This document shows positions 1 to 64,000 of a stretch of DNA of 64,000 bases, piece after piece. The DNA comes from Myxococcota bacterium (GTDB lineage: Bacteria; Myxococcota; XYA12-FULL-58-9; JALHOP01), in contig JALHOP010000005.1 in assembly GCA_022842935.1 (NCBI GenBank), positions 124,001 to 188,000 of the forward strand, given 5' to 3'. The notes under the pieces are model-generated. The model searched no databases and was not told the DNA's origin. It saw only the letters and a program-made list of their open reading frames with translations. Positions within the stretch are counted from its first letter, which is position 1; each line of letters begins with the position of its first letter. The translations under genes were made by a program, and so were the position numbers.

Positions 1-877
1 CTGGCGCCGAAGGGTCAGGAGGGAGGTCGGCGGGGCGCCCGCGCAGGGCATCCTCGAGGCGCGGACGCGTCGCGTTCGCCGAGGTTAGGGCCAACATGTC
101 CGCGATTGCGTCACCAAGACGGCTCGAGATCCCGAGTCGCTTGGCATGCTGAGCGACACGTCCTCCCAGAACCTTCACGTCGTCGATGTCGACGCTGGTC
201 GACAACTCGACGCCGGAGGTGAGAGCGCGGCGCGTGGCCAGCGGGTTGCGCCACCAGGGGTCTCCCTCGAGCGCGTCGAGTCCAGCGTCGATGTCGAGTC
301 CAGACAGGCGAGCTGCGTGGAGCACGAACGACACCAAGGTGAGCGCGCTCGTGTAGACCACGGGAAAGGCTAGGGCGGCGCGCAGCGCAGAGCGGCGCGA
401 CTTGGCGAAAACGGGTCTCCCGAGAAGCCCAACGACCGCAAGCTCAGGGGCGCCTGGTCGCACGTCAGTGAGCAGCGCCGCGCGCCCGGCCCGCAACTCG
501 ACCGGCGTCGCCAGAAAGCAGGCGCTATGGACCGTCGCGCCGCGGGCGTTGAGCTTTACGGCGAGGCGGTCGACCGCCTCCGGTGTATCGTAAAGCGCTA
601 GGCACACCCGTCGACCGTCGAGGTCGCACGACTGCAACAACGCGTCCGCGTCGTCCGCCGTCGTGGTCGCGACGATCACGTCTGCCACCGCCCGTCGCCG
701 CGTTGCCTCAAGCGGGTCGTAGACCCCTTCAACAGCGCCAGAAGACTCCGCGCAGGCCTGATCGACCGACCGCGGCGAACGACTCGTAGCGACGACCTTC
801 GCGCCCGCGACGGCGAGTCGAGCGACAATCGCCCGGCCCATTCTGCCGCAGCCGGCAACGAGGACCTCGGCGTACAT
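1..877 (-). CDS. Partial NAD(P)-binding beta-hydroxyacid dehydrogenase / imine reductase-like protein
   Basis: The reverse strand is open from an ATG at 877 to the left edge of the window, about 292 codons, so the 3' end is missing. The N-terminus has a Rossmann dinucleotide-binding motif (VAGCGRMGRA, residues 7-16) followed by a basic SRSPRS stretch after the second strand, which in this fold often favours NADP. The C-terminal part has the helical pattern of 6-phosphogluconate/3-hydroxyisobutyrate dehydrogenases (VDIDDVKVLGGRVAQHAKRL), where the catalytic domain dimerises. Such enzymes reduce or oxidise beta-hydroxyacids or imines in the cytoplasm. It is transcribed divergently from the aminotransferase-like gene at 1145, which suggests shared regulation and perhaps one pathway. 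Substrate cannot be predicted. Confidence 0.7.
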   Translation of the reverse strand, partial: MYAEVLVAGCGRMGRAIVARLAVAGAKVVATSRSPRSVDQACAESSGAVEGVYDPLEATRRRAVADVIVATTTADDADALLQSCDLDGRRVCLALYDTPEAVDRLAVKLNARGATVHSACFLATPVELRAGRAALLTDVRPGAPELAVVGLLGRPVFAKSRRSALRAALAFPVVYTSALTLVSFVLHAARLSGLDIDAGLDALEGDPWWRNPLATRRALTSGVELSTSVDIDDVKVLGGRVAQHAKRLGISSRLGDAIADMLALTSANATRPRLEDALRGRPADLPPDPSAP

Positions 878-1144
878 CGTCAACGACGATAGCGGCCGCT
901 GCCGCCGAGCGTCAACTCTTGCCCAGCGCAGACCTTCGTGTCCGCTAACGCGACCGCGTGCTCAATGACGTCGCGTCGCAGCCTCCTGACTACATATTGC
1001 GCGGCGGGTTGTTCGCGAAGAACGCAACTGGGAACGCTTGTGCGCCGATAGCGAAGTCGTATTGCGTTGTGCTTGGGAAACATCTGTCGCTGTGGCCGAG
1101 ACGGTGAAAGTCGTCGCTTGCTCCTTCGCGGGGCGGGTGTGTCC

Positions 1145-2263
1145 ATGAGCGCGCTGGCCACGGACTTGGCGCTCAATCACGGCACGTACTGTTCGCCCCG
1201 ATGCGCGCAAGTGCTCGAGCGCTATCGGTCGCGGACCGGGCTGCGCACGTACCCGGTGGCGGACAACCGAGACCTGCGGGAGGCGATTGCGGGCAGAGTC
1301 GGTGTCAGCCCGGATGCGCTCCTGGTTGGCAACGGCAGCGGACCGCTGTTGAAGGCAGTCATCCCTTACCTCATCGAGCAAAAGATCCGGACGTCGCTCG
1401 CGCGCACGGCGAGGTTTCTCCTACGGCGCTCGGCCTACCCACTGGTCACCCCGCGCTTGACGTATTCCAAGGTTCCAGCCGCAGCGATTCGCATGGGGTT
1501 GCGTTGCGAGCTCCTGCCACTTCGCCCCGATGATGGCTTTGCCCTGGATGTCGTCGACCTCGAGCGTCGGCTGGCACGTCGCGATGGGTTGGTCTACCTC
1601 TGCAATCCGAACAACCCAACGGGCAACGTCCTCGTGTCCCGCGCAGTCCTCACGTCGCTGCTCGAGCGCTTCCCTGACTCTTGGTTCGTCGTGGACGAGG
1701 CGTATGTGCACTATCTCGAAGCCGGCGCGGACTTCGGTCTGCCGGAGCTCGTATCGCGCTTTCGTAACCTCGCCGTCATGCGCAGCTTCTCGTTCGCCTA
1801 CGGCTTGGGGGCGGTTCGCGTAGGCTATACGGTTGTAGCGCCCGAGGTGGCGCGGGCGCTCGACGCTAAGCAGACCCCGCATCGCGTCGGTCAGCTCGCG
1901 GCTGACCTCGTCATGGCGTCCCTCGAAGACCACGAACATCTCGATTTCGTGCGCGAAACAACCAGGCGGGAGCGTGAGCGGCTAATGCAGGCGCTTCGGG
2001 CGCATGCATGTCTCACGGTGTTCCCGTCGCAGACCAATTTCGTGCTGTGCCGGGTCGAAGAGCCACGGTCGGGGACGTCAATCTACGAACGCTTACTCGA
2101 GCGTGGTGTCCTGGTGAAGGCGTTCGAGCCCTTCGGCCGCGAGCGCTTTGACGAGTACTTCCGAATTACGGTTGGCCTGCCCGAGGAGAACGACCAGCTG
2201 ATCGCCGAGCTCGCCGCGGTTCTGGGCGGTTGGAATGCGATGCGACACTCCGCTTTAGCGTAG
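1145..2263 (+). CDS. HisC-like fold-type I aminotransferase homologue lacking the PLP lysine
   Basis: A 372-aa protein of the histidinol-phosphate aminotransferase / CobD group. Visible landmarks are GNGSG (phosphate-cup region), the NPNNPTGN motif, VVDEAYVHY with the PLP-ring Asp at residue 184, and a C-terminal FRITVGLPEEND with the substrate-carboxylate Arg. The internal-aldimine lysine, normally in an S-K-A/F context before GLAGLRVGY, is phenylalanine: the codons at 1784-1798 read SFSFA, with F217 at the lysine position. The rest of that loop, including R of RVGY, is intact. Without the lysine the protein should not do ordinary transamination; it may be a pseudoenzyme, use PMP, or have a changed chemistry. 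ATG 1145 is preferred; a frame-compatible start at 1067 adds an unconserved leader. It is divergent from the dehydrogenase at the left edge. Confidence 0.75.
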   Translation: MSALATDLALNHGTYCSPRCAQVLERYRSRTGLRTYPVADNRDLREAIAGRVGVSPDALLVGNGSGPLLKAVIPYLIEQKIRTSLARTARFLLRRSAYPLVTPRLTYSKVPAAAIRMGLRCELLPLRPDDGFALDVVDLERRLARRDGLVYLCNPNNPTGNVLVSRAVLTSLLERFPDSWFVVDEAYVHYLEAGADFGLPELVSRFRNLAVMRSFSFAYGLGAVRVGYTVVAPEVARALDAKQTPHRVGQLAADLVMASLEDHEHLDFVRETTRRERERLMQALRAHACLTVFPSQTNFVLCRVEEPRSGTSIYERLLERGVLVKAFEPFGRERFDEYFRITVGLPEENDQLIAELAAVLGGWNAMRHSALA

Positions 2264-2280
2264 GGCGTCGAGCCGCGGCG

Positions 2281-3504
2281 TTACCAGCCGATCGCTCGAC
2301 GCGCGCGGTCCCAGCTCATCTCGCGAAGAAGCGGCACCGCGTAGGCACAGCGGCTGCCTGTCGCGAAAGTCTTGCCTTCGAGATTCTCGCCACACGCGTC
2401 GCCGCGAAACCACACCGTCAAGAGCTGAACCTCATCGACAGGGCGCGTGGGGTCCACGAGGTCTTGCCGTACGCGAACCATGGGCACGCAGTTGGACGCT
2501 GCTCCTGCGACGTCATAGCGGACCTCCGTCTGGCTGTCGAAGCCTGGCTCGACCCGCCCGCACGCTGGCGACCCATAACCCGCCTCGCCGAGTGACGCAC
2601 GCTTGGCCTGCGCGGCTTCAAGAGCGAGTCGGGGGCGCCAGACCGTGTTGCTGGCGTCACGCGGCGCGTCCGTGGCGAAGTATTGGCGCTGACGCTGGTA
2701 GTCGGTTTCGTCCGTCTTCGCCGCGTCGTCGAGGCGCTTTGCGAGAGCCGTGGCGTCGCGTGTCTCCGACCTCCAGGCGCGCTCGCGTTTCGCGCGGCGC
2801 TCGCTGACTGCCGTGGGAGTCATCGTCTCCTCGAGCTCTCTCAAGCGGTTCGCGAATCCCTGCTCGATCGCTTTTGCCGCATCGCTCAGGCGCGCGATCT
2901 CGAGATCGAGCAGCGCCCCGATAGGGGCAGGCTCGAGCGCGCTCCTGCCGTCGCGCGTGAGCACGATCATGTCAGCGAAGACCTCACCTTCACCGAGTCG
3001 ACCGAACATGCGTGGCGCCGCAAAGTAACCGCCCGAGCGACCGTTTACAGCGGCTCGCCCAAAGTTGCCTCGCGTGGCGCGATCTTCGAGCTGGTCGTCG
3101 GCTGGGGTGAGGTTGGTTTCGAAGTAGAGCAGTTGGTGGGAGCCTCCGAGCGCCGGCACCAAGGTGCCATCTTTGCCTCGTCGCACGTCGCGCGGTACGG
3201 ACCAATAAGCGATGAACTTCTGGTTCAGGATGGTGGGCGCCTCGAGGCGCGCAGAGCTCACCAACATGGTGGCGCGATCCGCCGGTGCGTTGAACGAGGG
3301 GGCGACTTTCATGGCCTCGAACATCGCGGCGGCGCGTTGTCGCGCGAGCGTAAGCTCGGCGGGCTTGAGGCGTCGTGCCGCCGGGATCTCGCGGGCCTCG
3401 TTGTAGGGATCCCAGGTGACACTTGGGCTCATCACGTTGGTGACTGCTTCACTGGCGGCGGGGTTCACGAGCAGGAGCAGGGCGGCGCATAGTGGAGCGT
3501 ACAT
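2281..3504 (-). CDS. Secreted protein of unknown function
   Basis: A 407-aa protein. Starting at ATG 3504 gives a compact signal peptide (MYAPLCAALLLLVNPAASEA), so export across the inner membrane is likely; starting further upstream would bury this segment. The mature part alternates Ala/Arg-rich helical stretches (around residues 170-270) with a C-terminal region carrying four cysteines (ACGR, SNCV, DACG, SRCA) that could form two disulfides in the periplasm. I do not recognise a family. It converges with the aminotransferase gene, only 17 bp apart, with no obvious terminator between them. Confidence 0.65.
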   Translation of the reverse strand: MYAPLCAALLLLVNPAASEAVTNVMSPSVTWDPYNEAREIPAARRLKPAELTLARQRAAAMFEAMKVAPSFNAPADRATMLVSSARLEAPTILNQKFIAYWSVPRDVRRGKDGTLVPALGGSHQLLYFETNLTPADDQLEDRATRGNFGRAAVNGRSGGYFAAPRMFGRLGEGEVFADMIVLTRDGRSALEPAPIGALLDLEIARLSDAAKAIEQGFANRLRELEETMTPTAVSERRAKRERAWRSETRDATALAKRLDDAAKTDETDYQRQRQYFATDAPRDASNTVWRPRLALEAAQAKRASLGEAGYGSPACGRVEPGFDSQTEVRYDVAGAASNCVPMVRVRQDLVDPTRPVDEVQLLTVWFRGDACGENLEGKTFATGSRCAYAVPLLREMSWDRARRAIGW

Positions 3505-3568
3505 TCGGTCTGCATATCTAGCAGAATGAGGCTCGTGGGCGCACGGCCGCGCCCGCTTTGCTCGCAGC

Positions 3569-4381
3569 TCACCCGCGAACGACGTGTAGTCGCAGCTCCG
3601 AAGCATCGTCGTTTGCGAACAGATACCAGAGGAACCATTCGTCGTAGGTGACGAGTTGCAGGAGGCAGGTCATGAGCTTGCCTGTCTTGTCGCGTTGTTC
3701 GCGCTCGAGGTTCGCACCAACGGGGATGCCGCGGATCTTGTCCGCCCAGGCATGACGGCGGGCTCGATCGATAGAGTCGGGGTCGACGCCGGACGCTTCG
3801 ACGGCTTCGTCGTCATAGATGTCGATGTCGGTGAGGATGCGGTCGTCGCTGTCGCCCCTCAGCGTGACCAAGCGAACCGGGTCGCTTTCGACCCCGTTAG
3901 GCGGCGCGATCAGCGCGGGACACGCTGTACGGTACACGATGACGTGATTGTCGTCGTAGTACTCGCCACCCATGTTCGCGAAGGCTTGCACGAGGACCAC
4001 GCCCTGCAGGCCGAGATCCTCGCCCGTGAGCTGGAACAGGAACTTCATGCTGCCGGGCCACGCCGAGCTCAGCGTCGGTGCGTTCGGTTGTCCGCCAAAA
4101 CGGCTTATTGGTTCGTTGGAGACGCCTTCGGTGAGCGTGATGGTCGAGCGAGGAACAGCTCGATCTGGGGGCGGTGCAAAAGGGGGGAGTGCGGGGACCT
4201 CGACGTCCCAGACGATCTCCTGTGCGGCGAGCGCCTCCTTGATCTCCGCGAGTACGTGAGGAGACCAGCCCGTCACGTCCGCCTCTAGCAATTCTCCGAT
4301 GCTTTTGATGCCGCTACCTTGCACGACTTCGAAGGCGCGAACGCTCAGCTCGAGGTCATCGATGGTCGCCACGTTGCTCAT
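3569..4381 (-). CDS. RpoA alpha-CTD-like domain fused to a DUF1963/YwqG-like domain
   Basis: A 270-aa protein from ATG 4381. Residues about 6-50 (DDLELSVRAFEVVQGSGIKS followed by IGELL and an AEIKEAL helix) match the helix-hairpin-helix C-terminal domain of the RNA polymerase alpha subunit, which binds DNA UP elements and activators. Residues about 75-265 look like the DUF1963/YwqG family (ISRFGGQPNAP, WPGSMKFLFQL, EYYDDNHVIVYR, and a Trp-rich end EWFLWYLF). There is no signal peptide, so it is probably cytoplasmic. Whether the first domain binds DNA or serves as a protein-protein module is unknown. A second alpha-CTD-like protein lies at 61097-61972. Confidence 0.65.
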   Translation of the reverse strand: MSNVATIDDLELSVRAFEVVQGSGIKSIGELLEADVTGWSPHVLAEIKEALAAQEIVWDVEVPALPPFAPPPDRAVPRSTITLTEGVSNEPISRFGGQPNAPTLSSAWPGSMKFLFQLTGEDLGLQGVVLVQAFANMGGEYYDDNHVIVYRTACPALIAPPNGVESDPVRLVTLRGDSDDRILTDIDIYDDEAVEASGVDPDSIDRARRHAWADKIRGIPVGANLEREQRDKTGKLMTCLLQLVTYDEWFLWYLFANDDASELRLHVVRG

Positions 4382-4553
4382 GCGGGAAACGCTAGCGCGA
4401 GGCGTGCGACGCGACAATGGTGTTCGCCGGGCGACTGGACGACCGGGAGTCAGTCGAGGCTTGGCGGTGCATCTGGCCCGACAAGAGCGGCCTCTTCTCG
4501 TGGGAGCTGCTCGGCGACCGCCGGATGTCGCGGAGCAGCCGCCGTCTTCCGTT
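4382..4553. other. Short intergenic region
   Basis: This 172-bp gap separates two same-strand genes. It should hold the upstream region of the gene starting at 4381, but no clear promoter or terminator is visible. Confidence 0.4.
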
Positions 4554-6275
4554 TCAGCTCCGAGCGAGCTGGAAGGCGACCTCGGCTGTCGACGCAAAGT
4601 CGGGTCGCGCCACGCGAATCTCGCGGTAAGCGGCGGGGAAGAAGTCCCTCACCACCGCCACGGCGTCCGCGGTAGCCCGGCCATAGACGCCCCTGAGCTT
4701 CATCGGAGAGGGCAGGGCGAGCAGGTGATCGACGGCTCGATCGAACACACCGCGATAGTGGTCACGCAGGTGGCGCCAGAAGTCTTCGTCGCCAAAAAGC
4801 GTACGCACGTTGACGACGTGTCCATGGGCGCCCATGTCGCGCGGCGTCGGGTGGACAGCGAGGGTCGCTTCGCGTGCGAGCCGCATGTAAGTGCTGTCGA
4901 GCGGGGCGGTGTCCGAATGAGGCCCATACGGCAGGTCGGATTGATGGAGGCGTGTGTGAAGTCCATGCAGGTGCGCGTCGAAGAGAGCCGTAACCGCTTC
5001 AGCGAAGGCGCGTGTTCCGAAGCGCCCGATCAGCGCGTCGAGTGCATGAGCGTAGTGTTCTCGCGTGACGTCGCGATGTTCGGTGCGGAGCGTGGCGGCT
5101 GTCTTGCGGTTGCCGCGTGACTCGGCGTCGATCTCGCTTGCAGCCCAGCGCGTCGATTGCAGTGCCTGCAGCGCCACATGGAGTGTGACGCTGGCGGGCG
5201 TCCACGCGGTGCCGACCGTCGGATCGATGACACGCGGGCGGTGCGCGACGATCGTAGCCATCTCCCGGTCGGTGACGCGCCAGCAGCGCGTCGGTGTCGC
5301 GTCGTTCGGACTCAGCGTGCCGATGATGACCTCGGCGCCGCCGTCTACCCCGAAGCGAGGCGCCCGCGTGATGTAGCCAGCTGGCATGTAGGGGCCGCGT
5401 TCGATGTCGACCGTGTATCCGCTGCCGCCGACGCGGGGGTCACCGCGCGTGTAAACCCTAAGGCGATCGAGACCACCCCAGTGGACGGGCTCGAGCCGCG
5501 CTACGCTGGTGAAGATGAGCCGTCTATCGTCGCCGAAGGCGATGAGCTCACCGGCCGCGAGGGTTGTGGGGTCAGCTTGCGGGCGTGACATCACCGCGCG
5601 GAGCAAAGTCACCACCTCGGGGAGCCCTCGGCGCTGGCTGGCATCGACTGCTGGCGCGTCGAGCTTTCGCGCCGCGGCCGATAGCAGACGATTGAACTCC
5701 GGGATGTCGGAAGCTGTGACGTGGCGCTCGGGTGCCGACGGCTCGCGATAGTCGCGGACCATCTTCGCGCCCGTACGCGCGTCGAAGCACCAGGACTCCA
5801 CGCGGGTCGTCCCGGGCCTTTCCGGGTTCGAGACGACCGCTTCGTACATGTACTCCCGAGTGCGTGGCCAGTACTCCCAGCGTTGGTAGCCGAGCGCGCC
5901 GGGACGACCCTTTTCGACCACCGTGCGCGGCTCTGCGCGGCTCGCCTCGAAGAAGTGCAGGTCATCGAGCGGCGACGCCAGCGCTCGCATGCGCTTTGCA
6001 ACGGGCGAACGAGGACCGAATGTACAGTCAGTGGGTGCGTTGCGGGCTGGTGTCGCGCGAGCACGCATGGATGCCGCTGCGACGTCGCGCGCTGCCATCG
6101 CGTCTTCGGTGCTCTTGCGCGATGCCCGCCTCATGGTGGCCGTGACCCGGGCTTTCGGGGGCTCCACCGGTCGACGCTTCGCAGAGCTGCCGGGGGTCAC
6201 AGGCTGCAAGGATGCGGCCGACGTCCGGGCGACGCTATCGCTGGGCCCACGACTCCGCTGAAGCGTCCGCGTCAT
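4554..6275 (-). CDS. 573-aa protein of unknown function, disordered N-terminus, no signal peptide
   Basis: The first ~90 residues are rich in Arg, Ala, Ser and Pro and look disordered. The rest is a globular region with many Trp/Tyr (YQRWEYWPRTREYMYEAVV around residues 130-150) and a C-terminal part rich in His and helices. No signal peptide or membrane segment is seen. I do not recognise a family. The long codon-biased frame and low-complexity N-terminus followed by a folded domain support a real gene. Unusual N-termini of this kind also occur in exported effectors, but nothing here proves export. Confidence 0.6.
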   Translation of the reverse strand: MTRTLQRSRGPSDSVARTSAASLQPVTPGSSAKRRPVEPPKARVTATMRRASRKSTEDAMAARDVAAASMRARATPARNAPTDCTFGPRSPVAKRMRALASPLDDLHFFEASRAEPRTVVEKGRPGALGYQRWEYWPRTREYMYEAVVSNPERPGTTRVESWCFDARTGAKMVRDYREPSAPERHVTASDIPEFNRLLSAAARKLDAPAVDASQRRGLPEVVTLLRAVMSRPQADPTTLAAGELIAFGDDRRLIFTSVARLEPVHWGGLDRLRVYTRGDPRVGGSGYTVDIERGPYMPAGYITRAPRFGVDGGAEVIIGTLSPNDATPTRCWRVTDREMATIVAHRPRVIDPTVGTAWTPASVTLHVALQALQSTRWAASEIDAESRGNRKTAATLRTEHRDVTREHYAHALDALIGRFGTRAFAEAVTALFDAHLHGLHTRLHQSDLPYGPHSDTAPLDSTYMRLAREATLAVHPTPRDMGAHGHVVNVRTLFGDEDFWRHLRDHYRGVFDRAVDHLLALPSPMKLRGVYGRATADAVAVVRDFFPAAYREIRVARPDFASTAEVAFQLARS

Positions 6276-6699
6276 CTAGATTCCCGAGCCCGCGCGCCCT
6301 AGAGGTACGGCACTTCCTGTTCGGATCATGCGTTTGAGTTATCGGCTTTCGGGTGCGGCGGGTGTAGCCCAAGGTTTCGTCTCGCCCTGACCGTGGGTCA
6401 GTACCTCTAGCCAGTCCGGGTTCGTGGTTTCACCAAGCCTGACGGCTAGCCGGCGTGCGCCGTGCCAAGAAGCGCCCAGCGGAGAGACCTCTCGTGCTGA
6501 CCAGCTCCAGGACGTTCAGCAATCAACCGCTGGAGCGTCGATGACGAGCCGAGTGACTCCGAGATGCGCGCCTTCAGCAAGGACATCGTTGCTCTGGTTG
6601 GGTGGCGTGGGTGTCGTTCGTCGCGGGCCTCGATGCGTGCATCCGCGGCGTTACGATCATCGATTTCGAGTCATATGCCACTTGTTGTAGGGTCGGGCC
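6276..6699. other. 424-bp intergenic region between divergent genes
   Basis: No convincing gene is seen. It separates the divergent genes starting at 6275 and 6700 and must hold both promoters. It contains a perfect 10-bp inverted repeat (listed separately). Confidence 0.5.
6299..6410. repeat. 10-bp inverted repeat, arms 102 bp apart (start to start)
   Basis: CTAGAGGTAC at 6299-6308 recurs as its reverse complement GTACCTCTAG at 6401-6410. The arms lie inside the divergent promoter region, so they could be paired regulator sites or the ends of a small relic element. Chance is possible. Confidence 0.4.
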
Positions 6700-8232
6700 G
6701 TGAAAACGCCTGTCATCGCTCTCGTGGTCTTGCAACTACCGATCGCTGCGTCGGCTGCTTCGTTCAGCCAGAGCTTCGCCTTCACCGGCGCCGAAGAGAC
6801 CTTCGTGGTCCCTCGTGGCGTCTACGTGCTCGACGTCGACGCCGTGGGTGGTCAAGGAGGAGCAGGCTTTGTTGGCCCAGGCGGGGCTGCGGCACGTGTG
6901 CGGGCGCGCTTGGCGGTCAGCCCTGGAGACCTGCTCTACGTGCGCGTCGGCGGAGCGGGCCAACCCGCCGCAGCCAGCGGCGCTTTGGGTGGCTTCAACG
7001 GTGGGGGGGACTCGGCCGGTCCTGCCGCGGGCGGTGCGGGCGGCGGCGCTTCGGATGTCCGCACCCTACCTGGTAGCGACGGTGCTACACTCACGTCGCG
7101 TTTGGTCGTCGCAGCGGGAGGCGGCGGCACGGGCTTTGGCGCAATAGCACCCAACGCCGCTGGTGGCGCCGGGGGCCTTCCGATTGGCAGCCCCGGTACC
7201 AACAATGGCACGTCTACCACCGCGTCGGGTGGCGGAGGTACAGCCAACGCTGGAGGCGCAGCTGCCATTGGCTGCACTGGCGGAGCCGGGGAGGCGGGGA
7301 GCTTCGGCCGAGGCGGCGGTGGAGATACGTACGGCGGCGGTGGCGGAGGCGGTTACTTCGGTGGGGGCGGTGGCTGCAACTTCAACCCCAACGCCGGTAG
7401 CGGCGGAGGTGGCTCGAGCTTCGTCCATGCGGGCGCTAGCGACGTCGCATACGTCAGCGGTGCCGGCGTCGCTGCACACATCACGCTCACTTGGAAACTC
7501 CCGGACGTCACGATCTCGGACGTCGTCCTCATCGAAGGCTCACGCGTGGCGACCTTCACGGTAGGGCTCAGTGCCCCAGCGCCGGGTGACGGCGTGCTGT
7601 TCGATGTGCATACGGTCGATGGCACGGCGACCGCCGGCCAAGACTACGAGGCGACCGCTTTGACGGACGTCACCCTCGCCGCAGGCATGCAGCAAACGAC
7701 GATCGACGTCCCGGTGCTCGACGATGATGAAAGCGAAGGGCAGGAGACCTTCCAGCTCGTCATCGACAACGTACGAGGCGCCGCGACGCTCGACGGTGTC
7801 GGACAGGCGACCGTCGTCAACGACGACGTTCTCCCGCTGGTAAGCCTCTTCGCACCGCACGAGGTGGTCATCGATCAGGATACGCAGGTCACGATAGGCT
7901 TCGAGGTGGTGTCCAGCGACGAGGTGACCGTGTCCGCGCTCACCTCGAATACGGATGTCGTGGCGACCGACGGTCTCGCTCTCGGCGGCGATGGAGCGCT
8001 GCGGACCTTGCACATCACGCCGGTGGCACATGCTCATGGCGAGACGACCATCGGGCTCTCGGCCGGCAATGCGACAGCCAGCATGCTGTTGACGGTGCTA
8101 CCACGCGAAGCCACGGAGCCGGACGAGCAACCGGGCGATGATAGCGGCTGCAGCGCTACACATCCGAGCGCAGCGCCAGTCGCGTTCGTCATGTTCGTTT
8201 GCCTACTGCGTCGGATTCGTCGCCGCAATTGA
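6700..8232 (+). CDS. Surface protein: glycine-rich domain, Calx-beta domain, MYXO-CTERM-like tail
   Basis: A 510-aa protein from GTG 6700, with signal peptide MKTPVIALVVLQLPIAASA. Residues about 25-265 are very glycine-rich (repeats such as GGGGGGGYFGGGGG) and resemble the ALK-receptor-type glycine-rich fold, with alternating beta strands. Residues about 270-370 form a Calx-beta domain (VDGTATAGQDYEA, DDESEGQETFQLVI), a Ca-binding adhesion module. A further beta-rich region follows. The C-terminus has Gly-Cys, then a hydrophobic segment (VAFVMFVCLL) and a basic end RRIRRRN. This arrangement is typical of myxobacterial MYXO-CTERM sorting signals, so the protein is probably processed and displayed on the cell surface. 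Confidence 0.75.
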   Translation: MKTPVIALVVLQLPIAASAASFSQSFAFTGAEETFVVPRGVYVLDVDAVGGQGGAGFVGPGGAAARVRARLAVSPGDLLYVRVGGAGQPAAASGALGGFNGGGDSAGPAAGGAGGGASDVRTLPGSDGATLTSRLVVAAGGGGTGFGAIAPNAAGGAGGLPIGSPGTNNGTSTTASGGGGTANAGGAAAIGCTGGAGEAGSFGRGGGGDTYGGGGGGGYFGGGGGCNFNPNAGSGGGGSSFVHAGASDVAYVSGAGVAAHITLTWKLPDVTISDVVLIEGSRVATFTVGLSAPAPGDGVLFDVHTVDGTATAGQDYEATALTDVTLAAGMQQTTIDVPVLDDDESEGQETFQLVIDNVRGAATLDGVGQATVVNDDVLPLVSLFAPHEVVIDQDTQVTIGFEVVSSDEVTVSALTSNTDVVATDGLALGGDGALRTLHITPVAHAHGETTIGLSAGNATASMLLTVLPREATEPDEQPGDDSGCSATHPSAAPVAFVMFVCLLRRIRRRN

Positions 8233-8440
8233 TGCGGCAGACGAGCACATAAACGCCCGCCGCGGCGCACGTGAGCGCGAGTGGCGCGCCACTGCTGCCA
8301 TTCTCCGCGTAGCATCGCGGACCCGAGTTGACGGAATCGGCAGACCAGGGTGTCCAAGGACCCAAGAGACTAGAATTATAGCGAAACCATATATTTACAT
8401 CTAATGTTGACACATAAAGTGTCGTGCCGAATGGTAAGCC
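8233..8440. other. Intergenic boundary with AT-rich patch
   Basis: About 208 bp with no supported gene. The stretch 8371-8420 is strikingly AT-rich for this genome (tatatttacatctaatg) and contains a perfect TTGACA at 8407-8412. A -10 match 17 bp downstream is poor. The composition change fits the left edge of the accessory region that runs to 13.06 kb. Confidence 0.4.
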
Positions 8441-8941
8441 ATGGGCTTCGATTTCGAAGCATCGCAGCGCAACGCCGCGGCTCGGCTTGGCGCAGACACG
8501 GGCCGAGCACGTCGTCGCGACAGCGGCCTGCTTCGCCTCGATCCGCACGTGATAGCACTCGTTCGCGAGGAGCTTTTGGGGCAAGCCAAGCCCGACATGA
8601 GCGCTCTCCACGACTTGATCAAAAAGCGCTGCGCGTTGGTTCGGCGCCGTTGCCCGTCGCGGTCGAGTCTGTACACTATAGCGGATAAGGTGTCGGGCCA
8701 CACGTACCTCGCCAGCGAGCTGCCGGTGTGGGTGCGAGACGTGCTGCACAATGTCGATCCAACGAGCGCGGTTCCTGGCCGGCAGGTCGCCTTTGCTTGC
8801 ATCAATAGCGGCGACACCCGAGCGTTGAGCTTTGCGGCAAGCCTGCCCTGGCTCGATCTGTTTCAGGCGCGGCGGATGCGAGGCTTTCGCGCCAAGAGCG
8901 TGGGCCTACTAGACGCCATCTGCGCGGCACGCGGGATCTGA
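8441..8941 (+). CDS. Accessory-region protein of unknown function
   Basis: A 166-aa cytoplasmic-type protein with no signal peptide or membrane segment. The sequence is balanced and protein-like (LDPHVIALVREELLGQ, LPVWVRDVLHNVD, SFAASLPWLDLFQARRMRG). I do not recognise a family. It lies 118 bp upstream of the Imm11-type immunity gene, on the same strand, which places it where a toxin or second immunity gene is often found. Nothing in the sequence shows a nuclease or other toxin motif. Start ATG 8441 lacks a strong ribosome binding site. Confidence 0.5.
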   Translation: MGFDFEASQRNAAARLGADTGRARRRDSGLLRLDPHVIALVREELLGQAKPDMSALHDLIKKRCALVRRRCPSRSSLYTIADKVSGHTYLASELPVWVRDVLHNVDPTSAVPGRQVAFACINSGDTRALSFAASLPWLDLFQARRMRGFRAKSVGLLDAICAARGI

Positions 8942-9059
8942 CATGCAGAAGCCGCTTCCCCCGACCCTTCGCCTCGGTCCCCAGGCGGCCGGGGCATGCC
9001 AAAAGTCCTAAAGATGATCCAATGATCGCTTCTTCTTTCGACGACTTCGGAGGGACACC

Positions 9060-9638
9060 ATGAGCAACTACCTCATTTCCCGCGCCGTGCCTGGGCCGGC
9101 CTCGTGCGTGCTGGAAACCGTGGAGAACCTGCCTGAACCGCTGGACCTCATCAAGGGCGTGAAGCTGGCAAAGGGCTGGCCCGACAACGTCGAGTTCCAC
9201 ATGGACCCCAACTTCCCCAAGGCCGTGCAGCTGTCCGACTGGATCCAGAACCTGCCCAATGGGCTGGTCGCCTCGCGCAAGCTCAAGGAGTTCATCGAAG
9301 CCGAGAAGCCCAAGGACGTGGAGTACCTGCCCGTGCGCATCGTCGATCACAAGGGCAAGGTCGCGAGCGCTGACTACTTCCTGCTCAACCCCTACACGCT
9401 TCAGGACGCGCTTGACCGTCAACAGTCGGTGATCGACTGGAATCCGATCGACCCCGATCTGATCGCGGCCTGTACCGTGATGGTGTTCGACGAAAAGAAG
9501 ATCGATCCCAGGGCCACGTTGTTCCGCCTGAAGCACTACCCCAGCAAGGTCGTCTTCCACCGCGACCTGGCCGCCAAGATCAAGGCCGCCGGTTTCACTG
9601 GCATCAAATTCATCGAGCTGGCCGACGTGGAGTACTGA
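9060..9638 (+). CDS. Imm11-type (DUF1629) immunity protein
   Basis: A 192-aa protein. The C-terminal half follows the Imm11/DUF1629 pattern: DVEYLPVRIVDHKGK, ADYFLLNPY, CTVMVFDEKKIDP, a central LFRLKHYPSKVV, and the end AAGFTGIKFIELADVEY. In polymorphic toxin systems such proteins protect the producer from a cognate contact-dependent or secreted toxin, usually encoded just upstream. A good ribosome binding site (GGAGGGACACC before ATG 9060) is present. No toxin gene is visible here, so this is an orphan immunity gene or its partner was lost. The next gene downstream is a frameshifted relic. Confidence 0.75.
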   Translation: MSNYLISRAVPGPASCVLETVENLPEPLDLIKGVKLAKGWPDNVEFHMDPNFPKAVQLSDWIQNLPNGLVASRKLKEFIEAEKPKDVEYLPVRIVDHKGKVASADYFLLNPYTLQDALDRQQSVIDWNPIDPDLIAACTVMVFDEKKIDPRATLFRLKHYPSKVVFHRDLAAKIKAAGFTGIKFIELADVEY

Positions 9639-9647
9639 GCGACGACC

Positions 9648-9900
9648 ATGAGCCTGGCCGAAACCCGCTCCGAGCTGATCGAGTCACTGCAGTGTCAATA
9701 CTGCTGCGCCCGATCGCCATCGCCAAGGCCGGCGTCGAACTCGAAGAGGCCGCCCTCTGGTTTGAAGGCCTGGCCGCCTGCAACCTGCTGCTGTACGCCG
9801 ACACCGACCGGTTTTATGAGAACCTGCGCGCGATGAGAACGTCATGCTCTTCGATCGCCGACCGCGCGCGATCCTGCGCGATGGTGTCGGCGCGGTGCTG
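9648..9900 (+). pseudogene. Frameshifted remnant of a second immunity-island gene
   Basis: ATG 9648 opens MSLAETRSELIESLQ. The sense then moves to another frame near 9692 and continues as ILLRPIAIAKAGVELEEAAL, WFEGLAACNLLLYADTDRFY and ENL before decaying again near 9830. One or two lost bases around 9693 explain the first break. The start is 9 bp after the Imm11-type stop, so it was the next gene of that operon. It may be another immunity protein (the WFEGLAACNLLL stretch reminds me of Imm49-like proteins), but this is uncertain. Confidence 0.55.
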
Positions 9901-9938
9901 CACCAGGGCCTCCGAAGGCGGCATCGAACCCTTCGCTG

Positions 9939-10457
9939 TTGCGATACGGCAGTGCTTTCATCGCGGCGCTCTGCGAAGAGGTCGCCAAGCTCAAGATCAC
10001 GCTGCGCGATGACAACGTGGTCGAGCTGCCCGTCGCCGTATTTGGTACAGCCCTTGGTCCAGTCTCCGCTACAGCGGAATCACCCTCGCCGACTCAGCCG
10101 AAGTTGCAAGCGAATCTAACGAGGAACGAGAGAGGCGCGAACGGGATTCGAAAGCGAATCACGGATGCGGAGCCTCTTGGGGTCTCTTCGGGTGACGTAG
10201 AGAAATCGCGGACACGCGAGGGCTTGGGCGACGTCGCGAGTGGGGTCTTGCGGGGCGACGTCGGGTCCGACTGTACCGAATTCACCGAAACCTCGGATGA
10301 GCCTGTTCTGACGCGTTCGCCGACGGGTGGCCCGTCGCGCACACCGGTCGAGGATCTGCTCGATCGCGTCGCGCGTCGCCCGTACGAAGCGCCGCAGCTG
10401 GTGACCTTCGACATTGCGGAACTCGCTGTCGATGCGATGCGGAGGCTGCGGTCATGA
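9939..10457 (+). CDS. Hybrid reading frame spanning the left attachment site
   Basis: The frame reads CEEVAKLKITLRDDNVVELP, then through the tRNA-derived 18 bp, and goes on for about 100 more residues to VARRPYEAPQLVTFDIAELA and a stop at 10457. The first part is homologous, codon for codon, to 12821-13008. The second part begins exactly where the two copies part at 10151. This is what is expected if an integrase gene carries attP inside its 3' end, as known for the myxophage Mx8 integrase gene, so that integration swaps C-termini. No catalytic domain (R..HxxR..Y) is visible upstream, so only the tail remains. Whether it is still translated is unknown; the listed start is TTG 9939. Confidence 0.4.
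   Translation: MRYGSAFIAALCEEVAKLKITLRDDNVVELPVAVFGTALGPVSATAESPSPTQPKLQANLTRNERGANGIRKRITDAEPLGVSSGDVEKSRTREGLGDVASGVLRGDVGSDCTEFTETSDEPVLTRSPTGGPSRTPVEDLLDRVARRPYEAPQLVTFDIAELAVDAMRRLRS
9964..10151 (+). repeat. Left copy of 188-bp direct repeat ending in tRNA-Cys 3' sequence
   Basis: Aligns without gaps to 12821-13008. Roughly the first 120 bp differ mainly at third codon positions; the last ~67 bp differ by a single base. The final 18 bp equal the tRNA-Cys 3' end. Confidence 0.85.
10134..10151 (+). other. Putative attL core (duplicate of tRNA-Cys 3' end)
   Basis: GGCGCGAACGGGATTCGA is identical to 12991-13008, which is the T-arm/acceptor 3' end of the tRNA-Cys gene. Duplication of a tRNA 3' end is the usual footprint of tyrosine-integrase insertion. 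Confidence 0.75.
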
Positions 10458-10496
10458 TCATCCTGACGCGGCGTGCGTAGCCGCAGGAGCCCGCAG

Positions 10497-10800
10497 ATGT
10501 CCGGTGGCCACGGTGAAAAGCAGAGCAGGCAGGAGGACACCGCGATCGCGGCGCTCCTCTAGTGCTCCACCGTACTCCAGGCGGCCGAGAAGGCGGGCTC
10601 AACGAGGCGACTCTGCGACGCTGGCTCAAGGAGCCCGGGTTCAGCGCCGCTATCGCGATGCTCGACAGCAGGTCGTGCGCCACGCCGTCACGCGCTTGCA
10701 GTCTGCGACGACCGCAGCGGTCGATACGCTTGAACGCAACATGGGCTGTGGCGCCATCGACCGAGGTCGCTGCAGCCAAGGCAGTTCAAGGCGACGGAAT
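10497..10800 (+). pseudogene. Broken phage/mobile-element helix-turn-helix protein
   Basis: ATG 10497 has an AGGAG site 8 bp upstream and begins MSGGHGEKQSRQEDTAIAAL, then meets an in-frame TAG at 10560. Pieces of the same protein follow in three frames: STVLQAAEKAG, NEATLRRWLKEPGFSAAIAM, QQVVRHAVTRLQSATTAAVD and finally APSTEVAAAKAV. Their order matches small terminase-small-subunit-like helix-turn-helix proteins found on many mobile elements. At least one nonsense and three frameshift changes make it a pseudogene. Confidence 0.65.
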
Positions 10801-11150
10801 GGTACCCCGGGGGGGGGGGCCGAGGGCCGCGTTGCCTGATAACGGCGGTTCCGTGAACTCCAGGGCGCTCGGGTTGGACAGGGTTTTGTGCCGACTAGGC
10901 ACCGCCCCGCTACACATCAACGGGCGCTGAGCGCGAGCTGACGACGAGCTGCTTGTGCGAGGCCGCTCTGGTGCTTCAGCGGGACGCTATCGGCGGCAGA
11001 GCTGTACCGTTGCGGGCAAGCGACGCAGGCCAGGCCCCGCGACGTTCTGCTGCCGCGTCATGTCGCTTGGGCCGAACGCTATGTCGAGCCACGCGATAAT
11101 GGACATGAACGACGCACATGGGGCGCCATCATCCGCCAGGAGTCAATGTT
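10801..11150. other. Non-coding relic DNA with G11 run
   Basis: About 350 bp with no supported gene, between a pseudogene and the next small ORF. It contains a run of eleven G at 10809-10819, a likely slippage or assembly-error site. Confidence 0.4.
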
Positions 11151-11570
11151 ATGCAGCTCGAACGACCAGTGGCATCGCCGAGCCCGGGACATGTGACAAC
11201 AGCCCTCACCCCGACTGAGGCCGCGGCTGCAGCCCACTTTGCGACGGTCGTGCTGCGGGAGGTTGAGCGGCACGCGTCGTCCCCGAAGCCTGACTGGGTG
11301 GACGTCGCGCACGTTACAGAACGAACATTCAGCGTTCCTTACTTCTATGGCAACGCGCAGCGGCACTTCGACGCCTCACCGCTCCACCGTGTCGAGCAAA
11401 ACGACTCAACGATGATCGCAGCGGTCAACGCAGGGCTCGCGGGTACGGGCATCAGAGTCACGCGAGGTTTCATGACCCCTGCGTGTGAGCTTGGGCATGG
11501 TGCCATCGTAGACGTTTACGCCTTACAGGTCGCCGTCAACTCCTTCGCCTTTGAACATCGCTCGTTCTAG
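11151..11570 (+). CDS. Small island protein of unknown function
   Basis: A 139-aa frame from ATG 11151, preceded by CAGGAG at a suitable distance. The sequence is balanced (TPTEAAAAAHFATVVLREVE, TFSVPYFYGNAQRHFD, DVYALQVAVNSFAFEHRSF) without signal peptide or membrane segment. I do not recognise a family. It lies among pseudogenes, so it may also be a remnant, but no internal disruption is seen. Confidence 0.4.
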   Translation: MQLERPVASPSPGHVTTALTPTEAAAAAHFATVVLREVERHASSPKPDWVDVAHVTERTFSVPYFYGNAQRHFDASPLHRVEQNDSTMIAAVNAGLAGTGIRVTRGFMTPACELGHGAIVDVYALQVAVNSFAFEHRSF

Positions 11571-11788
11571 CGGACTGCATCTCGAAGGTTGCGATGTGTT
11601 CGAGTCGGCGGCGCATGACGAGCCCTCAAAGCGAACTGCAATTGGTTGGAAGCGATCTGACGCTGCCGGACCCGCCCCGAGCGCGTCGCGCGTATCGGTG
11701 ACGCGCCGGCACCCGACCATCGTTGGCTGTCGGCAACATTACGTCCGCGAGGCCGATAACGACCCAGTGAAACCCAGAGAGGGATAGC
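11571..11788. other. Intergenic gap in the island
   Basis: About 218 bp with no supported gene. A GAGAGGG ribosome-binding-like stretch at its right end serves the next ORF. Confidence 0.35.
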
Positions 11789-12352
11789 ATGGGTCTTTTT
11801 TTCGAATCGGAGGCTGCATTTCAGGCTCGCCAGACTCGGTACGCTGCTGAGCGGTCGGCGAAGGCGCTGGAAGAGCTGGCAAGTCGACCGAGCTCGTCCT
11901 CCGTCGAAGTGAGAGAAGACCCCTTGAAGGCGCGTGCAATCGCGGTCGCGGCGATGGCCGAGGTGATCGCGCGCACTCATCCCGAGCTCGCGGCACAGGA
12001 GCTGCTCGCACAGGCGAAGCGCGCCGTGCAGGACTTGGAGAGCAAGCCAGCGCAGGCGGCCGACAGCTCCGAACATGCCGCGGCGCGAAGGCCCTCGTAT
12101 GATTTCGGTCCGACGCAAATCAGTACAGGCAGACCGAGAATCGACACGCGCCCGCCCGAACGAGTCCACCAGCGCGCGGCTGAGATCGAGCATCGGGACA
12201 CCGTCGAGCTCAGTCGAGTCTCGCGCCATGTACCGCGCTCAACCCGACCGTTGCAAGCGAACCCTTCCAGCAGGCTCGTGGATGCTCTTCGCAGCGGCGC
12301 TGGGGCGGCCATCGGTGCTGGGTTTGCGTTCGCAAGCGCCCCCATTCGGTGA
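11789..12352 (+). CDS. Island protein of unknown function, helical N-terminus
   Basis: A 187-aa frame starting MGLFFESEAAFQARQTRYAA, with GAGAGGG just upstream. Residues about 5-95 are Ala/Glu-rich and predicted helical, possibly coiled coil. The middle is polar and proline-containing. The C-terminus has a short Gly/Ala hydrophobic stretch (GAGAAIGAGFAFASAPIR). There is no signal peptide, and no family is recognised. A small structural or secreted-substrate protein are both possible. Confidence 0.5.
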   Translation: MGLFFESEAAFQARQTRYAAERSAKALEELASRPSSSSVEVREDPLKARAIAVAAMAEVIARTHPELAAQELLAQAKRAVQDLESKPAQAADSSEHAAARRPSYDFGPTQISTGRPRIDTRPPERVHQRAAEIEHRDTVELSRVSRHVPRSTRPLQANPSSRLVDALRSGAGAAIGAGFAFASAPIR

Positions 12353-12358
12353 GCCCCG

Positions 12359-12774
12359 TCACACCCATGCGTCTCCCCGCAGCCCGGTCAAAGCGGCAGG
12401 CGAATTGACGTTCACGATCGGCTTGGCGCGCGGGACGAGATGTTCGCCGCGCAGCAGTGCCTGGGCTCGTCGTTCGCCGCGGCGCAACAGTTCGCTGGCC
12501 GAGCCCGCGAGCGCCCGGTGATGGAGCGCGCAAAATGGTTCCGGTCCGGTCGGCGACACCGGGGAGCTGCTCGAGAGGTTCACAGCCAGCGTGTTCGCGA
12601 GACCGTGACGTCCGCGATTGCGAACGGCATGTCGAGCTCGCTCGCGAGCGCACGTGTTGCGTCCTCGCGCTTACCGACCAAGCCAACCTTCGCTCCGGTC
12701 GCCACCAATGAGCGCGCGGTAGCGCTGCCAATCGCACCTGTTGCTCCAAAGACCACGAAGGACGCATCACGCAT
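12359..12774 (-). pseudogene. Truncated, frameshifted short-chain dehydrogenase/reductase
   Basis: On the reverse strand from 12774, MRDASFVVFGATGAIGSATA is a clear SDR nucleotide-binding start (GATGAIG), continuing to DMPFAIADVT before a stop at 12580. A second frame (12583 to 12359) carries the later SDR-like piece PIVNVNSPAALTGLRGDAW. At least one frameshift separates them, and the catalytic YxxxK region is missing. Confidence 0.6.
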
Positions 12775-12990
12775 ACGGGGCGTTTACCACGGGTTCAGGG
12801 GGGACCACGCCTCCAATGGGCGGCGCTCCGCGAAGAGGTCGCCAAGCTCAAGATCGCTCTACGCGACGGTAACGTTGTGGAGCTGCCAGCGGTAGCGTTT
12901 GCTACATCGCTTGCTACAGTGTCCGCCACAGCGGAATCCCGATCGCCGACTCAGCCGAAGTTACAAGCGAATCTAACGAGGAACGAGAGA
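12775..12990. other. Island right end, without an intact gene
   Basis: Holds most of the right copy of the 188-bp repeat. Upstream of 12821 no similarity to the left copy is visible, so the N-terminal part of the presumed integrase has been deleted. Confidence 0.5.
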
Positions 12991-13008
12991 GGCGCGAACG
13001 GGATTCGA
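12821..13008 (+). repeat. Right copy of 188-bp direct repeat, running into tRNA-Cys
   Basis: Frame reads LREEVAKLKIALRDGNVVEL, then QPKLQANLTRNERGANGIR, entering the tRNA gene on the opposite strand. Compared with 9964-10151 the changes are mostly synonymous, indicating that the frame was under protein-level selection. The last 18 bp are the attR core. Confidence 0.85.
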
Positions 13009-13062
13009 ACCCGTGCATAACGGTTTTGCAGACCGTCCCCTTAGCCACTTGGGTATCGCGCC
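12991..13062 (-). tRNA. tRNA-Cys(GCA)
   Basis: The reverse strand reads GGCGCGATACCCAAGTGGC at the 5' end and closes with CGGGTTCGAATCCCG (T-arm) and GCGCC (acceptor). The anticodon loop CTGCAAA lies between stems ACGGT/ACCGT, giving anticodon GCA (cysteine). CCA is not encoded. It is intact, and its 3' end serves as the integration site of the island to its left. Confidence 0.92.
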
Positions 13063-13109
13063 GTGCAGCCCGTCTATGCTAGCGCGGGCGGCCTCAAGTC
13101 AAGCGCACG

Positions 13110-13895
13110 TCACTTGATGAGCACTTCATCGAGGTACTTCGCCACAGTCTTGGCGTCGGGCTTGACGGGGGCGAGCTTACCGGCGGCAAGCTTCCCAACG
13201 CACTGGCCAGCCTTGAGGCTTGCGGCCTTGAGCTTCGTGTTCGAGACGCTGCGGACGCTGACCTCGCCCTCGAGGGCGCAGACCACCTGGCGTTGCGTGT
13301 CGCCCCAGAGGGTCGTGCCGCGCACACCGGCGACGGCGTTCGGCGTTTCGACCTCGACGAAGCTGTCGGCGGGTGTCGCCCACTTTGCAACTTGCAGCCA
13401 GAAGGCCCCGATCGCAACGCGCAGCGAGCCACTGCGCTTGCCATTGGCGGTTTCGTACTTGACCATCGTGATGGACGAGCGCGCGCCGAGCGCGAGCACC
13501 GACCCATCAACGAGCTTGATGCGGATCTTCGTCTTGTCCCCGGTCTGAACTTTGTCGCCCGCGAGGACCTGGCCACCGACAACCGCGTCGACGGGCATGG
13601 TGTCTCGCAAGATGACCGGCTTCGCCTCGATGGCTTCGATGGTGCCGACCACCGCGGCGCTCGGCTTGGCCGCCGCGTCGCCGCCGCCGGCGACCGCTGA
13701 GTCTGGACTGGTGGGGGGCTGTACGTCGGTGGGGAGGGCTTCGGCGGAGCCGTCGCCCTTATCCGGGATAGCGGTCGGGTCGCCCGCGGACGGGGCGGCG
13801 GGCGCCTCTTGTGGCTTCCATTCACCGTCCGGAGCCTGGCTTTTGCAGGACGTGACCGCGATCACGGAAATAGCAGCGACGACTAGAGAGCGCAT
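13110..13895 (-). CDS. FecR-domain lipoprotein
   Basis: A 261-aa protein from ATG 13895, with a lipoprotein signal (MRSLVVAAISVIAVTSC; Cys at residue 17). A Pro/Ala/Asp-rich linker (residues 18-75) is followed by a FecR-like domain: GDKVQTGDKTKIRIKLVDGS, then VETPNAVAGVRGT, and CALEGEVSVRS. FecR domains are small beta-rich modules of periplasmic/outer-membrane proteins. In lipoproteins without a neighbouring sigma factor, as here, they are thought to bind peptidoglycan or other envelope partners. The gene ends 47 bp before the tRNA-Cys gene on the same strand. Confidence 0.8.
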   Translation of the reverse strand: MRSLVVAAISVIAVTSCKSQAPDGEWKPQEAPAAPSAGDPTAIPDKGDGSAEALPTDVQPPTSPDSAVAGGGDAAAKPSAAVVGTIEAIEAKPVILRDTMPVDAVVGGQVLAGDKVQTGDKTKIRIKLVDGSVLALGARSSITMVKYETANGKRSGSLRVAIGAFWLQVAKWATPADSFVEVETPNAVAGVRGTTLWGDTQRQVVCALEGEVSVRSVSNTKLKAASLKAGQCVGKLAAGKLAPVKPDAKTVAKYLDEVLIK

Positions 13896-13979
13896 GTGTG
13901 AGGCTCCTCGAATTTGCTGACATTGGCTACCACGAAGGAGTACGCTGTAACACGCGCCAAGGATCGCTTTGGCGATCGC

Positions 13980-14846
13980 ATGAGCAACCCCGAAGACGAA
14001 CCACTCGGCGGAAAGCCGGTGCTCCCGGTCCCGTCTCCGGCGGCGCAGCGGCGCGCTCATCCTCTCTTCACGCGCTACCTTGCGGAGACGCGGTCCGAAC
14101 CAGTTCCCGAGCGCAGCGAAGAAGGCCAGACCGACTGGGCGCCGGCACCGCATGACGAGCCGACGCGCGTCGTGCATCGCGCGTCCCTGATGACGACCCC
14201 CCTGGCGATGAGCGACGACGAGTCGCCGACCCGTGCACAACGTGCCTTTCCCTCCATGCGCTTCTCGAGTGGTCGCCGTTACGACAACATCATCGCCTTC
14301 ATCCAGGCGATGGCGGGGCCGCTCGAGCAGTCACCCGCCCAGCCCGCCCTCCGCATGGACGAGAGCGACGCCGACTCGGGATTGAGCGCGTTACCACCCG
14401 CCTTCGACGCGGCTGACGCCGACGTGACCGAGGTCGACGCCACCGAGGTCGACGCCGACGAGCTCGCTCGCCTCGATGCGCTCGCCAATCCCGAACCGCC
14501 GCAGATGCCGAATCGCCCGCCACCGTTCGCTCCCACGGTACGTCCGTCACCCCCGCCGCGCCGCGGGCCCGGCGCTGTGGACGAGGCTTCGCTCGCATCG
14601 ATGGTCGACACCAGCATGCTGGTCGCAAACCCCGATGGCACCGCCGCGTTCGAGATTGCGTTCGATGATGAGGTTTTCCAGAATCTCGCGTGTAGCATCA
14701 CCATCGGGCCGGCCGGGGTCATCGCGACCTTTCGCGCACCAGACGTCAACACACGTCGCTTGCTCGAAGCCGAAGCTGGCAACCTGCGTGTCCGCTTGAG
14801 CGAACGCGGTTTGAAGGTGGCCGAGGTTCGGGTCGAGAGCGAATAG
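13980..14846 (+). CDS. Acidic/proline-rich protein with FliK/SctP-like C-terminal domain
   Basis: A 288-aa protein (start ATG 13980; a longer frame from 13914 exists). Residues 1-215 are disordered, rich in Pro, Asp and Glu, with a short repeat TEVDATEVDADE. The last ~70 residues (FQNLACSITIGPAGVIATFR, then RRLLEAEAGNLRVRLSERGL) have the strand-strand-helix pattern of the C-terminal domain of hook/needle-length control proteins (FliK, type III secretion SctP/HpaP). If correct, a type III apparatus or flagellum should be encoded elsewhere. No other apparatus gene is in this window, so the assignment is tentative. Confidence 0.45.
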   Translation: MSNPEDEPLGGKPVLPVPSPAAQRRAHPLFTRYLAETRSEPVPERSEEGQTDWAPAPHDEPTRVVHRASLMTTPLAMSDDESPTRAQRAFPSMRFSSGRRYDNIIAFIQAMAGPLEQSPAQPALRMDESDADSGLSALPPAFDAADADVTEVDATEVDADELARLDALANPEPPQMPNRPPPFAPTVRPSPPPRRGPGAVDEASLASMVDTSMLVANPDGTAAFEIAFDDEVFQNLACSITIGPAGVIATFRAPDVNTRRLLEAEAGNLRVRLSERGLKVAEVRVESE

Positions 14847-14850
14847 CGTT

Positions 14851-15357
14851 TTAGTCGTCGCCGATTCGTCCCGGGTCGTAGCGTCCCATCACGGGTCCAG
14901 TCACGTCGATAGTTCCCGTGTCGAGGTGAATCGTCGAGCTGGCAGCCGTTGTTCGCATGTCGGGGGTGAGAAAGCGGGTGGGGCCCTCTGCGCGTATGAC
15001 GTGCGTTGTGCCCTCGTAACGTGCCTTGCCGCCGTGGACGACGCCGCCACCTTCATCGGTGACGCGGGTGTCCTGGAAGGTGCCGACGTCTGCGTCGAAG
15101 TCGAAGGTGCCCGTCGGCGAGCGTACGAGATAACGCCTCGATTCGGGGGTCGTGACCGTGAGCTCGGCGTCCGTGAAGTCGTTCACGGTGAGGTCGCCCT
15201 CCGAAGTACGCGCAGTGCCTTCCCAGCGTGTGCCGTCGGCACGCTTTTCGTCGATGCGTACGCCGTGCAGCACGAACTGCTTCGGGGGTGTTGCGTGAGC
15301 GTCGGGCTGTGGCTCGTTGCACGCAAGCGGCGCGCAGAGTAGCCAGAGAATGCACAT
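14851..15357 (-). CDS. LptC-like LPS-export lipoprotein
   Basis: A 168-aa protein from ATG 15357 with a short lipoprotein signal (MCILWLLCAPLACN; Cys 13). The mature part is a beta-jellyroll of the LptC/OstA type: QFVLHGVRIDEKRADGTRWE, LTVNDFTDAELTV, HGGKARYEGTTHVIRAEGPT, then a last strand GTIDVTGPVMGRY. Known members bridge LptFG and LptA in LPS transport. It is divergent from the globin gene, and the two ATG codons overlap on the same CATG. Confidence 0.65.
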   Translation of the reverse strand: MCILWLLCAPLACNEPQPDAHATPPKQFVLHGVRIDEKRADGTRWEGTARTSEGDLTVNDFTDAELTVTTPESRRYLVRSPTGTFDFDADVGTFQDTRVTDEGGGVVHGGKARYEGTTHVIRAEGPTRFLTPDMRTTAASSTIHLDTGTIDVTGPVMGRYDPGRIGDD

Positions 15358-15754
15358 GCCGACTGCATTCGAGCGCCTCGGAGGAGAAGCGGGTTTACGA
15401 CCGATCATCGACGCGTTCGTCGATCGGATGTTCGACGACGTGATGATCGGTTTTTTCTTTCGCAAGGTCGCCAGGAAACACATCAAGGAGCTCGAGTACC
15501 AGCACGCCGCGGCTTTCCTCGGCGGGCCCGTCGTTTATCGCGGACGAGCGCTGCGCGACGCCCACAAGGCGCACCCGATCATGGGCGGACAGTTCGCTCG
15601 GCGCAAGCGCATTCTCGAGGAGACCATGATTGCCTACGGAGTTCCCGAGGATGTTCGGGATTCCCTGCTTGCGCACACCGAGAGCCTGCGCGAGCAGATC
15701 ACCGGCAACCGTGGCGATGACTGCGATCCCGACACGGCACGAGGAAAACCATGA
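15356..15754 (+). CDS. Truncated hemoglobin
   Basis: A 132-aa single-domain globin of the truncated (2-over-2) family. It starts with the family's FERLGGEAGLRPIIDAFVDR helix pair, then FFRKVARKHIKELEYQHAAA, GGPVVYRGRALRDAHKAH with the proximal His in the HKAH stretch, and a final helix DSLLAHTESLREQITG. It probably binds O2 or NO in the cytoplasm. ATG 15356 is used; ATG 15350 two codons earlier is possible. It overlaps the next gene's start (15751) by 4 bp, so it is co-transcribed with YicC. Confidence 0.85.
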   Translation: MPTAFERLGGEAGLRPIIDAFVDRMFDDVMIGFFFRKVARKHIKELEYQHAAAFLGGPVVYRGRALRDAHKAHPIMGGQFARRKRILEETMIAYGVPEDVRDSLLAHTESLREQITGNRGDDCDPDTARGKP

Positions 15755-16605
15755 GAAGTATGACTGGCTACGGAACGGCCCGGGAAGAAGGCGAAAACAT
15801 CGTCGCGGACGTCGAGGTGCGTAGCGTCAACGCGCGTTTCTCGAAGGTGAGCATCAAGGCTCCTTCGAGCCTCGGCGCTTACGAGAACGAGCTGGAGACA
15901 CACGCCCTCAAGGCAGTCAAACGCGGCAACGTCGCGCTGTCGTTCGCGTTGCGAGCGCGTGGTGCCGTCACACCGGTCACCATCAACGAAGATGTCGCCC
16001 TGGCGTATCAGGCGGTGTTTCGTCGTCTGGGCTTGCCGGAAGCAGGAATCCCGCAGTTGCCGGGAGTGATCGTGAACAGCGCGCCGGAGAAGGCGAGCGA
16101 CGACGAGATGGCGGCGGTTCGTAGGGCTTTGCAGCGTGCGCTGGCACAGCTCGTCAGCATGCGCGAGCGAGAGGGCGCGGCCCTGGCAGATGTGCTCGAG
16201 AAGAGCGTCGCAAAGCTCGCCGGGCTGCGCGAGCAGGTCGCGGCTCGCATCCCGTTGGTCGTCAACGAACAACGGGCGCGCTTGAAGGAGCGTGTCGACG
16301 CCTTACTCGCCGGCAGCGGCACGACCCTCGACCCGCAGACCTTGGCGCGAGAGGTCGCGATTCTCGCGGACAAGAGCGATGTCACCGAGGAGCTCGACCG
16401 TCTCGCCTCCCACTTCAAGCAGGCGCGAGAGCTCTTCTCCTCGAGCGAGCCAATCGGTCGAACCCTCGACTTCGTGGCGCAGGAGATGCTCCGTGAGGTG
16501 AATACAATCGGCTCGAAGAGCGTTGATTCAGAGCTTGCGCGCTTGGTCATCGAGATGAAGAGCGAGGTCGAGCGCTTCAAGGAACAGGTGGCCAATGTCG
16601 AGTAG
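15751..16605 (+). CDS. YicC/YloC family endoribonuclease
   Basis: A 284-aa protein with the conserved opening MRSMTGYGTAREEGENIVAD and VRSVNARFSKVSIKAPSSL, and the family's signature C-terminus FVAQEMLREVNTIGSKSVDS and VIEMKSEVERFKEQVANVE. Length is normal for YicC (about 290). Members are stress-linked endoribonucleases acting on RNA in the cytoplasm. It follows the globin gene with a 4-bp overlap. Confidence 0.92.
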   Translation: MRSMTGYGTAREEGENIVADVEVRSVNARFSKVSIKAPSSLGAYENELETHALKAVKRGNVALSFALRARGAVTPVTINEDVALAYQAVFRRLGLPEAGIPQLPGVIVNSAPEKASDDEMAAVRRALQRALAQLVSMREREGAALADVLEKSVAKLAGLREQVAARIPLVVNEQRARLKERVDALLAGSGTTLDPQTLAREVAILADKSDVTEELDRLASHFKQARELFSSSEPIGRTLDFVAQEMLREVNTIGSKSVDSELARLVIEMKSEVERFKEQVANVE

Positions 16606-16623
16606 TTCCGCGTAGACTAAACC

Positions 16624-17379
16624 ATGCTGTCACTCGTTCTAGCTCTCGCGTTGGGCGTCCAGTACGAAGACATCCATCAGCGCTTCACCGTCGACCTGCC
16701 CGACCAGTGGCAGCTCGCGCCCATGCCAGGCGACACCGGCGGTGTGACCTTCAGGCGCACGCGCGAGCAGGCGCTCGCCATCGTTTCCATACGCGTCACC
16801 GAAGTCAAAAAGACGTCGCTCGACACCTACGCGAAGAGCATCGTGTCGCAAACCGAGAAGCAAAAGTCCTATCGACGCCTCGCGGCTGGCCTCGACAAGT
16901 TAGCTGGTGTGTCCGCGTACCGTCATCGGTACGCGCTCGATATCGATGACGAAGGCAAGCTGAAGAAGACGGCTGAAGACCGCATGGTCGTGATTAACGG
17001 CATTGGTTATGTCATCCACACCGAGAGCCTCGACCAGACCTTCGACAGCTTCGCGATGGACTTCACGCACTTCATCGACACGTTTCGTCCGGCCGGCCAG
17101 CAAGGTCCGTCGCAGGCACAGCAGACGAACGCAGCGCGTCTCGTCCTCGTCGGTGTTTGGAGGATGGAAGACGACCGCAACACGGTGCTGCAGCTCAACC
17201 CGAACGGCACCATGGCGATGGCCGGCTATACCGGCATGTACCGCATCGACAGCGACAAGCTGATCATGCAGATCGCCGGCGGCCAGTCGGAGACCTTCAC
17301 CTGGAACCTGGTCGACGACACGCTGACGTTGGTCGCGCCGCAGCTAGGCGCGCCCATCCGCTACAAGAAGCAGAAATAG
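16624..17379 (+). CDS. Exported two-domain protein (PsbP/DcrB-like plus lipocalin-like)
   Basis: A 251-aa protein with a very short hydrophobic start (MLSLVLALALGV). Residues about 12-155 look like a PsbP/DcrB-type fold (YEDIHQRFTVDLPDQWQL, VTFRRTREQALAIVSIRV, THFIDTFRP). Residues about 170-250 form a small beta domain (VGVWRMEDDRNTVLQLNPNG, MYRIDSDKLIMQIAGG) similar to lipocalin-like domains with a GxW start. Function is unknown; periplasmic location is likely. The gene follows yicC by 18 bp. Confidence 0.65.
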   Translation: MLSLVLALALGVQYEDIHQRFTVDLPDQWQLAPMPGDTGGVTFRRTREQALAIVSIRVTEVKKTSLDTYAKSIVSQTEKQKSYRRLAAGLDKLAGVSAYRHRYALDIDDEGKLKKTAEDRMVVINGIGYVIHTESLDQTFDSFAMDFTHFIDTFRPAGQQGPSQAQQTNAARLVLVGVWRMEDDRNTVLQLNPNGTMAMAGYTGMYRIDSDKLIMQIAGGQSETFTWNLVDDTLTLVAPQLGAPIRYKKQK

Positions 17380-17490
17380 GGCCCGACCTCGAGTCGCGCG
17401 CACTGGCCCAAGCCCCCCGCCGCCGCTCTTGCCGAATCGCCCCGCGACCCGATCGCCTTTTGCCCGCTTTTGTGCCAAAGGGGCCAGGCA

Positions 17491-19020
17491 ATGTCCGAAG
17501 CTACCAAAGACTCTGACCTGATGCAGCGCATCGTTAGCCTCTGCAAGCGCAGGGGCTTTGTCTTTCAATCGAGTGAAATCTACGGAGGGCTCAAGAGCGC
17601 CTACGACTACGGTCCCCTCGGCGTCGAGCTCAAGCGCAACCTCATGAACGAGTGGTGGCGCGCCATGGTGCATGAGCGCGAGGACGTGGTCGGCATCGAC
17701 GCCTCGATCATCATGCACCCCAAGGTCTGGGAGGCCTCAGGGCACCTGGCGGGCTTCTCCGATCCGCTGGTCGACTGTCGCAATTGCAAGGCGCGCTTTC
17801 GTGCCGACAAGGCGCCACGCGGTGAGGCCGGTAGCGAAGTCGAGTACCAGGAGGGGGGCAAGAAGAGCGGCAAGAAGCTCAAGGGGACCGTTCAGCCTCG
17901 CGGTTACGTTTGCCCGGTTTGCGGCGGCCCTGATCTGTCGGACGAACGTCAGTTCAACCTGATGTTCCGCACGCAGCTCGGACCAGTCGATGTCATTGGT
18001 GAGCTTGCGAGCTTCGTCGAGAAGAACCGCGAGCTCACGGGCGCCGATCTGCGTAAGGCGCTCGAAGAACGAGTCCGCGAAAGCGCAGTCTTCCTGCGCC
18101 CCGAGACGGCTCAAGCGATGTTCGTGCAGTTCTTGAACGTGCAGCAGACCATGTCGATGAAGGTCCCTTTCGGCATTGCGCAGATGGGCAAGAGCTTCCG
18201 CAACGAGATTACTGTCGAGCACTTCATCTTCCGCTCCTGCGAGTTCGAGCAGATGGAGATGGAATTCTTCTGCGAGCCAGGGACCCAGGCTGAATGGCTC
18301 GAGTACTGGCGCAATCAGCGCATGAACTGGTGGAAGCGCTACGCCAACGACAAGCAGAAGTTCCGCTTTCGCGAACATGAGGCCGACGAGCTCGCGCACT
18401 ACGCCGACAAGACTTACGATATCGAATACGAATACCCGTGGGGCTGGGGTGAGCTCGAGGGTGTTGCGTCGCGCACCGACTACGACCTGGGCAAGCACCA
18501 AGAACACTCGGGCACCAAGCTCAGCTACTTCGATCAACAGAAGAACGACCCGGCGACAGGCAAGCCGGGCTGGCGCTACTTGCCCTACGTGATCGAGCCT
18601 GCCGCCGGCGCAACGCGCGGCCTGCTCGTCTATCTGATCGACGCGTACCGAGAGGAAGCGATTCCCGGAAAGACCGGCGAGGACGCCACCCGCACCGTCT
18701 TGAAGCTGCACCCGCGTCTCGCGCCCATCAAGGCGGCCGTCCTACCCCTGGTGAAGAAGGACGGCATGCCGGAGATTGGTCGCGACCTCGTCAAGCAGTT
18801 CTTCAAGGCCGGAGTTAACGCCAGCTACGACGAGCAGCATGCGATCGGTAAACGCTATCGCAGACATGACGAGGCCGGCACTCCGTACTGCATCACCATC
18901 GACGGTCAAACGAAGGAAGACGAAACCGTCACGATTCGCGACCGCGACAGCATGCAGCAGGAGCGCATCCCCGCCGCGAGAGCCCTCGAGATCGTCCAGG
19001 CACGCCTGCGCGAGGCGTAA
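17491..19020 (+). CDS. glyS: Glycyl-tRNA synthetase, dimeric type
   Basis: A 509-aa class II synthetase of the alpha-2 (archaeal/eukaryote-like, also in many bacteria) type. It begins IVSLCKRRGFVFQSSEIYGG (motif 1 region), with motif 2 FRNEITVEHFIFRSCEFEQM and motif 3 in the ATRGLLVYLIDAYR region near residue 370. A Cys-pair zinc site is seen (VDCRNCKAR, VCPVCGG). The C-terminal anticodon-binding domain ends with TIRDRDSMQQERIPA. It charges tRNA-Gly with glycine. ATG 17491 is chosen because AAAGGGG lies 8-9 bp upstream. Confidence 0.95.
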   Translation: MSEATKDSDLMQRIVSLCKRRGFVFQSSEIYGGLKSAYDYGPLGVELKRNLMNEWWRAMVHEREDVVGIDASIIMHPKVWEASGHLAGFSDPLVDCRNCKARFRADKAPRGEAGSEVEYQEGGKKSGKKLKGTVQPRGYVCPVCGGPDLSDERQFNLMFRTQLGPVDVIGELASFVEKNRELTGADLRKALEERVRESAVFLRPETAQAMFVQFLNVQQTMSMKVPFGIAQMGKSFRNEITVEHFIFRSCEFEQMEMEFFCEPGTQAEWLEYWRNQRMNWWKRYANDKQKFRFREHEADELAHYADKTYDIEYEYPWGWGELEGVASRTDYDLGKHQEHSGTKLSYFDQQKNDPATGKPGWRYLPYVIEPAAGATRGLLVYLIDAYREEAIPGKTGEDATRTVLKLHPRLAPIKAAVLPLVKKDGMPEIGRDLVKQFFKAGVNASYDEQHAIGKRYRRHDEAGTPYCITIDGQTKEDETVTIRDRDSMQQERIPAARALEIVQARLREA

Positions 19021-19043
19021 CCGCCACGTGGGTCGTCCGGGAA

Positions 19044-19064
19044 GCCGACCAGTTGGAGGTCGGC
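19044..19064. terminator. Hairpin between convergent genes
   Basis: GCCGACC (19044-19050), loop AGTTGGA, GGTCGGC (19058-19064): a perfect 7-bp stem between glyS and the convergent TPR gene. No T-tract on either side, so termination is only likely. Confidence 0.4.
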
Positions 19065-19071
19065 TCACGCG

Positions 19072-20106
19072 TCATGGCGCGCGCTCGCCTCGCTGAATGC
19101 GGGCGAGCTGCGCCGCCGCTTCCTTTGCCGCTGCCTTGTCGCCGAACTTGCGGGCTGCCTCTTTCACGTCACGCCAGACTTCGACGCTGTCATTGTGCTC
19201 GACAGCGAGCACTTTGAGCGCCTCGTAGCCTTCGCGGTCTCCCGCGCGCCAGGCGAGCTGCGCGCGGCGTAAACGTACCCAGGGGTGGTCGCCTTTGAGC
19301 TCTGCGGCGCGGTCGACGCGCGTCTTCGCCTCCGCCAGCCGATTCAGCGCAACGAGCGCACCCGCCGATCCGAGATACGCGCCCGCGTCGTTCGGACGGC
19401 CGCGCGCCAGCAGCTCGTAGTCTGCAAAAGCCCGCTCGTAGTCGTCCGACATCATCCTTAGGCGGGCGCGCAGCTTCAACGCGTTGGCGTCGGTGCCGTC
19501 GGCTCGCAACGAGCTCGTGCAGGCTTCGATGGCGCCGGCGAGGTCGCCCTGGGCGGCACGCGCTTCGGCGAGCAGGAGCCAAGCATCGGGTCGCCCCGGA
19601 TCTTTTTCGACGATCGGCTCGAGCGCGGCCGCGGCGGCCTTGGCGTCGCCGCTTTCGAGCAACGCGTACGCGTAGTCCTGCTGAATACGCAAATCGTGCG
19701 GGGCCATCGCCAAAGCTCGTTTGAGCTCGGCTACGCCTTCAGCGCCGCGCTTCTGCAGCAGGAGAGTGAGGCCCAGCTGCTGCACGAACTCGACATCGTC
19801 GGGAACCTTGGCTAGCCACTCGCGGTAGATGCGCTCCGCATTCGCATAATCACCAGCGATATCATAGACGCTCGCGAGCTCGGCCGACTCGTCGCGCCCG
19901 GCGGCGCCCATCGAACGCGCTCTCTCGTATTGAACGATCGCGTCTTGGAGACGCTCCGCTTGAGCGTACGCGCGTGCCACTGCCAACGTGTCGGCAATGC
20001 TCATCGGCGGTTCGTCGCGAGAGCCGGCGCGTGGTCCATCGCTTGATTTTGCGCAGGCGAGGACGGCGAGGACAGAAGCGGTCAGGAGGTGGCGCGCGAT
20101 GGTCAT
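19072..20106 (-). CDS. TPR-repeat lipoprotein
   Basis: A 344-aa protein with lipoprotein signal MTIARHLLTASVLAVLAC (Cys 18). The rest is a chain of tetratricopeptide repeats (for example AQAERLQDAIVQYERARSMG, AGDYANAERIYREWLAKVPD, QGDLAGAIEACTSSLRADGT), about eight repeats over residues 35-335. Such lipoproteins act as scaffolds at the outer membrane. The partner is unknown. It is divergent from mreB with 99 bp between them. Confidence 0.8.
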   Translation of the reverse strand: MTIARHLLTASVLAVLACAKSSDGPRAGSRDEPPMSIADTLAVARAYAQAERLQDAIVQYERARSMGAAGRDESAELASVYDIAGDYANAERIYREWLAKVPDDVEFVQQLGLTLLLQKRGAEGVAELKRALAMAPHDLRIQQDYAYALLESGDAKAAAAALEPIVEKDPGRPDAWLLLAEARAAQGDLAGAIEACTSSLRADGTDANALKLRARLRMMSDDYERAFADYELLARGRPNDAGAYLGSAGALVALNRLAEAKTRVDRAAELKGDHPWVRLRRAQLAWRAGDREGYEALKVLAVEHNDSVEVWRDVKEAARKFGDKAAAKEAAAQLARIQRGERAP

Positions 20107-20205
20107 GACGCCGTCGGAGATAGCCAGCGAGGGTCGCCAAGTCCAGGCGAGGGCTCCGAAACGATTGCCTAGAGCTACGCACTCCTAGTACGAGACGATC
20201 GACCC

Positions 20206-21243
20206 ATGTTCGATCCAATTCTCGGCCTCTTCTCGACTGACCTTGCCATCGACCTGGGCACGGCGAACACCCTGGTCTACGTCCGCAAGCGCGGTATCGT
20301 GGTCAACGAGCCCTCGGTCGTCGCAATCGCCAAGAACGGCGGGCAGCAGAAGGTCGTTGCCGTCGGCCTCGAAGCGAAGAACATGCTCGGCAAGACACCG
20401 GGCAACATCGTCGCCATTCGTCCCATGCGCGACGGCGTGATCGCCGACTTCACCGTCACCGAAGCGATGCTGAAGTACTTCATCGCCAAGATTCACAATC
20501 GCCGGCACTTCGTGCGCTCGCGCCTCATCATCTCGGTGCCTGCGGGGATCACCAACGTCGAGCGCAAAGCGGTCCGCGAAGCAGCCGAAAACGCGGGGGT
20601 CCGGCAGGTCTGGCTCATCGAGCAGCCCATGGCCGCGGCTATTGGCGCCGGTCTCCCGGTCCGTGAAGCGCGTGGCAATATGATCGTCGACATCGGAGGC
20701 GGCACCACCGACGTCGCCGTGGTGTCGATGTCTGGCATGGTGACCAACGTGACGCTCAAGGTCGCTGGCGACAAGCTCGACGAAGCGATCATCAACTACG
20801 TCCGTCGCAATCACAATATGCTCATCGGTGAGCGAACCGCTGAGCAGATCAAGTTTCAGCTGGGTAGCGTCTGGGCTCCGGACGATGCGGTCGAGCCGAC
20901 GCCCATGGACGTGAAGGGTCGCGACCTCATCAGCGGCGTTCCAAAGTCCATCGAGCTGACGGCGCCCGAAGTGCGTGACGCCTTGGCGGACTGCGCCCGC
21001 AGTATTCTCGAAGCGGTGAAGGCGACGCTCGAAAAGACGCCGCCTGAGCTCGCTGGCGACATTTCCGACCGCGGCATCGTCTTGGCGGGAGGCGGAGCCG
21101 GTTTGCGGGGGCTCGCCACCATGCTGCGCGAAGAAATCGGAATCCCCGCGTTCGTCGCTGACGAGCCGCTCCTTTCAGTGGTCAAAGGCGCGGGCATGGT
21201 CCTCGAGGATATCGAGGGCTACAAGCAGATCCTCATTGATTGA
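20206..21243 (+). CDS. mreB: Rod shape-determining protein MreB
   Basis: A 345-aa actin-family ATPase. Landmarks are the amphipathic membrane-binding start MFDPILGLF, phosphate 1 DLAIDLGTANTLVYV, connect 1 VIADFTVTEAML, phosphate 2 MIVDIGGGTTDVAVVSM and the adenosine motif GIVLAGGGAGLRGL. It polymerises under the inner membrane and directs lateral wall synthesis. No mreC follows; instead the stop overlaps a pseudouridine synthase start by 8 bp, an arrangement unlike the common mreBCD operon. Confidence 0.95.
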   Translation: MFDPILGLFSTDLAIDLGTANTLVYVRKRGIVVNEPSVVAIAKNGGQQKVVAVGLEAKNMLGKTPGNIVAIRPMRDGVIADFTVTEAMLKYFIAKIHNRRHFVRSRLIISVPAGITNVERKAVREAAENAGVRQVWLIEQPMAAAIGAGLPVREARGNMIVDIGGGTTDVAVVSMSGMVTNVTLKVAGDKLDEAIINYVRRNHNMLIGERTAEQIKFQLGSVWAPDDAVEPTPMDVKGRDLISGVPKSIELTAPEVRDALADCARSILEAVKATLEKTPPELAGDISDRGIVLAGGGAGLRGLATMLREEIGIPAFVADEPLLSVVKGAGMVLEDIEGYKQILID

Positions 21244-22165
21244 GCTAGTCGTCGAGACGGCCGACGACGGCGAGAAGCTCGACCGCATCGTGGCGCGTGC
21301 CCTCAACGTGTCCCGCCGGATCGCCCGTGTCGTCATCGGTGAAGGTGGCGTCACGGTGAACGGCAAGCCCTGGAAGATCATCGCCAAGCCGGTGAGGGCA
21401 GGGGCCAAGGTCGCCATCGACCGCTCGCGCGAAGCCGTCGCCGAGCAGCACCAGCCGCAAGGCGAAGCAACGCTCGAACCTCAACGCATCCTCCACTACG
21501 ACCGTGAGCTCGTGGTCGTCGACAAACCCGCGGGTCTTCTCTCGGAGACGGACCGCATCGGCAGTGTCTCTCTCCAAACCCTCGTGCCAAAACTCCTCGC
21601 CGCCATGAACGAGCGTAACCGCGACATCTGGCTCGTCCATCGCCTCGATGCCGGGACGAGCGGCGTCATCGTGCTCGCGCGGACGGCGGCTGCCGCGCGT
21701 AAGCTGGACGCGACGTTTCGCGAGACCAAGGCAACCAAGCGCTACCTCGCTCTTTGTAACGGTAGGCTCAGCACACCGCGCGATGTCGACGCTGCTATTG
21801 GCCGCGCGCAGGGCACGCGTCAGAAGGTCGATCCACAAGAGGGCAAGCCGGCGTTCACGACGCTCGTGCCACGTGCGGTGGGCACGACGGCAACGCTGGT
21901 CGAAGCAAGACCGAGAACCGGGCGAACCCACCAGATCCGCGTCCATGCAGCGCACGCTGGTCACCCACTCTTGGGCGATCGGCTCTACGGTGGGCCTGTC
22001 TACACCGCGAGCACGCCGCCACAGGCGATCGGGCGCGTAATGCTCCACGCGCACAGCTTGACGGTGCCGCATCCGGCGACGGGGAAGCCCACCTGCTGGA
22101 TCGCCACGCCGCCAAAAGACTTCGTCGCGCTCGCGACGACCTTGGGTCTCGCTGACGGCCTGTGA
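21236..22165 (+). CDS. RluA-family pseudouridine synthase
   Basis: A 309-aa protein. It has an N-terminal S4-like RNA-binding domain (KLDRIVARALNVSRRIARVV, VTVNGKPWKI), then the catalytic domain with HRLDAGTSGVIVLAR (catalytic Asp138) and RTGRTHQIRVHAAHAGHPLLGD. It isomerises uridine in rRNA or tRNA; the target cannot be told. The start is TTG 21236, inside the mreB stop region, indicating translational coupling. Confidence 0.88.
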   Translation: MIELVVETADDGEKLDRIVARALNVSRRIARVVIGEGGVTVNGKPWKIIAKPVRAGAKVAIDRSREAVAEQHQPQGEATLEPQRILHYDRELVVVDKPAGLLSETDRIGSVSLQTLVPKLLAAMNERNRDIWLVHRLDAGTSGVIVLARTAAAARKLDATFRETKATKRYLALCNGRLSTPRDVDAAIGRAQGTRQKVDPQEGKPAFTTLVPRAVGTTATLVEARPRTGRTHQIRVHAAHAGHPLLGDRLYGGPVYTASTPPQAIGRVMLHAHSLTVPHPATGKPTCWIATPPKDFVALATTLGLADGL

Positions 22166-22179
22166 TAGGCGCGCATCCC

Positions 22180-22995
22180 ATGGCTGGCCGAGTGAAATTC
22201 GACAAACAGACGGCCGCGAAAGCGGACAAGCACGCACTCTATCTGCTGTCGGTGCAGGACCCCGATAGCGACATTCGTTTCATGGACCGCGTCTTCAAGA
22301 AAGAGAGGGGGCGGTTGCCTCTGACCTTGCGCGAGGACTTCTGCGGCACCGCGAAGCTCTGCGCCGATTGGGTCGCCAAGAAGGCCGACGGCGAGGCCTG
22401 GGGCTTGGATCTGCACGCCCCGACCATGAAATACGGACACGACCACTATGTGAAGCCGCTTGGCGAGAGGGGGGCGCGCGTCCACTTGCTCGAACGCGAC
22501 GTCCTCGATGGCATGACGACGCGAGTCGATGTCGCTGTCGCCTTCAATTTCTCGTATTGCGTGTTCAAGGACCGCAAGACGCTCGTCCGCTATTACGAGT
22601 CTGTGAGGCGCGGCCTCGACGACGATGGCGTCTTCTTCACCGATATCCACGGCGGACCCGATGCTCAGATCGAGGTCGTCGAGCGTACCAAGCACCCGGC
22701 TTTTACCTATGTCTGGGAGCAGGCTGTGATGGACGCTGTGAGCGCGCACGCCATGCGCTACATCAGCTTCGAGTTCCGCGACGGCACGAAGCTCAACCGC
22801 GCCTTCAGTTACGACTGGCGCATCTGGACGCTGCCCGAGATGGTCGACGCGCTCTACGAAGCCGGTTTCGCGCGGGTCGATGTCTATTGGGAGGGCGCGA
22901 CATCGAGCGGCGAGGGCAATGGCGTTTTCCGCAAGGTCAAGCGCGCCGACAACGAAGACTCGTGGATTGCCTACCTTGCCGCTTGGCCGCGCTAG
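22180..22995 (+). CDS. SAM-dependent methyltransferase
   Basis: A 271-aa protein (ATG 22180; GTG 22162, overlapping the previous stop, is an alternative). The class I methyltransferase fold is visible: LREDFCGTAKLCADWV (motif I variant), GLDLHAPTM (acidic strand-2 end), VDVAVAFNFSYCVF (motif II), and DDGVFFTDIHGG. The C-terminal part resembles the small-molecule methyltransferases that end with a Tyr/Trp-rich lid (YDWRIWTLPEMVDALYEAGF). Substrate unknown. It is third in the mreB operon. Confidence 0.75.
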   Translation: MAGRVKFDKQTAAKADKHALYLLSVQDPDSDIRFMDRVFKKERGRLPLTLREDFCGTAKLCADWVAKKADGEAWGLDLHAPTMKYGHDHYVKPLGERGARVHLLERDVLDGMTTRVDVAVAFNFSYCVFKDRKTLVRYYESVRRGLDDDGVFFTDIHGGPDAQIEVVERTKHPAFTYVWEQAVMDAVSAHAMRYISFEFRDGTKLNRAFSYDWRIWTLPEMVDALYEAGFARVDVYWEGATSSGEGNGVFRKVKRADNEDSWIAYLAAWPR

Positions 22996-23008
22996 CCTTA
23001 CCCCGCCG

Positions 23009-23755
23009 CTAGGTGCGGTCGCGAAGGGCGAGGTCGAGGTGGCGTCGCAGCTGGGGCTGACCCCGTAGAGCCTCGACTTGCTCGGGGCTCAGCCGCTGAA
23101 CCAGCGCACGCATGAACTCGAGCTTGGCCCGATCGCCAGGCCTCGTGGTGTAGCGCTGCAGGGTGAGCCTCCGAAAGCTATCGCCGGGCTGCATCACCGA
23201 TAGGCGCTCGACGATGAGGCGTGACTCCTCTGCGGTGTCCCGGCGGGCCTGTACTACCGCGCCGGAGCCGGGTGCGACACCTCGGGTCGGTGGCTCACCG
23301 GGGGTCGCGCCTGGCGCGGCGCCTCCCTGTGCGTGGGGCGGGTTTGCGCCAGTCGCGGGGCGCGGCTCTTCGAGGGGGCGTGGTCGCGAGGCGTCGCGTA
23401 AGTGCGCGAGGACCTGCCAGAGTGGTGGATTGTCGCCGAGCTGGCTTAGGCGCTCGGGAGCCATTTCGCGGAGCTTTGCGAGCGCGTTGTCACGAAGCTG
23501 GCTGGGGAAATCGAAGCTACCCTCCGGGCGCCAGGCATCGGGCAGCCCGCGAAGCTCGCGCGTGTAGCGCTCGCGGACTGCGTCGATCGTACCGCTGGCG
23601 TCACGGCCGTACTCCGCCGCCCATTTGGCCACGACCTCGGCGTCGGTAGCGGTTGCGGGCATACCGAGCATCACGCGACGAAAGTCACCCGCTTGGTCGG
23701 TCGGACGGGGCTGCTGCTGTCCCCGCTCCGTTGTGCCTCCGAGTGGACCAACCAC
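23009..23755 (-). CDS. Cytoplasmic-type protein of unknown function with very strong ribosome binding site
   Basis: A 248-aa protein, no signal peptide. GTG 23755 is strongly supported: GGAGGTGATC (23766 to 23757), a full complement of the 16S rRNA 3' end, precedes it. The N-terminus is Gly/Gln/Pro-rich, a helical block covers about residues 25-120, then a Pro/Gly/Ala-rich linker, and a C-terminal helical block (LSVMQPGDSFRRLTLQRYTT, LEFMRALVQRLSPEQVEALR). I do not recognise a family. The layout resembles that of the transglycosylase-like protein at 59665-60960, with Pro-rich segments and no signal peptide. Confidence 0.6.
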   Translation of the reverse strand: MVGPLGGTTERGQQQPRPTDQAGDFRRVMLGMPATATDAEVVAKWAAEYGRDASGTIDAVRERYTRELRGLPDAWRPEGSFDFPSQLRDNALAKLREMAPERLSQLGDNPPLWQVLAHLRDASRPRPLEEPRPATGANPPHAQGGAAPGATPGEPPTRGVAPGSGAVVQARRDTAEESRLIVERLSVMQPGDSFRRLTLQRYTTRPGDRAKLEFMRALVQRLSPEQVEALRGQPQLRRHLDLALRDRT

Positions 23756-23756
23756 T

Positions 23757-23766
23757 GATCACCTCC
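23757..23766 (-). promoter_or_regulatory. Extended Shine-Dalgarno sequence
   Basis: GGAGGTGATC on the reverse strand is fully complementary to the 3' end of 16S rRNA and ends one base before GTG 23755. It decides the start of the 248-aa gene. Confidence 0.7.
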
Positions 23767-23839
23767 GCTTGGCAACGAGCCATAACGCATTCGTGGCGTC
23801 ATCGTCGGCCGAAGCGGCTTCGCCCCGAGTGCCCTTGTG

Positions 23840-25090
23840 TCACTTTAGCACGCCAGCGATGAGGTCGGCGTTTCGCTGTGCTGCGCCGCGTGAGGACAAT
23901 GCTTGGGCTCGCGCGAGCTCTCCGAGCTCACGGCGGCGTGGCTCACGCTCGAGGAGGTCCTTGAGCACGCGCTCGAGTTGGTCAGGGCTCGCCACCTGAA
24001 TGCCGCCACGACCCAGGAGCACCTGCACGCTGTCCGCGAAGTTGTGCATGAAAGGGCCGAAGATCGTGGGCTTGCCTGCCGCCGCGGGCTCGAGAATGTT
24101 CTGTCCTCCTCGGCGGACGAATGACCCGCCGACAAAGACGATGGTCGCCAGGGCATAACAGGCGGCAAGCTCTCCGATGGTGTCGAGCACCACCACGTCG
24201 TAGCCCGCACCGTCCTGGGAGCGCCGCTTGGCCTTGAATCCCAGAGTCTTGGCGATAGCGAGCACACGCTCTGCGCGCTCGGTGTAGCGCGGCGCGATGA
24301 CCATGCGGAGCTCTGGGAGGGAGGAGCGCAGGCGCGCAAAGACCCCGAGGAGGATCTCTTCCTCGTCTTCGTGCGTGCTGCCGGCCACCCAGATAGGCGC
24401 TCCGTCAGGGGACGCGATAGCGGAGCGCAGCTCTGCGACCTTTTCGGCGGGAGGGTCCGGCATCACGTTGTCGAACTTGGTGTTGCCGGTGGTCTGCATG
24501 ACGTGTTCGTCGACACCCAGCTTGCGGGCGTTCTCCGCCTGCTGATCGTCGCGCATGAGCAGCAGTGTAAAGCGCCGCAGCAGGTTACCGGTGAAAGCGA
24601 ACAAGCGCCGGTAAGAGCTGATGCGTGCGTCCGAGAAGCGGCCGTTGTGCAGCACCAATCGGACGCCTCGATCGTGCGCGTTCAAGATGAGCTGCGGCCA
24701 GATCTCGGTGTATTCGAGGACCAAAACATCGGGCGCGAGCCGCTTCAAGGCGCCGCGCACCGCGAAAGGGATGTCGTAGGGGAGGTAGGTCACGACTGAG
24801 ACGAAGCCCTGCTGGCGCTCGGCCATCGCGCGGCCGCTGTTCGTGATCGTCGACAGGACGATCTCGACGTCGGGGCGCGCGGCTTTGAGCGCCTTGAGCG
24901 TCGGAATGAGCGCGAGGACGTCGCCCGCTGAAGCGCCGTGGGCCCAGATGCGCGGGCCTCGCCCCTTTGGCAGACGCGGACCAAAGCCAAAGCGCTCGCG
25001 GTAGCCGGCGCGCAGCTTGGGGTGAAAGAACAGAAACGGCCACGCGACGCAAAACAGCACATAGCTCGCGAGGCCGAGGAGCAGACGCAT
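23840..25090 (-). CDS. waaA: 3-deoxy-D-manno-octulosonic acid (Kdo) transferase
   Basis: A 416-aa GT30 glycosyltransferase. One N-terminal membrane anchor (LLLGLASYVLFCVAWPFLFF) is followed by GPRIWAHGASAGDVLALIPT with the catalytic-Glu position replaced by Asp/Ala context (usual form is HxxSxGE), then APDVLVLEYTEIWPQLILNA, NGRFSDARISSYRR, the UDP/CMP-sugar-domain motifs TGNTKFDN, AGSTHEDEEEI and GGSFVRRGGQNILEPAAAGK. It adds Kdo to lipid A precursor at the cytoplasmic face. ATG 25090 gives the standard length. Confidence 0.88.
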   Translation of the reverse strand: MRLLLGLASYVLFCVAWPFLFFHPKLRAGYRERFGFGPRLPKGRGPRIWAHGASAGDVLALIPTLKALKAARPDVEIVLSTITNSGRAMAERQQGFVSVVTYLPYDIPFAVRGALKRLAPDVLVLEYTEIWPQLILNAHDRGVRLVLHNGRFSDARISSYRRLFAFTGNLLRRFTLLLMRDDQQAENARKLGVDEHVMQTTGNTKFDNVMPDPPAEKVAELRSAIASPDGAPIWVAGSTHEDEEEILLGVFARLRSSLPELRMVIAPRYTERAERVLAIAKTLGFKAKRRSQDGAGYDVVVLDTIGELAACYALATIVFVGGSFVRRGGQNILEPAAAGKPTIFGPFMHNFADSVQVLLGRGGIQVASPDQLERVLKDLLEREPRRRELGELARAQALSSRGAAQRNADLIAGVLK

Positions 25091-25160
25091 CGCCGACGGC
25101 TTACAAGGGCACGCCCCTTGTCGCAATCCTCCCGGCATCGGAGTATGCTGGTGGAGAAAC

Positions 25161-25619
25161 ATGGCACCGACAATGAAGCTCGGCGACTTGTTGCTCGAAG
25201 CGGGTGTGCTCACCCGCCGTACGCTGCAGACCGCGCTCGACTATCAGCAACGGCATCCCGGCAAATACAAGCTAGGCGAGACGCTCATCATGCTCGAGCT
25301 CGCGAGCGAGGAACAGATCCTCGACGGTTTGTCGCGAAAGCTTCGTCTGCCCGCAATCGATCTCACGCGCGTGCGCACTATCGCCAACGAGGCGCTTGCG
25401 ACCATCGACCGGGCTCTCGCGGAGCGCGAGCTGGTGCTCCCAATCTCCATCGAGCAGCGCGGCGCGAGCCGTCGCTTACAGCTCGCCATGGCGGACCCGA
25501 CGAACCTTACGGCTTTCGACAACCTTCAGTTCCGCCTCGGCCTGCCCGTCGACCCGCACCTGACGACCATCACCCACGTACGCGAGGCCATTCGTCGGTT
25601 TTACCCGCGGGCCCGCTAG
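25161..25619 (+). CDS. Stand-alone MshEN/GspE-N domain protein
   Basis: A 152-aa protein made of a single T2SSE-N/MshEN module: KLGDLLLEAGVLTRRTLQTA, then KLGETLIMLELASEEQILD, LSRKLRLPAIDL and LQLAMADPTNLTAFDNLQF. In pilus and type II secretion ATPases this domain binds partner proteins or cyclic-di-GMP. Here no ATPase domain follows, so it may be a small regulatory protein. It is divergent from waaA with 70 bp between them. Confidence 0.8.
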   Translation: MAPTMKLGDLLLEAGVLTRRTLQTALDYQQRHPGKYKLGETLIMLELASEEQILDGLSRKLRLPAIDLTRVRTIANEALATIDRALAERELVLPISIEQRGASRRLQLAMADPTNLTAFDNLQFRLGLPVDPHLTTITHVREAIRRFYPRAR

Positions 25620-25696
25620 CTCGAGCCGTTGCCCTTTTTCCTCGGGCGTGACATCTGAGCGCGGCAACTCGAACTGACCGCAACGGAGGGAATCTG

Positions 25697-26620
25697 ATGG
25701 CTACGACCGACCGCGTTCGTGAAATCCTGAGCTGGTACAACGGCCAACCCGCAGGCGTCCTCGCGAACCTACACCGCTTGATGAGCTTCGGCCGTCTGGC
25801 GGGCACGGGTAAGATGGTCATTCTCCCTGTCGACCAGGGCTTCGAGCACGGTCCGGCGCGTTCGTTCGCCAAGAACGCCGAAGGTTACGATCCCCGCTAT
25901 CACTTCCGCCTCGCCATCGAGGCTGGGTGCGCAGCCCACGCCGCGCCGCTCGGGGCCCTCGAGACGGGAGCATACGAATATGCCGGCGAGGTTCCCCTCA
26001 TTCTCAAGCTCAATAACTCGGACGTCATGTTCAAGGGCGAGAACCCAATTTCGGCGCTCACCGGCTCGGTCAAAGACGCGTTGCGCATCGGCGCCTCTGC
26101 CATCGGCTTCACGATTTACCCCGGCTCGTCCGAGCGCAAACAGCAGTACCAGGAGATCAAAGAGCTCATCGCCGAAGCGCGCGACGCAGGTTTGCCCACG
26201 GTGCTATGGGCCTATCCGCGCGGCTCGACCATGTCGAAAGAAGGCGAGACAGCGGTCGATGTCGTCGCGTACGCCGCGCATGTCTCTTGCCAGCTCGGCG
26301 CGCACATCGTGAAGGTCAAGCCCCCGACCGCGCACCTCGAGCTCAAGGAGGCCAAGAAGGTCTACGAGGAGCAGAAGATCCCGATCGCGACACTCGCCGA
26401 GCGCACGCGCCACGTGGTCCAGAGCTGCTTCAATGGCCGCCGCATCGTCATCTTCTCGGGTGGCGAGACCAAAGACGACGCAGCCGTCATGAACGATGTG
26501 AAGGAGCTCGCCAAGGGTGGCGCCTTCGGATCGATCATGGGCCGCAACGCCTTCCAGCGCCAGCACAACGACGCCGTGAAGCTGCTCGTCAACGTTATGG
26601 ACACGTTCAAGAACGCGTGA
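25697..26620 (+). CDS. fbaB: Class I fructose-bisphosphate aldolase (FbaB/DhnA type)
   Basis: A 307-aa protein. Family motifs are LPVDQGFEHGPARSF near residue 44, GFTIYPGSSERKQQ, VLWAYPRGSTMSKEGE, and the Schiff-base strand GAHIVKVKPPTA with the catalytic lysine. The phosphate-binding end is IFSGGETKDD and GGAFGSIMGRNAFQRQ. It splits fructose-1,6-bisphosphate into triose phosphates without a metal. A GGAGGG site precedes ATG 25697. It is the first gene of an operon with the CPBP protease and the DUF1684 protein. Confidence 0.93.
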   Translation: MATTDRVREILSWYNGQPAGVLANLHRLMSFGRLAGTGKMVILPVDQGFEHGPARSFAKNAEGYDPRYHFRLAIEAGCAAHAAPLGALETGAYEYAGEVPLILKLNNSDVMFKGENPISALTGSVKDALRIGASAIGFTIYPGSSERKQQYQEIKELIAEARDAGLPTVLWAYPRGSTMSKEGETAVDVVAYAAHVSCQLGAHIVKVKPPTAHLELKEAKKVYEEQKIPIATLAERTRHVVQSCFNGRRIVIFSGGETKDDAAVMNDVKELAKGGAFGSIMGRNAFQRQHNDAVKLLVNVMDTFKNA

Positions 26621-27537
26621 ACGGAGTCGCGCAGGCGCGTACGGCTCGGCCTGGGCTCCACCCGGGCTTGAAGCTCGTCGCCTTCGTCTCCGTGGTCGTC
26701 GTCGGCGGCGCGTTGTTCGCCCCGCCTCTGTACCACGCGGCGCAGTGGGGGCTGCGGGTCGGCTTGCTGCCGGACGCTTTAGCGGCCTTCAAGTTCCCGA
26801 AGTACGTGACGCGCGCCATGCTCGTGGTGGCGCTCGTGCTCATCTGGCCTCTGGTCAACTGGCTCGGCATTCGGAGTCGACTCGAGCTGGGCATCGAGCG
26901 GGATCCGCGATGGCGGCTGCGCTTTGCCCTGGGTCTCGCCAAGGGCAGCGTGGGACTCGCGCTCGTCGGTGTCCTGTTGGTCGCGCTGGGTTTCTCCAAT
27001 TGGCGCGACCCGCTGCCCTGGCACCGGCTCCCCGAGGCGGCCGCCACCGGCATCACGGTGGCACTGATCGAGGAGTGGGTCTTCCGCGGCATCATCTTCG
27101 GCCTGGTGCGGCGCAGCCAGCCCTGGCCGAAGGCCCTGGTCCTCGTGTCCCTCGTGTTCGCCGTTTTGCACTTCGTGCGCGCCCCGCTGGTCGCTCCACA
27201 GGTCGACGACGTGCGGTGGTGGAGTGGGCTTGCGTTGGTGCCTGCCCACTTCTGGCAGTTTGGTGAACCGACCCTGCTGATCGGGAGCTTGCCCACCTAT
27301 TTTCTCGTTGGCGCCACCCTCGCCTACACGGTGGTGCAGACAAAGTCGTTGGCTTTTGCTATCGGCCTGCACGCTGGATGGGTGTTCGCGTTGCGCGGGT
27401 TCGGGTTCTTGTCCCGTCGCGCGGGTGAGCCCACGGTCTGGCTCGGACGTGACTTGATCAGCGGCATCATTCCGGCGCTGCTCGTCGCCCTGACCTGGTT
27501 TTTGCTCGTGCAGATGTTTCGGAGACGACGGATATGA
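26617..27537 (+). CDS. CPBP-family intramembrane metalloprotease
   Basis: A 306-aa membrane protein with about eight hydrophobic segments. The CPBP/Abi catalytic motifs are present: EEWVFRG (E152, E153, R157), the FAVLHFVRAP His box and IGLHAGWVF with the last His. Members cleave substrates in the membrane (Rce1-like) or act in bacteriocin self-protection. The unusually C-terminal basic end MFRRRRI is noted. GTG 26617 overlaps the aldolase stop (GTGA), so the gene is translationally coupled. Confidence 0.85.
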   Translation: MNGVAQARTARPGLHPGLKLVAFVSVVVVGGALFAPPLYHAAQWGLRVGLLPDALAAFKFPKYVTRAMLVVALVLIWPLVNWLGIRSRLELGIERDPRWRLRFALGLAKGSVGLALVGVLLVALGFSNWRDPLPWHRLPEAAATGITVALIEEWVFRGIIFGLVRRSQPWPKALVLVSLVFAVLHFVRAPLVAPQVDDVRWWSGLALVPAHFWQFGEPTLLIGSLPTYFLVGATLAYTVVQTKSLAFAIGLHAGWVFALRGFGFLSRRAGEPTVWLGRDLISGIIPALLVALTWFLLVQMFRRRRI

Positions 27538-28394
27538 TGTTGGTGCTCGTGGCTGCTACGGCGGTGGCTCCAGTGAAGGAGGCGTCGATGATGGAGAAGG
27601 CGCGCGCCGAGAGGGTGTCGAAGCTCAAGGCTGAAGACGGCTGGCTGACGCTCGTGGGGCTTTCCTGGTTGTCGCAGGGCGAGCAGACCATTGGTCGCGC
27701 CGCCAGCAACGGCATCGTCGTCAAGAGCCCAAACGCCTCGGAACATCTCGGGACACTGAAGCTCGAAGGGAAAGTCGTCCGCTTCCGCGCATCACCTGGT
27801 TCAGGGGTCACGCTCGACGGCAAGCCCGTGAGCGAAGAGGTCGTGATGACCAGCGATGCCGGTGGCAAGCCCACCGTCATGCAGCAGGCGAGCGTCAGCT
27901 TCTACGTGATCGAGCGCGCTGGCCGGCTTGGGGTGCGCATCAAAGACGCCAAAAGCCCCGTCCGCACGAAGTTTGGCGGCCTCGAGTATTTTCCGAATGA
28001 CCCGGATTGGCGGGTAGAGGCGACGTTCGAACCCTACACGTCGCCCAAGCGCATCAAGGTTCCGACCATGGTGGGCGTCGAAGAAGAGCACGAGGTCCCT
28101 GGCCGGTTCCGTTTCCAGCATGACGGCCGTGACCTTGCTCTCGAAGCCTTCGACGACGGTGAGATGCTGATGATCGTCTTCGCCGACAAGACGAGCGGCA
28201 AGGAGAGCTATGGCGCCGGGCGTTTTCTCTACGTCGACAAGCCGAAGGCGAACCGGGCCACTCTCGACTTCAACCTGGCCGAGAGCCCGCCGTGCGCCTT
28301 CACCGCCTATGCGACGTGCCCTCTGCCGCCAGCGGGCAACCGCCTGGCCGTGGCGGTGACCGCGGGGGAAAAGACGCCCCCGGGTCCGCACTAA
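27534..28394 (+). CDS. DUF1684 protein
   Basis: A 286-aa protein. The N-terminus has a weak hydrophobic stretch (MMLVLVAATAVAPV) that may be a signal. The DUF1684 pattern is clear: DGWLTLVGLSWLSQGEQTIG, then an FHA-like beta region, GGLEYFPNDPDWRVEATFEP, VPGRFRFQHDGRDLALEAF, YGAGRFLYVDKP and the closing DFNLAESPPCAFTAYATCPL. Function is unknown; the family is conserved in many phyla. It overlaps the CPBP stop by 4 bp. Confidence 0.85.
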   Translation: MMLVLVAATAVAPVKEASMMEKARAERVSKLKAEDGWLTLVGLSWLSQGEQTIGRAASNGIVVKSPNASEHLGTLKLEGKVVRFRASPGSGVTLDGKPVSEEVVMTSDAGGKPTVMQQASVSFYVIERAGRLGVRIKDAKSPVRTKFGGLEYFPNDPDWRVEATFEPYTSPKRIKVPTMVGVEEEHEVPGRFRFQHDGRDLALEAFDDGEMLMIVFADKTSGKESYGAGRFLYVDKPKANRATLDFNLAESPPCAFTAYATCPLPPAGNRLAVAVTAGEKTPPGPH

Positions 28395-28402
28395 AAGCGA
28401 GA

Positions 28403-28425
28403 GGTCGCCGCACCGGGTGGCGACC
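28403..28425 (+). terminator. Hairpin after the aldolase operon
   Basis: GGTCGCC (28403-28409) pairs with GGCGACC (28419-28425), 8 bp after the DUF1684 stop. There is no T-tract, so it may be a weak or Rho-aided terminator. Confidence 0.35.
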
Positions 28426-28515
28426 CCTAAGAGCCCGCGGAATCACGCTGGGCGGCGTCCTCGAGCGGACGTTCGCCCGCAGGCGGCTCGGCATTGAGGT
28501 ACACTAGGGGAGCGA

Positions 28516-31500
28516 ATGACGGCTCCGATGCTGCGCAGCCCGGAAGGGGTGGAAGCGCTCGAGTATCTCGACGCGCTCGTACGCGCGGTGCCGCACCACA
28601 TCGCGCGGGCGGTCCTCCTCGACCCAAGCGAGCAGGCGGTGCGTCACGCGGTCTTCGACGGCACGGTGCTGTACGCCGATCTGGTCGGCTTCACGCGCTT
28701 GTGTGAACACCTCGCGGACGCCGGCCCCGACGGTTTGAGCCGCTTGTCCGTCATCCTCGACCGCTTCTTCGCCGCGATCATCGATCAGGCGCTGTCACTC
28801 TACGGCGGCTCGGTGGCGCAGTTCGGCGGCGATTCGATCACCGTGTTCTTCGACGGACCTGGCCATGCCGAGCGTGCAGCAGCGGCCGCCCTTGGGGCCC
28901 AACGTTTGATGCACGGTGAAGTAGGGCGCACCTCGATCGAGCAGGCGAGCAATATGACGTTGCGCATCGGGATGGCGTCGGGCCGCATCGATGTACCCGT
29001 GCTCGGTGACCTCACCCGTCGTATCGTCGTCTGCGCTGGCAAGGCAGCGCACCGGGCCGTGGCGCTCCAGGCTTACACGCAGCCCGGCAGCATCAGCATC
29101 GACGCGTCGACTGCGGACCTCCTTGGGGCTGCGGCCGAGCTCGTCGAGCGTAAGGAAGACCGGTCCGTGTTGCGCGGCCTACGGAGCTGGCCAGCGACAC
29201 AGACGCCTGCCGCATTGAATCTCGGCCCGCCGGAGTCCGCCGCACGGAAGATCCGTCTGCTTGAACCCTTCGTGCCCCAGCCACTGGCGCTTCGCTTGCG
29301 CACCACGCCGTCGGGCTGGCGCATCGAGGGCGAGATGCGCCACGTGGTCGTGGTGTTCAGCGAGGTCACCGGTATCGAGGAACGCAACGCCAACGTCGAG
29401 GCCATCGAGCAAATGTCACGCTCGATGCTGCGCGCCTACCGGCGGCATGCTGGTGTGGTCGCTAAAGCGGATGTGACCCCCGCCGGTCACCGCATCATGG
29501 TGCTCTTCGGACTCCACGAGCCCTCCGAGAACGATGCCGAGAAGGCGTTGCTTGCGTCCATCGAGGCCGCAAGCCGGGTACGCCAGCTGACCCTGCCTTA
29601 CGGCGGCAAAGTCCAGATGCATACCGGAGTGCATGGCGGCCGCGTCTACTTCGGGGCCATCGGTAGCGACAGCAAGCACGACATCACGGTCGTCGGCGAC
29701 ACCGTGAACGTCGCGGCGAGGTGCTGCAGCATCGCGGAACCTTTCGAGGTGGTGGCGACCGAAGAGATCGCCAAGGCCATCGGCGGCGAGCTTCGCGTCA
29801 GTCCGCGCGCGCCGGTCACCGTGAAGGGCAAGCGTGAACCCATTCGTACCGTGGCGGTCCTCGGACCCGCCGAGGGTGTCACGCACCTTGCCAAGCCGCG
29901 CGCCAAAGAGCGCTTCATGGCTGGCCGTGAGAGTGAGCGCGTTCAGCTCATCGGCGTCGTCGAGGACGCCGCCGCAGGACGTGGTGTGGTGCTCGGCATC
30001 TGCGGTGAAGGTGGCCTCGGCAAGAGCACGATGCTTACCAAGATCATCGACCGCTGGGCGGCCAAGGGGGGCAGCGCCGTGGTTGGCCGCTGCCGGTATG
30101 CGACGCGCGCCATTCCGCTCGCGCCAGTCACCCGCATCTTCGAGACGACGCTTGGGCTCGCCGGGCTTCGCGACGAGAGCGAGCGGCGCGAACGCATACG
30201 CGCTGCGCTCTCGAGCTTCGGGCTCGACGGCCGCGCCCCTGAGCTCGTGGCGCTGCTCCAACCAGTCCGCCAGGCGGATGGCAGCACCGAGGCTGCGGTC
30301 GACCTCGCCGATCCGCACGCCCAAGAGCGGGTCGTCAGCAGCATTGTCCAGTTCATTGGCGAACGGGTGCGCCGCCAGCCGCTGCTCTACATCGTCGAAG
30401 ACGTTCACCATGCCGATACCTTGACGCTGCGCCTCATGTGCAGGCTGTCGACGCTCGGCCGCGACTGGCCGTTCATATGTGTGGGCACCTATCGGCCTGA
30501 CCCGTTGCTCGACGACCTGCGACGGACCGCGGACGTAGAGCTCATGCTCGGGCCGCTCGCCATGGCGGACGTAACCGAAATGGTTCGACACGAACGCGGC
30601 GCCGACCGCGTCGATGACGACCTTGCCCTTTTCGTGTGGCAGCGGACGGGCGGCAATCCCCGGCACGTCGTGGAGCTCCTGCGCTTCCTGAGCGAGCGCG
30701 AGCTGCTCGCGGTGCGCGCTGGTGAGGTTGTCGCGCATCCGAGCGTCGATGCCTTGCACGACCTCGTGCCGCAGTCGCTCGCGCACGTGACGCTGGCGCG
30801 GTTTGCTACTCTCGGCGAGACGACGCGGAGGGTGCTGCGGGTCGCCGCCGCGATGGGACGACGGTTCGACCGAACTCTCATCGACACTGTCGCGCGGCAT
30901 GGCATGGACGGGGAGAGCGTCGACGCGGCGCTGACCTCGCTCGAGAGCGAGCGGGTGCTGACGACCGATGGCGACTTCTCGTACGTTTTTCGCGATGATC
31001 TGACGCGCGCCGTTGCCTATCAGACCGTACCTGAAGCCGAGCGCCGCCGTCTGCACGGGCGCATCGCCGACGCATTGGACCGCCTACCTCCGACGCACGA
31101 GGCGCGCACCGATGCGAGCCTTGCGCACCACCGCGAGCGCGCCGGTCAGCTTGGCATCGCCGCAACGCACTACGAGCGGGCCGCACGCGCTGCGGAGAAC
31201 GCAAGTATGAACCGCGAGTGTGCCCAGTTCGTCGAGGCGTGGGAGCGGGTCTGCGCTGGCCTGCGTGAACATGAGCGGCCGAACAACCGGACCCTTGCGC
31301 GCATGACCTTGCTTCGCCTCGTGGCGAACGTGCGCATGGGCAACATTCGCAAGGCGCGCCGGGCGTCACGCGCGATGGGCATCATCGGCGCCGTCGAGCT
31401 CGAGGCCAACGAGTGCGACATGCTGGGATACTGGCTCGGGGAGACCGCGCGCTTATCCGGTAAGCCCGTCCGCGCTAGGCGCGAGCTGTCGCGGGTCGCC

Positions 31501-32169
31501 CGTACCGCTTCCGACCAGCTACTGCGCGCCGACGCGTCGCACGCGCTCGCGCACATGGCTGTCGCGGCGGGCGACGTGAAGCTTGCGGTGCAGTGGGTCA
31601 ACAAGGCGCTCGAGCTCGTCGAGGATGACACCTATCGCTTGGCTCGCATTGCTCTCGTCCACGCAGGCACCTGGATGGTGAAGGGCGACGTTGGCAAAGC
31701 CAAAGAGATCTACGAGCGCGTGCGCGCGTCGAAAGCTCACCGCGAGTACATCGTCTTGCGCGCTCAAGCGACCGCCGGGCTTGCGCGCTGCGCTGCCCAG
31801 GAGGGCGAGCTGTCACAGGCGCTCGTGCATGCGCAGATGGCCTTGCGCTTGGCCCGCGGCGCGGGGCGACCGATGCTCGAGGAGCACAACCTGCTGACGC
31901 TAGGCTCCGTGCTCATGGATAGCGGGGACTTGGGACCAGCGCGCGACGCGTTGAGCCGAGCCGCGACCCTCGCGCGGGAGCTGGGCGATGCGATAGGCCT
32001 CGCGCAGATCCTCGTGCGTCTTGGCGCATGTGCCATCAAGCAGGGCGAGACGTCGCTTGGCATGCACCTGCTCGTCGACGGTGAGACCCGCTGCGCCAAG
32101 GCCGAGCTCAAGGAAGCCGAGCGACAGGCGCGTGCCTTTCGTGACAGCCTCTCGACGAGCATCGGTTAG
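28516..32169 (+). CDS. Giant signalling protein: two nucleotide-cyclase domains, AAA-type ATPase, TPR tail
   Basis: A 1217-aa protein. Cyclase homology domain 1 (about 48-190) has DGTVLYADLVGFTRL with metal Asp55 and QFGGDSITVFF with a second acidic residue. Cyclase homology domain 2 (about 275-450) has VVVFSEVTGIE, where the first metal Asp is Glu (about 282), and lacks the second GD motif, but keeps DTVNVAARC. A P-loop ATPase follows (GEGGLGKS, about 498-505; LLYIVEDVHHAD Walker B), then helical/TPR repeats from about 850 to the end. Such proteins resemble Mal-type regulators without a DNA-binding domain. It probably senses an input through the TPRs and makes cyclic nucleotide. Promoter-proximal start ATG 28516. 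Confidence 0.85.
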   Translation: MTAPMLRSPEGVEALEYLDALVRAVPHHIARAVLLDPSEQAVRHAVFDGTVLYADLVGFTRLCEHLADAGPDGLSRLSVILDRFFAAIIDQALSLYGGSVAQFGGDSITVFFDGPGHAERAAAAALGAQRLMHGEVGRTSIEQASNMTLRIGMASGRIDVPVLGDLTRRIVVCAGKAAHRAVALQAYTQPGSISIDASTADLLGAAAELVERKEDRSVLRGLRSWPATQTPAALNLGPPESAARKIRLLEPFVPQPLALRLRTTPSGWRIEGEMRHVVVVFSEVTGIEERNANVEAIEQMSRSMLRAYRRHAGVVAKADVTPAGHRIMVLFGLHEPSENDAEKALLASIEAASRVRQLTLPYGGKVQMHTGVHGGRVYFGAIGSDSKHDITVVGDTVNVAARCCSIAEPFEVVATEEIAKAIGGELRVSPRAPVTVKGKREPIRTVAVLGPAEGVTHLAKPRAKERFMAGRESERVQLIGVVEDAAAGRGVVLGICGEGGLGKSTMLTKIIDRWAAKGGSAVVGRCRYATRAIPLAPVTRIFETTLGLAGLRDESERRERIRAALSSFGLDGRAPELVALLQPVRQADGSTEAAVDLADPHAQERVVSSIVQFIGERVRRQPLLYIVEDVHHADTLTLRLMCRLSTLGRDWPFICVGTYRPDPLLDDLRRTADVELMLGPLAMADVTEMVRHERGADRVDDDLALFVWQRTGGNPRHVVELLRFLSERELLAVRAGEVVAHPSVDALHDLVPQSLAHVTLARFATLGETTRRVLRVAAAMGRRFDRTLIDTVARHGMDGESVDAALTSLESERVLTTDGDFSYVFRDDLTRAVAYQTVPEAERRRLHGRIADALDRLPPTHEARTDASLAHHRERAGQLGIAATHYERAARAAENASMNRECAQFVEAWERVCAGLREHERPNNRTLARMTLLRLVANVRMGNIRKARRASRAMGIIGAVELEANECDMLGYWLGETARLSGKPVRARRELSRVARTASDQLLRADASHALAHMAVAAGDVKLAVQWVNKALELVEDDTYRLARIALVHAGTWMVKGDVGKAKEIYERVRASKAHREYIVLRAQATAGLARCAAQEGELSQALVHAQMALRLARGAGRPMLEEHNLLTLGSVLMDSGDLGPARDALSRAATLARELGDAIGLAQILVRLGACAIKQGETSLGMHLLVDGETRCAKAELKEAERQARAFRDSLSTSIG

Positions 32170-32187
32170 CTCGTGTAGCCATTTTCT

Positions 32188-32589
32188 ATGCCCGTCTTGC
32201 CAGACACCGAAGCCGCGCTCGCTGCCCGCATGGCGGCCAACGGGATCCTCGAAGCAGATCTCGTGGAGAAGTTCGTCCGCGCGAGCGGTCCAGGTGGTCA
32301 GAAGGTCAACAAGACCTCCAGTGCCGTCTACTTGAAGCACATCCCCAGCGGTATCGAGGTGAAGGCGCAAGAGAGTCGCTCGCAGGCCATGAATCGCTTC
32401 TTGGCCCGACGTATTCTGGTCGAGCGCATCGAACGCATCCGTCTCGGCAAGGAGAGCGCGGAGGAGCAACGTATCGAGAAGATCCGCCGCCAGAAGCGCA
32501 AGCGCAGCAAACGCTCGAAGCAGCGCATGCTCGCCGACAAGCGCCATCATGCTGCTAAAAAGGAGGGGCGAAGGAGCCCCTCTGACTAG
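32188..32589 (+). CDS. Release-factor-like (RF-1 domain, GGQ) ribosome rescue protein
   Basis: A 133-aa protein with the catalytic GGQ loop (FVRASGPGGQKVNKTSSAVY) used to hydrolyse peptidyl-tRNA on the ribosome, VEVKAQESRSQAMNR-type helix, and a long basic C-terminal tail (KIRRQKRKRSKRSKQR). It has no codon-recognition domain. The layout is like ArfB/YaeJ and mitochondrial MTRFR proteins, which free stalled ribosomes. The last codons overlap a terminator of the convergent gene. Confidence 0.85.
   Translation: MPVLPDTEAALAARMAANGILEADLVEKFVRASGPGGQKVNKTSSAVYLKHIPSGIEVKAQESRSQAMNRFLARRILVERIERIRLGKESAEEQRIEKIRRQKRKRSKRSKQRMLADKRHHAAKKEGRRSPSD
32557..32582 (-). terminator. Rho-independent terminator of the FAD oxidoreductase gene
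   Basis: Reading leftward: GAGGGGC, loop TCCTTC, GCCCCTC, then CTTTTTAG. A perfect 7-bp GC stem followed by five T. It starts 33 bp after the stop of the gene at 32615 and lies inside the last codons of the opposing release-factor-like gene. Confidence 0.75.
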
Positions 32590-32614
32590 TCACCGTGGTC
32601 CTAGGCCCCGCGCC

Positions 32615-34342
32615 TTAGTTGTCCGACTTCTTCCATGTGCCGTTCCCAGAGAGCGGATTGGTCTCCTCGGCGACCTCACCCTGCACATGCTCACCAGTCG
32701 CGCTCGTCTCCTTCTCGGCGACCTCGAGACCCAGGCGCTTGCGCGCTTCGCGAAATGCCTCCGAGAACGCTTGCCCGAAGTTCGCCGCCGCTATTTGGCG
32801 ACCGAACTCGGCATAGCCTACGCGCAGCCATTCCTTCGTGCCGGCGATGGCGCGCAGGTCGTAGCGCTTCAGCGCCTCTTTGCGATCGACGCCAGCGCGC
32901 AGGTTCTCGAGCAGCGTCTGCAGTGCGAAGCTGTGTGGCACGCAGGCCGTGTTCATCCCGCCGCTGGTAAGGAAGTGGGCGTTCCCAACCGCGTCGCCGA
33001 TGAGGATTAAGTTGTTCCCCTGCACGGCCGTCTTCGAGATGAACTGCTGCATCACGAACGGGTTCGGCCCCCAGATGATCTCACGCGTTGCCATCTGCTC
33101 AGGCGTCATCTCAGAGACATAGCCGGCGTGCTCACGATAGTAGGCCTCGACGGCTGCCTTACCCTCGAGCTTGATGAAGGGTGGCACCTCGACGAGGAGC
33201 CAGGTGCGATCGAGCTTGGCGTGGCCGACGATGATCTGGCGGATACCGTGAATCTCGCCGGTGGCCGGGTCTTTCATCTCCGCGTAGCGGCGGCGGATGA
33301 GGCCCCCGTTGGGCGCTTTGTCCGTTTTGGCGCCACCCTTGATGGAGCCCGCAATGAAGACGGCGCCCGGCGATACGAAAGTGCGCTCGATCTTTTCGAC
33401 GCCGAGTGCGCCGTTACGCGTCTCGCTGTTGGCGCCTTCGGCAACGACGACAAGGTCGGCGGGTGGAAGATTCATCTTCGCGCCGGCAGCGACCCACTTG
33501 GGACGGCCATCCGCCTGGATCTCAGCGCGCACCCGCGTCACCGAGACGCGGTAGTTGCCCTCCGCGTCTTTGACGTATTCGGGTCGGTGATCGCGAAGGA
33601 TAGTGACCGTTGGAGCGGATCCGGTGGTCGGCTCCTTCGACATGCGCTCGAGCTCTTCGTAGAGGATCTCTTCGAGCTCGGTGACGGCGATCTGGCCGAC
33701 AGAGGGCGACTCCATCATGACGCGTCCGCCGAAGGTCGCGAGCGTCGCGTCGGGCTTCGGGAGACCGAGCGGCTGCTGACCGATCTTCAATCCGTACGGC
33801 GTGAGCGTAAACTCGCGGTTGGGTTCGGCGGCTCGCAGGTCGGCGAGCTGACTGTCGGTAAGTGACGTGACGGTTCCGTCGATGATCTCTGCCCGCTCGA
33901 TGGTGCCCATCTTGGCGAGGATCTTGTCGACGAGGTGAGGGCACTTCTCGGCAAGGTGGTGCAGGAGCTCGCCGCGCACGTTGAAGTGAATTGGACGGCT
34001 GTAAGCGTCCCGCTGCTCGACGATGGTGACATTGGCGCCGTTCTGCAGCAGCTCCATCGCGGCCATGAGGCCAGCTGGACCGGCGCCGACGACGATCGCG
34101 TTCTTGACCGCAGTCGGCGGCAAGCTTGCAGGAGCAACCGTGCCCGCTGGGCGTACTGGCACCTGGTCCGCGGAGGTCGCGGTCCTCGCGAAGGTGTCGG
34201 CTGCGATGCCGAGCGCCCCATAGCCTGCGGCGGTGCGACTGACCGGAGGAGTGCTCGCGGGTACCGCTTTTGCGGCTGGCGCACCCGGGCCCTGTTGAAC
34301 GTTCCCAAGTGAGCTGACGCCGCGAAGCCATTGGAGAAACAT
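32615..34342 (-). CDS. FAD-dependent oxidoreductase
   Basis: A 575-aa protein. The first ~80 residues are Ala/Pro-rich and probably disordered. Then comes a strong FAD-binding dinucleotide motif (IVVGAGPAGLMAAMELLQNG, acidic end VEQ), an HFNVRG-type second motif, VVVAEGANSETRNGALGVE, and the FAD motif LIGDAVGNAHFLTSGGMNTA. It belongs to the class A monooxygenase / geranylgeranyl-reductase superfamily. The substrate is unknown. AGGAAAGGTG lies upstream of ATG 34342. A terminator follows at 32557-32582. Confidence 0.82.
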   Translation of the reverse strand: MFLQWLRGVSSLGNVQQGPGAPAAKAVPASTPPVSRTAAGYGALGIAADTFARTATSADQVPVRPAGTVAPASLPPTAVKNAIVVGAGPAGLMAAMELLQNGANVTIVEQRDAYSRPIHFNVRGELLHHLAEKCPHLVDKILAKMGTIERAEIIDGTVTSLTDSQLADLRAAEPNREFTLTPYGLKIGQQPLGLPKPDATLATFGGRVMMESPSVGQIAVTELEEILYEELERMSKEPTTGSAPTVTILRDHRPEYVKDAEGNYRVSVTRVRAEIQADGRPKWVAAGAKMNLPPADLVVVAEGANSETRNGALGVEKIERTFVSPGAVFIAGSIKGGAKTDKAPNGGLIRRRYAEMKDPATGEIHGIRQIIVGHAKLDRTWLLVEVPPFIKLEGKAAVEAYYREHAGYVSEMTPEQMATREIIWGPNPFVMQQFISKTAVQGNNLILIGDAVGNAHFLTSGGMNTACVPHSFALQTLLENLRAGVDRKEALKRYDLRAIAGTKEWLRVGYAEFGRQIAAANFGQAFSEAFREARKRLGLEVAEKETSATGEHVQGEVAEETNPLSGNGTWKKSDN

Positions 34343-34522
34343 GAAGATACACCTTTCCTGTTAGCAGCCTTACGCTGCAGCGGTCTGAACCAGCTTCTTG
34401 GGAAAGGGGGTGAGACCTGGAAGTGAGTCTCGAGTATCGCTACGTGCGGCTCGGTCGTTGTGAGAAAACTAGCCGTGTGACGGGTGTCATGGACCGCGAA
34501 GGCGCGTCACGAGCAAGGTTCT
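34343..34522. other. Intergenic region upstream of the FAD oxidoreductase
   Basis: About 180 bp; no gene seen. It should hold the promoter of the oxidoreductase and the end of the prmA operon. Confidence 0.35.
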
Positions 34523-35479
34523 TTAAGTTACGCGCAGCGCGAAGCTGACCCAGTCACCACGCTCACGCATGCCCACAGCATCGAGCCGGCGGCCAGCGGC
34601 CTGGGCTCGAGCCTGGAAGTGCTCCCGAAGGTGAGGCGCCTGCTCATGCAGGATCCCGGAGAGCATGAGCGTGCCGCCGCGATCGGTGTGGGCGAGGAGG
34701 GCGTCGGCGAGCTCTTCGAGCGTGCCGGCGAGAATGTTCGCAAGCACCAGGCTAAAGGTACCTCGCACCTCGGCGAGCGGCGTAGTTTCGGCGCGCACGC
34801 GCGGCCCGACCCCGTTCAAAAGCGCGTTTTCGAGGGTTGCCTTCACGGCCGCGTCGTCGATGTCGATGCCGAGCACCTGGCCGGCACCGAGCTGCGCACA
34901 GACGATGCCGAGCACACCGGAGCCGCACCCGACGTCGAGAACAGCTCCCCCGGCGCGCGCGGCGATGCCCTCGTCGACGAGAAGCTCGAGACAGCCACTG
35001 GTGGTCGCGTGCTGGCCGGTGCCGAATGCCATGCCAGGATCCATACGCAAGACGAGGGCGCCCTCGGGAGGTACGAACTCGGGGCGCCAGGTTGGCGCGA
35101 TCCAAAGACGTCGGCCAATCTGGAGGGGTTCGAAATACGCCTTCCACGCGTCAGCCCAGCCGGTGTCGTTGCGCCAGCGTGTGACCAGCGTCTCGGGCGC
35201 GATGAGAACGCCGAGCTCGGCAGCGAGCTCGGTGATGGCGCGGGTCACCGTGGGCACCTCGACCTCGCCTTCGAAAGTCGCGACCAAGAGCGCATGTCCG
35301 CGATAGTGGGCATGACGGGGAGGCGGTGCGTCGGGCAGGGCTTCCTCAACGTTCGGAGCCGTGTCGTCGATGATCTGCACGCCCGAGGCGCCAATCTCGA
35401 ACAAGGCCGCCGAGAAGTCATCGGCTTGCGGTGCCAGCACTTCGAGCTCGACCTCGAGCCAGCGGACCTCGGTGCTCAT
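34523..35479 (-). CDS. prmA: Ribosomal protein L11 methyltransferase
   Basis: A 318-aa protein. The N-terminal substrate-recognition domain begins WLEVELEVLAPQADDFSAAL. The methyltransferase domain has FVPPEGALVLRMDPGMAFGT, GTGQHATTSGCLELL, VLDVGCGSGVLGIVCAQLGA (SAM motif I), GIDIDDAAVKATLENA and LVLANILAGTLEELA. These are diagnostic for PrmA, which trimethylates ribosomal protein L11. ATG 35479 overlaps the SspB-like stop by 4 bp. It is the last gene of a three-gene operon. Confidence 0.92.
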   Translation of the reverse strand: MSTEVRWLEVELEVLAPQADDFSAALFEIGASGVQIIDDTAPNVEEALPDAPPPRHAHYRGHALLVATFEGEVEVPTVTRAITELAAELGVLIAPETLVTRWRNDTGWADAWKAYFEPLQIGRRLWIAPTWRPEFVPPEGALVLRMDPGMAFGTGQHATTSGCLELLVDEGIAARAGGAVLDVGCGSGVLGIVCAQLGAGQVLGIDIDDAAVKATLENALLNGVGPRVRAETTPLAEVRGTFSLVLANILAGTLEELADALLAHTDRGGTLMLSGILHEQAPHLREHFQARAQAAGRRLDAVGMRERGDWVSFALRVT

Positions 35480-36081
35480 TTGACGACGCGCAGGTGGCCG
35501 CGGCGCGGAGGGGACCGCGGCGGCGACGGCTCGCCTTCCATCTCGCCTTCGACCGCGACGTCTTCATGGGCCTTCGCCAATCCATCGTCGCCAGGAGGCT
35601 GGTGGACCTCGGCGACCTCGACCGCAGGCTCGGGCGAAGGCTGGTCCTCTGGGGCAGTGTCGGTGCCTGCGACCGCGTCGTCGGCGACGACCGTCAGCTT
35701 GGGCTTCTTGGGGGGCTGCTCGGGGATCTGACCCTCGCTGCGCATCTGGGTCGCCAGCTGCATCAGCTCTTGTGGCACGTGTTCCGGGAACAAGAACGGC
35801 TGACCCGTGACGTGCGAGACGATCATGTAGATGGACGGCCAAGGAAGCTCGCAGTCGAATGGCACCCCGGAGAAGGTGAGGCGGGCACGCACGCCCCATT
35901 CGTCGACTTCGATGGGCAATCCGAAACGGTACGACAAGTTCAAGCGCAGCTGCGGGTCACGCTCGAACTGACGCGGCACGACGGCGCCGTCGGATCGGGC
36001 ATCGATAGTGACCATCACCATGCCCTGCCCGAGGAGATTCTCGAGCAGCTGACGTGGTGTCGAAGGAACGTCGCCGTCCAT
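35476..36081 (-). CDS. SspB-like ClpXP adaptor protein
   Basis: A 201-aa protein from ATG 36081. The core (RQLLENLLGQGMVMVTIDAR, VPRQFERDPQLRLNLSYRFG, VRARLTFSGVPFDCELPWPS) follows the SspB pattern, a dimeric adaptor that brings ssrA-tagged proteins to ClpXP. The C-terminal ~70 residues are disordered and end in a basic RRGHLRVVK, matching the short ClpX-binding tail of SspB (LRVVK). This supports the assignment strongly. It lies between a NifU-like gene and prmA. Confidence 0.82.
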   Translation of the reverse strand: MDGDVPSTPRQLLENLLGQGMVMVTIDARSDGAVVPRQFERDPQLRLNLSYRFGLPIEVDEWGVRARLTFSGVPFDCELPWPSIYMIVSHVTGQPFLFPEHVPQELMQLATQMRSEGQIPEQPPKKPKLTVVADDAVAGTDTAPEDQPSPEPAVEVAEVHQPPGDDGLAKAHEDVAVEGEMEGEPSPPRSPPRRGHLRVVK

Positions 36082-36130
36082 AACGCCCCGGGTCGTACAC
36101 GGTTCCAGGCGACGTTGGCAATGCATCCAG

Positions 36131-36586
36131 TTAGGAGCCAAGAACGGGAAGCGACCCGCGCGACTTCTTGTGGGATCCGCACGAGCCGCAGTTGCCACAT
36201 GAGCGAATGGCCTCGACTGCGGCGTCGATGGTCACATGCGCCGTCAAATGGACGCCGTCGGGGGCAACCGCGATGGACGCAATGGTGCATGGGTCGACAG
36301 GACGGCCACCGGACCGACCAACGTAAGCTGCGAGAACGGTCTGCATGGCTGCAAAGTGCTTGACCGGCAGGAACGCGGCATCGCCGACGTCGCCGGTGAA
36401 GCCGCCCACGTGATCGTGCGGCATGGCAAGCAGAGTCGCGACGTCTTTGCCAACGAACAGCTCGGCGAGCAGGTCGACCGAGCCGATCGCAGCGCCGCAG
36501 GTGCGCTTGCGGAGCGTGTAGCCGAGGAGGCGGTCATCGAAATCGAGGTGTGCCTCGAAGACCTCGGTGATATCGCTACACGGCAT
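36131..36586 (-). CDS. NifU/IscU-like Fe-S scaffold-type protein
   Basis: A 151-aa protein. The N-terminal part (FDDRLLGYTLRKRTCGAAIG) fits the IscU/NifU N-domain where a Cys in a CG context binds the cluster; LAMPHDHVGGF and CTIASIAV follow. The C-terminus has a Cys-rich stretch (CGNCGSCGSH) that could bind metal. It may assemble or carry Fe-S clusters, but the usual three conserved cysteines are not all in standard spacing. The start ATG overlaps that of the divergent NUDIX gene. Confidence 0.6.
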   Translation of the reverse strand: MPCSDITEVFEAHLDFDDRLLGYTLRKRTCGAAIGSVDLLAELFVGKDVATLLAMPHDHVGGFTGDVGDAAFLPVKHFAAMQTVLAAYVGRSGGRPVDPCTIASIAVAPDGVHLTAHVTIDAAVEAIRSCGNCGSCGSHKKSRGSLPVLGS

Positions 36587-36962
36587 GTCCGACAGCGTAA
36601 CACGCGTCGTCGCCGCCTACATCGAGGAAGCGGGGCGGGTGCTCATGCAGCAGCGGCCCCTGCACAAGGCGCGCGGAGGCCTTTGGGAGCTGCCGGGCGG
36701 GAAGGTCGACGCGGGGGAGACCGACGCCGACGCGTTGCGCCGGGAGCTGGTCGAAGAGCTCGATATCACTGTGGAGGTCGGGGCCGAGCTCGGCAGGCAT
36801 CGGCACGCCTACGGCGACCTGACCGTGTTGTTGGTCGTCTACCGGGCGCAGCGTCAGGGTGAGCCTCGCGCCCTCGATGGCCAAACCATCGCCTGGGTCT
36901 CCGAGCGCGAGCGGCGCGCGCTTGCCTTGTGCGAGGCCGACCGAGCGATTCTCGGGGGCTGA
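36585..36962 (+). CDS. NUDIX hydrolase (MutT-like)
   Basis: A 125-aa single-domain protein with a complete NUDIX box GGKVDAGETDADALRREL then VEELDI (GX5EX7REX2EEX pattern). Preceding strands VVAAYIEEAGRVLMQQRP are typical of 8-oxo-dGTP-type pyrophosphatases, which cleanse damaged nucleotides. Start ATG 36585 shares CATG with the divergent NifU-like gene; GTG 36567 is an alternative that would overlap it more. Confidence 0.88.
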   Translation: MSDSVTRVVAAYIEEAGRVLMQQRPLHKARGGLWELPGGKVDAGETDADALRRELVEELDITVEVGAELGRHRHAYGDLTVLLVVYRAQRQGEPRALDGQTIAWVSERERRALALCEADRAILGG

Positions 36963-37014
36963 GACATCTTGTCGCATTGGACGAACGCCGCCCAGCCCGT
37001 TAGACGGCGCTTCG

Positions 37015-37686
37015 ATGCGAGCTCTCGTGCTGACTTTCGTGGTGGTCGCTTTTGCCTGTGCCGCTGAGGGCGATAGCAACGGTATCGGTGTTCGCGTCGT
37101 CGTTCAGGGCCAGACGATGCCGCAGTCGGTTGCCGCGAACGGTGGAACGAGTGCCGTGCTCGACCCTAGCTACCTCACCATCGTTGGTTTCACGCTCGAG
37201 CCCTGTGACAGCGTCGCGAGAATGTTCTGGCGCGCGGTGAGCCCGCTGCCCTCGGCGCTTGCGCACGGTGAGTCGAGTCCGACCAACCTCGCGGTCCCTG
37301 TGGTCATCGCAATCGCCGGGCCCCGCGCGACGATCGACGTTGGTACGCTCGAGCCGCCACCCGACCGCTATTGCAGTATGAACCTGGCGGTTGGAGCCGC
37401 CGACGATGATGCCGTGCGCCTCCCCGACGGCGACATGGTAGGGCGCAGTCTTCGGGTCACGGGCGAGCACGATGGCGTTCCGTTCAGCATCAGCAGCGCC
37501 GGAGGTGACCATGTTCGCGTGAGCTTTGCGAGCCCATTGGAGCTGCGATCGGCGGATGCGACCGCCACCGTCACGTTTTCGCTCGATACCAGCAGCGCGT
37601 TCGATACGGTCGACTTCGATGCAGTGACCGCCGCGGCGGACATCATCGATGGCCTCGCCGCAGGGTTTCGCGTCGCGGTGCAATGA
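37015..37686 (+). CDS. Lipoprotein of unknown function
   Basis: A 223-aa protein from ATG 37015, with a short lipoprotein signal (MRALVLTFVVVAFAC; Cys 15). The mature part is beta-rich (VRVVVQGQTMPQSVAANGGT, YLTIVGFTLEPCDS, then a C-terminal SADATATVTFSLDTSSAFDT). Two further cysteines may form a disulfide. No family is recognised. Its last bases overlap the start of the outer-membrane protein gene at 37683, so the two are translated together and probably act together at the outer membrane. Confidence 0.65.
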   Translation: MRALVLTFVVVAFACAAEGDSNGIGVRVVVQGQTMPQSVAANGGTSAVLDPSYLTIVGFTLEPCDSVARMFWRAVSPLPSALAHGESSPTNLAVPVVIAIAGPRATIDVGTLEPPPDRYCSMNLAVGAADDDAVRLPDGDMVGRSLRVTGEHDGVPFSISSAGGDHVRVSFASPLELRSADATATVTFSLDTSSAFDTVDFDAVTAAADIIDGLAAGFRVAVQ

Positions 37687-38573
37687 GGGCTATCGCCGTC
37701 CTTGCGTTCGTTGGCGTCCTCGCTGCCGACGCGACGGCTCGTGCCTGTTCCACGTGCTCGTGTGGGGACATGACGCTCACGCTCATGGGGAGCGAAAAGC
37801 CTTACGCTGGGCGCTTGCGGGTCGCGCTCGAGCTGCGCCATCGAAGCGACGCAGTCGGGACCGCCGGTTTCAATCAACAACGGCTCGAGGAGCAGCGCCT
37901 CGACGCACAGGTGATCTGGGCGCCGGTCGACCGAGTCCTCTTCATGGTGGACGTCCCGGCGCTGCGCCGCACCGTGCGTTACGTCAATCTGGCGCGCCGC
38001 GACACCGTGGCCCTGGGGGAGATCGAGCTACGCGCCAAGGCATTTGTCTACCAGGACGATGAGTTCGTCCCCGCGCATCTCCTAGCCGTCATCGGCACCG
38101 TAAAGCTGCCAACGGCCCAGCTGCAGCGTGGCACCGACGGGGATCTCTTGCCGATCGAGTTGCAGCCGGGAACAGGCTCGGTCGACCCGGGACTCGGTGT
38201 CGCGTACGCCTTCTTCGCGGACCCCTGGTCCATCTACGCGAGCGTGACCGGCGTCTACGCGACGCGGGGCAACGCAGGCTACCGTGGGTCGCGCTCGGTC
38301 CGCAGCACGACCGCGTTGCAGTACCAGGTCACGCCGTCGCTCGCGCTGCGAGGCGGCTTCGATACGCGCACCGATAGCACCGCGCTCGAGGGCGGGGCGG
38401 TCGCGGCGGACAGTGGTGGCTTTATTGGCTTTGCTACCGCCGAAGCCTTGGTCTCGCCGGTGAGCGACTGGCTCCTCTACGCAGCCGTGCGCGTCCCGGT
38501 GCTAAACGCCCTGCGCGGCGCGCACGACGAAGGCGTCTATCTTGCGGTCGGACTCGCGTACGACGTGTTCTGA
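37683..38573 (+). CDS. Outer-membrane beta-barrel with N-terminal Cys cluster
   Basis: A 296-aa protein. The signal peptide (MRAIAVLAFVGVLAADATARA) is followed at once by CSTCSCGDMTLT, a CxxCxC cluster near the mature N-terminus. The rest alternates amphipathic strands (GRLRVALELRHRSDAVG, RVLFMVDVPALRRTV, LGVAYAFFADPWSIYASVTG) and ends in VYLAVGLAYDVF, the aromatic end typical of outer-membrane barrels. It could be a metal-related porin or transporter; metal binding is inference from the cluster. It overlaps the preceding lipoprotein gene. Confidence 0.7.
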   Translation: MRAIAVLAFVGVLAADATARACSTCSCGDMTLTLMGSEKPYAGRLRVALELRHRSDAVGTAGFNQQRLEEQRLDAQVIWAPVDRVLFMVDVPALRRTVRYVNLARRDTVALGEIELRAKAFVYQDDEFVPAHLLAVIGTVKLPTAQLQRGTDGDLLPIELQPGTGSVDPGLGVAYAFFADPWSIYASVTGVYATRGNAGYRGSRSVRSTTALQYQVTPSLALRGGFDTRTDSTALEGGAVAADSGGFIGFATAEALVSPVSDWLLYAAVRVPVLNALRGAHDEGVYLAVGLAYDVF

Positions 38574-38590
38574 CGCTACAAGGCTTGGCC

Positions 38591-39325
38591 GTGGGCCTGC
38601 TCCGCGACCTGACCGGAACCGCCGCCATCTCGGGACGCGTGGCCATGCAGCTCGTGCGTCCCCGTTTCGATACCGCAGAGCTCATCCGTTCGTTCATCGA
38701 GTTTGGCGAAGCATCCATTCCTATCGTCGCGCTCACCGCCGCCTTCACCGGGGCGATTATGGTGCTCCAGGGCGCCTTCTACGTGCAGCAGCTGGGCATC
38801 TACGACCTCGTGGGGTGGTACACCGGCTTTGCTACGTTCCGTGAGATTGGGCCGGTCATGATCGGTCTCATGTTCAGTGGACGGGTGGGGGCGCGGCACG
38901 CAAGCGAGCTCGCCAGCATGCGGGCCACCGAGCAGCTCGACGCCCTGAAGGTGCTGGCGCTCGACGTCTACGAGCTGCTCATCGTGCCACGGGTGATCAG
39001 CATGACGGTGAGCCTCGTGGCGCTCGTCATCTTTGGTGATCTCGTCGCCATCGTTAGCGGCGCCCTGACCGCCAAGATCATCCTCGGTCTCGACGCTGCA
39101 CATTTCTTCCGTAGTCTCGACGCCGCTCTCGGCGCGGTCGACGTGCTCATGGGGGTCGCGAAAGCGGCCGCCTTCGGCTTCTTCATCGCCGTGATCGCGA
39201 CCCACTACGGCCTTTCCGCGAGCCGCGACTCTGCTGGCGTTGGCCGAGCCGTCAACGCGCAGGTCGTCGCGTGCGCCATCGGCATCTTCCTCGCCGACTA
39301 TGTGATCACGGTGCTCTTCCCATGA
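38591..39325 (+). CDS. MlaE/YrbE-family ABC permease, first of two
   Basis: A 244-aa permease (GTG 38591). It has about five hydrophobic segments. Family motifs include FGEASIPIVALTAAFTGAIM, REIGPVMIGLMFSGRVGARH, TEQLDALKVLALDV and the C-terminal VVACAIGIFLADYVIT. MlaE-type permeases pair with an ATPase and an MCE protein to move phospholipids between membranes. It overlaps the next permease start (ATGA). Confidence 0.9.
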   Translation: MGLLRDLTGTAAISGRVAMQLVRPRFDTAELIRSFIEFGEASIPIVALTAAFTGAIMVLQGAFYVQQLGIYDLVGWYTGFATFREIGPVMIGLMFSGRVGARHASELASMRATEQLDALKVLALDVYELLIVPRVISMTVSLVALVIFGDLVAIVSGALTAKIILGLDAAHFFRSLDAALGAVDVLMGVAKAAAFGFFIAVIATHYGLSASRDSAGVGRAVNAQVVACAIGIFLADYVITVLFP

Positions 39326-40059
39326 AGGTGCGCGACGTGTTCGCCCTGCTGGGACGCGTGCTGCACGGCCTTGGTCGCACCGACCGCAAAGCCGCGTTCA
39401 AGGAAGCTTACGAGCTTGCCAACAAGAGCGCCTTCTTTGTCGCTGTGGTCATGGGCTGCGTTGGCGTCATCATGACGGTGCAGTCCGCTGAGCAGAGCCT
39501 GCGGATGATTGGTGACCTCGCGCTCATCGGTCCCACCTTCCTCCAGTTGCTGGTGCGCGAGCTTGCGCCAAGCATCGTGGCCTTGATGGTGGCCGCTCGG
39601 TATGGGGCCGGGGCGGCGGCCCAGATCGGCACCATGCAGATCACCGAACAGATCGACGCGCTTCGCATGGCCGGAGCGGAGCCCGTGCGGGTCCTCGTCA
39701 TGCCGCGGTTCGTCGGCGGGATCGTCGGTATGCCCGTGCTGGTGGTGTCGATGGGGGCTGTGTCGTTCGTTGCCGGCGCGATCGCCGCGCACACGGGCTT
39801 CGGAGTTAGCTATCCGGCGTTCTTCAACGCTCGCATGCTCGAAATTTCAGACATTGTGGTGGGCGTGGCCAAGGCCGTCGCCTTCGGGGGGGCTGTGCCG
39901 TTGGTCGCCTGCGCCGCGGGTTTCGCGGCCAAGGGGGGGGCGCCTGGGGTTGGTCGCGCCACCACGACCGCGGTCATTGGAGGCTCGCTCGCAGTGCTCT
40001 TCCTCGACCTCGTGATTGGCGCAATCGGGCAGATCTTCATCATGAGCACGCGCGCGTGA
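39322..40059 (+). CDS. MlaE/YrbE-family ABC permease, second of two
   Basis: A 245-aa permease from ATG 39322. It shares the MlaE core with the upstream gene (LVRELAPSIVALMVAARYGA, TEQIDALRMAGAEPVRVLVM) but is clearly different in sequence, so the pair may form a heterodimer like mycobacterial YrbEA/YrbEB. It overlaps the ATPase start (GTGA). Confidence 0.9.
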   Translation: MKVRDVFALLGRVLHGLGRTDRKAAFKEAYELANKSAFFVAVVMGCVGVIMTVQSAEQSLRMIGDLALIGPTFLQLLVRELAPSIVALMVAARYGAGAAAQIGTMQITEQIDALRMAGAEPVRVLVMPRFVGGIVGMPVLVVSMGAVSFVAGAIAAHTGFGVSYPAFFNARMLEISDIVVGVAKAVAFGGAVPLVACAAGFAAKGGAPGVGRATTTAVIGGSLAVLFLDLVIGAIGQIFIMSTRA

Positions 40060-40781
40060 TCGTCTTCGATGACATCCATAAGTCGTTCAATAACTCCCCG
40101 GTCCTGCGTGGAGTGTCGTTTCGCGTCGCCAAGGCCAGCGTTCACTTCGTCATGGGCATGAGCGGCGCCGGCAAAAGCGTCACCATCAAGTCGGTCATCG
40201 GCCTCATACGGCCTGATCGGGGCCGAATTCTTGTGGACGGCCGTGAAGTCACCGGTCTCGACGAGGCTGACCTGGTCGAGGTCCGGGCCCAGTGCCAGTA
40301 CATCTTCCAGCACGCGACGCTCTTCGACCACCTGACGGTCCTCGAAAACGTCGCGATGCCGGTGGCCAAACGTATGAAGGTGAGCACGGCTATCGCCCAG
40401 GCGCGCGCGCGGGCGGTCCTTGAGAGCGTCCATGCCGACGACATCCTCGAGCGTTTTCCCCCAGAGCTCGGGAAAGGCTCGCAAAAGCGGGTCGCCATTG
40501 CCCGCGCCTTGGCGCTCGAGCCGCGCGTCATGCTCTACGACGAGCCAACGACCGGCCTCGATCCGGTGGCTGCCCGTCGTATCGACGCCCTTATTCGCGA
40601 GACCTCCCATCGCCACGGCTTGACCTCGATGGTCGTGAGCCATGACCTGACGTCTGTTCGCGGCACGGCAGATCATGTGAGCTTCCTGCACGAAGGACGC
40701 ATCCGTTACGACGGTTCCGCCGATGGATTGTTCGCCACGTCGGATGAGGTCTTGGCGACCTTCATGCACCCGCGTGGCTGA
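40056..40781 (+). CDS. MlaF-like ABC transporter ATPase
   Basis: A 241-aa ATPase (GTG 40056). Walker A is GMSGAGKSVTIKSV, Q-loop QCQYIFQHATLFDHLTV, Walker B VMLYDEPTTGLDP, and switch His VVSHDLTSV. The ABC signature, LSGGQ/LSGGM in the family, reads ELGKGSQKR, so its Ser and first Gly are lost. Besides this the protein fits MlaF/MkL. It is preceded by two permeases and followed by an MCE protein. Confidence 0.9.
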   Translation: MIVFDDIHKSFNNSPVLRGVSFRVAKASVHFVMGMSGAGKSVTIKSVIGLIRPDRGRILVDGREVTGLDEADLVEVRAQCQYIFQHATLFDHLTVLENVAMPVAKRMKVSTAIAQARARAVLESVHADDILERFPPELGKGSQKRVAIARALALEPRVMLYDEPTTGLDPVAARRIDALIRETSHRHGLTSMVVSHDLTSVRGTADHVSFLHEGRIRYDGSADGLFATSDEVLATFMHPRG

Positions 40782-40796
40782 AGCTGTTTTAAGGGT

Positions 40797-41846
40797 ATGG
40801 CACGCGCGCTAAAAACCCGGGTCATCGCCTTCGTGGCGGTCGCGGCAGTCTTGTTGGTGGCCCTCATCTGGTGGGTCGGCGACTTCAGCCTGTCGCGACG
40901 CGACGATCTGCTCGTCGACTTCGGCTATACCGGCGCCCTCCAGGTGGGCGGCCCCGTCCGCGTCAGCGGCGTCAACGTTGGCAAGGTCAAGGAGATCCGC
41001 TTCCTCGAGGCCGATGAGACACCGGAGCTCGCCGAGCGGCCTGGGCTCGGCCAGACCCTGCCGCCGCTCGTTCGGGTGCGCATCACGGTCGACCACGAGC
41101 TGCGCGGGCGATTGCGCCGTGACGCCAAGGTCTACGTGGCCATGCAGGGCTTCATCGGTGAGTCGTATGTCGAGATTTCCCCGGGTTCCGGGGCAGAACC
41201 GCTGGTCACCGGCCGGGCGGTGCGTGGAGTCGATGCACCCCGCTTGCATGTCGTCATGCTGCAAGCCGGCTACGCGCTCGAAGTCATCACCACCTTGCTG
41301 TCGCAGTTCCTGCCGGCGCAGACCCTGGAAGCCGAGGGTGTCGTAGCCAAGAGCGGCGGGCCGAGCGATCTCTTTGCAGCCCTCACCGACTTGGTCCGTG
41401 GCAATCGCGAGAACATCGGTAAGCTCGTAAGCGAGCACGCGGCCCTGGCTGCGGACTTGAGGGTCGTGGTGGCCAGGGCGCGTGAGGCGACCGAGAATGG
41501 GGAGCTCGCCCAACTTCTCGACAACGGGAACGCCGTGGCTGTTGTCCTGCGGCGCGAGCTCCCGCATATTCTCGAGCAGACGCAGGCGAGCTTGGACGAC
41601 TTGCACGTTCTGGCGTCATCTCTGAAAAGCTCCGCCGTCAAAGCCCCCGAGATTGTCGCGCGAGTCGATCAGATGACGAGAGGCCTTGAACTCACGGTGG
41701 CTGACGTGCAGGCGATGGTGCACAACGTCCGGCGCGGCGAGGGCACCATCGGTGGCTTCGTGAACGATGCGCAGATTTACGACGATGTGAAAGAGCTGAT
41801 GCGGGATCTTCGTCGCAACCCATGGAAGTTCTTCTGGAGAGACTAG
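40797..41846 (+). CDS. MCE-domain (MlaD-like) lipid-transport protein
   Basis: A 349-aa protein. One N-terminal membrane helix (FVAVAAVLLVALIWWVG) is followed by the MCE domain (about 40-125: LQVGGPVRVSGVNVGKVKEI, VRVRITVDHELRGRLRRDAK, MQGFIGESYVEISPGS). The C-terminal half is helical with many Val/Ala/Leu (IVARVDQMTRGLELTVADVQ). MlaD proteins form hexameric rings holding phospholipids in the periplasm. It is the last gene of the permease-permease-ATPase-MCE operon. Confidence 0.9.
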   Translation: MARALKTRVIAFVAVAAVLLVALIWWVGDFSLSRRDDLLVDFGYTGALQVGGPVRVSGVNVGKVKEIRFLEADETPELAERPGLGQTLPPLVRVRITVDHELRGRLRRDAKVYVAMQGFIGESYVEISPGSGAEPLVTGRAVRGVDAPRLHVVMLQAGYALEVITTLLSQFLPAQTLEAEGVVAKSGGPSDLFAALTDLVRGNRENIGKLVSEHAALAADLRVVVARAREATENGELAQLLDNGNAVAVVLRRELPHILEQTQASLDDLHVLASSLKSSAVKAPEIVARVDQMTRGLELTVADVQAMVHNVRRGEGTIGGFVNDAQIYDDVKELMRDLRRNPWKFFWRD

Positions 41847-41941
41847 CAAAGCGATAAGACGTGCCGCAGGCGAAAGCACCCCTCATGACCCGCCTGCGTC
41901 CACACTTCCCTAAACCAAGGTCATGAGATGGGTTTTTCGCT

Positions 41942-42394
41942 GTGGCTGTAACCGCGCCGTACAAGACGCTCATCGGCAAGTCGACCGAGCCCGTCGCCAT
42001 GGAAGTGGAGAAGGGTCAGATCCGCCGCTTCGCAGCCGCCGTCGGCGAAGACGCGAGCATTCACTACGAGGAGACCGCAGCGAAAGCGGCCGGCTTCTCG
42101 TCGCTGGTCGGCCCTCCGACGTTTCCTGCCGCGCTGCACGCGACGCGCGAGCTCTACGATCAGCTCGGCCTCGACGACAGCAACATCATGCACGCAGAGG
42201 AGGAGTACGAGTATTTCCGTCCGATCTGCGCAGGTGATGTCATCACCATAACGCACGCTATCGCGGACATCTACGACAAGAAGACCCCCACCGGCTCTCT
42301 GGTATTCGTGGTCATCGAAACGCGTGGCAATGACGCCAAGGATCGCCCGGTCTTCAAAGGCCGCCGCGTCTTGGTCGAGCTTAAGAGAGACTAG
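41942..42394 (+). CDS. MaoC-N-type hotdog protein (HadA-like)
   Basis: A 150-aa protein (GTG 41942). It fits the FAS1-dehydratase-region / MaoC N-terminal family: MEVEKGQIRRFAAAVGEDAS, HYEETAAKAAGFSSLVGPPT FPAAL, MHAEEEYEYFRPICAGDVIT. In HadAB-type (3R)-hydroxyacyl-thioester dehydratases this subunit helps bind the acyl chain, with catalysis by the partner. The partner is probably the next gene. Confidence 0.8.
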   Translation: MAVTAPYKTLIGKSTEPVAMEVEKGQIRRFAAAVGEDASIHYEETAAKAAGFSSLVGPPTFPAALHATRELYDQLGLDDSNIMHAEEEYEYFRPICAGDVITITHAIADIYDKKTPTGSLVFVVIETRGNDAKDRPVFKGRRVLVELKRD

Positions 42395-42468
42395 GTCTTG
42401 GCCGCTTTGTCGCGACGCATCTTTTCGCTTTGCTAGTTTGGTCTGCCTGCTTGGCAGACGAGGGTCAC

Positions 42469-43002
42469 ATGGCGCTGGATTTCGAAACCATCGACAAAGG
42501 TATGCCGCTCGAAGGCATCTCCATTCCGGCGCTCACGCGCGCCACGCTCGCGCGGTTTGCCGGCGCCATCGACGACTACAACCCGATGCACCTCGACGAC
42601 AAGGTCGCCACCGCTGGCGGCAAAGCTTCGGTGTTTGCGCCGTCGCAGCTCATCATGGGCTACATCGGCCGCATGGTGGAGACGCAGTTCAAGGGCTGTG
42701 CGCTCCGGCGGTATGGGCTGCGCGTGCTCAAGCTGGTCTGGCCGGGTGATGTGCTCACGTGCCGTGGCGTGGTCATCGACAAGCGCGAGGAAAACGGCGA
42801 ACACGTGATTGACGCCGACGTTTGGGCGGACAACCAGCGCGGCGAGACGGTCGCCAAAGGTCGTGTGCTCATCGTCGTGCCAGCAAGCGCAGCAAAGGGG
42901 CTCAGCAAGAGCGAGGCATCGCTCGGAGTCGTGTACGTCGACATGGGCCTTCGCGCCGGCGGTAAAGCGCCAGCCCCGGCCAAGACGCGAAAGAAGCGCT
43001 GA
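42469..43002 (+). CDS. MaoC-family hydratase/dehydratase (HadB-like)
   Basis: A 177-aa protein from ATG 42469. The catalytic hydratase motif is FAGAIDDYNPMHLDDKVATA (Asp and His in DYNPMH). The fold continues with PSQLIMGYIGRMVETQFKG and LVWPGDVLTCRGVVID, then a basic, Ala/Pro-rich C-terminal tail ending KTRKKR. It probably dehydrates (R)-3-hydroxyacyl thioesters together with the upstream HadA-like subunit. Confidence 0.82.
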   Translation: MALDFETIDKGMPLEGISIPALTRATLARFAGAIDDYNPMHLDDKVATAGGKASVFAPSQLIMGYIGRMVETQFKGCALRRYGLRVLKLVWPGDVLTCRGVVIDKREENGEHVIDADVWADNQRGETVAKGRVLIVVPASAAKGLSKSEASLGVVYVDMGLRAGGKAPAPAKTRKKR

Positions 43003-43057
43003 GGTCCGACCACAAGGACGATTGAGCCGGCAGCCGTCCGCGACTAATCTCGGTCCC

Positions 43058-44527
43058 GTGACCAGTCGCCCGTTCGCACTTCTCCTTGTCGTGATGGCTG
43101 TGGCTTGTAGCGTCAACACAGGCGTCGAGCGCCCACCCGCCGACGGCGCCGATGTCGACCCGGCGACTCCCGTCGAGCGCTACCTCGCGGCGGACTTCAA
43201 GGCCGACTACGTGGCTGCGGCCTGCGGCTGGTACGCGCGCTGTGGCGGGGCGCTTGGCGACGTGTTCGCCGACCGCGCCACCTGCGCGTCCTTAATCGGC
43301 TTCACGTTCGCGGCGGACGTCAACGAGACCGGCTCGTTCGAAGAACCACTTCTCTTTCGCGTCGACCCCGCGCAGGCCGCCGATTGCGTGCGCGCCATCG
43401 AGGCCCAACCTTGCGGTACGCCAGCTCCCGAGTTCGGGAGCATCGCTGCGTGCGTTGCGGGTTTCGTCGGCCGTCTCAGCGACGGGGAGTGTTGCGACCG
43501 CCGCGGCGGCTGCGCGCCAGGCTTGGTCTGCGAGATGGGCGACGCCGGTAACATTGGCATAGGCTACTGCACCGCGGTCGGCGCCCCGGGGGAGACGTGT
43601 GCGACGCAAGGCTGCGCGGCACCCGCGACCTGCGAGCGCTTCGGCAGCAGCGGCTTTCCTACATGCGTCGTGTCCCTGCAGCTCGGTGTCGGGGAGGACT
43701 GCGACTACACGTTCGATTGCGGTCCGGGGCTATCGTGCCAGATTCCAAACGGCGGCGAGCGCGGCGAGTGTCTGGCGCGGGCCGAGGCTGGCGACCAGTG
43801 CCGTCCGCCCGATCAGCCATGTTCCGCGGGCCTGTTCTGCGTGGGGGACGCCTCAGTGACCCGCTGCTCGAGCACGCCGGGGGCGGAAGGGCAGGTCTGT
43901 TACGTCGCGAGCGACTGCGCAGCTGGATTGTCCTGCAGCCGAGAAAACTCGAGCAACGCGGTCTGCGTTCGCTTGGGCGCCGCAGGCGATGCTTGCTCTG
44001 ACGACCCGGCGCAGGCCTGCGAGGACGGCCTTGGTTGCATCAACGGCACCTGTGGCGCGTTTCCGGTGCCGCTCGCCTATGGCGACCCCTGCCATCCCGA
44101 AGGACCACGGTGTCCCAACCCGTTCGGCGACAACGCCTGCAGCGACCAGGGTGATGGTTTCGTCTGCGTGCGGCCCGGCGGCGAAAATGATCCCTGCGGC
44201 GGCGAAACCGACCCTCAGTGCGACTTGGCCTCGGGCTTCGTCTGCGACCCTGCGAGCGGGACGTGCCGCAAGCTTCCGGTCACTGGCGAAACCTGTCAGG
44301 CAGGCTTGTGCTTCCCGTTTTTCACCGTGACCTGTGTTGGCGAAGGCGCGGCGGCGGTGTGCCAAGCGCGCAAGCCCCAGGGGTCCGCGTGCAACCCAAC
44401 GCCCGACGAGCTCGACAACTTTTTCGCGACTGAATGCGAGTTCTTCGCGTTTTGTCTTCCCGATCCCGCTACCGGCGCGACCACCTGCCAGCGCTTGACC
44501 AGCGAGGGAGAGACGCGATGCGAATGA
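43058..44527 (+). CDS. Cysteine-rich surface lipoprotein
   Basis: A 489-aa protein (GTG 43058) with lipoprotein signal MTSRPFALLLVVMAVAC (Cys 17). The mature part has dozens of cysteines in a repeated pattern (GETCATQGCAAPATCERFGS, GEDCDYTFDCGPGLSCQIPN, GEVCYVASDCAAGLSC-like), resembling the Dickkopf-type Cys-rich repeats of many Myxococcota surface proteins. It is translationally coupled to the next large lipoprotein. The cysteines are probably all disulfide-bonded. Confidence 0.75.
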   Translation: MTSRPFALLLVVMAVACSVNTGVERPPADGADVDPATPVERYLAADFKADYVAAACGWYARCGGALGDVFADRATCASLIGFTFAADVNETGSFEEPLLFRVDPAQAADCVRAIEAQPCGTPAPEFGSIAACVAGFVGRLSDGECCDRRGGCAPGLVCEMGDAGNIGIGYCTAVGAPGETCATQGCAAPATCERFGSSGFPTCVVSLQLGVGEDCDYTFDCGPGLSCQIPNGGERGECLARAEAGDQCRPPDQPCSAGLFCVGDASVTRCSSTPGAEGQVCYVASDCAAGLSCSRENSSNAVCVRLGAAGDACSDDPAQACEDGLGCINGTCGAFPVPLAYGDPCHPEGPRCPNPFGDNACSDQGDGFVCVRPGGENDPCGGETDPQCDLASGFVCDPASGTCRKLPVTGETCQAGLCFPFFTVTCVGEGAAAVCQARKPQGSACNPTPDELDNFFATECEFFAFCLPDPATGATTCQRLTSEGETRCE

Positions 44528-47500
44528 GGCACTCCTTCTGTTTGGTACTCATGGTCGCCGCCAGTGCCTGCGCGCTCGATCTCGGCGTGCCGCAAAGCCT
44601 GCAGGTCACCTGCACCAACAATGCGCAGTGTCCCGAGGGCACCATCTGCGACACGAACGTTGGCAGCTGTGTCGCGAGTGAGACGCCGTCGCTCCGCGTC
44701 GACGTGCCCGACCAGCTCTCGACGCGTTACACCCGCGCAGTCCCCTTCGAAGTTCAGATCGTGTCCGCGAACGCGGGCGCGCTGTTCGATCTGCAGCTCG
44801 AATTCCGGTTGCTCGATGAGCCCGAGGTCGCCTGGCGCGCGCTCACCTTGGCGCCTTCATCGTCGTCGCCGGCTGGGGTGGTGGGCTCGCCGAGTGGCAC
44901 CACCCACGCGTTTCTGTGGGACGCACTCGCCGACGCCACCTTAGCCAACGGCCTTGCGCTCGCGCGCGTGGATCTCGACGCTGATGGCCAGGTTGCCGAC
45001 CCCATCGTTCGCGCCGAGGCCGTCGCGATCCGCGCTGTTGCGCGCAGCGGGGACGGGGCTGTGCAGAGCGTGCCAGCGGAGAGCGCGCCGTTTTCGGTCG
45101 GCAACGAGCCCCCGGTGGCGACCATCGACGCGGTCATCGGTGAGACCGGAGTCATTAACGTGGTGGTTGGCCTCGTCGACTCGAACGCCGACGCCTGCGG
45201 GTTCGAGCTACAGTTTCGTGGGCCTGATGGTGTGTGGCGCACAGCGGCTTTAGCCTACGGTAACACGGAAGGTTTGGGTTGCCGCGCCGAGACACCCCTC
45301 GCTGCCTCTGTCGGGTGGCGCTCGAATGCGCCGCTGTTCGCACCGGAGGTCGAAGATCCCTCGGTTCCACAGGGTGTGGGCGACGCGAGTATTCCAAACA
45401 CCGAACAGACGGCGCGCGTCGTGCTTCGGGCGCGCGCTTACGACACGGCCGAGGCGTCGACCCCCGAGCAACATTGGGGCGTGTGGAGTCCGCCGCAGGT
45501 TCTCACGCGTGTGGTCAACCAAACGCCGCCGGTCGTGCTCGCGGCCGGCGCGGCACGCACCGCCATTATCGGAGGGACCGGCCCCATCCACATTCGCTAC
45601 ACGCTTGCCGACGCGCAGTCCGACGACGTCAATGTGACCTTCGAGTACAGCCACGACGCCGGCACCCATTGGTACCGTTGCGAAGAATATGCGTTCGCGC
45701 TGAGCGAGGGCACGCGCGACCTCGCTACCGCGCCTCTCTCTGGCACGGGTGGCGGAGGCGTCGAGCATCTCTTCAGCTGGGATGCCTCGCGCGGCAACAC
45801 GGTGGCAGCAGCGAGCACAGTCGTTCGACTGACCGTCGACGACGACGTCTCTGCCGCAACCACCTTCGCGTTTACTCTGGGCACCCCCGCGACGCCGAGC
45901 GGAGACGCCCCGCACGATGCGTTCGTGCGCCCTCTTTTTACGAGCGATCTCTTGCGTAGCAACGGAGTGCAATCGGGCCAATCGTACGATGTCGCGATAG
46001 CGGACTTCGACAACGACGGTGCCAAAGACCTCGTCTTCGCCAAGCCCGAAGCAGTGGCCAATAGTGCTTTTTCGATCTTCCGCAACGGCGGGACCACGGT
46101 GCCATGGCCCCAGACGTTTCTCGCGGGGTCCGCCGAGAAGGTGATCGCAGGTAACTTCCTCAACAATCCCGCGCGTCAGTCGCTCGTCAGTATGACCACA
46201 GCAGGAGTGGCCACGCTGTGGGCTGGCAACGGCAACATGACGTTCGCCTCGGATACGACCTTCGACGTCGGCGCCGAGCCCTACGATGTCATTGCGCGGG
46301 ACCTCGACGCCGACGGCGACGATGACCTCGTGGTCACGCGCGACGAATTCAGCAGTCTTTCTCTGCTGGTCTTCCTGAACACCGGCGTCTCAGGCTCGCG
46401 CTTCTCCAGCTCGCCAAGCTTTACGGCGACGTATGACGCGCGCTTCTCGGCTGCGGTCGGCGACCTCGACGGCGACGGGATCCTCGACATCGCCGTAGCT
46501 TTGCAAAGCAGTGACGGACGTTTGCTCGCGGGCGACGGCACCGGCAACTTCGCCGAGGTCGGAACGTTCCTGTCGTTCAATAGCAATGACCCCGACACGC
46601 TGGGCATCGGTGAAGCGAACGGTGACGGTATCGCCGACCTCATCAACTTGGGGAACGGCGAGCTCATCTACCACCTTGGCACGGGCGGGCCAGGCGCTTT
46701 CACGTACGACGAACGGCGTTTGCGCCTCGAACAGCAGATCGCATCCGCGAGCTTTGCGGATCTGAACGGCGACGGACTCACCGACATCGCCGGCCACGGC
46801 GGTGGCTTGAGCTCCATCGCGATCGCCCTCGGCGGCTTCGACGCGGTCAGTGGTGAGGTGGTCGCGCGGTCGAGCGAGGTGCCGTTCGACACCTTCGGTG
46901 TCTTTGCCGACGACCTCGACAGTGATGGCGTGGCCGAAATCGTCGCGCTCACCGGAAACGGGGTTGGGGCCATGGCGGTTCTCCGGGTCGACGGCCCAGC
47001 GACGGTCGGTGGCGCTTTGTTTCGCTCTGGCGCTGCTTTCCTGCCGAGCACCTCCATCGGTTTTCCCATGGTCGCAAACCTCGACGCAGATGGTGTCGTC
47101 GACCTCGTCTACATCGACAACGCGCTGCGACTGCGAAGGGGGTTGGGCGGGGCTGGCATCGGAGACGCGGCGTTCGGCGAGGAAGAGATCTTCCAGGTGG
47201 CGGACCAAGCCCTGCAGACCGTCGACGGCGAGGCCGCCGATTTGAACGGCGACGGCATCGTCGACCTGGTCGTGCTTTTCGAGGTGTCGAATTCGGTACC
47301 GTTTCAGCGCGAGCTGTGGCTCGGGTGGGTGCTGTCGCGGCCGGTTCAGGGCATCGCCGATGCGCGCTTCGAGGCGCTTCAGAGCATGCAGATTAGCGCT
47401 CTCGGTATGGCGGAAGCGGGTGGGCTTGCGGTTGCGGACTTCGACGCCGATGGTCGGCTCGACGTCGCCTATCTCTACAACGACGACTTCGCCTCGAGTG

Positions 47501-48831
47501 CTTGGGAGCTCGGGGTCGCGTTCAATCGTGGCGGGCCGATCTTCAGCGCTCAAGACGCGACGTACGCAATCGGCAACCCTGCGCGCAATCTCGAGGTCGG
47601 CTACGTCGGCGCCGATGCCTTGCCGGACCTGCTCGCCGCCGTTCCGTCGGACGGAGAAGTGCGCCTCTTCGCAAGCTCGGTGACGCCGGTGAACCGCGCG
47701 AACCCCTTTACGGCCACCAGCATCGTCCCGGCCGGGTCGATGAGCGAGGCGCACTTTGCCGACCTCAACTGGGACGGCGTGACCGACCTATGGACCCGCT
47801 TCGGGACCCTTGTGCAGATGCGCAACGGCATCGCGGGGGGAGGCTTTAGCGGGGTCACGAGTTTCTTCCCGAACAGCTCCTTTGCGGACATTCAGCTCTT
47901 CGACGCGAGCTTGGACGGCATCAATGACTTCGTGATGCTCGGCTTTCCTTTTGCCTACCTTGGCGCTGTCGCTGCCGGGACGGCTCCCGGGGGAGTCCCT
48001 GCGAACGGCTTTGCGAACCCGGTGACCTTCAACGGGACGGGCTTCGGCGACGGCGTCACCTCCATGCCGCGCGACGTGAATTGCGACGCAGTGATGGACT
48101 TGGTGGCTTTCAGCAGTGGTCAGAGCATCAAGGTGCTCGCGGGTACGCGCGATTTTTTCACGCCGCAGCTCGCTGTTTACGCTCGGCCCTACGACGGCGG
48201 ACACCAGAGCACGCTTGCTTCGTTGGGCTTTAGTGGTGTGCGGCCGCTTCACCCATGGCATGTGGCGCCCGCCGCACCTTGCGGGGCGAGCGGACGCTGG
48301 GAGGATGAGCTTCGGGCCTGGCGCGTGGCGCATGGCGGGTCGCCCCGTTTCCGCATCCTGTCCCCGGCGCGCTGGTTGGGGGAGACTGCGCGCTACAAGA
48401 AGACCCGCGTTGGGGACGCGCTCCGTGTTCTGCGCACCCCGCGTTTTACGCCCCCGCTCGATCTTGGCACCGACGGGGCGCCGCGTGGGCTCGTCGCGAC
48501 TCTCACCGTCGCCCGCGCCCGACGCGCGAGCGTCATCCCAACAAGGCTTCGGGTCTACCGGCAGAGTGAGGCATTGCTCAGCGCCGCCGATGTCATAGCC
48601 GATCCACAACACAGCAGCCCCGACGCCGCGCGTATGTTGCCTCAAATGCCCACACGTAGGGGCCTCGCCGATGTGATCGACCGCCGATGGAGCTGGGAGC
48701 TCATCCCGCAAGACAGCGACGGGGACCTGCGCACTGGCACCGGGCGACGGTATGTTTACGACGCGAGCGGCGGCTTCGTGGATATCCTCGCCGACGAGGG
48801 TGGTCTGTACGTCGTGGTCGAGGAGCTCTAA
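44518..48831 (+). CDS. Giant FG-GAP/VCBS-repeat lipoprotein
   Basis: A 1437-aa protein from ATG 44518 with lipoprotein signal MRMRHSFCLVLMVAASAC (Cys 18). Ig-like/fibronectin-like beta modules fill roughly residues 50-480. From about 490 a series of FG-GAP/VCBS Ca-binding loops follows (DFDNDGAKDLVF, DLDADGDDDLVV, DLDGDGILDIAV, DLNGDGLTDIAG, DLNGDGIVDLVV, DFDADGRLDVAY), probably two integrin-type beta-propellers. The last ~200 residues are different, Arg-rich. It overlaps the Cys-rich lipoprotein gene by 10 bp; the two may form one surface complex for adhesion. Confidence 0.82.
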   Translation: MRMRHSFCLVLMVAASACALDLGVPQSLQVTCTNNAQCPEGTICDTNVGSCVASETPSLRVDVPDQLSTRYTRAVPFEVQIVSANAGALFDLQLEFRLLDEPEVAWRALTLAPSSSSPAGVVGSPSGTTHAFLWDALADATLANGLALARVDLDADGQVADPIVRAEAVAIRAVARSGDGAVQSVPAESAPFSVGNEPPVATIDAVIGETGVINVVVGLVDSNADACGFELQFRGPDGVWRTAALAYGNTEGLGCRAETPLAASVGWRSNAPLFAPEVEDPSVPQGVGDASIPNTEQTARVVLRARAYDTAEASTPEQHWGVWSPPQVLTRVVNQTPPVVLAAGAARTAIIGGTGPIHIRYTLADAQSDDVNVTFEYSHDAGTHWYRCEEYAFALSEGTRDLATAPLSGTGGGGVEHLFSWDASRGNTVAAASTVVRLTVDDDVSAATTFAFTLGTPATPSGDAPHDAFVRPLFTSDLLRSNGVQSGQSYDVAIADFDNDGAKDLVFAKPEAVANSAFSIFRNGGTTVPWPQTFLAGSAEKVIAGNFLNNPARQSLVSMTTAGVATLWAGNGNMTFASDTTFDVGAEPYDVIARDLDADGDDDLVVTRDEFSSLSLLVFLNTGVSGSRFSSSPSFTATYDARFSAAVGDLDGDGILDIAVALQSSDGRLLAGDGTGNFAEVGTFLSFNSNDPDTLGIGEANGDGIADLINLGNGELIYHLGTGGPGAFTYDERRLRLEQQIASASFADLNGDGLTDIAGHGGGLSSIAIALGGFDAVSGEVVARSSEVPFDTFGVFADDLDSDGVAEIVALTGNGVGAMAVLRVDGPATVGGALFRSGAAFLPSTSIGFPMVANLDADGVVDLVYIDNALRLRRGLGGAGIGDAAFGEEEIFQVADQALQTVDGEAADLNGDGIVDLVVLFEVSNSVPFQRELWLGWVLSRPVQGIADARFEALQSMQISALGMAEAGGLAVADFDADGRLDVAYLYNDDFASSAWELGVAFNRGGPIFSAQDATYAIGNPARNLEVGYVGADALPDLLAAVPSDGEVRLFASSVTPVNRANPFTATSIVPAGSMSEAHFADLNWDGVTDLWTRFGTLVQMRNGIAGGGFSGVTSFFPNSSFADIQLFDASLDGINDFVMLGFPFAYLGAVAAGTAPGGVPANGFANPVTFNGTGFGDGVTSMPRDVNCDAVMDLVAFSSGQSIKVLAGTRDFFTPQLAVYARPYDGGHQSTLASLGFSGVRPLHPWHVAPAAPCGASGRWEDELRAWRVAHGGSPRFRILSPARWLGETARYKKTRVGDALRVLRTPRFTPPLDLGTDGAPRGLVATLTVARARRASVIPTRLRVYRQSEALLSAADVIADPQHSSPDAARMLPQMPTRRGLADVIDRRWSWELIPQDSDGDLRTGTGRRYVYDASGGFVDILADEGGLYVVVEEL

Positions 48832-48908
48832 GCTCTGCGGCGTCTTGCCCGTGCGCCCCGGCCAGGCACCCGCTGAAGGCCGATCCTCGTCGCCGGTGGC
48901 AGGCTAGG

Positions 48909-51842
48909 GTGCCGCAACTGGCGCGACTCTTCGGCGATAACAGGAGCTTCCTACACCGGAGCAGTCTGTTGCCCATCAACGAGGTGCGATCCCGCCACCT
49001 TGTTTCGGCGGAGGTCCCCGCCGGCAAGGCTCTCCTGCGCGAAGCTCCGGCCGGGCGTTCGATGCAGCGGGCCGCCGTGGCTCGCCCGGGCGACTCGATC
49101 TCCATCCGCCCCCGGCGTGCCCAGGCCACCCGCGACGTGACCTTCGTCTATGACGCCGGCCCGCAGCGCGACGTCGGCAAGGTTCGGCTCAACGGGAGTT
49201 GGAACAAGACAACGGGGCGCTACAGCTCTGCCTGGGGCACCGAGACAGTCCCCATGCGCTACGAGGGCAACGGGCGCTGGAGCGCGACCGTGCGCCTGGT
49301 CGACGATGGCGCGCACCATTGGGAGTGGGGTGTCATCGCCGACACGCCCGCCAAGAAAAACGCGTGGGTGGTCCACGCGGGCAAGAATCTGCGCTTCGAC
49401 CCGAGCCTCGGGCTCGCCGCTTACAGTCCGACGACCTACCACGCCATGGGCGCCCGCAAGACTGCCGAAGGTGACCTCGCGTTCAGGGTCTGGCTACCGC
49501 ACGCGCGCGAGGCCACGGTTCGCGTTACCGGTCGCGACGGGACCATCACGCGTTATCCGCTCGAGCGGCGTGGTGACGATTGGGCGACGCGCGTCGTTGG
49601 GGGCTTCGCCCGTCATGTTGGCTCGAGCTACATGTACGAAATCGTGGACTCGAAGGGCGAGCGGCGCGCTGTCCCCGACCCATACGCTCTCGAAGTGACC
49701 GGCGAGCAACTCGGCCTATCGCGTGCGTGGTTCGACCCGACGAACGGCGCCGAGGTCCATCAGTACATCAACCCCCACCAGGAGTTCATGCGCTTCGAGC
49801 TCCGCGACGACAGCGCGGCCGAACAGGCATGGGTCATTTTGAAGGACGCCGAAGGACGGCCGCTCGACAAGGCCCAGGTCGAGGCCCGGCTTGGCCCCCT
49901 CAATGCCGAGCTGCGCTCCGCTATCGCGGTGCGGCGTGGCGTCGATGACCTCGCGAGTGTCGACGACCAAGGTCGCCTCGCCATGCGCTTCACCGACGGG
50001 ACGTGGACGACCCTCGTCCACTCTCCCACGGCCTTGAACGGGCTGCGCTACGAGATGGTGCTCTCGAGCGGCGCGCGCATCAAGGACACGTGGAGCGATC
50101 TCATCACTCCAGACAGTGGTGTGTCGTTTCGCGAGTCGCTCATCGTCGATGGCATCAGGCCATCCACGCGCGTCACCGCACCACCGACACCATGGAACAA
50201 AGCGGTCATCTACCAGCTCCACGTTGGTAGCTTCTTCTCGTCGGCGAACAACTCGCGACGCTCGACGTTCGCGGACGTCTGCCAGAAGCTCGACTATCTT
50301 CAGTGGCTCGGGATCAACGCGATCGAGCTCCTCCCGGTCACCGAAGAGCAGGGCGTGCGGGGGTGGGGCTACGCTATGGGCGTGGTCAATTTTGCGACCG
50401 AGAGTGGTCTTGGCTTCATGCACATGGGCCGCTGGGTGAGCGGTCGCGAGGCACTGCGGATGCTACGCGACGAGGCGCAGAAGCGCCGCATGAACCTCAT
50501 CGCCGATGTCGTCTACAACCATGCGCTCGACAAGGGTAACCCGCTCGTCGACATCGACCCGACGAACCCCTACTACAACTGGGGTAGCGTCGAGCACCCG
50601 CAGCTTCGCAAGACGCCCTGGGGGCCGATCCCGGCGTTCAACAATCCGCGGGTACGGCAATTCCTCATCGATCACGCGGTCGCGCAGGTGCTCGAAAACG
50701 GCTTCGACGGCCTGCGGCTCGACTTCACCCAGCCCATCTATCAGGACGGTGGCGAAGAGGGACGCGCCTTCCTCGTCGAGCTCGTCGCGCAGATCCGCGA
50801 GGTTGCTCCCGACGCGTTGCTCATCCCGGAAGATTTCTCCTTCCAGCCGTGGATCGTCGAGCTCATGGGGACCCTCTGGTACACAGAGTTCCAGCATCGT
50901 CTCGTCCATGACCACAACCCGGATCGCCCTGGCCTCGTGCAAGCCGCCGCTCTCGGCAAGTTCAAAAACGTCGACGCCTTCTTGAAGTTGCTCACGAGCC
51001 CACTGGGTCTAAAGGCGCTCACGCAAGCAATCACCATGATCTCGAACCATGACGAGGTTGGGAACGCCGACCGCACGCCGATCGTGGCGCAAGGCCCGAA
51101 CGCCACGAGCGATCCCCCGCAGTGGGCGCGCGATGTGTCGCGCCTCACCATGCTGGTGGGTCTCATGAGCCCGGGTATCCCGTTTTTCTTTCAGGGCGAC
51201 GAGTCGCTCGCCACCAACGCGTTTCGCTGGGGCAAGCCGTCGACCTGGGACATGGGCTGGACTTGGTTCAAGCTCGGTCAGGGCTGGGACTGGGAGCGCC
51301 TACGCTTCGACGACGGCGTGCGCGGAGTCTACGAGCGGCTCTTTGCGCTGGGCGACAAGGCGTTCGAGGACCCTGACTTCGTCAAGCTCGCTGAAGCGGA
51401 CAAGCGGGTCTATCGCGACTTGCACGCCATGACCCCTCGGCAACGCGCCGTCGCCTTCATCGACATTCCGCGTAAGCTCGCCAGCATCTTTGCCAAAGAG
51501 GCTATCGCGTTGCGGCACGCGAACGACGCCTTGGCCGCCGACGTGCCCGCCAAACCGCTCTTTGCGCACAACGATGACGGCGTGTTCGCGTTTACGCGCG
51601 GCGAACACGAGCCCGACCACGTCATCGTCGCCAATGTTTCGAAAGAGGCTCGGCTGGACTACCGCGTGCCGCTGCCATCCGGCCGCTACAGACAGATCTT
51701 GAATAGTGACGATGTTCGCTACGGCGGACGTGGTGTGGGCGCCGGTGCCGCGATTCTCGAAGATGGCACGACCTTTGACCTGCCAGCAGGCGGCGCTTTG
51801 GTCCTCGAGCGCATCAAGGAGAGGCGTCCGGCAACTCGGTGA
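48909..51842 (+). CDS. GH13 alpha-amylase-family enzyme, branching-enzyme-like
   Basis: A 977-aa protein (GTG 48909). Residues about 65-170 and 180-270 look like two carbohydrate-binding/CBM48-type beta domains (KVRLNGSWNKTTGRYSSAWG; FRVWLPHAREATVRVTG). The catalytic barrel follows from about 430: YQLHVGSFFS, ADVVYNH, GFDGLRLDFTQPI (nucleophile Asp605), LLIPEDFSFQP (acid/base Glu641), ISNHDEVGN (Asp715). A C-terminal beta domain ends it (PAGGALVLERI). It most resembles 1,4-alpha-glucan branching enzymes or trehalohydrolases. No signal peptide is seen, so it is cytoplasmic, in glycogen metabolism by inference. Confidence 0.85.
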   Translation: MPQLARLFGDNRSFLHRSSLLPINEVRSRHLVSAEVPAGKALLREAPAGRSMQRAAVARPGDSISIRPRRAQATRDVTFVYDAGPQRDVGKVRLNGSWNKTTGRYSSAWGTETVPMRYEGNGRWSATVRLVDDGAHHWEWGVIADTPAKKNAWVVHAGKNLRFDPSLGLAAYSPTTYHAMGARKTAEGDLAFRVWLPHAREATVRVTGRDGTITRYPLERRGDDWATRVVGGFARHVGSSYMYEIVDSKGERRAVPDPYALEVTGEQLGLSRAWFDPTNGAEVHQYINPHQEFMRFELRDDSAAEQAWVILKDAEGRPLDKAQVEARLGPLNAELRSAIAVRRGVDDLASVDDQGRLAMRFTDGTWTTLVHSPTALNGLRYEMVLSSGARIKDTWSDLITPDSGVSFRESLIVDGIRPSTRVTAPPTPWNKAVIYQLHVGSFFSSANNSRRSTFADVCQKLDYLQWLGINAIELLPVTEEQGVRGWGYAMGVVNFATESGLGFMHMGRWVSGREALRMLRDEAQKRRMNLIADVVYNHALDKGNPLVDIDPTNPYYNWGSVEHPQLRKTPWGPIPAFNNPRVRQFLIDHAVAQVLENGFDGLRLDFTQPIYQDGGEEGRAFLVELVAQIREVAPDALLIPEDFSFQPWIVELMGTLWYTEFQHRLVHDHNPDRPGLVQAAALGKFKNVDAFLKLLTSPLGLKALTQAITMISNHDEVGNADRTPIVAQGPNATSDPPQWARDVSRLTMLVGLMSPGIPFFFQGDESLATNAFRWGKPSTWDMGWTWFKLGQGWDWERLRFDDGVRGVYERLFALGDKAFEDPDFVKLAEADKRVYRDLHAMTPRQRAVAFIDIPRKLASIFAKEAIALRHANDALAADVPAKPLFAHNDDGVFAFTRGEHEPDHVIVANVSKEARLDYRVPLPSGRYRQILNSDDVRYGGRGVGAGAAILEDGTTFDLPAGGALVLERIKERRPATR

Positions 51843-51907
51843 GCTCGAGCAGGGAGCCGCCCAGTTCGCGAGCTTCGCACCCCGAGCCTTCGGGGGCGCC
51901 CGATCAA

Positions 51908-52381
51908 TCAACGGTCGACGGTGCGGGCGTTTTCCTGCTCTTTGCGGACCTCGGCACGGGCTGCTTCCAGGGCGAGGTGCGCGGGCTCGACGCAGCGCCT
52001 GTCGAGGTCGCGGCGGATGCGATCGAGATAACCACCGACGGCGCAGCCCGCGATCGCCGCGATGGCGCCCCCGAAGGTCAACCCGAGATTGCCGGCAGGA
52101 CTCGAGCTCATCTGGAAGACACTGAGCAGCATCGTCGACAGTCCGCCAACGCCAACCACGACGGCGGACAGGTTCGAAAAGATGTCCATCCAGTTCCGAG
52201 CGTCGATGAGCGCGCGATGGCCGGCACGCGCGGCGATCACGGTCGGGTGTGCCTCCACATGACGGTCGATGGCCTCTCGACGCGCCTGTGGATTCTCGGC
52301 GACGGGGACCACGTCGAACGAGGTCTGCACCAAGGTGGGTGTCGCGAGCGCCTGGGGCATAGCAGTCATGACATGGCTCAT
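51908..52381 (-). CDS. Small protein with two adjacent membrane segments
   Basis: A 157-aa protein. A Ala/Arg/Glu-rich N-terminus (1-65) is followed by two hydrophobic segments (LSAVVVGVGGLSTMLLSVF and LGLTFGGAIAAIAGCAVGGY, about 70-125) separated by a short polar SSSPAGN turn, and a charged helical C-terminus. No signal peptide. No family is recognised. The hairpin-like hydrophobic pair recurs in the small protein at 62481-62870. Confidence 0.55.
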   Translation of the reverse strand: MSHVMTAMPQALATPTLVQTSFDVVPVAENPQARREAIDRHVEAHPTVIAARAGHRALIDARNWMDIFSNLSAVVVGVGGLSTMLLSVFQMSSSPAGNLGLTFGGAIAAIAGCAVGGYLDRIRRDLDRRCVEPAHLALEAARAEVRKEQENARTVDR

Positions 52382-52724
52382 CGCGACAGTAACTCCGGAA
52401 TTTTCGCGTCCGTGTTGCCCCAGATTTATCGGCGCTACGTCCCCGCGTCGTCACGATTCGTCGCTGGTCGCGAGCTGCGTCATCGTCATGACCGCGCGTC
52501 ACCGATGCGGCATCAACATCTACGCGGCGCTCGCCGAACCCACGACCGAGCACGCGCTCGCGCCCTACGCCGGTGCCCAGTTTCTCGGTGCTCAAGAACG
52601 CGCGTCGAAACGGGCAAATGGAACGCAATGGCCCACCTTGAACACGCGCCCGACCTCAAGCGTCCCGAGCAACTTGCCGGCCAGGATGGCGATAATTGCG
52701 ACCCCACGAGCCCTAGGGGTGCAT
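52382..52724. other. 343-bp intergenic region
   Basis: No supported gene. It lies between divergent genes and should contain their promoters. The right-hand frame stays open through it but has no recognisable coding pattern. Confidence 0.4.
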
Positions 52725-53168
52725 ATGGTCTGGTTGGAAGCTTGGCGTGAGTCGAACAGTGCGCCTGAAGCCAGTGCTCCTGAATTCGTTTACGACGAGT
52801 TGATCCCGGGCCCCCTCGACGAAGGCGGTCGTGACAAGCTGCGCGCGACCGTACGTGGTGGTGTCAGTGATGCCGATTTCGACGCCGCTCTGGCGGTGTT
52901 CGACGGTGACCCTTTTGCGATCGAGCCCCAGGAACGCGTCCTTGCCCTCGCGGTCCGCAACCATGCGCTCTTTCAGCGCTTGAACGAAGCGATTGCCGGT
53001 GGCGAAGGCGCTTGGGCCGAGTACCTGCTTCGGTCCAGCGCGGACTACGGTGGCGCCACCGAGGTGCTGCCCGCGCTCGGTGTGCAGGCTGTGTCGCAGC
53101 TGCGCAAGATCGTGAGCGCTGAGATGCGGCAGGCCATCGACGGTGTGCTGGCGCGGACGATGGACTGA
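52725..53168 (+). CDS. Protein of unknown function
   Basis: A 147-aa acidic helical protein (ATG 52725; GTG 52719 is possible). The sequence (FVYDELIPGPLDEGGRDKLR, AEYLLRSSADYGGATEVLPA, LRKIVSAEMRQAIDGVLART) looks like a cytoplasmic all-alpha domain. No family is recognised. It is convergent with ffh. Confidence 0.55.
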   Translation: MVWLEAWRESNSAPEASAPEFVYDELIPGPLDEGGRDKLRATVRGGVSDADFDAALAVFDGDPFAIEPQERVLALAVRNHALFQRLNEAIAGGEGAWAEYLLRSSADYGGATEVLPALGVQAVSQLRKIVSAEMRQAIDGVLARTMD

Positions 53169-53169
53169 G

Positions 53170-53188
53170 CCCGAGCAACGTCCTCGGG
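53170..53188. terminator. Hairpin between convergent genes
   Basis: CCCGAG (53170-53175), loop CAACGTC, CTCGGG (53183-53188), just after the stop of the 147-aa gene and before the end of ffh. No T-tract. Confidence 0.3.
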
Positions 53189-53245
53189 ACGTCGCTAGCG
53201 CCAGACGAAATACAGACCGCCCCTCTGCTCTCCGAGAGCTTGCGC

Positions 53246-54961
<1,716 letters not shown>

Positions 54962-55108
54962 GGGCGCGCTCTCTAGCCCGGCGCGGGGAACAACGTCTAG
55001 GGATCGACGCTTTTTTGCGCATCTTGGCCCCGGTCGACGTTGTAACGAAAGTCGATGACGTGACTGTCCTCACTTGTCCTAGCGGCGCGTTGTGGCATTG
55101 GCGTGCGC

Positions 55109-56650
55109 ATGCGTAATCTCGCCCTGACGATCGTGGTGTGTGCCGTTGCCTGTAGCGACGAGGTTGTTTGGTTGACGGCGACGGCCCCAGCCGATGGCTG
55201 TCCGAACGGGGGCACCAACGTCTCGATCGGGCCTGACGAAAACGACAACGGTCTCCTCGACGCTAGCGAGGTGCGCTCGACGTCGCCGATTTGCAGCCCC
55301 GAGGCGCAAGAAGGAAACGATGAGTTCCTCGCTGCCACGTCCCCGGCCGACACCGATGCGTGCCCGTGGGGCGGTACGCTCATCCACTTTGGCCGGGACA
55401 CCGACGGCAACGGCGTGCTCGACGGGGCTGAGTTCGCGAGCACGCAGCCACTCTGCAACGGCGCCGTCACGCCCAGCGGCGTGTCTCGCAACTGGACCGG
55501 GGCAGGTGGCGACGACCTTTGGTCGAACCCAGCCAACTGGGCCGGTGGGATTTCGCCACGCCCCGGGGACGACGTCGTTTTCGCCGTGTCGAGCGGGCTG
55601 ACGCGGACGCGCAATGATCTCGGGGTTGCCTTCGCGGTCGGCGACCTGCGCATCGCCGGCGGCTTCGAGCTCTATGGCGAAAAGGTCATCGTCTTGGGGG
55701 AGCTTCATTACGACGGATTGACCCGCGACGCCCCGTCCACAGTCGAGTTGCCGCTCGTCTTCTTGGCCTCGACGACCGTAACGGTTGATGACGATCCAAC
55801 CGTGGAGGTCGATCTGACCCTCACGGGCCCCATCGAGGGGGTCGACGGTCTGGTCAAGGCGGACCCGGGAACACTCGCTCTGCGGGGTGACAACCGCTAT
55901 CGCGGGGCGACCCGCATCGACGAGGGCCTCGTCATCGCCGCCACCGCGAATGCCATCCCTGCCGGCTCCGGCGTTTCCGTCCAGAACAACGGTACCTTCC
56001 GGGTGAGCGAGACCGGCGCGACGTGCGCCGCCCTCGGAGGGCCCGGTGCCGTGCAACTCGACGGCCCCCTCGTCATCGACGTGCCGAGCGGATTCGCGAG
56101 CTTCAGCGGTGTCCTCAGCGGAGGCGCGGCCCTGACGCTGCGCGGGAGCGGTCTGCAGCGCTTCAACAACGCGGCGCCGAGTTCCTATACCGGGACCGCC
56201 ACCGTCGAGGCGGGCACGCTAGAGATTTTCACCGATTGGCCAAACGCGAACGTCGACGTTGGCTCGCTCGGCACGTTGGTCGGCGACGGCACCCTCGCCG
56301 CTCTCACGGCTCGCGGCACGGTCGCTCCGGGAGGGGCGGGCATCGGTCGGCTCGCCGTGACGGGCGATATGGACCTGCGCGGCGCCCGTCTCGAGATCCA
56401 GCTCGACGGGAATCCTTCCGACATAATCGCCGCGGCCGGGAACCTCGACCTCACGGATACCGTGCTCGTGCCGTCCCTGCTCGCCGGCTACGTCCCCGGC
56501 GGCCCCACCATCATTCCCATCGGAGAGGTCGGGGGCACCATCACGGCAGCGTTCGTGGGCGTCGCCGAGGGCGGCGTCATCGACGTTGGGGGCAGCGACT
56601 GGCTCGTCTCGTACGCCGGTGGCGACATCGAGCTGACCTTGGCGCCTTAG
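55109..56650 (+). CDS. Lipoprotein with Asn/Gly-Asp repeats and autotransporter-type beta repeats
   Basis: A 513-aa protein (ATG 55109; GTG 55103 possible) with lipoprotein signal MRNLALTIVVCAVAC (Cys 15). Two copies of a module with Cys and a DxNxNGxLDxxE loop follow (CPNGGTNVSIGPDENDNGLL; CPWGGTLIHFGRDTDGNGVL), a DUF7151-like repeat. The remainder is an autotransporter-associated beta-strand repeat region (WTGAGGDDLWSNPANWAGG, LALRGDNRYRGATRIDEG, SSYTGTATVEAGTLEIF), but no translocating barrel is present. It is therefore probably an outer-membrane-anchored beta-helix lipoprotein. Confidence 0.72.
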   Translation: MRNLALTIVVCAVACSDEVVWLTATAPADGCPNGGTNVSIGPDENDNGLLDASEVRSTSPICSPEAQEGNDEFLAATSPADTDACPWGGTLIHFGRDTDGNGVLDGAEFASTQPLCNGAVTPSGVSRNWTGAGGDDLWSNPANWAGGISPRPGDDVVFAVSSGLTRTRNDLGVAFAVGDLRIAGGFELYGEKVIVLGELHYDGLTRDAPSTVELPLVFLASTTVTVDDDPTVEVDLTLTGPIEGVDGLVKADPGTLALRGDNRYRGATRIDEGLVIAATANAIPAGSGVSVQNNGTFRVSETGATCAALGGPGAVQLDGPLVIDVPSGFASFSGVLSGGAALTLRGSGLQRFNNAAPSSYTGTATVEAGTLEIFTDWPNANVDVGSLGTLVGDGTLAALTARGTVAPGGAGIGRLAVTGDMDLRGARLEIQLDGNPSDIIAAAGNLDLTDTVLVPSLLAGYVPGGPTIIPIGEVGGTITAAFVGVAEGGVIDVGGSDWLVSYAGGDIELTLAP

Positions 56651-57226
56651 CTAGCTGCGCAGGAAGATCAGCATGATGTGCGACGTGACGCCGAACAGAC
56701 CCCACAACAACAAATAGAGCGTCACGTAACCACCGACCGTGGCGCCCACCACCAGGTGGCGCGAAGGAACTTGCAGCCCCTCGAGCCCCGCGTGAAGCAA
56801 ATAAACGCCGTAGCTTGCGGCAGCCACCACGGCGAGCCGCGAGATGATGAAGAGCCACAAGATCTCGTCAGGCGCGAGGTACAGGCAGCCAGCGAGCCAC
56901 AAGGGAATCGAGGCGTAGGTCGCGAGGAGAAAGCTCTGGGTCTCAGTCAGCGTGCCCTCGAATTGGCGAACGACGGTCGGCAAGATGAGGGCGAGGCCAA
57001 TCAGGCATCCCACCTGCAGCACGAACCCGCTGGTCCCGAGCACCATGGCGGCGATGGGGTGACCGGTGATGACCGATGCCAAGAAGTCGGCGATGGGTCG
57101 TATGACGATGAGCGGCAGGATGAGGGTGACGACGAAGTGGGGCCACGACGGCGGGCTGGTCAGGCGTTCGCGTAGGAGCTCGTGGGGACCACGAAGCAGA
57201 GCGACGACTTCACGCTTCACGTTCAC
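56651..57226 (-). CDS. Yip1-like membrane protein
   Basis: A 191-aa protein with about five hydrophobic segments. The N-terminal RGPHELLRERLTSPPSWPHF and the segment VTLILPLIVIRPIADFLASV, then GCLIGLALILPTVVRQFEGT, fit the bacterial Yip1/YIP1-domain family. Role is unknown. ATG 57226 overlaps the stop of the upstream membrane-protein gene by 4 bp. Confidence 0.7.
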   Translation of the reverse strand: MNVKREVVALLRGPHELLRERLTSPPSWPHFVVTLILPLIVIRPIADFLASVITGHPIAAMVLGTSGFVLQVGCLIGLALILPTVVRQFEGTLTETQSFLLATYASIPLWLAGCLYLAPDEILWLFIISRLAVVAAASYGVYLLHAGLEGLQVPSRHLVVGATVGGYVTLYLLLWGLFGVTSHIMLIFLRS

Positions 57227-57819
57227 GGGCTGCTCCGGGCGCGAGGCTCGAGCTCACGAAAGCACAAGGTCAAGAACGTGAGGCTGACCGGCACCGTGAC
57301 CAGCCCGCCGACGAACGTGATCAGGCCGAGCAGGTTCACCAGAACGGTCACAAGTGCGACGACCAGGACGATTCCTGGAGCCCGCAAGGTGAGCGCGAGG
57401 GCGTTCTTCAGGCTTTGAGCCGCGAGGTCATCGGTGAGCGCCAGGTACCAGAAGGCGAACATGCATGCGATTGCGAGCAGGACACCAGGCAAAACGAAGG
57501 CGACCATGAGCACGAGGATGGCCAGCAGATAGACCAGCCAGGCGAGGATCGCCGCCACGGGGCGCTCGAAGCCCAGGCCAAGGTGCTGGAAATCGATGCT
57601 CTCACCCGCCTGCGCCCGACGCACCAGCCGGATGTAGCCAATCAATAGAGGCGCTGTGAGGATCGTCAGGGAGACCATTGATCCAGCGACCAAAAGAACG
57701 CCGGCCCCGACATGGACAAGCGGGTCGGCTAGGACCAGTGCGATGGCCCGACGCCCAAGCGCGATGATGTCGACGTGGGGTCCGATCGCGTTCGGGTGGC
57801 TTTCGCCCAAGTTAGCCAT
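57223..57819 (-). CDS. Membrane protein of unknown function
   Basis: A 198-aa protein with about four long hydrophobic segments (HVGAGVLLVAGSMVSLTILT, LVYLLAILVLMVAFVLPGVL, IVLVVALVTVLVNLLGLITF). It resembles the DUF975/glycerophosphoryl-type small integral-membrane families of unknown role. It is coupled to the Yip1-like gene downstream, so both may act together in the inner membrane. Confidence 0.65.
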   Translation of the reverse strand: MANLGESHPNAIGPHVDIIALGRRAIALVLADPLVHVGAGVLLVAGSMVSLTILTAPLLIGYIRLVRRAQAGESIDFQHLGLGFERPVAAILAWLVYLLAILVLMVAFVLPGVLLAIACMFAFWYLALTDDLAAQSLKNALALTLRAPGIVLVVALVTVLVNLLGLITFVGGLVTVPVSLTFLTLCFRELEPRARSSP

Positions 57820-57887
57820 GTGCTGAGCAATTTTCCGTTACACGGGTGTGGCTTGTAAAACTTTTTTGAGTGTAGGCTAGGGCGGTG

Positions 57888-58424
57888 ATGAGAGCTGCCA
57901 TCCTTCTGACCGTCCTGTCTGCCGTTGCGTGCAAGTCGGAGTGGTACGGCACGAGCAATGTTTACGCCTGGAATGGCTCCGACCAGATCGTGAAGCTCCA
58001 GCTCGAGGGCACCGATGACCTCGACCTGACGTTGCGTCCGCAGAGTGGTGAGCTGCTGCGCGACGTCGTTGCTGGCCCCTACACCATCGTCACGAAGCGC
58101 GAAGGCCAGCCCGACGCCTCCGCCCGCACCGAGATCCGCAAGGGCGACCTCACGGTCATCAATGTCGACGGACTCGGCTGTTTCGCTCGCGCCGATGTAG
58201 CCGGCAAGTACTCCGCCAACATGCGTTTCCCGGTTCAGGTGGTGAGCGAATATTCGAAAGACGCGGTGATTCGCATCGACACTGCCATCGACGTCCTGCC
58301 AGGCGAGCTGCTACCGCAGAAGCGCCCGAAGTCGGCCTATGGCTTCTACCGGGTGAGTCAGGTTCCTTGTGAGCTCATCGGAGACCGCAACAAAATGGCC
58401 GAGCACCTCAAGGAGCAGCGGTAA
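57888..58424 (+). CDS. Lipoprotein of unknown function
   Basis: A 178-aa protein from ATG 57888 with lipoprotein signal MRAAILLTVLSAVAC (Cys 15), then KSEWYGTSNVYAWNGSDQIV. A beta-rich mature part follows (KLQLEGTDDLDLTLRPQSGE, PYTIVTKREGQPDASARTEI). No family recognised. It is the first gene of a pair with the patatin lipase 5 bp downstream. Confidence 0.65.
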   Translation: MRAAILLTVLSAVACKSEWYGTSNVYAWNGSDQIVKLQLEGTDDLDLTLRPQSGELLRDVVAGPYTIVTKREGQPDASARTEIRKGDLTVINVDGLGCFARADVAGKYSANMRFPVQVVSEYSKDAVIRIDTAIDVLPGELLPQKRPKSAYGFYRVSQVPCELIGDRNKMAEHLKEQR

Positions 58425-58429
58425 GCTCG

Positions 58430-59620
58430 GTGACGTCACGGCCGGTTCGAGCGCTGGTGTTGTCGGGCGGTGGCGCGCGCGGCGCCTATGAAGCCGGTGT
58501 GCTCGCCTACATCTTCCAGGAGCTGCCGCCACGGCTTCTTGCGAACGCCCCGGTAAAGGTCTTGTGTGGCACGTCGGTGGGCGCCGTTACCGCGTGTTTT
58601 CTCGCCGGCAACGCGCATCTGCCGCACATGAATACCGCGCGCCTGCTCGACCTGTGGCGTCGGCTACGCCTCGACAAGACCATGCGCCTGTCGATGGTCG
58701 ACCTCCTGCGTATGCCGCTCGAGCTGCGCGCTACCTTCCGTCAGGAAGCCGCCGGCGTCCTTTTGAACTCGGCGGTGCTGCAGGAGATCGTGGTCCGCGA
58801 GACGCCATGGGTCCAGATTCGCCACAACATCCGGGCTGGCATTTTGTCCGCTTTGACGGTCAGCGCGACGCACATCGCCTCGGGGCGTACCGTGGTGTTC
58901 GTCGACAGAACCGATGGAACGACGCCTCCGTGGTCACGCGACACCAGAGTTGCCGCGCGCCCTACGCGCATTCGTCCCGCGCATGCCATGGCGTCCGCCG
59001 CAATCCCGTACTTGTTTGCGCCGATCGCGATCGACGGTGCCTGGTACTGCGACGGCAGCGTCCGCCAGAACACGCCGCTGTCGCCCGCGCTGCGCCTTGG
59101 CGCGGACCGCGTGCTGGTTTTGGGTCTCCGCTATGACGGACCCGACCAGGACTGGCCCCCTAAGCTCGAAGAGCCCGCGCCGCAGCCCTTCGAATACATG
59201 GGCAAGCTGCTCAACTCGTTGATGCTCGATAACCTCGACTATGACTTGAAGACGCTGCAGGGCTTCAACGAGCTGCTCAAGGCGGGCAAGCAGACGTTCG
59301 GTGAGGCCTTCTTGCCGCACATCAACGAGACGACGACGCGCTATCGCGGAGCCGGCTACCGCGAGGTGCAGGCGGTGTTCATCCGGCCGTCGCGCGACAT
59401 TGCCGAGCTTGCCAACGAGTTCGTGCGCCTGGTGCACCCCAACATCGGTGGTCTACCCGGTTGGATCCTCTCAAAGGTCGCGCAGACACAAGTGCAGCGC
59501 TCCGACATCCTCAGCTACTTGCTGTTCGACGGACGCTACGCGCAGACGCTCATCGAGCTGGGCATGCGTGATGCCGACGCCAACCGCGAACGGCTCATTG
59601 CCTTCTTCAGAGACGACTGA
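58430..59620 (+). CDS. Patatin-like phospholipase
   Basis: A 396-aa protein. The oxyanion-hole motif is LSGGGARGAYEAGVL near the N-terminus, the nucleophile elbow is CGTSVGAV (Ser49), and the Asp of the dyad is in YCDGSVRQNTPLSPAL (Asp208). It hydrolyses lipid acyl esters in the cytoplasm or at the membrane. A long helical C-terminal domain (about 260-396) follows. It lies 5 bp after the lipoprotein gene. Confidence 0.9.
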   Translation: MTSRPVRALVLSGGGARGAYEAGVLAYIFQELPPRLLANAPVKVLCGTSVGAVTACFLAGNAHLPHMNTARLLDLWRRLRLDKTMRLSMVDLLRMPLELRATFRQEAAGVLLNSAVLQEIVVRETPWVQIRHNIRAGILSALTVSATHIASGRTVVFVDRTDGTTPPWSRDTRVAARPTRIRPAHAMASAAIPYLFAPIAIDGAWYCDGSVRQNTPLSPALRLGADRVLVLGLRYDGPDQDWPPKLEEPAPQPFEYMGKLLNSLMLDNLDYDLKTLQGFNELLKAGKQTFGEAFLPHINETTTRYRGAGYREVQAVFIRPSRDIAELANEFVRLVHPNIGGLPGWILSKVAQTQVQRSDILSYLLFDGRYAQTLIELGMRDADANRERLIAFFRDD

Positions 59621-59664
59621 TCCCCAACGCGGGCCCAGTGAGGGCTCGCCAGGTGTGCGTGGCC

Positions 59665-60960
59665 CTAAGGCCGCTTGGCGCGTTCGCGAGCAACCGCCTC
59701 CATAATCCGCCCCGCGAGCAGGCCGGCGCGGTCGCCGTAGTGGCGCTCGCCCCAGTTGTAGCGGCGGATGGTCACGGCGTTGGGGCCACTGAAAAACGCT
59801 TCTGGGTTGGTGTCGCTGCCGAAGCGCAGGACGCGTCCTCGGGTGCTCGCGGGGAAGGACGTGGGAATCGTAAAGCCCGCGGCGCGCAGCTCGGCGACGG
59901 TCATCTCGGTGCCGTGTTGCAGGCGACGGATCGCCGCGGGCGTCCCGCGTAACTCGACCCCGATCGGCTGCCCGGAGACATAGCGCTCTGCCGGACGGTC
60001 GCGTCCGACGTTGGCGTAGAATCGCGCAGCAAGCTCGGCGCTTTCCACCGGATGCCACGGGTCGAGGTCGCCAGCCAGCAGCACCAGATTCGAGGGCATG
60101 AACTGGCACCAGCCAAGGGCCCCGGCCGATGAGCCGCCGAGGGTCGCGAGGTCGAGGTTGCGTTCGCGCGCGACGCGCACGAGGGCGCGCAGCTCGCCGC
60201 GGAAGAAGTCCTGGCGACCGCCGTCGAAGGCTCCGCGGACGATTTGCTGGAAGGCGTTGTGCCCGCCGGTGAAGCCTCCCATGTTCGTCTCGCCGCGCAG
60301 GGTGCCGTAGATGGCGGCGACGTCGATGCCGTGGCGCCGCGCGGCTTCCTCCGCGTCGGCGCCAAATTCGAGGGCGTACGCTGTCGCGCGCTGAATCCCC
60401 GATTCGAGATACGGTCGGACGGAGCGCTCGAAAGGTGTGCGCGCGTCGTCTTGACCCCCGTTGGGTGGCGCAATCGCGGTCGTCGCGCGTGGCAGAGCGA
60501 CGCGCTCCATTAGCGCCATGAGCCGCTCGTATTCGCCTTGGTCGTTCCCGGCGATTTCACGCAGGAACCGCTGCACCTCGGGGCGCTGATGGTAGGGGCG
60601 ACCGACGGCCGGCTGCCGCTGGGCTTGCGCCTCGGCTTGCCGCCAAACCTGCAGACGTCGCTCCTGCTCGACGGGGTCATTCGATCGGGGAGGGAACGGG
60701 ACGAGCTGCCCGACGTCGACTCTGGGGGGCGTCATGGCGGCGGCCCAGTCGAAGATGGGGAGAGCCTGGGGCTGAGCGACCCGGTCCGGAGCTGGCAACG
60801 GGAGTGCGCCTGTGGTCGGTCCCTGACTCAGACGAGCCGGTGCTGCTTCGCGGAGGTCTGCGTCGGCGGCATGGACGACTGTTGGCGCAACATCCGCGTG
60901 CTCGGCTGGCACGAGGACGGAGCTCTGGCCCGGCTGGAGTCCTCGGAGGGTGGTGCTCAT
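59665..60960 (-). CDS. MltB-like lytic transglycosylase without signal peptide
   Basis: A 431-aa protein. Residues 1-150 are Pro/Gln/Arg-rich and disordered. The catalytic domain (about 180-345) has AIYGTLRGETNMGGFTGGHN with Glu224 in the RGETNMG motif (GVETxYG in MltB), FFRGELRALVRVARERNLDL, and GSSAGALGWCQFMPSN, diagnostic for the MltB family, which cleaves peptidoglycan. The usual signal peptide is missing, so either a dedicated secretion system exports it or it works inside a phage-like context. A further ~85-residue domain follows. Confidence 0.75.
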   Translation of the reverse strand: MSTTLRGLQPGQSSVLVPAEHADVAPTVVHAADADLREAAPARLSQGPTTGALPLPAPDRVAQPQALPIFDWAAAMTPPRVDVGQLVPFPPRSNDPVEQERRLQVWRQAEAQAQRQPAVGRPYHQRPEVQRFLREIAGNDQGEYERLMALMERVALPRATTAIAPPNGGQDDARTPFERSVRPYLESGIQRATAYALEFGADAEEAARRHGIDVAAIYGTLRGETNMGGFTGGHNAFQQIVRGAFDGGRQDFFRGELRALVRVARERNLDLATLGGSSAGALGWCQFMPSNLVLLAGDLDPWHPVESAELAARFYANVGRDRPAERYVSGQPIGVELRGTPAAIRRLQHGTEMTVAELRAAGFTIPTSFPASTRGRVLRFGSDTNPEAFFSGPNAVTIRRYNWGERHYGDRAGLLAGRIMEAVARERAKRP

Positions 60961-61096
60961 GGAACCACGTTATCGGGAGGTCCGTTCCGGGGATGCGCCC
61001 GAAGCAGTGTCGACCTGGGAAAGGCGGGGAATATCGACTTTTCCGTCGCTTGGAGCTCCACGTTCTCGCGATCCTCGCGCTCTGGTACCGTGAGGC

Positions 61097-61972
61097 GTGA
61101 CGCGAACAGCCGAAAGAGACCGCTTCCTTGCGTCAGTGCGCGCGGCGCTCGATGCGGTCGCTTCTTCCCCAGGCGAGCTGGCGCGATGGCACAAGCTTGC
61201 AGAGCTCATCGACGGCGCGCGGGTGAACTTCGAGGAGTGTCTGGCTTCGGTGAGCGAGCTCAGCGCGCTCGACCAAGCGACGATAGTGCGCTGGGATCGC
61301 TATATCTGGCTGCAGGTCCACGAGCGATTCCCCGACGACCTGACGTCCGCCGAGGAGGCCGCCGAGTACTACGTGGGCGTCCTCGATGAACCGACGCTCG
61401 CAGCGCCGTTCATCGAGCAGCTCTTGGCGCACGACCCGCGTCATGCGGCCGGCCTGCGTTTGAAGGTCCAGTTGGATGCAATCGGCGACGACATCGACGG
61501 CGCGCGAGCGGCTTTGCTCGTGCTCGCGGAAGTGGCGCCTCGCGACGTCATCCACCACGGCCTCCTCGATCACTTCGACGAACATGACTGGGATTTCGTA
61601 CGGCCGGTGGCGGTGGCTCTCATCGACGCCATCGGGGCGGAGGCAAAGGGTTACGAAGGCAAGCTGCGCGAGCGGCTCACCGAGCTCGTCGCGGGACCAA
61701 CGCCGCGTCCGCCGCGCGAGGTCGCTCGACCCAGGGCAGAGGCCTGGGGGTATCTCGTTTTGCCCCTGTCCGACCTCGAGCTCTCGTTCGCGGCGCAGGC
61801 AGCGGCTCAGCGTACGCTAGGAGTGGCAACGGTGGGTGAGCTCATTGCCTACTCGGATGAGGCCGCGCGCGCCGCTGGTGTGCCCCTTGGTGTCATCATG
61901 GAGTGGAACGAGGTGCTGGCGGAGCTCGGTCTGTCGCTCGGGGCAGGCCGCTACCGACCGACCTTCCGGTGA
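61097..61972 (+). CDS. Protein with RpoA alpha-CTD-like C-terminal domain
   Basis: A 291-aa protein (GTG 61097). Residues 1-215 are helical, with TPR-like stretches (EEAAEYYVGVLDEPTLAAPF, HHGLLDHFDEHDWDFVRPVA). The last ~70 residues (LVLPLSDLELSFAAQAAAQR, LGVATVGELIAYS, WNEVLAELGLSLGAG) match the helix-hairpin-helix alpha-CTD of RNA polymerase, including the DLEL start and the GLSLG end. It is not RpoA, since no N-terminal assembly domain is present. It may target DNA or transcription partners. Another alpha-CTD-like fusion lies at 3569-4381. Confidence 0.65.
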   Translation: MTRTAERDRFLASVRAALDAVASSPGELARWHKLAELIDGARVNFEECLASVSELSALDQATIVRWDRYIWLQVHERFPDDLTSAEEAAEYYVGVLDEPTLAAPFIEQLLAHDPRHAAGLRLKVQLDAIGDDIDGARAALLVLAEVAPRDVIHHGLLDHFDEHDWDFVRPVAVALIDAIGAEAKGYEGKLRERLTELVAGPTPRPPREVARPRAEAWGYLVLPLSDLELSFAAQAAAQRTLGVATVGELIAYSDEAARAAGVPLGVIMEWNEVLAELGLSLGAGRYRPTFR

Positions 61973-62085
61973 CAATGCATCGCAACGCCATGACGGACCC
62001 ATCTACCCATGCCTGGTCATCGCGGGTGCGCGGCAAGTCGGGACACCTTTGCCGCCCTTGGCGGAGCGCGGCGGGCGAGGGCGTC

Positions 62086-62484
62086 ATGACGTGGGTCTGC
62101 GCACTGACCTTGACGTTCTGCTGCGTGACCGCGCTGGCCGACACCACCAGAGTGACGATAGACGTCGGCGCCATCGTGAGCGCGATGTTTCGTCCCCCGC
62201 CGGACCTCGCGCCGCTCAAAGCTCAGATGCGCGAGGCCCGCGACGGCGCCGAGGGAAAGCAGCGGCAGATCCTCACGCGTACGCTGAGTGTGACGGTCGC
62301 TTCTGAATCGCTGACAGTGCCCTCGTGCGACGCGAACCGACTCGCCACGTGGCAAGCGACCCTGACCCCGCGTCATTTTCGCTTCTCGCACCTAGGCCCG
62401 TGGTCTGCCGATGCATCAGCAACGACGAGCGCTACCGCGGCATGGGCCACGGTCTTGCCTCGCTGGAGACCTCGATCATCATGA
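62086..62484 (+). CDS. Possible small secreted protein
   Basis: A 132-aa frame from ATG 62086. The N-terminus is a plausible signal peptide (MTWVCALTLTFCCVTALA) and the mature part has two cysteine-free helices then a weakly organised tail. Its stop overlaps the next gene's ATG by 4 bp, as is common in this genome. The end of the frame is poor in coding signal, so it is uncertain. Confidence 0.4.
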   Translation: MTWVCALTLTFCCVTALADTTRVTIDVGAIVSAMFRPPPDLAPLKAQMREARDGAEGKQRQILTRTLSVTVASESLTVPSCDANRLATWQATLTPRHFRFSHLGPWSADASATTSATAAWATVLPRWRPRSS

Positions 62485-62870
62485 GCTTGAGCGCCCTGCG
62501 TCGTGAAGCCCCCGCCCCCCAGTGCTCGGATTGCAGCGCGCCGGTCGCCAAGGTCGAGCCTCAACACACGCCTGCGCAAGAGCTCGCTGGAAAGGTTGCC
62601 TACGCTGCTTACGCGACCAGCTGCATCGGCGGAGTAGCGATCGCAGGTAGCGCGCTCGTCTTTGTCGCGGGCCTCATCGCGACCGGCGTCATTGACCACA
62701 AATATGGCACCAATACGTCGCAGTTCTTCCTGAGCAACGCGAAGACCTTCGAGTCGGCGATGACCGGGGGCGCGGTTTTCCTCGGTGCCTGCGCGGCAAT
62801 CATGACGGCAAGCCTTGGAGCGTTTGGTATCTCCTCGCTCGCGGCGAAGCTTCGTCGCGCGAACGCTTAG
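62481..62870 (+). CDS. Small protein with two membrane segments and N-terminal Cys pair
   Basis: A 129-aa protein from ATG 62481. CSDCSAP lies near residue 15-20, then a helix and two hydrophobic segments (SCIGGVAIAGSALVFVAGLI and GAVFLGACAAIMTASLGAFG) joined by a polar loop. No signal peptide. Similar in layout, not clearly in sequence, to the protein at 51908-52381. Function unknown. Confidence 0.55.
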   Translation: MSLSALRREAPAPQCSDCSAPVAKVEPQHTPAQELAGKVAYAAYATSCIGGVAIAGSALVFVAGLIATGVIDHKYGTNTSQFFLSNAKTFESAMTGGAVFLGACAAIMTASLGAFGISSLAAKLRRANA

Positions 62871-63155
62871 ACCCCGAGTAGCCGTGCACGCGCGAGGCGT
62901 GCCGCACATTTCATTACCAGCTTGCTGCTTGACCAATGACCGCCCGGTCCTTAGAGCCTCGCTGATGGACGTCTTGTCCTTTGTCTGCGGGGGCCCTGTC
63001 CGCTGAAGCGCGCATCGCTATCGCCGGAGTCTCAATCGATGCGGCCGCCGGCTATTTCCAAGGCGCCACCGTGGCCTCGGGGTTTGGGGAGCAGGGCGCG
63101 CCGGCACGCCGAACCGGGCGCCGCGGTGAGCGCGACGCCCGGGTGCGTGTGCGCC
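62871..63155. other. Intergenic region
   Basis: About 285 bp between convergent genes with no supported gene or clear terminator. Confidence 0.4.
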
Positions 63156-63968
63156 TTACTTACCGGCGTTCTCGAAGCCGGGCAGCTCGTCGAGCTTCGG
63201 CATGAAGACGATCTCGACGCGACGATTTTGGGTCTTGTTTTCGACCGTATCGTTCGCTGCGAGCGGATCGAACTCGCCGTTGCCTGCGGCTGAGATGTTT
63301 GCGGCTGGCACACCAGCCTGGACCATCAGCTTGGTCACCTCGACAGCGCGCTGCGTCGACAGCTCCCAGTTCGACGGGAAGCGCGCGGTCTTGATGGGGG
63401 CGCTATCGGTGTGACCCACGACCTGGAACTTGCGGTCTGGGAACTCTTTGATGGTCTGCGCGAGCTGCTCGATCGCGGCCTTGGCCTCTGGCTTGATGAG
63501 GATGCCACCCGGCGGGAAGACGACGTCGCTCGACATCTGCACGACCATGCGACCGTTGCGGATCTTCACCTGCAGAGTGCCGGCGTCGATCATCTTGTTC
63601 AGCTTCTCCATGACCTTGCGGTACTCGGCGTTTCGCTGCTCGGCGCTGGCGCGCAGACGGCGGAGCTCTTCGACCTCTTTGGCCAAGGCCGCGCGCTCGT
63701 CACTGAGCGAGGTCTTGGCGGCGGTCAGTTCTTCGACGTTCTGGCCGAGCGCGGTGAGCTTCGATGCCATCTGGGCGTTCTGGTCGCGCGTTTTGACCAG
63801 GTCCGCGTCGCAGAGGCCGCTCTTCTCCTGGCAGCCGGCGAGATCGTTTTTGAGCTGATCGCGCTCCTTGACCACTGCTTCGTGGGTGCCGCTACCAACG
63901 CAGGCGGTTGCAAGGACGGCAGCCAAGCCAAAAGCGCTGCCAGAAAGGACATTTGAACGGATCTTCAC
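63156..63968 (-). CDS. OmpA-family peptidoglycan-binding lipoprotein
   Basis: A 270-aa protein. GTG 63968 is preferred because GGGAGG (63978 to 63973) precedes it. Lipoprotein signal ends LAAVLATAC. A coiled coil covers about residues 30-125 (AVVKERDQLKNDLAGCQEKS, AALAKEVEELRRLRASAEQR). The OmpA C-domain follows (DVVFPPGGILIKPEAKAAIE, FQVVGHTDSAPIKTARFPSN, NWELSTQRAVEVTKLMVQAG, ENKTQNRRVEIVFMP), which binds the peptidoglycan diaminopimelate. It anchors the outer membrane to the wall. Its upstream region is cut by the window edge. Confidence 0.9.
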   Translation of the reverse strand: MKIRSNVLSGSAFGLAAVLATACVGSGTHEAVVKERDQLKNDLAGCQEKSGLCDADLVKTRDQNAQMASKLTALGQNVEELTAAKTSLSDERAALAKEVEELRRLRASAEQRNAEYRKVMEKLNKMIDAGTLQVKIRNGRMVVQMSSDVVFPPGGILIKPEAKAAIEQLAQTIKEFPDRKFQVVGHTDSAPIKTARFPSNWELSTQRAVEVTKLMVQAGVPAANISAAGNGEFDPLAANDTVENKTQNRRVEIVFMPKLDELPGFENAGK

Positions 63969-64000
63969 AGTGCCTCCCAATGGGGTTTGTCCGGCGTCAG

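Follow-up and report, generated by a model that had tools for sequence, protein, structure and literature searches.

Two related elements carrying Mx8-type integrases have probably inserted one after the other at a tRNA-Cys gene in the DNA analysed here, a stretch of 64,000 nucleotides from a Myxococcota bacterium that we call the window, and the integrase gene of each would have run through its own attachment site, attP. The locus is a fossil and ordinary in kind, and it matters chiefly as a pointer to a pattern in the family. The part worth following is that an integrase tail swapped on insertion is seemingly the rule among Mx8-type elements.

The evidence begins with a direct repeat of 190 bp (9963-10152 and 12820-13009), whose copies align without gaps at 86% identity. 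A search of the whole genome (6.28 Mb) returned these two copies only. The first-pass annotation had described the pair as gap-free copies of 188 bp, and they are real at the slightly greater length. Both copies end with the last 21 bp, rather than 18 bp, of a tRNA-Cys (gca) gene that is intact at 12989-13062 on the minus strand and is the sole tRNA of the window according to ARAGORN; its 3' end is the target site, on the attL side. The right core (12989-13009, no strand assigned) extends from the tRNA-Cys 3' end through the T-loop and is identical to the left core (10132-10152, likewise unstranded), a displaced 3' fragment of the same gene. An intact tRNA with its displaced 3' fragment as a direct repeat, the feature of a tDNA island, is thus present at tRNA-Cys. 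Nine prophages of the Mx8-type family have cores that extend just as far as the left core, from 3' end to T-loop. By chance, 0.09 matches to the core are expected in the window at three or fewer mismatches, and a 19-bp piece of it has no further copy in the genome at two or fewer.

The 27 base differences between the repeat copies fall on codon positions 1, 2 and 3 as 4, 7 and 16 (chi-square p = 0.013), and they change 20 codons, nine synonymously and eleven non-synonymously. The differences had been called mainly synonymous; the third-position bias bears out part of this claim, but the wording is too strong because 11 of the 20 changed codons are non-synonymous. The coding signal in the repeat is present and moderate. 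The differences are also unevenly spread: 25 lie in the first 122 bp and 2 in the remaining 68 bp (Fisher p = 5e-4). The near-identity that had been noted through the tRNA 3' end stretches about 47 bp past the tRNA end.

When the 164-residue shared frame was searched in 58 relatives, the single foreign match came from a genome of the same order (G004), where it sits within a 520-residue tyrosine recombinase whose frame crosses tRNA-SeC. Against 50,697 phage records, the top match of this integrase was Mx8 IntP (38% identity over 80% of the query). Both window copies, searched in a collection of genomes from 84,980 species, found two more integrases, L129 and L130, in Myxococcales fen MAGs, with 52% identity to the window copies across 42 residues; the L130 frame enters tRNA-Glu, and L129 has masked bases there. 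A family profile of 18 members matched copy B (E = 2.4e-6) and copy A (E = 3.5e-5) in a local search of six frames, and copy B again in the whole genome (E = 0.0022). Judged from these sequence similarities, the shared frame encodes the C-terminus of a tyrosine recombinase; its relatives are full-length Myxococcota integrases, a family of which phage Mx8 IntP is the characterised member. The fragment itself has no Pfam or PHROGs match, and its non-synonymous codon differences outnumber the synonymous ones, both of which would suit a frame from an unrelated protein or a non-coding stretch. Such an origin is scarcely credible given that the profile of family integrases recovers copies A and B in the correct frame and that their nearest homologues are full-length integrases in the same position relative to a tRNA.

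These results support the interpretation of the first-pass annotation, which had proposed a Mx8-like C-terminus encoded across attP with tRNA-Cys as the target. The homologues are integrases that run into tRNA genes, with Mx8 IntP as the best phage match, and the repeat occurs solely at the tRNA. As had been anticipated, the homologues are tyrosine recombinases beside tRNAs (tRNA-SeC in G004, tRNA-Glu in L130), but no intact integrase homologue was found anywhere at tRNA-Cys itself. In the fen MAG elements the integrase is immediately preceded by a zinc-finger/helix-turn-helix protein (L130:5919-6644), which by eye resembles an MqsA/YgiT-type antitoxin.

At tRNA-Cys, only the last ~64 codons of the integrase are left. 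Copy B (12817-13020, plus strand), identified by the family profile as a C-terminal remnant of a Mx8-type tyrosine integrase, reaches 13017 within tRNA-Cys and ends with the tRNA-encoded residues TRA and a TAA stop at 13018-13020. From the position of its catalytic tyrosine, which we placed by a conserved tryptophan at 12817, to the end of the tRNA there are 187 nt; the tyrosine itself is not preserved. Similarity of copy B upstream of this tryptophan (KD...TH) was disregarded, as an antisense dehydrogenase-like frame begins in the same stretch. That frame, at about 12600-12774 on the minus strand and directly before copy B, is broken and by eye shows the start of a short-chain dehydrogenase (VVFGATGAIG). 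Copy A (9963-10151, plus strand), the second C-terminal remnant recovered by the profile, has a tyrosine codon in the right register amid degraded surroundings. Both remnants start at almost the same codon. An integrase body with an R-H-R-Y catalytic domain is absent from the window and from the 120 kb to its left, and the family profile found no close family integrase elsewhere in the genome. The window copies are inactive remnants of a family member, not a working one. The same genome encodes a second, distant tyrosine recombinase in a 388-residue frame (L140, G000:C2:584430-585191).

Across the phylum, relatives of the integrase are present in 56 of 195 genomes. Of the loci that we examined, 26 have an antisense tRNA or tmRNA gene downstream, and in 23 of these the integrase frame enters that gene, 149-227 nt past the catalytic tyrosine. 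The exceptions are two loci whose frames stop 51 (L019) and 29 nt (L023) before the tRNA or tmRNA and one whose frame is broken (L028). The targets comprise tRNA-Sec, Glu, Leu, Lys, Asp, Gln, Val and Gly and the tmRNA, which is read into by the integrases of L008, L009, L013, L017 and L020; the window adds tRNA-Cys. This distribution suggests that read-through into the tRNA with tail replacement is the norm in a family that occurs in many myxobacterial genomes and uses no fewer than nine kinds of tRNA/tmRNA target, ten if tRNA-Cys is counted.

We then looked beyond the core. Nine prophages have a distal core upstream of the integrase, at a distance of 8.7 to 52 kb, and when the DNA is joined there virtually, as in the circular form, the integrase frame continues for 78-117 codons. 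The openness of the joined frames was rejected as evidence, as each would arise in GC-rich DNA with a chance probability of 0.22-0.54, so that only tail homology counts. A viral scan with the G004 integrase alone gave no match; viral contigs were searched with an 18-row family alignment instead, which worked, and the free-phage contigs L105 and L107 have long uninterrupted tails. A profile built from these two tails only ranks the distal-core frame of L011 first of 9504 (E = 6e-5). Among the same number of frames, the Mx8 tail alone places the distal-core frame of L022 first (8e-12) and that of L015 second (5.5e-6). For the tails of the remaining six prophages, the support consists of position and openness only. 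Mx8 has a core sequence identical to the tRNA-Asp core in L015 and L022, two loci that read this core in different frames; the tRNA-encoded residues are therefore not conserved. The small, prophage-like element of L011 (L045, 8.7 kb) encodes a serine resolvase and the large subunit of a terminase beside the separated integrase tail, and looks like a satellite or a remnant.

For Mx8 itself, the literature agrees with what the first-pass annotation had stated: attP lies inside int (PMC6070905, PMC4701971). On insertion int acquires a different 3' end with altered specificity, which the review PMC6070905 calls a "molecular switch"; according to PMC4701971, 112 residues give way to 13, with lower activity. 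The tail swap on insertion is thus known for Mx8 and apparently family-wide. In a predicted structure of full-length Mx8 IntP (mean pLDDT 77, 14 sequences), the chain is folded to about residue 382 and disordered from 383 to 461, a region that takes in the core-encoded residues 412-421; two helices follow (464-477 and 481-510) and form a helical hairpin, modelled with moderate confidence. According to this model, the core falls in a disordered linker ahead of the C-terminal helical hairpin, so that insertion would separate the helical module from the enzyme.

Taken to the window, this arrangement would work as follows. Two related elements with a Mx8-type integrase would have inserted sequentially at the tRNA-Cys 3' end, with crossover in the T-loop region. 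Before the core, the integrase gene would encode the catalytic domain and a flexible linker, with the core as part of the linker; after the core, it would encode the C-terminal helical module. With insertion the core would become the breakpoint of the gene: the catalytic part would stay by the tRNA and gain a tRNA-encoded end (here TRA and a stop), and the C-terminal module would be stranded at the far end of the element until excision rejoined the two. We infer that loss of the tail regulates the integrase.

The element between the two cores (10153-12988, about 2.8 kb, no strand assigned) is decayed. It lacks an integrase body, its ORFs have no Pfam match above the cut-off and no relatives among the fetched loci, and a tblastx comparison of the window element with relatives gave scattered, noise-like matches only. 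After the left core, a frame on the plus strand is open from 10152 to about 10454-10457, in phase with the integrase frame and where a tail is expected. It spans 101 codons, with a chance probability of 0.27 in the window and 0.16 locally. A profile of 16 family tails did not detect it, and a search of 193 genomes with it gave weak, scattered matches only. Because no homologue was found, it is from position only that 10152-10454 would be the integrase tail of the inner element. Further along, a frameshifted frame at 10500-10930 (plus strand) looks by eye like a phage helix-turn-helix protein (LNEATLRRWLKEPGFSAA); it has no Pfam match and no relative among the fetched loci.

Just outside the left copy lies an Imm11-family immunity gene (9060-9638, plus strand; PF07791, E = 1.5e-14), followed by a frameshifted remnant at about 9640-9950, possibly a polymorphic-toxin immunity cluster bordering the repeats. 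Farther left, at 6691-8232 (plus strand), is a predicted surface protein with a glycine-rich ALK/LTK-type domain and a Calx-beta domain.

Four genomes of the same order (G001, G003, G004 and G006) have a tRNA-Cys gene without the repeat, and its right-hand neighbours are the same as those in the window from 13902 on. These are empty sites, for which the first-pass annotation had suggested a search in relatives. The G004 gene whose end lies 290 bp left of tRNA-Cys has its homologue at window coordinates -30301 to -28474, and more genes there match in the same order; about 41 kb therefore lies between tRNA-Cys and its old neighbour in the window genome. This interval holds genes for a cytochrome bd oxidase, a glycosyltransferase, a SpoU methylase, a kinase and others. 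Since they look chromosomal, we did not adopt the ~41 kb as a single island; a large island and a rearrangement are equally likely.

An integrase end with its core, found twice in the same direction, is the trace that successive insertion of two elements at one tRNA leaves, and we infer that the window originated in this way. Repeated integration had been claimed at the outset; the two integrase ends with cores agree with it, but a third core, which should delimit the outer element on its far side, was not found. None exists genome-wide at two or fewer mismatches or in the contig at five or fewer, and a search around the break in synteny (about -28.5 kb), again at five or fewer, also failed. 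Successive insertion is also without an account of the near-identical start codon in both remnants. The chromosomal look of the genes in the ~41 kb, the window tail's lack of detectable homology to other tails and the lack of an intact integrase at any tRNA-Cys weigh against our reading too. The main rival is a single Mx8-type insertion at tRNA-Cys, with the 190-bp piece copied later by segmental duplication or recombination: it fits the presence of just two copies and the absence of a third core, copies that begin within a few codons of each other and both lack the integrase body, and the near-identity of the 68 bp beside the core. Later copying nonetheless seems unlikely, given a 14% divergence whose third-position bias (p = 0.013) points to divergence as coding sequence prior to truncation, and given that the left copy stops exactly at the T-loop, the boundary seen in independent family prophages.

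The trimming of the copies to nearly the same piece, the almost identical 68 bp at the crossover and the Imm11 gene immediately outside the left copy could also mean that the 190-bp units are retained attachment cassettes, in which the integrase 3' end is kept for the integrase binding arms that it holds and a non-autonomous element is moved in trans by the integrase of another element. This is very improbable: the genome has one pair only and no close family integrase to act in trans, and no isolated piece of this kind was matched in a search of the other 194 genomes of the phylum, where the tRNA part alone gave matches. Two successive insertions remain our preferred reading.

For the family as a whole, we lean towards the view that the 3' end of the tRNA or tmRNA gene is a removable joint that encodes the linker, and that the tail of the enzyme, which differs between the free and the inserted state, registers integration. 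If this is true, Mx8 is one case of a general switch and not a curiosity. The old question of what the Mx8 tail does becomes testable by comparison, and a rule follows for locating where such an island ends on the far side: search for the integrase tail. According to PMC4701971, very few integrases have attP inside their own gene, and self-disrupting integrases are said to be exclusive to archaea in a review of archaeal recombinases (PMC8371274); in the open-licence literature we found no paper that presents the pattern as general in myxobacteria.

One of the closest known systems is Mx8. Its IntP and the window remnants belong to the same integrase family, and both have a core made of a tRNA 3' end including the T-loop (tRNA-Asp for Mx8); as in the family, the Mx8 integrase frame crosses the core and insertion swaps the C-terminus (PMC6070905, PMC4701971). 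Unlike Mx8, the window has tRNA-Cys as its target, remnants without a catalytic domain, and a post-core frame that is not detectably homologous to the Mx8 tail. The window locus also resembles tandem tDNA islands of the Islander type, which are bounded by an intact tRNA on one side and by a 3' fragment on the opposite side; arrays of such islands at a single tRNA are known (PMC4383910). Islander provides for attP-crossing integrases and names Mx8 and SSV (PMC4383910), but the window locus falls outside its definition because no integrase gene remains. The archaeal suicidal integrases of the SSV type likewise have attP within the integrase gene, and insertion splits the gene into parts (PMC8371274). 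The two types differ in what insertion cuts: in the SSV type the catalytic domain is severed from the N-terminal part, whereas a Mx8-type enzyme keeps its catalytic part intact because the core lies past the catalytic tyrosine.
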